In this document: one piece after another, positions 1-21,537 of the stretch
How positions within the stretch are numbered: the first letter of the stretch is position 1
Layout of the letters: each line of letters begins with the position of its first letter
From: a virus
DNA length: 21,537 bases
IMG/VR virus record: IMGVR_UViG_3300032665_000225
Span: 1-21,537 of that record
Reading direction: 5' to 3' (one strand)
Program-made: the position numbers and the translations under genes
The notes under the pieces: model-generated
Database searches by the model: none
Told to the model about the DNA's origin: nothing
The model's input: the letters and a program-made list of their open reading frames with translations, nothing else

Positions 1-598
1 CATAAGGGCCAGTTACGGTGATTGTAATTGATCCAACGGTTCCCGCTGGAGTATTAAATGATATGTTATTTTGATTGGTTATTGTGAAACTTGTCACATT
101 AGTACCACCAAAATTAATGGCTGTTACACCTGTTAAATATAAACCTTGCAATACAACTGCTGTATTTCCAGAAGCTGATCCACTATTTGGTAACACGCCA
201 AGTATAATTGGTGGATTACCAGGTACTGCGGGTGGTTGTGGCACTGGGGGATGTTGTAAGTTGCCTGATACGGCACTTGATCCAGTTGCTAAGTCACCCT
301 GTGCACCAGAATATGGTGGAATACCTTCCAAAAACATCGCATTATCATTTTCTGTCCACACTTGACTCGCTGGGAGTGCAATATTAACATCAGGACGTGG
401 AAAACGTAACGCTATATTTTCTGTTTGTAGCGCTGGTAAGCGCCATGGGTCAAAATTATCTAAATCATCCTTGCAAACTCTCATGCCAGGGAAATTGGGA
501 TCTGGCATGAGGTCTACGTAAGGAAATTTTCGACTGCATCGATCGCAAACGCCGACTGATAAGACGGAATTGCCTCGTGTGTCGATATAAACCGGCAT
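1..598 (-). CDS. Virion-type protein with Cys motif and IPT/TIG domain, C-terminus off the left edge
   Basis: Reading leftward from ATG at 598-596 the frame stays open for 199 codons to the window edge, so the C-terminus is missing. The N-terminus has a small Cys cluster (C18, C21, C42) typical of a short metal-binding knuckle; the expected fourth ligand is not Cys, the nearest candidate being D45. A Pro/Gly-rich linker follows (about residues 93-128). From about residue 129 there is a good match to an IPT/TIG immunoglobulin-like fold: PPIILGVLPNSGSASGNT, then a FGGTNVTSF strand and a PAGTVGSITITVT strand. TIG domains in phages usually sit in exposed virion proteins that touch other proteins or glycans, so a neck, tail or fibre role is likely but not proven. 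It starts two bases after the stop of the upstream gene and has no clear Shine-Dalgarno, suggesting translational coupling. Confidence 0.8.
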   Translation of the reverse strand, partial: MPVYIDTRGNSVLSVGVCDRCSRKFPYVDLMPDPNFPGMRVCKDDLDNFDPWRLPALQTENIALRFPRPDVNIALPASQVWTENDNAMFLEGIPPYSGAQGDLATGSSAVSGNLQHPPVPQPPAVPGNPPIILGVLPNSGSASGNTAVVLQGLYLTGVTAINFGGTNVTSFTITNQNNISFNTPAGTVGSITITVTGPY

Positions 599-600
599 TA

Positions 601-912
601 TTATCTAACGCCAGCTTGGATTACCGTTAATGTGTCACCTGCAGCACCACCAGTTAATCTAATTGCACGATATGGCTGACCTAAGAAGCCTGCTGCATTA
701 GGATAAGTGGTTCCTGCTGTTGTCCAAGTAAATGTTGGAGTTGAAAATACTCCAGTCTTTGCGTTGACTGGGTATGGATCTGTCACAGTTACTTGTACTG
801 TAGCACTTCCGTTGCTACTTACATAAGTCACATGATTAGGTGTTAGATATTGATCTAAAACAACCGCTGGAGTATTTCCAGAGCTGTCTGCTGTTACGAC
901 TACTTCACGCAT
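601..912 (-). CDS. Small beta-rich phage protein, probably structural
   Basis: A 103-residue protein with an AGGAG ribosome site nine bases before its ATG. It is rich in Thr, Val and Gly and alternates polar and hydrophobic residues, as expected for an immunoglobulin-like or jelly-roll beta fold; no Cys, no membrane segment and no catalytic motif are visible. It lies between two other beta-rich virion-type genes in the late minus-strand operon, 13 bases after the upstream stop and directly before the TIG-domain gene. I infer a head decoration, neck or tail accessory role from composition and position only; I do not recognise the family. Confidence 0.7.
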   Translation of the reverse strand: MREVVVTADSSGNTPAVVLDQYLTPNHVTYVSSNGSATVQVTVTDPYPVNAKTGVFSTPTFTWTTAGTTYPNAAGFLGQPYRAIRLTGGAAGDTLTVIQAGVR

Positions 913-925
913 GGTTTACTCCTAA

Positions 926-1498
926 TTAATTATTGGTGTAACCTTGACCTACGTTAATGATAGAACCATCGTAGTTACGAGCTGTGTAGCTAACATCAAA
1001 TGTACCTGATAATGATCCACTTGATAATACAGATACTGCAGCCGCTGTAAATGTTAATGTAGCGTCTAATGTACCAATGTTATTTAAAATTGCTGCTACT
1101 GCTGCAGTAGATGTAAATGTGATTGGAATAATGCCACCAGCTGCTGTTGGAGTAATTGTACCGATTGTGGTTGTTGTATTAGCACCTGTTGTTGGGTTAG
1201 TTTGAATAATTGCAACAGTGATAACGCCACCAGCTAAGTTAGCTGCTGCTGTTGTTTGGAATAAACGAACATTACTAATAATTGAACCAGCTGGTAATAC
1301 GAATGGTGTAGCTGTTGTTTGACCTACATCAGCTGTTGTAAATACTGTTGTATTTGCTGTTGTAGTTGTAATTGGATTAAGAATATAGCTTTGTTGTGTT
1401 GCTGATACTGCACCGCTATTATCAGGTGCAATTGTTCCATTGTTTGTTGGATTATTGTACTTGTAAACGCGAATTGGTTGGTTAAATGTTACTGACAT
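926..1498 (-). CDS. Thr/Ala-rich beta virion protein (decoration or fibre type)
   Basis: This 190-residue protein is very rich in Thr, Ala, Ile and Asn, with almost no charged residues in the middle and no Cys, the make-up of a stable secreted or virion beta-sandwich. An AGGAAA ribosome site sits before the ATG at 1498. It is the first gene after the promoter-like box at 1597-1605 and follows a 98-base leader that can fold (see 1525-1580), so it heads its own transcript and is probably made in large amounts. A decoration, head-fibre or tail protein is the likely role, inferred from composition and location. No catalytic motif is visible. Confidence 0.72.
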   Translation of the reverse strand: MSVTFNQPIRVYKYNNPTNNGTIAPDNSGAVSATQQSYILNPITTTTANTTVFTTADVGQTTATPFVLPAGSIISNVRLFQTTAAANLAGGVITVAIIQTNPTTGANTTTTIGTITPTAAGGIIPITFTSTAAVAAILNNIGTLDATLTFTAAAVSVLSSGSLSGTFDVSYTARNYDGSIINVGQGYTNN

Positions 1499-1524
1499 TT
1501 GAATTTTCCTATCTAGAGTTTATA

Positions 1525-1580
1525 GCCTCACTCAGTCGCTAGATCGTAGACCCGGGAAGTAACGGGTCCCTGTTGGAGGC
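1525..1580 (-). promoter_or_regulatory. Structured 5' leader of the gene at 926-1498
   Basis: Between the promoter-like box at 1597 and the start codon at 1498 the transcript can fold. GCCTC (1576-1580) pairs with GAGGC (1525-1529), enclosing a six-base-pair hairpin GACCCG/CGGGTC (arms 1549-1554 and 1563-1568). The GC-rich folding contrasts with the AT-rich surroundings. It could protect the mRNA or control translation. I do not recognise a riboswitch class, and it does not form a tRNA cloverleaf. Confidence 0.4.
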
Positions 1581-1596
1581 AAATCTTCCTATCACT

Positions 1597-1605
1597 ACTA
1601 ATGCA
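1597..1605 (-). promoter_or_regulatory. Late promoter-like box TGCATTAGT, copy 1
   Basis: On the minus strand this reads TGCATTAGT, preceded at exactly 13 bases by TAGGGCGAAA (1619-1628). It follows the HNH stop codon and lies 98 bases before the ATG of the gene at 926-1498. It is one of six copies in the window, all intergenic and all pointing toward a minus-strand gene. Confidence 0.65.
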
Positions 1606-1625
1606 TATTTTTAATAGTTTTCGCC

Positions 1626-2102
1626 CTAAAATAGGTGCTTGTTTGATTTTTTGACGTTTTCCGTCGCTGGAATGACTCGTATATTGGATGGTACATGCAA
1701 ACCAGAAACCAGTTTGCCCTGTAAGGGGATAATGTGGTCGACATGATACTTTTTACCACTTTCTCGAGATAGCATATTGGCCACTGAGTATTTACATTTA
1801 ATGTTTAACCAATCAGATTCAGTTAACCATTTTGGAATTCTATTTAATTTAGCTAATTGACGTTTTCGTGTTCTAGCTAAGTGGCGATCTGGATATTGTT
1901 TATCATAAGCATTTAATCTTTTTAATCCTCTTGCTTTTACATCTGGTTTATTAGACCAATTTCTTTTTAAGATATTTAAACATTCAATACACGTTCTATT
2001 GTTTGTTCTTTTTTCTGCAATATGATTATTTTTACATGGTAATCCAGTAAAGTATTTTTTTAAATTTTGTTTAAGTGCTTCTTGTCTTGTAATTATTTTC
2101 AT
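1626..2102 (-). CDS. Free-standing HNH endonuclease with zinc-ribbon-like N-terminus
   Basis: A 158-residue protein. The N-terminal MKIITRQEALKQ... segment leads into CKNNH and CIEC, a Cys/His set like the zinc finger found in many phage HNH proteins. The C-terminal half carries the nuclease: YHVDHIIPLQ gives the DH of the first HNH motif, SNIRVIPATENVKKSN gives the Asn-containing second half. I start it at ATG 2102; a TTG six codons upstream is open but less convincing. There is no Shine-Dalgarno, and a TATAAT lies only a few bases upstream, so it may be leaderless or poorly expressed. It sits just after the capsid terminator, the usual kind of landing site for a selfish HNH gene. It could nick intron-less alleles of neighbouring late genes in competing phages. 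Confidence 0.85.
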   Translation of the reverse strand: MKIITRQEALKQNLKKYFTGLPCKNNHIAEKRTNNRTCIECLNILKRNWSNKPDVKARGLKRLNAYDKQYPDRHLARTRKRQLAKLNRIPKWLTESDWLNIKCKYSVANMLSRESGKKYHVDHIIPLQGKLVSGLHVPSNIRVIPATENVKKSNKHLF

Positions 2103-2119
2103 ATTGATATTATATAACA

Positions 2120-2147
2120 AAAAAGCCAGTTTTTACACTGGCTTTTT
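2120..2147 (-). terminator. Bidirectional intrinsic terminator after the capsid gene
   Basis: An 11-base-pair perfect stem (AAAAAGCCAGT, 2120-2130, with ACTGGCTTTTT, 2137-2147) and a six-base loop, flanked by A and T runs so that it works in either direction. It lies 18 bases past the stop of the major capsid gene and in front of the HNH gene, separating the head operon from what follows. Confidence 0.85.
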
Positions 2148-2164
2148 CACAATCATCGTAATGA

Positions 2165-3082
2165 TTATAGACCTGCTGTACCGTAGATGTTACGAGCATC
2201 GTGCCAGCCCGTGGCGTAACGTTCTGTAGCTTTGTAACGCATTGAGTCTGTTTCGAAGTCACCTTCCATAGATTTCTCCATTGGACGGCGCATTACTAAC
2301 ATGAGACCGTTTTCTGCGTCTGTTTGAATCCACCAAGCTTTTGATGAGCTTAAACGAGTCACAACGTGTGCACCATTAGGTAACATACCTGTTGACTTGA
2401 TTGGGTTCAAATCGTTGTCTGCAGTACCTGAACGTAAAACTGATTTAAGAATAACTTCAGCTTGGAATTCAAGTGCTGGTGGAACAACTAATTGTTCTGC
2501 TTTTAATCTGATACGTTTACCATTGTTGTCAACAGCTGAACGGATTTGAATTAAAAGTTGCTCAACTGATGTTTGTGATAAAGAAGCAGCTGTGCTTAAT
2601 TGGTTACTGTATGTAGCACCGTTAGCGATAGGGTGAGCTGTGCTAACTAATGTTACACCATCACCACCTACGTAACCGCTTGTGAAAGCGAAGTTAAGTA
2701 AGTTAGCGCATAATGTTTCTTTAGTTTCAATCATAGATTGAGCTAAGTGTTTAGCAAATGTAGAACCGATACGGATATGATCACCGTCTTCCATCAAAAC
2801 TTTAGTTAAAGCATATGCTAAACCATAGATTTGGTAGATAAAACGTGTGATATATAATGTACCGCCTTGATCGTAGCTAACTGGTGTGCCGTCAGGCATA
2901 GCAGGAGCTGCGTTCATACCGAAGAGCATTACTTCTTCATGGTAGTTTCTTGGAATACCTTGTATTTGTTCTACAAAGCCTTTCCATTCGTCATCGCGTT
3001 GTTCATAAACGCCATCAAAGACTTCGTTGATAATCGGTTCGACTACCGCACGAAAGTCCGTACTTCTCATTGGGGTTGCCAT
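2165..3082 (-). CDS. Major capsid protein
   Basis: A 305-residue protein that I read as an HK97-fold major capsid subunit. The N-terminus (STDFRAVVEPIINEVFDGVY) resembles the start of Mu gpT-like and related phage capsids. The middle has YITRFIYQIYGLAYALTKVL, followed by a long helix region (residues about 105-135) and a beta-rich C-terminal half with PPALEFQAEVILKS and RYATGWHDARNIYG. It is about the usual length for a capsid that needs no processing. A GAAAGGAA ribosome site precedes the ATG. It is followed by a strong terminator and preceded by a decoration-like gene and the scaffold-like gene, the standard head-gene order. Confidence 0.88.
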   Translation of the reverse strand: MATPMRSTDFRAVVEPIINEVFDGVYEQRDDEWKGFVEQIQGIPRNYHEEVMLFGMNAAPAMPDGTPVSYDQGGTLYITRFIYQIYGLAYALTKVLMEDGDHIRIGSTFAKHLAQSMIETKETLCANLLNFAFTSGYVGGDGVTLVSTAHPIANGATYSNQLSTAASLSQTSVEQLLIQIRSAVDNNGKRIRLKAEQLVVPPALEFQAEVILKSVLRSGTADNDLNPIKSTGMLPNGAHVVTRLSSSKAWWIQTDAENGLMLVMRRPMEKSMEGDFETDSMRYKATERYATGWHDARNIYGTAGL

Positions 3083-3106
3083 CTAGAGATTCCTTTCGTT
3101 AATTAG

Positions 3107-3760
3107 TTAGACCGATGTTACGGCGCCAGTGAATTGATTATTACAGATTTGTACTTGAACGATTGTGTATGCGTCACCCCATGAATTTGTGTTACCTGCT
3201 GGGTATGCTGCTTCACGACCTAATCCAACTACACGAACTTGACCTTGGTTACCTGTACCAACTGCAGTAGCATTAAGCGCTGTAGTTGAGAAACCAGCAC
3301 CGCCTACACCAATAGTGTAACCAGAAGCTGTGTTAGAACCAGATGTTGCATCAAAGTTGTACTCTGTACCAACTGCGTTTGCATTTGCTGAACCATTTAC
3401 TTGGATTTCATAAACAAGAGCTGGGTCTTGGAAAATCCAGAAAATGATGTTAGTAGATGCATCTGCTGCTGTTTTAGAGATTGATTTTGCTACAGAACGA
3501 CGACCGTCTGAGTTTGTGTACTCAACACCGTCGAAAGAACCGTAAACACCGCCAGTTGCACCAGCGATTGTTAATTGGCCATATTGAGTCAAACTAACTG
3601 GTTGGTACTGGAAAAATGATTGACCAGAACTTAATGAGTAGTTTGCACCGTATGAAGCACCGTTTTGATATGTGTTAGTGCCAATAAATGGAACTGCACG
3701 ATCAAGACCACTTGGGTGGTATGCAGGCTTCAGACCAAAGGGTTGAAATGTTGCTGACAT
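3107..3760 (-). CDS. Head decoration-like structural protein
   Basis: A 217-residue Gly/Ser/Thr/Asn-rich protein starting MSATFQPFGLKPAYHPSG. This N-terminus is familiar to me from phage proteins encoded next to the major capsid gene and annotated simply as structural. The rest is beta-rich, with little charge and a single cysteine near the C-terminus. An AAAGGAT ribosome site lies before the ATG, and 24 bases separate it from the capsid gene, so the two are co-transcribed and probably made in similar amounts. A capsid-surface decoration role is the best inference; a head-tail connector is the alternative. Confidence 0.75.
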   Translation of the reverse strand: MSATFQPFGLKPAYHPSGLDRAVPFIGTNTYQNGASYGANYSLSSGQSFFQYQPVSLTQYGQLTIAGATGGVYGSFDGVEYTNSDGRRSVAKSISKTAADASTNIIFWIFQDPALVYEIQVNGSANANAVGTEYNFDATSGSNTASGYTIGVGGAGFSTTALNATAVGTGNQGQVRVVGLGREAAYPAGNTNSWGDAYTIVQVQICNNQFTGAVTSV

Positions 3761-3789
3761 AAGTGTCTATCCTTTGTGTTTAAAGTTAG

Positions 3790-4344
3790 TTAAGAAAAAC
3801 GAATATTTTTACTTGCTTTTGCTGTTTCTTTTTCCATTTCCAATAAACCGCCTTCAAGGAGTGAACGTCCACCTTTTCTTTCCTCTGCAGTATTACGTAC
3901 TTGCGCAGTAATATTGCGTTGATGCTCAAGAGGATCTTCAAGATGTAACATATGCATAACTTCTTGATAAACGTCTTCTGGTAATTTAAAAAGAACCATC
4001 TCATTACAAGACACACAGCCTTCAAACTTGCCTGAGCTCATCTTGCCTAGTCCTTCAAAGCCTAATCCTAATTCTCCGGCTTTAACTGGCTCATAACCTA
4101 ATGCCATACGTTTGTCGATACTGTCATATGTGTTGGTTGTTGACAACCAGCACAAGTGCATTCCAGGAATTGCATTCGCAGGAATGTCAGGCAGTGCACT
4201 ATTTGCCCATTTGTCTCTGAACGCATCAATACGTTCGCGACGTGCGATATCATCTGGATCGGCAACATTTGCGCGATCTTTTACTTCTTGTGCACGATCA
4301 ATTAAACGATCGTCTAAATCTCTTTTAATTCTAGTATTAGCCAT
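3790..4344 (-). CDS. Head-module protein of unknown function
   Basis: A 184-residue, highly charged, mainly helical protein. The first 50 residues are rich in Arg and Asp (RIKRDLDDRLIDRAQEVKDRA). A more hydrophobic middle contains HLCWLSTTNTYDSIDKRMALGYEP, and there is a CVSCNEM pair of cysteines near residue 110 that could bind metal. It sits between the scaffold-like and decoration-like genes, with AAAGGAT as ribosome site and five bases from the upstream stop. Comparable proteins occur in this position in other phage head modules, but I know of no assigned function; a minor head component is likely. Confidence 0.68.
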   Translation of the reverse strand: MANTRIKRDLDDRLIDRAQEVKDRANVADPDDIARRERIDAFRDKWANSALPDIPANAIPGMHLCWLSTTNTYDSIDKRMALGYEPVKAGELGLGFEGLGKMSSGKFEGCVSCNEMVLFKLPEDVYQEVMHMLHLEDPLEHQRNITAQVRNTAEERKGGRSLLEGGLLEMEKETAKASKNIRFS

Positions 4345-4349
4345 TTGTA

Positions 4350-5363
4350 TTATCCTTTGTTAGCGCGATCATACGATGCGTATGCGCGGATCATTTTATT
4401 ACGTCTCTCTACATCGTCCCATGCACCAGCGTCTTTAATTGCCTGAACACGATCTTTACTCAATGTGATTGTGTTAGGTCTTGCTGTTGCTGTATTAGAC
4501 ACTCTGCTTGAAGCTGTTGGACCAGCTCTTCGCGGTGCTGATTTACCACTCGCTGTGTAGCGGTGTGGTAGACGTGCAGATAACCTATTGTCTAACTCAT
4601 CCCAATACTCAGGATCTGCTGGATCCCAACCATCGGCGGCGAGTTCTTGATCGATTACCTTGGCAATTCTACTATCTGTATCTCGAGCTTGTGGATCATA
4701 CCAAGAATTCTTTTTAAGCCAGTTTGTGGCATTATATTGAACATCTTGTGCCATAGGAGTAGGCACATTTTGTGCTGGTTTCTTGGCTGCTTCGAGTTGT
4801 TGTTTCTTAAAATGTTGCAATTGCTGAAGTTTTTGTTTCGAATCAGTCAATTGTTCCAAATATTCGATTTGAGCTGCGGCATCGTTAGCTTGAGCTGCTT
4901 GCAACATTTTCATTTTTGCATATTCGACTTTTGTTGCTTCATCTTCAATCGTTTTATCGATCTGATTAAGTCTAAATGATGTTGCTGTGTTCTCAAGTGA
5001 TGCTAAACGTCGAGCTAACTCTTCGTTTCGTCTCTCAAGTGCTGTAATTTTGTGTTTTGCAGATGCCTCACGTTGTTTTGCGAGTTCTTTTTTTAATCTG
5101 CGCTCTTCACGACGAGCTTCACGTATTTTTTCACGCTCATCTTCATCGGGTTCTTCGTCAGATTCGTCATGTTGATCATTTTCGTCATCATGATCGTCTT
5201 CTGCTGGTGCTGGATCTGCAGATTGCTCTACTTCACCGCCCTCTTTTTGTTCTTTTGGCGCCTCATCATCAAATTCTTCTGGTAAATCGGCAACCTTGGC
5301 TAGAACACTTCCATCGTCTTGTTCCTTAATAGGAATATTTAGTTCTTTTTTATCTTCTGCCAT
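4350..5363 (-). CDS. Capsid scaffold-like protein
   Basis: A 337-residue protein with the features of a phage scaffold. It has a strongly acidic N-terminal third (about residues 20-80, runs of D and E), then a long charged coiled coil (about 80-195, many K/E/Q/A heptads, including the KITALERRNEELARRLASLE stretch), and a basic, compact C-terminus (KSAPRRAGPT onward) of the type that binds capsid subunits. It stands immediately upstream of the head genes, as scaffolds normally do. No protease motif is visible, so processing, if any, would need another protein. The ribosome site is weak (AGAAAG). The function is inferred from layout and composition, not from a known domain. Confidence 0.75.
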   Translation of the reverse strand: MAEDKKELNIPIKEQDDGSVLAKVADLPEEFDDEAPKEQKEGGEVEQSADPAPAEDDHDDENDQHDESDEEPDEDEREKIREARREERRLKKELAKQREASAKHKITALERRNEELARRLASLENTATSFRLNQIDKTIEDEATKVEYAKMKMLQAAQANDAAAQIEYLEQLTDSKQKLQQLQHFKKQQLEAAKKPAQNVPTPMAQDVQYNATNWLKKNSWYDPQARDTDSRIAKVIDQELAADGWDPADPEYWDELDNRLSARLPHRYTASGKSAPRRAGPTASSRVSNTATARPNTITLSKDRVQAIKDAGAWDDVERRNKMIRAYASYDRANKG

Positions 5364-5387
5364 TGTTTTAGCTTTCTACAAAGTTAA

Positions 5388-5831
5388 TTAATCAACAAAC
5401 GCTTTCATTTTCTGCGCAAATTCAAAATTTTTGATGCGAGAAATGATTTCGCGAGCCTGTAATGTGATGAAAACGACAGGACTGCCATCATCACCAGCGT
5501 CAACAACAAAGCGATCACCACCATATTTGATTGTTCTTACTAAATCGCCTTCTTTACACCACGGACCTTCAGGCCATAGTTCAAGAGTAAACGGATCTTT
5601 GTAAGCAAGCGGTCCTACTTGTATGACTTTTGCTACAGTTTCGTTAAATTTAAGTGTTTGTCTCGTTTCGTCTACCAATAAAATCCCACCTTTTGATTTA
5701 GATTTCTCACGTCTTAGCTGAACTAATACGCGATCACCTGCAACTTCTAGGCCTGGATCTACAATTGGAAAACATTCTAACTCAGAACGTGTATCTGGTT
5801 CTGCGTTTGCTACAATATCAAATGCTGCCAT
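5388..5831 (-). CDS. Phage GroES-like co-chaperonin
   Basis: A 147-residue protein containing a Cpn10 fold: GDRVLVQLRREKSKSKGGILLVDETRQ matches the start of GroES, including the mobile loop that touches GroEL, and VAKVIQVGPLAY followed by GDLVRTIKYGG matches the second half of the barrel. It has an extra N-terminal arm of about 30 residues and a C-terminal helix, which makes it longer than bacterial GroES (about 95). Phage versions such as T4 gp31 replace host GroES so that GroEL can fold the capsid protein; its place between portal and scaffold genes supports that role here. A good AAGGAGA ribosome site precedes the ATG. Confidence 0.82.
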   Translation of the reverse strand: MAAFDIVANAEPDTRSELECFPIVDPGLEVAGDRVLVQLRREKSKSKGGILLVDETRQTLKFNETVAKVIQVGPLAYKDPFTLELWPEGPWCKEGDLVRTIKYGGDRFVVDAGDDGSPVVFITLQAREIISRIKNFEFAQKMKAFVD

Positions 5832-5858
5832 TCGGCAATCTCCTTTAATTTTTACAAA

Positions 5859-6050
5859 TTATGATTCTTGTTCGTCATCTTCAGTCATTAGTGCATCAAG
5901 TAAGTTTAAACTTGCTTGTAAACCTTGATAATTACCAACTAAACGCTGATAAGACTCAATGTTAATTGCATGACCTGCGGTTAATGATTCCGCAATTCTT
6001 TGTTGCTCAGCTTTAATTAAGCTGATTAACTCAGTAATAATGTCTTTCAT
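5859..6050 (-). CDS. Small helical head-module protein, unknown
   Basis: A 63-residue protein made almost entirely of amphipathic helix (ITELISLIKAEQQRIAESL, then GNYQGLQASLNLLDALMTED) with an acidic tail. It is the first gene after the promoter-like box at 6088-6096, with an AAAGGA ribosome site, and leads the GroES-scaffold-capsid run. Short two-helix proteins of this kind are common in phage head modules; no function is assigned here. Confidence 0.65.
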   Translation of the reverse strand: MKDIITELISLIKAEQQRIAESLTAGHAINIESYQRLVGNYQGLQASLNLLDALMTEDDEQES

Positions 6051-6087
6051 ATATCCTTTCCCAGTCTTTACAGACCGTTATAAAAAC

Positions 6088-6096
6088 ACTAATGCA
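6088..6096 (-). promoter_or_regulatory. Late promoter-like box TGCATTAGT, copy 2
   Basis: Minus-strand TGCATTAGT, with TAGGGCGGAA ending exactly 13 bases upstream (6110-6119). It starts 37 bases before the ATG at 6050 and would drive the GroES, scaffold and capsid genes. Confidence 0.65.
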
Positions 6097-6119
6097 TGAA
6101 TTTAGAGCTTTCCGCCCTA

Positions 6120-6329
6120 TTATTTTGTATATTCTGTTACGTTTTCGTTTGGACCAATTTTGCCAGCATTTCTTAACTTAGCTTGACCAGCGCTAATTTT
6201 CCAATTATTGTCTCTGTGTGAACCGCCTTTACCAGGATCAATTTCTGTTTTTGCTGTGTCACCAGCATAACCAGGTTCACCTGTAATTTGGTAGGCTTTT
6301 CTAAAACCTATGTTTTTATCTAATGCCAT
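6120..6329 (-). CDS. Small basic phage protein, unknown
   Basis: A 69-residue Gly/Lys-rich protein (GEPGYAGDTAKTE, then KISAGQAKLRNAGKIGPNEN) with little predicted helix. It follows the portal gene by three bases with a GAGGAA ribosome site. Its stop codon touches the TAGGGCGGAA element of promoter copy 2. I do not recognise a family; being co-transcribed with the portal, a small virion or head-assembly part is possible. Confidence 0.62.
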   Translation of the reverse strand: MALDKNIGFRKAYQITGEPGYAGDTAKTEIDPGKGGSHRDNNWKISAGQAKLRNAGKIGPNENVTEYTK

Positions 6330-6332
6330 GAT

Positions 6333-9158
6333 TTATTCCTCGGATGGTTGTTGTGGTTGATTTTGTTGAGCTTGACTTTGCAAACGTGCTTGCAACATTT
6401 CACTCATGCGTTGCTTTCTTGCTTGATCCGCTTGTGCGGCTTGTTGAGCAGCTTGCTGTGCCATCTGTGCTTGATGGAGGAAGTTTTGCTGGTCAATTTC
6501 GATGCCATGTTGGCGAATATCTGCTTGTGCTTCATGAGATGCCATGAGCGCTGTTTGATCTTGTTCGTGTTGCATTAACAATTGATCAGAAGTTAATTCA
6601 GCACGAGCGGTAATTTCCGCAATTCGTTCTTTAGATGAATTGTTAAGATCTGCCATGGCAATTTGTGTAGCGTTACGTTGTGAGTCAATGGTAGATTGTG
6701 TTTGATATTTCGCTTGTAGATCTGCCATTTGTTGTTGTAACTTAGCCACTTCAAGTTGATATGTTTGTTGATCTTTTTGCATATCAAGTTGCATACGTGA
6801 TTGAGCTTCTTCTGATTTACGTTTAGTCTCAGCCATTTGTGTTTGCAAGATAACTTGAGCTGTTGGATCAGCATTTGCAGCTTGTTGTTGCTGTGCTTGT
6901 TGCATTTGTTGTACTTTTTGTGCCAATGCATTAATTTGCGGTAAATAAGTTTGCATTGTAATATTTGCATCTTCACTTACCATGGATGATGCAATCGCTA
7001 AAGCTTGTTGTGCTTCTAAATCTAATGGTTTTTCTTGGTTAAGATTAAATGTATCTTTGCCACCTGCAGCTTCTGCTACATAAGCACGCATAGATTGTAA
7101 GTAATGTAATGTTAAGTGTTGCTTAATATGTTCTAATGCATGCGGTGTAAATGCCGGTCCAATAACTGGGTTTCCTCCGTATGCAGGATTATTTGCATAT
7201 TCCAAATGAATCTTAATGTGCGCCATATGATCTTGATCTGGATACGCCGCTGCTGGACGACCCATTGTCATTGACACGTTTTCTAATGCTGGATTAGATT
7301 CATTAGCACCTTGTGGATTTGGTAAAATCTCATCAATGTTTGGTATCTTCATTTGTTTCATAATTCGGCGATACATTGCACGAATATCAAACATGCTAGG
7401 TGGTGCTGATTTTGCCATTTCTAAGATGGCTTGGTTTTGTGCTAGTCTTTGCGTTTCCGAGAAGATGTTAGGATCCGATACAGGACGTACATCGTTATTG
7501 TAAGCAAAGTCCCTAACCTCAATTTCTTCTCCTGATTCGTTATCCATTTCACTCAAATACCAATGATTGATACGTGAGATGATGGCTAATGATTTAGCTT
7601 GTGATCTATGTAATCTTGCATGGATCGCTGAGAATACTTTAGCACCTTGTTCAATAAGTGCTTGTGCTGTACCCACAGGCATATTGTTATTAGCTTCGCC
7701 AATTTTTTCTTCTGCCGTAGTAACTACACCTTTAGCAGCGTCAGATAACCAACCGAGTAAATTAAATAATGTGCTTGATGGTGGATTGAATGGCATTGGC
7801 ATAGCAATCTTGCGAATGTCATCGACGCCAGGAGCGCCTTCAATTTCCATTACTTGTGTAGGTTCAATCCTATCACTTTGACCGCCGATACGACCGCCTT
7901 TGAGTTTAAGCATTGTTTGGCTGTTGCTGATATGTGCCGCATCAAGTAACGCACGGAGTGAACCGGTAAGAGCAGCAGATAAGCCACCAATAAGGTGAGG
8001 CAGACCGATAGCGTAAGCACCGCGCCAAGGAATAAATTTAAATTCGACATACCAGTCCAATTTCTCAAGTTTTTCATCGTTAGCTTCCCAGTTTCGATAG
8101 AGACCAAGTACTTTAGAACTTGACTCATCAACCATTAAAATGTATGGTGCGCGTTTACCTTCTGAAATTGGATCATCATCTAATCGAATGAAACAAGTAA
8201 TTTCATAAACACGACGTAAGCCATCAATATTTTTAGATGGTTTTTCTTTACCTTCGATTTTATCGTTAGCTTGTTCTGATCTTGTTTGTTCGTTTAATGG
8301 AACGTCTGATGTATAACTTGCATCGACATCGCGATAGATACCCGCTTCAATTCTTTGAAGGTATGTATCTTCTGTAATATCTTGTACTTCTGTAACGCGA
8401 GGTGATGTATAGAAATTGGTTGTTGAGTATGGAAGTAAGATGTTGTCAATTGGAACCCATTCGCACATTGGGCGTTTTTGTTCCGCATCATATCTCCATT
8501 TTAAGAATTGAGATCCGCCAAGTGGAAGTTGTGTAAGCATTTGTTCCATCTCATCACGATACTCTTGGACTTGTTCAGTAAGTTGCCAGTTTAAGAAATT
8601 AACTTTGCGTTCTGCAGTTTTTTCTTTAGCTGAATCTGCTTCACCTTTGATGTTTGATTTTACAATACCATCGGGTGGTAATAATTCTTTTGCGGATGAT
8701 GCAGCGAAGTCAACGCATGACTCTGCCATGACTGGATGGACGACTTTAGACGCGCCGTCAAAGGTGGCCCCGCCAGGCGCGTCCTTGCCTAAACCAGTTC
8801 GGCGTAAACCTTCTTCATATTGTTTGTCACGCTCTTTGCGAGCTTCTTTGTCGACATCAATAAAATCTAAATATTCATTAGCTAAAGCATCTAAAACATT
8901 TTCATCAAATACTTCAGCTAAGTTTTCATAAAACTCTGGATCTTTTTGTGGTCCGTATTTTTCTTGGAAATTTATAACGACTGAACCATCATCAAGTTCA
9001 ATCACTTCTTGTTCAGCTTCATCATCTTCTAAACCAAGTGCTTCAGCAATAGCATCTGTTTCTGCGTCTTGATTAATTGCATCTTGAATATCATCTTCCC
9101 TAGAATCTAGTTCTGGTAAGTTAGTGCCCATCTGAAGAGGTATTTTTGGATTTGCCAT
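6333..9158 (-). CDS. Portal protein, P22-type, with long Gln-rich C-terminal coiled coil
   Basis: A 941-residue protein. The N-terminal 600 residues carry features of P22-like portals: VDFAASSAKELLPPDG, LPLGGSQFLKWRYD, the CEWVPIDNILLPY segment and the helical stem region around PMPFNPPSSTLFNLLGWLSDAAKG. From about residue 720 onward it becomes a long Gln/Ala-rich coiled coil, ending in Q/P repeats; this matches the barrel/crown helices that make P22-type portals long, but at 941 residues it is longer than P22's own. It is the ring at the special vertex through which DNA is pumped, and lies next to the terminase as usual. No Shine-Dalgarno is visible before the ATG, even though the gene heads a transcript from promoter copy 3, so translation may depend on the AT-rich leader. 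Confidence 0.9.
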   Translation of the reverse strand: MANPKIPLQMGTNLPELDSREDDIQDAINQDAETDAIAEALGLEDDEAEQEVIELDDGSVVINFQEKYGPQKDPEFYENLAEVFDENVLDALANEYLDFIDVDKEARKERDKQYEEGLRRTGLGKDAPGGATFDGASKVVHPVMAESCVDFAASSAKELLPPDGIVKSNIKGEADSAKEKTAERKVNFLNWQLTEQVQEYRDEMEQMLTQLPLGGSQFLKWRYDAEQKRPMCEWVPIDNILLPYSTTNFYTSPRVTEVQDITEDTYLQRIEAGIYRDVDASYTSDVPLNEQTRSEQANDKIEGKEKPSKNIDGLRRVYEITCFIRLDDDPISEGKRAPYILMVDESSSKVLGLYRNWEANDEKLEKLDWYVEFKFIPWRGAYAIGLPHLIGGLSAALTGSLRALLDAAHISNSQTMLKLKGGRIGGQSDRIEPTQVMEIEGAPGVDDIRKIAMPMPFNPPSSTLFNLLGWLSDAAKGVVTTAEEKIGEANNNMPVGTAQALIEQGAKVFSAIHARLHRSQAKSLAIISRINHWYLSEMDNESGEEIEVRDFAYNNDVRPVSDPNIFSETQRLAQNQAILEMAKSAPPSMFDIRAMYRRIMKQMKIPNIDEILPNPQGANESNPALENVSMTMGRPAAAYPDQDHMAHIKIHLEYANNPAYGGNPVIGPAFTPHALEHIKQHLTLHYLQSMRAYVAEAAGGKDTFNLNQEKPLDLEAQQALAIASSMVSEDANITMQTYLPQINALAQKVQQMQQAQQQQAANADPTAQVILQTQMAETKRKSEEAQSRMQLDMQKDQQTYQLEVAKLQQQMADLQAKYQTQSTIDSQRNATQIAMADLNNSSKERIAEITARAELTSDQLLMQHEQDQTALMASHEAQADIRQHGIEIDQQNFLHQAQMAQQAAQQAAQADQARKQRMSEMLQARLQSQAQQNQPQQPSEE

Positions 9159-9197
9159 AAATTATGAGTATATAGTTATAAATTGGTACCTAAGCCT

Positions 9198-9206
9198 ACT
9201 AATGCA
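9198..9206 (-). promoter_or_regulatory. Late promoter-like box TGCATTAGT, copy 3
   Basis: Minus-strand TGCATTAGT with TAGGGCGGAA ending exactly 13 bases upstream (9220-9229, overlapping the terminase TAG stop). The portal ATG lies 39 bases downstream. Confidence 0.65.
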
Positions 9207-9226
9207 AATTATTAGTTTCTTCCGCC

Positions 9227-10666
9227 CTACATCGCATACGGATTTTCAAATCGTTTGGATCGATCATCTGCGTACGAATAATCACGTGCTGGTAATGGAT
9301 CTAACTGAATCCAACCTGAGTCACGCAATACACGTAGCGCTTGTGATAAAGAATCCACATAGTCATCATGACCGCCTGCTTCTGGGAATGAACATACTTG
9401 GCGCAAGAATCGTTTTGCCCAGTCTGCATATTCGCCAGGTCGTTCAGGATCTTCTGGAATAAATATTTTGCCTTTTGCAATTAGTGGTGCTACAATATTA
9501 AGACGCTGAACTTTATCAGCACGACCTGGGTTGTATCCACGAACTTCGATACCTGAACCTTGGAGCTCTTGAATAAGGGAGATACCTGCTGACTTATCTT
9601 CCATCAATACGAGATCGGCTTTTCTTCCTTTTCCGAAATCGTTATCAGCTCCATAGACAACTTCTTTGAAGTCATCGATGACTTTGCGTCGAAGTTCTGG
9701 ATAAGCTAGGTGTCCGTCCCAAGCGTCAAGCAATATGACAGAGGTGCCTGCGTCTTCTCTTTCAAACACGCCCCATATTGTACACGCTGTTGGGTCGTTC
9801 ATTGTTTTTTCAGATGTTGCTGGATCATATGACGCAATTACATATTCTAAGTTAGGTGATGGTTTATTTGCAGGCCATAATCTAAATTGCTTACGTTTGA
9901 TAATACCTGCTTGTTCAGGATCTAGGATCTCACCATAGATTTCTTGACGACCGATGTCTGTGCCATCGTATGTCTCTAACTGTTTGAAGAAGGTTTCAGA
10001 TAAGTGTTGTTTGTTATCGTATGATGATGCGTTGACCACATACACATCGCCACCAACCTTGCCTTCGTTTAAGTCAACGATCAGTTCTTTTGGTTTTGGT
10101 GTTGTGGTAATGATCTGTTGAACACGAGGAATTCTTGGATCTTTAAGACGGAGCGTAAACTGAACGCCGTCGTATGCGTCATCTAAATACTCAAATGCAC
10201 ACAACTCGTCAAACCACGCACCATGGAATTGTTTACCACGATAACGTTCTGGTTCTGAACCAGGGATACCTTGGATCAATGACCCATTGGTTAAGGTAAT
10301 CTCAAATAATGATTTGTTGTAGTCTTTGATTAAAGAAGCTGGTATAATATTGAGGAGGCCAGAGTCACCTTCAAAACATGTTGCACGAATATCGTTTGAG
10401 GTTGGTGCTGTGACTAACCAGCGAGTGTTGTTATATTTCCACGCACGGATGCCGATCCAGTGAGAGGCTGTGTGAGTCTTTCCTGATCCCCGTCCTGCTA
10501 ACATAAGGAAGGTATCAAACTCGCCGTCTTCTGGTTCGCGTTGATGAGGGAGTGCTTGAAGCGCCCACTTGACTTGCCACAATGCAGCATCAAGTTGCTG
10601 CTTTGGCCAGTGCTTATGAGTTTCTGCAAACTTCTTCAGTATGGCTTCTTGTTTGTCTGTTAACAT
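9227..10666 (-). CDS. terL: Terminase large subunit (packaging ATPase and nuclease)
   Basis: A 479-residue protein that pumps DNA into the prohead and cuts it. The ATPase is clear: Walker A GRGSGKT at residues 58-64 and Walker B FHGAWFDE at 147-154. The C-terminal nuclease shows three acidic motifs of the RNase H-like fold: ASYDPAT, LMEDKSAG and HDDYVDS. I start it at ATG 10666 because GGAGAAGGA lies about 11 bases upstream; a GTG 22 codons further up is open but only overlaps the previous gene. The start overlaps the stop of the intein-like gene by seven bases, so the two are translationally coupled. The Walker A loop, the usual site for terminase inteins, is uninterrupted. No small terminase subunit is recognisable in the window. 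Confidence 0.92.
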   Translation of the reverse strand: MLTDKQEAILKKFAETHKHWPKQQLDAALWQVKWALQALPHQREPEDGEFDTFLMLAGRGSGKTHTASHWIGIRAWKYNNTRWLVTAPTSNDIRATCFEGDSGLLNIIPASLIKDYNKSLFEITLTNGSLIQGIPGSEPERYRGKQFHGAWFDELCAFEYLDDAYDGVQFTLRLKDPRIPRVQQIITTTPKPKELIVDLNEGKVGGDVYVVNASSYDNKQHLSETFFKQLETYDGTDIGRQEIYGEILDPEQAGIIKRKQFRLWPANKPSPNLEYVIASYDPATSEKTMNDPTACTIWGVFEREDAGTSVILLDAWDGHLAYPELRRKVIDDFKEVVYGADNDFGKGRKADLVLMEDKSAGISLIQELQGSGIEVRGYNPGRADKVQRLNIVAPLIAKGKIFIPEDPERPGEYADWAKRFLRQVCSFPEAGGHDDYVDSLSQALRVLRDSGWIQLDPLPARDYSYADDRSKRFENPYAM

Positions 10667-11652
10667 GTCTGTATAAATCCTTCTCCAACAAGGATTGAGT
10701 TGTCTGGTCCGTTTGTTTCTATATGAACACACATTTGGGATTGTGTAGGTTCAATGGCTTTAATGTATCTTCTACTTGGATACACTTTAATAGGTGGAGA
10801 CTTTTGGATATCCATAATTTTAATCCTAAACTTAAAATACAATGTGTATGTATTTCGAGCTGGATTAAATAGAATGGATGTCTTTGAGCCTAACGATTCA
10901 ACTAAACTTTGAATCTGCACCACAACATTTAAATTTCTAGATGAGAATCTAAACCTGTCATTTCTTTTTTCATATTGCGCTGACTTAGCATGCATGATGC
11001 CAGTCAATAATTCAATGCGTTCTTCTACAGATGCAAACAAATAATTTGTAGGTAATCTGCTTGGTATATTCGGAGCCAATTGTAAATGAATAGCTGGCTC
11101 TGTTATAAATACGCGTTTGCCGTTTTTTCTTTTTGGTCCTTCTATAATTTTGTATCCACAGCTTCTAAACTTTTCATAAATGAAATCTTGGTAGCCTGGG
11201 ATTGTGACCATCTGATGTTTTTTGTTTTTGTTATAGAGCCAATAACCAAACACAAAAGGTGGTATGCTTAATACCTGATGAGGAAACGCTATGGGTTTCG
11301 TCGTAGGTATTGAATACTTAGTGCGACCTCTTCTATCTTTCAATGACAGATCGATTAAGTTTTCCAATTTAGTAAACTTCAACTGTCGTTTAAATGGCCT
11401 GATGTTTTTATAAGCATCTAGTTGCTTTCGATGATTTCTATCTTGGATTAAGAATCCTAGATGTTTATCTCCACGAATAGTGAGATGGTCATCAAAAGTC
11501 ACTTCATAACATTCATTGGCATAATAATGCTGGACGAGTTTAACTTGGACAATCTCGCCGTCCTTGTTAAAAACATAATCGCCAATCTTTACTTTGTCTG
11601 CTCTTTTCCAATAGTCAAGTGTTAGCACTTGTTGGATTGCTGTTATTGCCAT
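10660..11652 (-). CDS. Intein-derived (Hint/LAGLIDADG) protein with decayed active sites
   Basis: A 330-residue stand-alone protein laid out like an intein. Residues 9-67 resemble Hint blocks A and B (ADKVKIGDYVFNKDG; CYEVTFDDH ... GDKHLGF). Residues 131-255 look like a two-motif LAGLIDADG domain. The last 24 residues resemble blocks F and G (CVHIETNGPDNSILVGEGFI). The chemistry looks lost: it begins with Met rather than a nucleophile Cys/Ser; the block B TxxH reads GDKH; the LAGLIDADG motifs read FVFGYWLYNKNK and LLTGIMHAKSAQ, without the catalytic acids; the end is FIQTC then stop, without His-Asn. So splicing and DNA cutting are both unlikely. It is coupled to the terminase start by a seven-base overlap. 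A domesticated role in packaging or regulation is possible; a dead relic is the alternative, though the open frame argues against simple decay. Confidence 0.72.
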   Translation of the reverse strand: MAITAIQQVLTLDYWKRADKVKIGDYVFNKDGEIVQVKLVQHYYANECYEVTFDDHLTIRGDKHLGFLIQDRNHRKQLDAYKNIRPFKRQLKFTKLENLIDLSLKDRRGRTKYSIPTTKPIAFPHQVLSIPPFVFGYWLYNKNKKHQMVTIPGYQDFIYEKFRSCGYKIIEGPKRKNGKRVFITEPAIHLQLAPNIPSRLPTNYLFASVEERIELLTGIMHAKSAQYEKRNDRFRFSSRNLNVVVQIQSLVESLGSKTSILFNPARNTYTLYFKFRIKIMDIQKSPPIKVYPSRRYIKAIEPTQSQMCVHIETNGPDNSILVGEGFIQTC

Positions 11653-11676
11653 CTAAACTTAATCCTAAGTTTGTAT

Positions 11677-11705
11677 AAAAAAGAAGGGACGTTTTAAGCC
11701 CCTTC
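11677..11705 (-). terminator. Second intrinsic terminator downstream of pqqA
   Basis: On the minus strand GAAGGG (11700-11705) pairs with CCCTTC (11683-11688) and is followed by six T (11677-11682). It backs up the terminator at 11710-11731 and lies only 25 bases before the start of the intein-like gene. Confidence 0.65.
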
Positions 11706-11709
11706 CAAA

Positions 11710-11731
11710 AAACACTGGGGAGGTAGTGTTT
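11710..11731 (-). terminator. Intrinsic terminator directly after pqqA
   Basis: Minus-strand stem AAACACT (11725-11731) with AGTGTTT (11710-11716), eight-base loop, followed by a T run. It overlaps the pqqA stop codon, so the peptide gene forms its own short transcript. Confidence 0.7.
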
Positions 11732-11801
11732 ATTTATTCATCACGTACATTGTTACTTCAAAACCAAAACGCATTTCAGTAGCTGCTGGTTTAGTCCACA
11801 T
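11730..11801 (-). CDS. pqqA: PqqA, precursor peptide of pyrroloquinoline quinone
   Basis: A 23-codon gene (ATG 11801-11799, TAA 11732-11730) with AAAGGAAA eight bases before the start. The peptide begins [12 protein letters not shown] and continues [11 protein letters not shown], which is the PqqA pattern over its whole length: the MW(T/K)KP opening, R-x-G-x-E, and the E-x3-Y pair (E15, Y19). In the known pathway PqqE crosslinks this Glu and Tyr and PqqB, C, D and proteases finish PQQ, the cofactor of methanol and other quinoprotein dehydrogenases. No other pqq gene is in the window, so the host enzymes would process it. The gene has its own upstream promoters and tandem terminators. In a phage it would be an auxiliary metabolic gene that raises PQQ supply during infection. 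Chance is very unlikely given residue-by-residue agreement. Confidence 0.92.
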
Positions 11802-11831
11802 AATATTTTCCTTTGCATAGTAAAAATTGAT

Positions 11832-11862
11832 AAAAATGCGAAGCTACGACGTAGCTATGCAT
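11832..11862 (-). promoter_or_regulatory. Hairpin with T run in the pqqA leader
   Basis: AGCTACG (11842-11848) and CGTAGCT (11850-11856) form a perfect seven-base-pair stem, extended by ATGC/GCAT (11836-11839, 11859-11862), with T's following on the minus strand. It could attenuate transcripts coming from the phage box at 11920, or serve as a 5' stabilising hairpin for transcripts starting near 11858. Confidence 0.5.
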
Positions 11863-11864
11863 AA

Positions 11865-11892
11865 ATTATATACAAACCACTTTGTATGGAAA
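11865..11892 (-). promoter_or_regulatory. Possible host-type promoter of pqqA
   Basis: On the minus strand TTTCCA (11887-11892), 16-base spacer, perfect TATAAT (11865-11870), about 64 bases before the pqqA ATG. This would allow early expression by the host sigma factor. It overlaps a nine-base-pair inverted repeat (TTTGTATGG 11881-11889, CCATACAAA 11908-11916), which may be an operator or an RNA stem. Confidence 0.45.
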
Positions 11893-11919
11893 AAATAGCT
11901 AAATATCCCATACAAACTC

Positions 11920-11928
11920 ACTAATGCA
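11920..11928 (-). promoter_or_regulatory. Late promoter-like box TGCATTAGT, copy 4 (pqqA)
   Basis: Minus-strand TGCATTAGT, 118 bases before the pqqA ATG, without the TAGGGCGGAA partner. The transcript would begin with the inverted repeat at 11881-11916. Confidence 0.6.
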
Positions 11929-11977
11929 AGGAAAACTTTTATTTGGATACGGATTTCCATGAATCCAAGGTAAGTAT

Positions 11978-11986
11978 ACTAATGCA
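11978..11986 (-). promoter_or_regulatory. Late promoter-like box TGCATTAGT, copy 5
   Basis: Minus-strand TGCATTAGT with a relaxed partner TAGGTAGGAA 12 bases upstream. It lies 50 bases behind copy 4 in the same direction, giving a tandem pair in front of pqqA and, beyond the terminators, the terminase genes. Confidence 0.6.
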
Positions 11987-12064
11987 AATTTTAACTATTT
12001 CCTACCTATTATTTTTACATATAATTAAATCAATGACTTACAGATTTAGATTAAACCAAAGTAT

Positions 12065-12288
12065 TAAAAAAGACATAGAAGACACAGAAGACAGGGTACG
12101 GTTTTTGTTGTTTTTTTGCAACATTAATTTTTTAACCCATTGATTTAATTAATAATATTTTTCTAAAAGACACAGAAGACACAGAAGACACCCTTTATTC
12201 CATATTTTTATTATTTTTAAAAAATAAAAAATAAAAGATAGAGACAAACTGTGTTTATACTGTGTCTTCTATGTCTTCTATGTCTTTT
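12065..12288 (-). repeat. Left copy of the inverted ~230-bp duplicated leader element
   Basis: Read on the minus strand it contains, in order: a purine-rich segment (12288-12260, AAAAGACATAGAAGACATAG...), an AT-rich spacer, a pyrimidine segment (12193-12165, GGGTGTCTTCTGTGTCTTCT...), a second spacer and a second pyrimidine segment (12100-12065). The same order with diverged spacers recurs on the plus strand at 21261-21492. Segment 1 can pair with segment 2 (about 25 base pairs, two G-U) or with segment 3 (about 24, one G-U), but not both. TATACT (12295-12300) and an overlapping TATAAT lie just upstream, so a transcript would start at segment 1. It may be a leader RNA for leftward transcription. 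Confidence 0.7.
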
Positions 12289-12607
12289 GTGTATAGTATA
12301 TTATACATTTATTTGACCGGTTAATTATCATAAGTATTTGATTCATATAGAAAATGTCCAGATTTTTTAAAAAAAAATTTTTAGAAATCGACTTTTTTTA
12401 AAAATACGGCAAATTATAAAAACTTGCTATCTGTGGGGCCCCCGCCGCCCCCCTCAGGTAGGGGACCCAAATTGGGGTATCGCTACAAAGTTAATACCCC
12501 TACAGCAAGAAGGGTTATTTGTTTCCCTACTCTAGCAAGGCCGCCAGCGCGCCAATGCGCCACAACGCCAGCGCGCCAACGGATACAATGACGCGCCGGC
12601 GCGCTAG

Positions 12608-12684
12608 CTAATAACCCTACTGTCATTGTGGTTATTAGGCTGCGGCTGCGTTCCAAATAACCACAATGACAGTAGGGTTATTAG
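12608..12684. repeat. Perfect 29-bp inverted repeat
   Basis: Arms 12608-12636 and 12656-12684 are exact reverse complements with a 19-base loop. Each arm is itself a partial palindrome (AATAACC ... GGTTATT). It could extrude as a cruciform or bind a protein dimer. Confidence 0.8.
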
Positions 12685-12738
12685 GCTGCAGCTGCGTTCC
12701 AAATAACCACAATGTCAATAGGGTTATTAGGCTGCGTG
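12631..12738. repeat. 46-bp tandem repeat, about 2.3 copies
   Basis: Units start at 12631, 12677 and 12723 with GTTATTAGGCTGC; the two full units differ at only a few bases. Each full unit contains AATAACCACAATG followed by the inverted GGTTATT, so the array carries evenly spaced palindromic words, as iteron-type origins and operators do. Confidence 0.8.
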
Positions 12739-12853
12739 CAATGACGCAAGGCGGCCAGCGTGGCCGGCGTGGTGGCCTGCTATATAGTGGCCTGCGTTCG
12801 TGGCGGCGTGGTGGCGTGGCGTGCGTTGCTGCGGCATTGTGGCGGCGTGGCGG

Positions 12854-12905
12854 ATTATCACGCGTACGCGAAAGGCGGGCTGGCCGGTGACCGTGATAAT
12901 TTTTA
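12854..12905 (+). terminator. Terminator- or attenuator-like hairpin before the plus-strand small-gene module
   Basis: ATTATCACG (12854-12862) pairs with CGTGATAAT (12892-12900), with a GC-rich 29-base loop, followed directly by TTTTT (12901-12905). It would block transcription entering the small-gene operon from the left, insulating the promoter at 12942. Confidence 0.6.
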
Positions 12906-12941
12906 CTTATCATGCGGCCGCGCCTGATTAAAACATTTTAC

Positions 12942-12970
12942 TTGATTTTATTTTAAGGCCATGACATTAT
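12942..12970 (+). promoter_or_regulatory. Possible sigma-70 promoter of the small-gene module
   Basis: TTGATT, 17-base spacer, CATTAT, about 45 bases before the ATG at 13014. It lies just after the hairpin at 12854-12905. The match is moderate. Confidence 0.45.
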
Positions 12971-13013
12971 TAATACGCGCTACATTTAACCACCACGAAA
13001 GGAAAAAGACAGC

Positions 13014-13205
13014 ATGGAAATAAACCTAACCTATAAAGGAACGCCGTACCAATTAAAAACGCTAGATTTAAGCGTATTTGAATTGGATTTAATAACGGAT
13101 TTAATCCGTACAAAATTAAATAACATGGATATAAACGATAATCCAATGTATTATGACGCATTGGACGATCTTTTAGAATTATTAAACAATGAAAGGAATA
13201 AATAA
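13014..13205 (+). CDS. Small acidic early-module protein, unknown
   Basis: A 63-residue protein: a short beta-like start (MEINLTYKGTPYQLKTLDL) then Leu/Asp/Asn-rich helices (FELDLITDLIRTKLNNMDI, ALDDLLELLNNERNK). The ribosome site AAAGGAAAAA is part of the ACCACGAAAGGA leader used repeatedly in this module. First gene after the probable promoter at 12942. No family recognised. Confidence 0.68.
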   Translation: MEINLTYKGTPYQLKTLDLSVFELDLITDLIRTKLNNMDINDNPMYYDALDDLLELLNNERNK

Positions 13206-13206
13206 T

Positions 13207-13497
13207 ATGAGTACAATTAAAAACGACGTTGGCCTTATCGTTGACGACTTAGGCGCTATTAACGCTAGAATTAAGGAATTGGAAATAGCAGCTGCAGCGC
13301 TTAAAAAGGAATTAATAGCGCGCGGCGTTGGCGCTTATGCCGGCTTTGAATATGTCGCGGCCGTTAAACATTATTCTAAGGCCGTTATCAGTCCAAAATT
13401 AGTGCGTGAATTGGCCGCGCCTGATTTTGTGGATTTAGTAACGACAATCCAAAATATTGATAGCGTTACAATAGAATCATTAAATTTAATTAAATAA
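13207..13497 (+). CDS. Coiled-coil phage protein of a widespread unnamed type
   Basis: A 96-residue protein starting MSTIKNDVG at ATG 13207. An in-frame ATG at 13189 lies inside the previous gene and forms part of this gene's own ribosome site (GAAAGGA), so I reject it. Residues about 8-40 form a coiled coil (DLGAINARIKELEIAAAALK), followed by KELIARGVGAYAGFEYVAAV and a helix ending near SPKLVRELAAPDF. I have seen this order, coiled coil then ARG-x-GAY/EG, in many small phage proteins with no assigned function; a nucleic-acid or nuclease-inhibitor role would be speculation. It follows the upstream stop by one base. Confidence 0.75.
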   Translation: MSTIKNDVGLIVDDLGAINARIKELEIAAAALKKELIARGVGAYAGFEYVAAVKHYSKAVISPKLVRELAAPDFVDLVTTIQNIDSVTIESLNLIK

Positions 13498-13514
13498 TGA
13501 AAGGAAAATATATT

Positions 13515-13664
13515 ATGGATGATTTTGAAATAAGCTTGAATTTAAACATATATGATAATCAAGGCCGCTTGATAAATACCGTTAACAGTGAAATTTTAAA
13601 AGACACGACCGTTAACCGTATTATGGATGACGTTGATTATTTTTTAAACCATGAAGGAAATTAA
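13515..13664 (+). CDS. Small unknown protein
   Basis: A 49-codon frame with AAAGGAAAA before its ATG, starting MDDFEISLNLNIYDNQGRLI. It is three bases from the next ATG and shares codon use with its neighbours (TTA, AAT, GAC, GTT). Predicted beta hairpin then a helix ending in NHEGN. No family recognised. Confidence 0.62.
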   Translation: MDDFEISLNLNIYDNQGRLINTVNSEILKDTTVNRIMDDVDYFLNHEGN

Positions 13665-13667
13665 ACC

Positions 13668-13838
13668 ATGAATAGAAAAACAGTTTTAAATGATGACTTA
13701 ATGACTAGAATTAAAACATTATGTTTTGAATATAAAGCTTTAAAATCTTATTTTCCGGACGCGTACCAATTAATGATGATTTATAACATTAAAAGTAATG
13801 ACGCGCACTCAATTTTAGACCAATTAAAAGGAAATTAA
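13668..13838 (+). CDS. Small basic/helical unknown protein
   Basis: A 56-codon frame beginning MNRKTVLNDDLMTRIKTLCF. The ribosome site GAAGGAA lies within the end of the previous gene. The protein is helical and Lys-rich, with a YQLMMIYNIKSNDA segment. It ends GGAAATTAAACC, the same stop/leader join used by its neighbours. Function unknown. Confidence 0.6.
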   Translation: MNRKTVLNDDLMTRIKTLCFEYKALKSYFPDAYQLMMIYNIKSNDAHSILDQLKGN

Positions 13839-13841
13839 ACC

Positions 13842-14036
13842 ATGGAAAAAACACTAACGAAAAATTTATATGTCAATGTTTACGAAATTAGTTTTTATTT
13901 ATCGGATGACGACGGGAACGAAATTTTAGACAGTGACGACAATGTAAAATTGTTTAATATTAAAGACAGTTTAAGATATAAGCCGCTAGAATATCTATGC
14001 GAAGGATTAAGCGTAGACGATTTACAGGAAATTTAA
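13842..14036 (+). CDS. Small acidic unknown protein
   Basis: A 64-residue protein; the first half is beta-like (NLYVNVYEISFYLSDDDGNE, with an acidic turn rich in Asp) and the last 25 residues are helical. It resembles the protein at 13515 in layout (both have a DD/N-rich strand-turn-strand and a downstream DSLRYK or similar), so the two may be distant paralogues. It is followed by the first copy of the intercistronic repeat at 14050. Confidence 0.64.
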   Translation: MEKTLTKNLYVNVYEISFYLSDDDGNEILDSDDNVKLFNIKDSLRYKPLEYLCEGLSVDDLQEI

Positions 14037-14049
14037 TTAATAGTTTAAT

Positions 14050-14128
14050 CTTTAAGCGCGTTATTTTTAGCGCGCTTAGCGGCTTAAATTATGCCAATTT
14101 ATAAACCACCACGAAAGGAAATTAAACC
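14050..14128 (+). repeat. Intercistronic hairpin/RBS repeat, copy 1
   Basis: A unit of about 80 bases: CTTTAAGCGCG, a short AT loop, then CGCGCTT (stem AAGCGCG/CGCGCTT), GGCTTAAATTATGCC, and a leader ACCACGAAAGGA ending at the next ATG. Copies recur at 15564 and 15845. No T run follows the stem, so it is more likely an RNA-processing or stabilising hairpin than a terminator. Confidence 0.8.
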
Positions 14129-14389
14129 ATGTCAAAACACGACGATATTATTTACTTCAACGAAAATTTAGGAAAGGCGAAAAGCTTGGAATTGCATTTA
14201 ACGTCAAATTTCTATCCGCCGTTACCGGCCGCCGTCAAAAAGATATTTTTAGACGCGTTCAATTTATATTGGAATTTTGAAATAGATCTAGGCCGCTTGG
14301 AAAAGGAATTAAGCCGCGTTTACACCGGCGGCCTTGATGATTATGGTTTTTATCATTATTTAAATGATGATGATTTAATTGAATATTAA
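14129..14389 (+). CDS. Unknown early-module protein
   Basis: An 86-residue acidic protein with two or three helices (LPAAVKKIFLDAFNLYWNFE; LGRLEKELSRVYTG) and a C-terminal aromatic/acidic tail (DDYGFYHYLNDDDLIEY). It has the AAAGGAAATTAAACC leader and is 16 bases from the GP88-like gene. No family recognised. Confidence 0.66.
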   Translation: MSKHDDIIYFNENLGKAKSLELHLTSNFYPPLPAAVKKIFLDAFNLYWNFEIDLGRLEKELSRVYTGGLDDYGFYHYLNDDDLIEY

Positions 14390-14405
14390 AAAGGAAAAAT
14401 AAACC

Positions 14406-15143
14406 ATGAAAACCACCACGAAAAGAAAAAACATTTTAAGCGTTAACGCGGACGCCAAAACAATAAAAGGCAATAAAAAAGGATTTTTAACCGGCATTTT
14501 ATATTTAGCGCCGCATAAGCTTAGCGGCCGCAATACTTGCGCCATGGCGGAAAAAGCCGGCTGTATTAAAGCTTGTCTAAATACAGCAGGCCGCGGCGGA
14601 TTTAATAGCGTACAAAAAGCGCGTATTAATAAGACAAATAGATTTTTTGACGATCGCGCCGCGTTCATGGACGATTTAATTTATAGCATTAAAGCGCTTG
14701 AACGAAAAGCAGCGCGCGAAAACTTAACGCCGCTAGTACGTTTAAACGGTACCAGTGATTTAATTTGGGAAAATGTACCAGTCGCTGGCCATAAAAATAT
14801 CATGGCCGCCTTTCCGCACGTTCAATTTTATGACTATACCAAAATACCAACGCGCAAAAATTTACCGGCCAATTATGATTTAACATTTAGCTATAGCGGC
14901 GTTAAAACTTTCGCGCTGGTCAATGCTAAAGCCGCCGCCAATGCTGCATTGTCGCGCATTGCTGTCGTTTTCGACAAGCGCGAAAATATACCGGCCAATT
15001 TTAACGGCCGTAAATGCGTCGACGGCGACGACAGCGACGTTAGACATTTAGACGGCCGCGGCGTTGTCGTTGCGCTATATGCTAAAGGAAAAGCGCGAAA
15101 AGATAATAGCGGTTTCGTTGTTAGTCAATTAATAGGCGCTTAA
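14406..15143 (+). CDS. GP88-like phage protein with conserved cysteine cluster
   Basis: A 245-residue protein that I recognise as the phage GP88 type (first named in mycobacteriophages, common in many phages). Diagnostic stretches are GFLTGILYLAPHKLSGRNTC (residues 26-45), the cluster C45-x7-C53-x3-C57 followed by LNTAGRGG, ARINKTNRFF, VRLNGTSDLIWENV, a VQFYDYTKIPTRKNLPANYDLTFS block and a C-terminal VDGDDSDVRHLDGRGVVVALYAKGKA. The cysteines and the barrel-like alternation suggest metal binding, possibly a radical-SAM-like fold, but the biochemical role is unknown to me. It is the largest and only family-level recognisable gene in the small-gene module, three bases before the next ATG. Confidence 0.82.
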   Translation: MKTTTKRKNILSVNADAKTIKGNKKGFLTGILYLAPHKLSGRNTCAMAEKAGCIKACLNTAGRGGFNSVQKARINKTNRFFDDRAAFMDDLIYSIKALERKAARENLTPLVRLNGTSDLIWENVPVAGHKNIMAAFPHVQFYDYTKIPTRKNLPANYDLTFSYSGVKTFALVNAKAAANAALSRIAVVFDKRENIPANFNGRKCVDGDDSDVRHLDGRGVVVALYAKGKARKDNSGFVVSQLIGA

Positions 15144-15145
15144 TC

Positions 15146-15346
15146 ATGGAAATAGAAAATTTAACATTTGGTACGTTATGTCATATAACGGATTATTACA
15201 CCGGCCAAAATAACGGCTTTAAATTTGGCGTCAATACTTATGACAACGAAAATTTAGACCAGCCGCTAGATTGTATTTGGTTTAAATCAGAAAACGAACG
15301 CCAAAAATTTATCAATGACGAAAATATAATTATTAAGGAAAATTAA
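15146..15346 (+). CDS. Small unknown protein
   Basis: A 66-residue acidic protein (NLTFGTLCHITDYYTGQNNG ... IWFKSENERQKFINDENIII). One Cys pair is far apart; no motif. It is two bases after the GP88-like stop and two bases before the next gene, so the three are translated together. Confidence 0.63.
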   Translation: MEIENLTFGTLCHITDYYTGQNNGFKFGVNTYDNENLDQPLDCIWFKSENERQKFINDENIIIKEN

Positions 15347-15348
15347 TT

Positions 15349-15561
15349 ATGAAATATGAAATTTTAACGCGCCTTGAAAACGGAAATTTTGAAAACACCT
15401 GGCGTTATAGCGAAAGCCGCGCCGTAACATATGAAACGCTGGCGGACGCTAAAGCGGCTTTAAATTATCATTTAAAGGATTTAAAGCAGGCCGTCAAAAA
15501 GGGTTATTTAATAGACGCGCCAACGCGCCATGATTATAAGATAGCGCCGGTTATAGTTTAA
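15349..15561 (+). CDS. Small phage/plasmid-type unknown protein
   Basis: A 70-residue protein with strand-strand-helix-strand order: YEILTRLENGNFENTWRYSE, VTYETLADAKAALNYHLKDL, then KIAPVIV. The W ... V-T-(Y/F)-x-T-x-x-x-A pattern occurs in many short accessory proteins of phages and plasmids with no assigned function. Ribosome site AAGGAAAA in the end of the previous gene; followed by intercistronic repeat copy 2. Confidence 0.66.
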   Translation: MKYEILTRLENGNFENTWRYSESRAVTYETLADAKAALNYHLKDLKQAVKKGYLIDAPTRHDYKIAPVIV

Positions 15562-15563
15562 AA

Positions 15564-15642
15564 CTTTAAGCGCGTTATTTTTAGCGCGCTTAGCGGCTTA
15601 AATTATGCCAATTTATAAACCACCACAAAAGGAAATAGTATT
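15564..15642 (+). repeat. Intercistronic hairpin/RBS repeat, copy 2
   Basis: Nearly identical to the copy at 14050 for about 75 bases (CTTTAAGCGCG ... CGCGCTT ... ATGCCAATTTATAAACC), ending in ACCACAAAAGGAAA before the next ATG. Confidence 0.8.
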
Positions 15643-15834
15643 ATGAAAACTAAAAAATATTTAATAGAAAATGACATGGATTTAAAAATAAACCCTAATG
15701 ATTTAATTTTAAATAATGATGATTTTATAAAAAATGAAATTTCAATAGACGCCAACGGTTATTATTTTGGCGATAATTTGACTAAAGAACAGGAATTACA
15801 CAATTTTAGAATAGACGAACAATTAAATCATTAA
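15643..15834 (+). CDS. Small acidic unknown protein
   Basis: A 63-residue Asn/Asp/Lys-rich protein (KKYLIENDMDLKINPNDL; SIDANGYYFGDNLTKEQELH). Low complexity, no motif. It sits between repeat copies 2 and 3 and has an AAAGGAAA ribosome site. Confidence 0.6.
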   Translation: MKTKKYLIENDMDLKINPNDLILNNDDFIKNEISIDANGYYFGDNLTKEQELHNFRIDEQLNH

Positions 15835-15844
15835 TAGTTTAAAA

Positions 15845-15924
15845 CTTTAAGCGCGTTATTTTTAGCGCGCTTAGCGGCTTAAATTAGGCCTTTTCTACAA
15901 TCTACCACGAAAGGAAATAACACT
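15845..15924 (+). repeat. Intercistronic hairpin/RBS repeat, copy 3
   Basis: Same hairpin core as the copies at 14050 and 15564 (42 bases almost identical), diverging after AAATTA; still ends with ACCACGAAAGGAAA before an ATG. Confidence 0.8.
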
Positions 15925-16092
15925 ATGGAAAACATGATTTTTTTAGCTCAAAAAGCTAACGCGACAATAAAAAATATTGATAATGATAACGACTCATTAA
16001 TTATTTTTAATGAATTGGAATTAAATCATTTTATAAATTTAGTCCGCGAAAATTTATTAAATGAAATTAATGCCAGCGACTCAAGGATTTAA
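15925..16092 (+). CDS. Small unknown protein
   Basis: A 55-codon frame starting MENMIFLAQKANATIKNIDN, helical and acidic, with the full ACCACGAAAGGAAA leader that marks the real genes of this module. It ends five bases before the next ATG. Function unknown. Confidence 0.6.
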   Translation: MENMIFLAQKANATIKNIDNDNDSLIIFNELELNHFINLVRENLLNEINASDSRI

Positions 16093-16097
16093 TCATA

Positions 16098-16229
16098 ATG
16101 ACTAAACCATTAAGCGCGGCCGCTATCAAGGCGGCCTTATTAAATGAATTAAAGCGCCAACGCGCCAATAATCCGGCCGCGACAACGTACCAATTGACGC
16201 CGCAAATAATATTTAAATTGATTAAATAG
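16098..16229 (+). CDS. Very small basic protein, unknown
   Basis: A 43-codon frame (MTKPLSAAAIKAALLNELKR, then QRANNPAATTYQLTPQIIFK). It is basic and helical, in the same codon style as its neighbours, and is the last gene of the module. The ribosome site is poor (CAAGGATTT at 16083), so its expression is less sure. Confidence 0.5.
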   Translation: MTKPLSAAAIKAALLNELKRQRANNPAATTYQLTPQIIFKLIK

Positions 16230-16254
16230 CGGCCAGCGTTACAGCTGCGGCCTA

Positions 16255-16293
16255 TTGTCTAAATGATAATGATTATCATTTACAATTAGACAA
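16255..16293. promoter_or_regulatory. Palindrome containing an exact Fur-box match
   Basis: TGATAATGATTATCA (16264-16278) is a perfect 15-base match to the 7-1-7 Fur box. It is nested in an outer inverted repeat TTGTCTAA / TTAGACAA (16255-16262, 16286-16293). It could be a Fur-type operator, a different dimer's operator or a hairpin ending the small-gene operon; no T run follows on the plus strand and no promoter is evident next to it. Confidence 0.5.
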
Positions 16294-16328
16294 AAATCCA
16301 TGCTGCAAATAGAGTTATTGAAAATGTC

Positions 16329-16499
16329 AATGTCACTTGGGCTTTTTGTCAATGTCACTTGGGCTTTTTGTCAATGTCACTTGGGCCTTTTCTGAATGTC
16401 ACTTGGGCCTTTTCTGAATGTCACTTGGGCCTTTTCTGAATGTCACTTGGGCCTTTTCTGAATGTCACTTGGGCTTTTTTACAACTCAATGTCACTTGG
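16329..16499. repeat. Iteron-like array: eight copies of AATGTCACTTGG, seven at 22-bp steps
   Basis: The word AATGTCACTTGG starts at 16329, 16351, 16373, 16395, 16417, 16439 and 16461 (exactly 22 bases apart) and again at 16488 (27 bases on). The joining bases alternate between GGCTTTTTGTC and GGCCTTTTCTG types, so the array grew by unit duplication. A 22-bp step places each copy on the same DNA face, as in iteron origins and cooperative operators. The last copy overlaps the 3' end of the HNH gene and provides its stop codon. Confidence 0.9.
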
Positions 16500-17019
16500 T
16501 CTTTTTTGCATCATGATTTATCACCGCTTTACATAGCTCAATAAATTCATCATGTTTAAGTTTACCTTTAGCATCATTAACACACCAACATACAAGTGTT
16601 ATGTTTTCTTTTGTGTATCCAATGGTTTGATCTTTTCTTTCAAGGCTAACTACTCTAGGTGATCCAATTGTAAACTCCATAGGCCAGCCAGTATATGAAC
16701 AAAGACCCGATTGTTTATTCCACAAATTAATTAAATCATCTTTAGTAATTTCTGGCACTGGATGTTTTCTATCCCTGGAATGCTGTCGAGCACAGGCTAA
16801 TATTCTCCCCATTCTGCCGGATAATGTATTACCAATTGACCAATGTTTAGATTTAGGAATTGTTTTAGGTTTTACTTTTTTAGGTTCTATGTAAGTCCAA
16901 AGTTCCTTAAAATATCCATCATCATTTAATGTATTTAAATAACAATTAAATTTCCAGCCATCTGAACGTAATTGACCTTTACGATAGGGTAAATTTGTAT
17001 TGGGATTAATGCGTTTCAT
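16492..17019 (-). CDS. HNH-type endonuclease
   Basis: A 175-residue protein. The C-terminal half matches a phage HNH group: LINLWNKQSGLCSYTGWPM, then VVSLERKDQTIGYTKENITL, then VCWCVNDAKG; the Asp/Asn/His-type metal ligands are only partly canonical (SLERKD in place of a DH pair), as in other members with the GYTKENI box. The basic N-terminal part (MKRINPNTNLPYRKG...) is probably a DNA-binding arm. I start at ATG 17019 because GGAG lies six bases upstream; an ATG four codons earlier has none. It is the only minus-strand gene between two plus-strand blocks, sits next to the iteron-like array and has its own late-type promoter box, all signs of a mobile endonuclease gene. Confidence 0.8.
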   Translation of the reverse strand: MKRINPNTNLPYRKGQLRSDGWKFNCYLNTLNDDGYFKELWTYIEPKKVKPKTIPKSKHWSIGNTLSGRMGRILACARQHSRDRKHPVPEITKDDLINLWNKQSGLCSYTGWPMEFTIGSPRVVSLERKDQTIGYTKENITLVCWCVNDAKGKLKHDEFIELCKAVINHDAKKTK

Positions 17020-17042
17020 TTGATACTCCATATTAGTAATTG

Positions 17043-17112
17043 ATAAATAGATAGGTTAGTCCTTGAATATGGCAAGAACAAGATTGTCGACATCCTGTCC
17101 CTATCTATTTAT
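17043..17112 (-). promoter_or_regulatory. Long 5' hairpin of the HNH transcript
   Basis: ATAAATAGATAGG (17043-17055) and CCTATCTATTTAT (17100-17112) are perfect 13-base inverted repeats around a 44-base loop. The second arm abuts the promoter-like box at 17113, so a transcript would start with the stem. It may limit translation or stabilise the mRNA. Confidence 0.6.
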
Positions 17113-17121
17113 ACTAATGCA
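17113..17121 (-). promoter_or_regulatory. Late promoter-like box TGCATTAGT, copy 6
   Basis: Minus-strand TGCATTAGT preceded by AT-rich sequence, 94 bases before the HNH start at 17019; it lies back to back with the host-type promoter at 17150. Confidence 0.6.
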
Positions 17122-17149
17122 TAATTTAACACAAAAATTACCAAATTAA

Positions 17150-17179
17150 TTGACAGTTTTTAAAAAACCATGCTACTAT
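17150..17179 (+). promoter_or_regulatory. Host sigma-70-type promoter of the right-hand operon
   Basis: Perfect TTGACA (17150-17155), 18-base spacer, TACTAT (17174-17179), about 40 bases before the ATG at 17220. It is the best host-type promoter in the window and would drive the genes up to 21.29 kb, including the sigma factor. Confidence 0.7.
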
Positions 17180-17219
17180 CTAACTGCAATACTTAACCAC
17201 CTTTAAAGGAGTGAAGATT

Positions 17220-17366
17220 ATGATTTCAGATACATATTTAACGCGTGAGCAATTAAAGCGCAGACATAGAACAGATATGATTTTGTATACCTCGGCAGCT
17301 TTTGTACTTGGGTTTACTGCAGCTATGGCACTTTTCATGCACCATTTATTTAAGGTGATGCCATGA
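17220..17366 (+). CDS. Small one-pass membrane protein
   Basis: A 48-residue protein with a basic N-terminus (LTREQLKRRHRT) and one membrane helix (LYTSAAFVLGFTAAMALF) near the C-terminus. Strong ribosome site AAAGGAG. First gene after the TTGACA promoter and overlapping the next gene by four bases (ATGA). It could be a holin-like or superinfection-type peptide, or a membrane anchor; nothing decides between these. Confidence 0.68.
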   Translation: MISDTYLTREQLKRRHRTDMILYTSAAFVLGFTAAMALFMHHLFKVMP

Positions 17367-17518
17367 ACCGAGACCATATGAAAAAAGCAAAAGAATACGA
17401 CGACTTTGATTTTGACTATGATGTCAATCACCGCAATCATAAACCAATAGATATTCCTATTTGGATTGCGATCATTATTATCTCACTAATCTTTTTATAT
17501 TTTGGAGTGTTTAAATGA
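17363..17518 (+). CDS. Small C-tail-anchored membrane protein
   Basis: A 51-residue protein. The first 30 residues are charged and Asp/Tyr/Asn/His-rich (KEYDDFDFDYDVNHRNHK); the last 20 are a membrane helix (IPIWIAIIIISLIFLYFGVF). Start and stop overlap both neighbours by ATGA, so it is translated in a chain with them. Function unknown; together with the previous protein it might form a two-part membrane complex. Confidence 0.68.
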   Translation: MNRDHMKKAKEYDDFDFDYDVNHRNHKPIDIPIWIAIIIISLIFLYFGVFK

Positions 17519-17784
17519 CAGCTATGAAATTAGAATTAACGATTGACGCAGATCAATCAGACGCAATTTTTGTACATATTGCTAAAGAACGTTATGAATT
17601 ATTGGTTCAAGACAAAATGAAATGGGCTGATGAACCATTGATTGATGAAACGCTTGAAGCTTATAAACTTATTTTGCAAGACTCAATGACTGAAAAAGAC
17701 TTTAAAACCTACATGCATTCTTTTGCAAAGAAGGCCAAAAAATATGACGCCAAGAGATTGACCGACGCTGAAAATGGACTATAA
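17515..17784 (+). CDS. Small helical unknown protein
   Basis: An 89-residue, charged, mainly helical protein (LTIDADQSDAIFVHIAKERY; ETLEAYKLILQDSMTEKDF; FAKKAKKYDAKRLTD). Overlaps the previous gene by ATGA, with GGAGTG upstream as ribosome site. It belongs to the chain of three coupled small genes. No motif recognised. Confidence 0.68.
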   Translation: MTAMKLELTIDADQSDAIFVHIAKERYELLVQDKMKWADEPLIDETLEAYKLILQDSMTEKDFKTYMHSFAKKAKKYDAKRLTDAENGL

Positions 17785-17792
17785 TAAAGGTC

Positions 17793-17804
17793 AATGTCAC
17801 TTGG
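17793..17804. repeat. Isolated ninth copy of AATGTCACTTGG
   Basis: The array word followed by TCTTTTT, the same variant as the copy at 16488, here between the genes at 17784 and 17847. A solitary copy away from the array suggests a protein-binding site. Confidence 0.7.
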
Positions 17805-17846
17805 TCTTTTTGGCATTAAAAACTAACCACCACAAAGGAGATTTAA

Positions 17847-18158
17847 ATGTACGCAACACATAATCAAGATTACACAATCAATAGTCTAACAAATGGCACA
17901 CACCTTGTAGGATCTATTGAAATACCATATAGCGAACTGATTAAAAAGTTAGGCCAACCCATGATGGGCGATGGCGAAAAAGTACAAGCCGAATGGGTAA
18001 TTCAATTTGATGATGGCACAATCGCTACCATATATGATTGGAAAGAAACTATTTCAGTACACCGCGTGACCGATTGGCATATTGGTGGATTTAATAGTGA
18101 CGCTGCAGAACATGTACAGGATTTATTTCATGATGCAGTCACCAAAATATCAGCCTAA
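17847..18158 (+). CDS. Widespread phage protein of unknown function
   Basis: A 103-residue protein with a good AAAGGAGA ribosome site. The order YTINSLTNGTHLVGSIEIPY / SELIKKLGQPMMGDGEKVQAE / WVIQFDDGTIATIYDWKE / WHIGGF is one I know from small proteins in many actinobacterial and proteobacterial phages, none with an assigned job. It looks like a compact alpha-beta fold with a conserved W-H-I-G-G end. Its place just upstream of the sigma factor might suggest regulation, but that is a guess. Confidence 0.78.
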   Translation: MYATHNQDYTINSLTNGTHLVGSIEIPYSELIKKLGQPMMGDGEKVQAEWVIQFDDGTIATIYDWKETISVHRVTDWHIGGFNSDAAEHVQDLFHDAVTKISA

Positions 18159-18324
18159 GTTTGAACTAAAAGACGAAACCGGCACTGCACTACGCCGGTT
18201 TTATTCTATGGAAATGGCACAAAAGTTTTTATGTGAAGGCTATACCATAACTAAACTTGATTTACCAAAACCACCAAGTGATTATGAGATTGCATTATCA
18301 ACCTTGGGGGAAGCATTATTTTGA
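18130..18324 (+). CDS. Small unknown protein upstream of the sigma gene
   Basis: A 64-residue protein starting at ATG 18130 (an adjacent ATG at 18133 is equally possible); an open TTG far upstream is rejected because it lies deep inside the previous gene. It reads QSPKYQPKFELKDETGTALR, then a helix (YSMEMAQKFLCEGYTITKLD) and ALSTLGEALF. Overlaps the previous gene by 29 bases and the next by four. Function unknown. Confidence 0.62.
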   Translation: MMQSPKYQPKFELKDETGTALRRFYSMEMAQKFLCEGYTITKLDLPKPPSDYEIALSTLGEALF

Positions 18325-18893
18325 GTGAACCAACCGACGTACTAACCGATTATCTACAATCCCTATTTGGCATAGAGCCACTACCCACCGAAGAAGAACA
18401 CAAATTATCTGAACAGATTCAGAAAGGCAACAAGGCAGCATTAGATAAACTTGTTAAGCATAATCTACGTTTCGTGGTTTATATTTTAAGAAGTACAACA
18501 GCATGGACTTATGGCAAAATGCCTGTTGAGGATCTTATTAGCATGGGTAACGAACATTTAGTGATTGCTGCCAAAAGATGGGTACCAAAAAATAACGCAA
18601 GGTTCGCAACCTATGCAAGATCATTTATATTAAAAGGAGTTAGACGAGACATGGACAACACTGCCAATGTGATACGCATGCCAGTAAACATTATGGAAGC
18701 GATCAAGAAAATGAATTACAACGAGCGAGCACTCTCACAAGTACTTGGTCGCAAACCAAAGCTTAACGAGATAGCTACGATGATGGGTGTTGAAGTCGAT
18801 AAGGTAAGACAACTCCAAAATTATTTAACCTATGAGCCTGTGTCATTGGATAGTATCAATGAAACAAACACAGTGGAGGATCACGATGAATAA
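18321..18893 (+). CDS. Phage sigma-70-family factor lacking region 4
   Basis: A 190-residue protein, TTG start with GGGGGAA ten bases upstream. Region 1.2: TDYLQSLFGIEPLPTEEEHK (9-28). Region 2: HNLRFVVYI (47-55), EDLISMGNEHLVIAAKRW (70-87), RFATYARSFILKGVRRDMD (94-112). Region 3: VIRMPVNIMEAIKK (117-130) and GRKPKLNEIATMMGVEVDKV up to YEPVSLDS. The chain then ends VEDHDE; region 4, which reads the -35 box, is absent. By eye, Phe and Tyr used for melting (F95, Y98) are kept, while residues aligned with E. coli W433, W434, Q437 and T440 become S, F, K and R; the E458 equivalent (E126), which contacts the extended -10 TG, is kept. So it should direct RNA polymerase to one-box promoters of altered sequence, comparable in logic to T4 gp55. 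Confidence 0.87.
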   Translation: MSEPTDVLTDYLQSLFGIEPLPTEEEHKLSEQIQKGNKAALDKLVKHNLRFVVYILRSTTAWTYGKMPVEDLISMGNEHLVIAAKRWVPKNNARFATYARSFILKGVRRDMDNTANVIRMPVNIMEAIKKMNYNERALSQVLGRKPKLNEIATMMGVEVDKVRQLQNYLTYEPVSLDSINETNTVEDHDE

Positions 18894-19590
18894 TCCAAGA
18901 ATACAAGTTATCACACCTACGATTGGCACTCCCTATTTACAACAAGCCATTGATAGTGTCTACAATCAAACAATCAAAACAGAACACATCATTGTGGCAG
19001 ATGGTGGATTCAATGCAGAGCTTAAACTTTATCCAAATGCAAAGATGGTCATGTTGCCTGAGAACACCGGAGCCAATGGGTGGAATGGTCACAGAATATA
19101 TGCAACGATGCCGCTTCTATCCAATGCAGACTACATATTATTTTTGGATGAAGATAATTGGTTTGAACCTGACCATGTAGAAAAGATGATCAACTTTATC
19201 AAAGAACACGATCTTACTTGGTGTTATAGCCTTCGTAAAATTGTAGACACCGATGGTAATTATGTTGCAGATGATAATTGTGACAGCTTGGGCAAATGGC
19301 CACCAGTGGACTCTGTTGCTAAAAGATATGTGGATACCAATTGCTATTGCTTCAAGCGTAAATACTTAGCACGATTCGCACATCACTTCTATACGAATTC
19401 ATACTATGCAGATAGAGATTTCTTTGAAGGTATCGCAACCAATTTACCAGACTATGAATGCAATGGTGAATATTCTGTCAATTATAGAATGCGTGATAGA
19501 TTAATTAAAATTATCACAAACAATAACAAGGTGACATTGGATAGGTATAATGGCAATTATCCATGGACTCAATTAAGGACAACAAAATGA
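18886..19590 (+). CDS. GT-A family glycosyltransferase (GT2-like)
   Basis: A 234-residue protein starting at ATG 18886, eight bases inside the sigma gene, with GGAGGA as ribosome site. GT2 features: IQVITPTIGTPYLQQAIDSV (6-25) with HIIVADGG, then the metal-binding acidic motif in YILFLDEDNWFEPDHVEKM (DED). It would transfer a sugar from a nucleotide sugar. In phages such enzymes modify host surface glycans, phage DNA bases or virion proteins; the acceptor is not evident here. It forms one coupled unit with the methyltransferase and a second glycosyltransferase. Confidence 0.85.
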   Translation: MNNPRIQVITPTIGTPYLQQAIDSVYNQTIKTEHIIVADGGFNAELKLYPNAKMVMLPENTGANGWNGHRIYATMPLLSNADYILFLDEDNWFEPDHVEKMINFIKEHDLTWCYSLRKIVDTDGNYVADDNCDSLGKWPPVDSVAKRYVDTNCYCFKRKYLARFAHHFYTNSYYADRDFFEGIATNLPDYECNGEYSVNYRMRDRLIKIITNNNKVTLDRYNGNYPWTQLRTTK

Positions 19591-20159
19591 ATTTTACAAC
19601 AGACTGGTTTTCATTCAATATTCCAAACATGGAACTTTGCATGAAAACATTAAACAATAAAACAAGATTTTTGGAGATAGGATGTTTTGAAGGTAGAGCT
19701 ACAACGTGGCTCATTCAAAATGGATTAGAACCATATGGTTCGAGCATCACCTGCATCGATACATTTGAAGGCAGTGTAGAACATGAGCATATGAATCTAA
19801 CTCACCTCTATCAAACATTCGTAGGTAATGTGTCTGAAGTGATTGGTGTAGGTCAAAAATACATAGCCATACCAAAGATGTCATACCATGGATTAACAGA
19901 TCTTATTAAACAGGATGCCAAGTTTGATTTTATCTACGTTGATGGATCACACACAGGCTACGATACACTCACCGATGCATGCATGGCATGGCCAATGTTA
20001 AACAAAGGCGGTATCATGTTGTTTGATGATTATCTTTGGACTGACATCCCAGGCGAATTAAACCAACCAAAGATTGGCGTCGATGCCTTCTTAAAAGTAT
20101 TTGCAAAGCAGTACGAAATCATTATTAATAATTATCAACTAGGAGTAAGAAAAATATGA
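19587..20159 (+). CDS. SAM-dependent methyltransferase, class I (Methyltransf_24 type)
   Basis: A 190-residue protein starting at ATG 19587 (ATGA overlap with the previous stop, AAGGA upstream); an ATG eight codons earlier lacks a ribosome site. Motif I is TRFLEIGCFEGRATTWLIQN, followed by ITCIDTFEGS (acidic ribose contact), DFIYVDGSHTGYDTLTDACM and GGIMLFDDYLW with the acidic DD. This is the order of the small-molecule/sugar O-methyltransferase group (macrocin or cephalosporin type), so methylation of a sugar added by the neighbouring transferases is plausible. No DNA methyltransferase catalytic motif (PC or NPPY-type) is present. Confidence 0.85.
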   Translation: MNFTTDWFSFNIPNMELCMKTLNNKTRFLEIGCFEGRATTWLIQNGLEPYGSSITCIDTFEGSVEHEHMNLTHLYQTFVGNVSEVIGVGQKYIAIPKMSYHGLTDLIKQDAKFDFIYVDGSHTGYDTLTDACMAWPMLNKGGIMLFDDYLWTDIPGELNQPKIGVDAFLKVFAKQYEIIINNYQLGVRKI

Positions 20160-20902
20160 AACCGCAAGACGCCAAGATATTTGTAGCAACGCCCATGTAT
20201 GGTGGTATGTGTACTGGGAACCATGCTATTGGATTAGCTAATTTGGTTCACATTATGATGACGCAAGGTATCAAAATGCATTATTCATTCATGATGAACG
20301 AGTCACTGATTACAAGAGCGCGTGATAGTTTAGCGCACGACTTTATCAAGAGCGACTGCTCACACTTATTATTCATCGACGCAGATATTGGATTCGATCC
20401 ATCACATATTCCGGCTATGATTTCAGCAGACAAAGACATTGTGTGCGGTTTGTATCCAAAGAAAGAGATTAACTGGATCAAAGTTGAGAAGGCAGTCAAA
20501 GATGGTGTACCTTTTGCAGACTTGCACAAACACACAGGCGAATTTGTTGTGTTGCTAGTTGATAACAAATCAGCAACAGGGAAAATTAACGAGCCATTAG
20601 AAATCGTGAGTGGTGGTACAGGCTACATGTTAATCAAGCGTAAAGTATTTGAAGGACTGATGAAGCATGTACCGACATACACATCAGACATGTACGCTGC
20701 GATTGATACAGAACGCAAACCAAAGATCATTCATCAATTCTTTGATACATCGATTGATCCTGATGATAATAAACTACTATCAGAAGACTACCACTTCTGT
20801 AAATTGGCAAGGAAGCATGGCTATAAAGTTTGGGCAGCACCTTGGGTATCTTTAACACACACTGGCACGTATACGTTCAGTGGTTCAATAGTGAGCAATT
20901 AA
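20156..20902 (+). CDS. GT-A fold glycosyltransferase, second enzyme
   Basis: A 248-residue protein: IFVATPMYGGMCTGNHAIGL at the N-terminus, SLITRARDSLAHDFIKSDCS, then the acidic motif HLLFIDADIGFDPSHIPAMI (DAD) and GTGYMLIKRKVFEGL, with a late acceptor-side block EDYHFCKLARKHGYKVWAAP. This type is common in phages next to methyltransferases. It overlaps the methyltransferase by ATGA, supporting one pathway. Substrate unknown. Confidence 0.83.
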   Translation: MKPQDAKIFVATPMYGGMCTGNHAIGLANLVHIMMTQGIKMHYSFMMNESLITRARDSLAHDFIKSDCSHLLFIDADIGFDPSHIPAMISADKDIVCGLYPKKEINWIKVEKAVKDGVPFADLHKHTGEFVVLLVDNKSATGKINEPLEIVSGGTGYMLIKRKVFEGLMKHVPTYTSDMYAAIDTERKPKIIHQFFDTSIDPDDNKLLSEDYHFCKLARKHGYKVWAAPWVSLTHTGTYTFSGSIVSN

Positions 20903-20903
20903 T

Positions 20904-21155
20904 ATGACAGAGCAAAGATTAACAGCAGACATCATTGAGGAATTGACCGCACCGAAAGGTGTGGCGATTCCCACAGATATATTTGACCCAGTTACAAAAC
21001 ACCTACTCAAAATAGAATTTCATGATGAAAAGGGTGAATTTATCATTCAGGCATTATGGGATGACAGGGATGAGCATAACGACGAGAACAATGAAGCGTT
21101 TAAGAAGTGGGCATATAATTTAATGGGGGACAAAGGCTATGAAGTTAGACGATGA
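20904..21155 (+). CDS. Small acidic unknown protein
   Basis: An 83-residue acidic protein: helix LTADIIEELTAPKG, a strand pair around IPTDIFDPVTKHLLKIEF, then a DDRDEHNDENNEAFKKW acidic/helical stretch. It starts one base after the glycosyltransferase stop and has only a weak ribosome site, so it depends on coupling. No family recognised. Confidence 0.66.
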   Translation: MTEQRLTADIIEELTAPKGVAIPTDIFDPVTKHLLKIEFHDEKGEFIIQALWDDRDEHNDENNEAFKKWAYNLMGDKGYEVRR

Positions 21156-21291
21156 AAAGACATGGTGGCAGGTCGCTAAATGGTACGTCATCATTTTGTC
21201 GGTGTATTTTGCTTGTAGGATCGTATTCCCCTACATTGAATGTTACTATAATGAATTTGGAGACACAGAAGACATAGAAGACACAGTATAA
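21139..21291 (+). CDS. Small one-pass membrane protein with acidic repeat tail
   Basis: A 50-codon frame overlapping the previous gene by 17 bases. It has a short charged start (KLDDEKTWWQ), a membrane helix (WYVIILSVYFACRIVFPYI) and an acidic tail GDTEDIEDTV. The tail is encoded by segment 1 of the duplicated element at 21261; on the left copy the same reading gives DIEDIEDTV and stop, after an in-frame ATG. The gene may be real or the tail may be an accident of the repeat; the Trp/Tyr-rich membrane helix favours a real product. Confidence 0.5.
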   Translation: MKLDDEKTWWQVAKWYVIILSVYFACRIVFPYIECYYNEFGDTEDIEDTV

Positions 21292-21492
21292 ACGCACTTT
21301 ATCCGTATCTTTTATTTTTTATTTTATTAAAAAAACTAAAAAACTGGAATAAAGGGTGTCTTCTGTGTCTTCTATGGCTCGGTAAAAAATAAGATGTTAT
21401 TAATCAATCACTTGGAAAATGAGAAATTGGAAAACTATCCAAAAAGCGACAAAACACGTACCCTGTCTTCTATGTCTTCTGTGTCTTTTTGG
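21261..21492 (+). repeat. Right copy of the inverted ~230-bp duplicated leader element
   Basis: On the plus strand, in order: purine segment GAGACACAGAAGACATAG... (21261-21286), AT-rich spacer, pyrimidine segment GGGTGTCTTCTGTGTC... (21354-21377), spacer, pyrimidine segment CCTGTCTTCTATGTCTTC... ending in TTTTT (21457-21492). Segment 1 pairs perfectly over about 23 bases with segment 3, or over about 18 with segment 2. A perfect TATAAT (21247-21252) lies nine bases upstream. Segment order, CGTACCCTGTC and GGAATAAAGGGTGTC anchors and the GACACAGTATAAAC join are shared with the left copy. No gene follows before the window ends at 21537. Confidence 0.7.
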
Positions 21493-21537
21493 CTTAACAT
21501 CTGATTAAAAAATAGGCAAATGCAAAATGATTGTGTA

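Follow-up and report, generated by a model that had tools for sequence, protein, structure and literature searches.

Phages of methylotrophic bacteria carry pqqA, a 23-codon gene for the precursor peptide of the cofactor PQQ. One such gene had been predicted from sequence in a viral DNA stretch of 21,537 nucleotides (nt), here called the window (the whole of IMG/VR record IMGVR_UViG_3300032665_000225); we confirm the phage-borne pqqA, and the interpretation that accompanied it, in which extra precursor peptide sustains methanol oxidation during infection, is supported overall. We consider it probable that such genes were captured from Methylophilaceae hosts, have been kept as expression units, and supply peptide for host PQQ synthesis and methanol oxidation.

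The window encodes a PqqA peptide

The original prediction described a 23-codon frame on the minus strand; its coordinates proved exact, with AAAGGAAAATATT ahead of the ATG and with Glu15 and Tyr19, the Glu-x3-Tyr pair that becomes PQQ, in place. Its reading as PqqA was borne out by highly significant matches over the full models and above the curated cut-offs, with 42.4 bits against Pfam PqqA (PF08042; E 6.4e-11, cut-off 21.1, all 19 model positions covered) and 40.4 bits against the NCBIfam equivalog TIGR02107 (cut-off 20). A six-frame search found this frame to be the sole PqqA in the 21.5-kb virus record. It is not a chance frame, because the peptide is kept in unrelated phages through synonymous changes. 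The pqqA region contains the following features.

9227–10732, minus strand: gene for the terminase large subunit (TerL), neighbour of pqqA; profile matches
10660–11652, minus strand: conserved open reading frame (ORF) ahead of TerL, weakly Hint/intein-like; profile matches and relatives
11682–11706, minus strand: terminator-like hairpin and T tract after pqqA, GGAAGGGGCTTAAAACGTCCCTTCT TTTTT; kept in relatives
11730–11801, minus strand: pqqA, 23 codons; PF08042 and TIGR02107 matches, kept in relatives
11807–11814, minus strand: ribosome-binding site AAAGGAAA, 5 nt from the ATG of pqqA; read from the sequence
11865–11892, minus strand: sigma-70-like promoter TTTCCA-16-TATAAT; a weak consensus match (6 found against 5.0 expected in the region)
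11919–11928, minus strand: second phage box, TGCATTAGTG, apparently close to where the pqqA box would place the −10
11947–11963, minus strand: host-type pqqA box TTCATGGAAATCCGTAT, some 160 nt ahead of the ATG; 10.0 bits with the host-trained matrix
11971–11988, minus strand (also 9191–9208 and 17106–17123): phage-specific box TTTGCATTAGTATACTTA, also ahead of other minus-strand late genes; 3 matches against 0.07 expected

The surrounding DNA is that of a phage: genes for the large terminase, a portal, a major head protein and a GroES-like protein lie downstream of pqqA on the same strand, and the portal has relatives in Caulobacter phage RW, roseophage CRP-901 and pelagiphage HTVC027P. pqqA had been placed between phage promoter-like boxes and a terminase operon. 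This description holds for the TTTGCATTAGTATACTTA boxes ahead of the gene and for the large terminase downstream, but the intervening ORF is no demonstrated small terminase. All or nearly all of 78 relatives keep that ORF, which matched no small terminase in profile searches; a weak Hom_end_hint match, and PHROG matches to terminase and helicase-loader profiles that look intein-bearing, suggest that its product is a Hint/intein-like protein. Boxes of the form TGCATTAGT occur at positions 1596, 6087, 9197, 11919, 11977 and 17112, on the minus strand only and each preceding minus-strand genes, and may serve as late promoters in this phage family. Elsewhere in the window, AGACACAGAAGACA is present in direct and inverted copies (12059–12290), possibly as replication-origin iterons, and tandem repeats of the 8-nt unit CGCCAGCG (12542–12684) adjoin a 32-nt inverted repeat that is 97% complementary. 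Rfam gave no match in the window or in three other pqqA-bearing loci (L004, L310 and L036).

pqqA is widespread in methylophages

We searched 50,697 phage records by tblastn and found pqqA in all nine cultured methylophage records: Venkman, the freshwater Methylophilaceae phage P19250A, MEP301, MEP401, MEP402 and four Melnitz isolates. Outside the methylophages, the matches were one uncultured podovirus and two records labelled as Acinetobacter phages. The one of these two that we opened (Acinetobacter phage MD-2021a, CAKLQF020000010.1; L009) has the appearance of a bacterial chromosome contig and contains pqqABCDE. Repeating the search with a divergent PqqA as query gave the same phage records, and in a whole-record search seven of the named-phage records passed the Pfam PqqA cut-off. 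The gene had been expected to go unnoticed on account of its size, and in the cultured phage records inspected it is indeed either unannotated or overlapped by a gene call on the opposite strand. The publications on Venkman, MEP301, MEP401/402 and Melnitz say nothing of it.

Uncultured viruses extend this picture. Scanning IMG/VR with a DNA pattern for GFEVTMY gave at least 120 contigs, and all 120 listed encode PqqA; a second pattern, which fixes the first 12 codons only, also gave at least 120 contigs, with GFE[VI]T[ML]Y kept in every one of those read. Grouped by shared proteins, the loci form about 13 groups at two shared ORFs, a rough count because the loci are partial. Linkage to pqqBCDE, a common trait of pqqA although these hosts regularly have orphan copies, is absent from the viruses: pqqB, C, D and E were found at 0 of 159 viral pqqA loci as compared with 27 of 120 host loci. 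Nor is co-carriage of methanol dehydrogenase the rule, as a PQQ alcohol dehydrogenase was present in only 1 of 30 pqqA-bearing phage records tested. One 72-kb pqqA-bearing record (L052, G512) encodes a PQQ-dependent alcohol (methanol) dehydrogenase at 34049–35731.

A few viral contigs (L027, L033, L013, L022 and L034) encode PqqA of a non-Methylophilaceae type, a hint that their phages may infect a different PQQ-using host; the capsid of some is distantly related to that of the window lineage. Among the genomes matching the divergent viral PqqA types, 2 of 12 carry AMO/PmoA-family genes.

Hosts and origin of the viral genes

All 120 sampled Methylophilaceae genomes contain pqqA, in 1–12 copies each, and all 120 have a PqqE match, which exceeds the cut-off in 117; mostly there is one pqqE. 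These figures agree with published counts of 3–12 pqqA genes and one pqqBCDE set. In a bacterial genome collection the peptide signature was found almost only in Methylophilaceae or unresolved relatives. This restriction supports the host proposed for the window, a PQQ-dependent methylotroph, as does the fact that the cultured, host-assigned phages with matches are all methylophages. Viral and host genes are close, with a median best identity of 92%, and the pqqA of one relative of the window (L315) is identical over 66 bases to a copy of Candidatus Methylopumilus. The commonest viral peptides are also the commonest host peptides.

Viral pqqA is under purifying selection

Across 156 distinct viral coding sequences, Trp2, Pro5, Arg11, Gly13, Phe14, Glu15, Thr17 and Tyr19 are invariant while their codons vary (for Tyr, TAC in 83 and TAT in 73). 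The anticipated constancy of Glu15 and Tyr19 therefore extends to all these copies, including matches from the pattern that makes no use of that part of the peptide. For the 156 copies dN/dS was 0.094. Because the search patterns bias part of this set, the nine distinct sequences found through TerL alone provide a cleaner test of selection, and these gave 0.085. In the following respects viral pqqA is as expected for a viral auxiliary metabolic gene: it is under selection (dN/dS 0.085–0.094), it is carried by cultured phages, and it has a homologue in a host pathway in every one of the 120 host genomes.

Close relatives of the window were predicted to share the frame, and they have it at the same place, about 1.07 kb before the TerL start. 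In the TerL tree, pqqA marks one clade of 14 rows (support 98/91); it also occurs in one neighbouring row, which itself stands next to a row lacking pqqA, and is absent from 45 rows. Searching the long records of eight pqqA-less relatives revealed no PqqA anywhere, and most of the pqqA-less relatives inspected have another, apparently coding, sequence at the pqqA place. In distant relatives, whose capsid proteins are 35–45% identical, pqqA directly follows the major capsid gene in the same orientation, and 45–263 nt separate the two (19 loci). These differing positions indicate more than one gain or move of pqqA inside a single wide family.

Many viral copies have a host-type box and terminator

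We built a box matrix from host Methylophilaceae pqqA promoters only. Its consensus, CTMATGAWWTTCATTAG, is a near-palindrome, which we take to resemble a Fur-type operator, and in hosts a second half-site, TTCATGA, usually follows about 23 nt after it. The box is almost specific to pqqA: 142 of 171 host copies have it at 12 bits or more, with 11 other sites in 988 kb. A strict tandem-repeat pattern, run on 13 whole host genomes, proved too narrow; of its four matches, three lie upstream of pqqA by their coordinates and one before katG.

The same matrix found the box ahead of 61 of 167 viral pqqA copies at 12 bits or more (182-fold enrichment over the remaining viral DNA) and ahead of 81 of 167 at 10 bits or more (83-fold). 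At a lower threshold it matched 94 of 159 viral upstream regions, compared with 1.3% of shuffles. Box sites precede pqqA in Venkman, P19250A, MEP301 and Melnitz, and about half of the viral copies, MEP401/402 among these, have no recognisable host box. The window, at 10.0 bits, has the upstream box of the host pqqA regulatory unit, and its relatives score 8.8–17.3 bits. Further parts of that unit are present as well. An SD-like sequence lies upstream of pqqA in all 176 viral copies checked, and a terminator-like hairpin follows the gene in 73 of 156 copies from viruses and 133 of 163 from hosts, as against 48 of 942 other viral ORF ends; after about half of the viral copies no terminator is recognisable. 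It follows that the phages carry a pqqA expression unit of the host type, to which the window lineage has added phage elements.

Unrelated phages (L004, L036, L046, L310 and L238) have in common a hairpin downstream of pqqA, GGTGAATAGCGTTC...GGTATTTACC, with compensatory changes and without an Rfam match, as if it had been swapped along with the gene. The box shared by phages and hosts is new here and offers a first handle on pqqA regulation in Methylophilaceae.

A model for phage-encoded PqqA

We propose that phages took up pqqA from their Methylophilaceae hosts, which are methylotrophs of the OM43/LD28 kind living in fresh and marine waters, and that selection keeps it as a small self-contained unit of host-type box, ribosome site, 23-codon peptide and, often, terminator. 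In the infected cell, the phage copy would be transcribed and its peptide taken as substrate by host PqqE and PqqD, which would form the Glu-Tyr crosslink before PqqB and PqqC act. Phage replication would multiply pqqA, so that the peptide gene alone could keep up or increase the PQQ available to methanol dehydrogenase, and the resulting supply of energy and carbon would benefit the phage.

The stoichiometry of the pathway fits this model: one PqqA gives one PQQ, which makes the peptide a stoichiometric input, whereas the enzymes are catalytic. In Methylovorus, PqqA availability was reported to be rate-determining (Ge 2015, as cited in PMC11317620). Together with the 1–12 pqqA genes and mostly single pqqE of the hosts, this report makes a PQQ boost for methanol oxidation the likely role. 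Against it, the hosts already have pqqA, so the phage would gain only in dose; a recognisable host box is missing from about half of the viral copies, as is a terminator; and pqqA was reported to be dispensable in Methylobacterium extorquens AM1, a strain with orphan copies (Toyama 1998, as cited in PMC11317620).

Other readings are less likely. According to one, the box on many phage genome copies would soak up a host regulator and shift the expression of host pqqA and other targets, with the peptide secondary. The occurrence of the box in phages of several groups, almost exclusively at pqqA, would suit such titration; the strong purifying selection on the peptide itself, the SD-like site ahead of every viral copy checked and the half of viral copies that lack a recognisable box all make it improbable. 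We give similarly little weight to the idea that phage-driven PQQ serves lanthanide or iron handling and not as the cofactor of methanol dehydrogenase. The presumed likeness of the box to a Fur-type operator and the single host site before katG are compatible with it. PQQ also binds lanthanides, and the orphan pqqA copies of M. extorquens respond to lanthanide solubility (PMC11317620); however, we saw no metal uptake gene beside phage pqqA, and the central enzyme of the hosts requires the PQQ cofactor anyway. Excess phage PqqA could instead occupy PqqD and PqqE as a decoy and lower host PQQ, since surplus substrate without its own enzymes could in principle compete, but this is very unlikely: one would expect a blocking peptide to have lost its Glu or Tyr, whereas both reacting residues are kept and the commonest viral peptides match those of the hosts. 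That viral pqqA is a passenger, through bacterial contamination, a transduction leftover or a functionless attachment-site copy of the host gene, is the least credible reading despite the closeness of viral and host copies (some identical over 66 nt), given that cultured isolates, the fixed position across a diverged TerL clade, strong selection and the absence of pqqBCDE lead us to reject contamination and an attachment site, and that positions differ between families.

Peptide supply to the host pathway is therefore the reading that we prefer, and the presence of pqqA in all nine cultured methylophage records, with a host-type switch on about half of the phage copies, suggests that the methanol machinery of the host is kept supplied during infection. 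We see about an even chance that a broader statement holds, namely that pqqA is near-universal in Methylophilaceae phages and was acquired many times with the host operator because stoichiometric PqqA, and no enzyme, is limiting for methanol oxidation in infected cells. If so, cofactor-precursor peptides would form a class of auxiliary genes that went unnoticed since gene callers skip short frames.

In coastal and fresh waters, Methylophilaceae play an important part in the degradation of one-carbon compounds. If phage pqqA sustains methanol oxidation, these viruses have a direct effect on the turnover of such compounds, and pqqA is a simple marker for linking phage contigs to methylotroph hosts. 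With cultured phage–host pairs at hand, the idea can be tested now.

Relation to known systems

Viral pqqA is closest to the pqqA of the Methylophilaceae hosts themselves (PF08042 / TIGR02107). The commonest peptide forms coincide, both have the E-x3-Y pair and the upstream box, and the orphan state with a terminator is that of many host copies. Unlike the host genes, viral copies sit among phage genes on phage genomes, and the window lineage adds phage-specific boxes and has a single-copy box where hosts usually have the second TTCATGA.

Cyanophages carry the photosystem genes psbA and psbD. As in that case, a host-derived gene for a central energy step is found here in unrelated phages of one host group. 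Phage pqqA differs in supplying a ribosomal cofactor precursor and no enzyme or protein subunit, and in its length, which falls below what usual annotation detects. The case shows that the precursor peptide of a cofactor can be the product of an auxiliary metabolic gene, and that short frames of this kind require a dedicated search.

PqqA in a methylotroph phage was named earlier, in a Lake Baikal study (Coutinho 2020, PMC7678222), so the kind of gene is already known; a 2026 reservoir study counted pqqA, pqqE and pqqD among viral phosphorus genes. The Lake Baikal virus population VP_266 is, like the phages described here, assigned to Methylophilaceae hosts, in its case by prediction, and that study took its PqqA for an auxiliary metabolic gene that serves methanol oxidation (PMC7678222). 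In contrast to that single T4-like contig, which also encodes methanol dehydrogenase and for which no regulatory unit was described, we find pqqA to be general in methylophages of several lineages and present in every cultured methylophage record found, and we identify why it had been overlooked.
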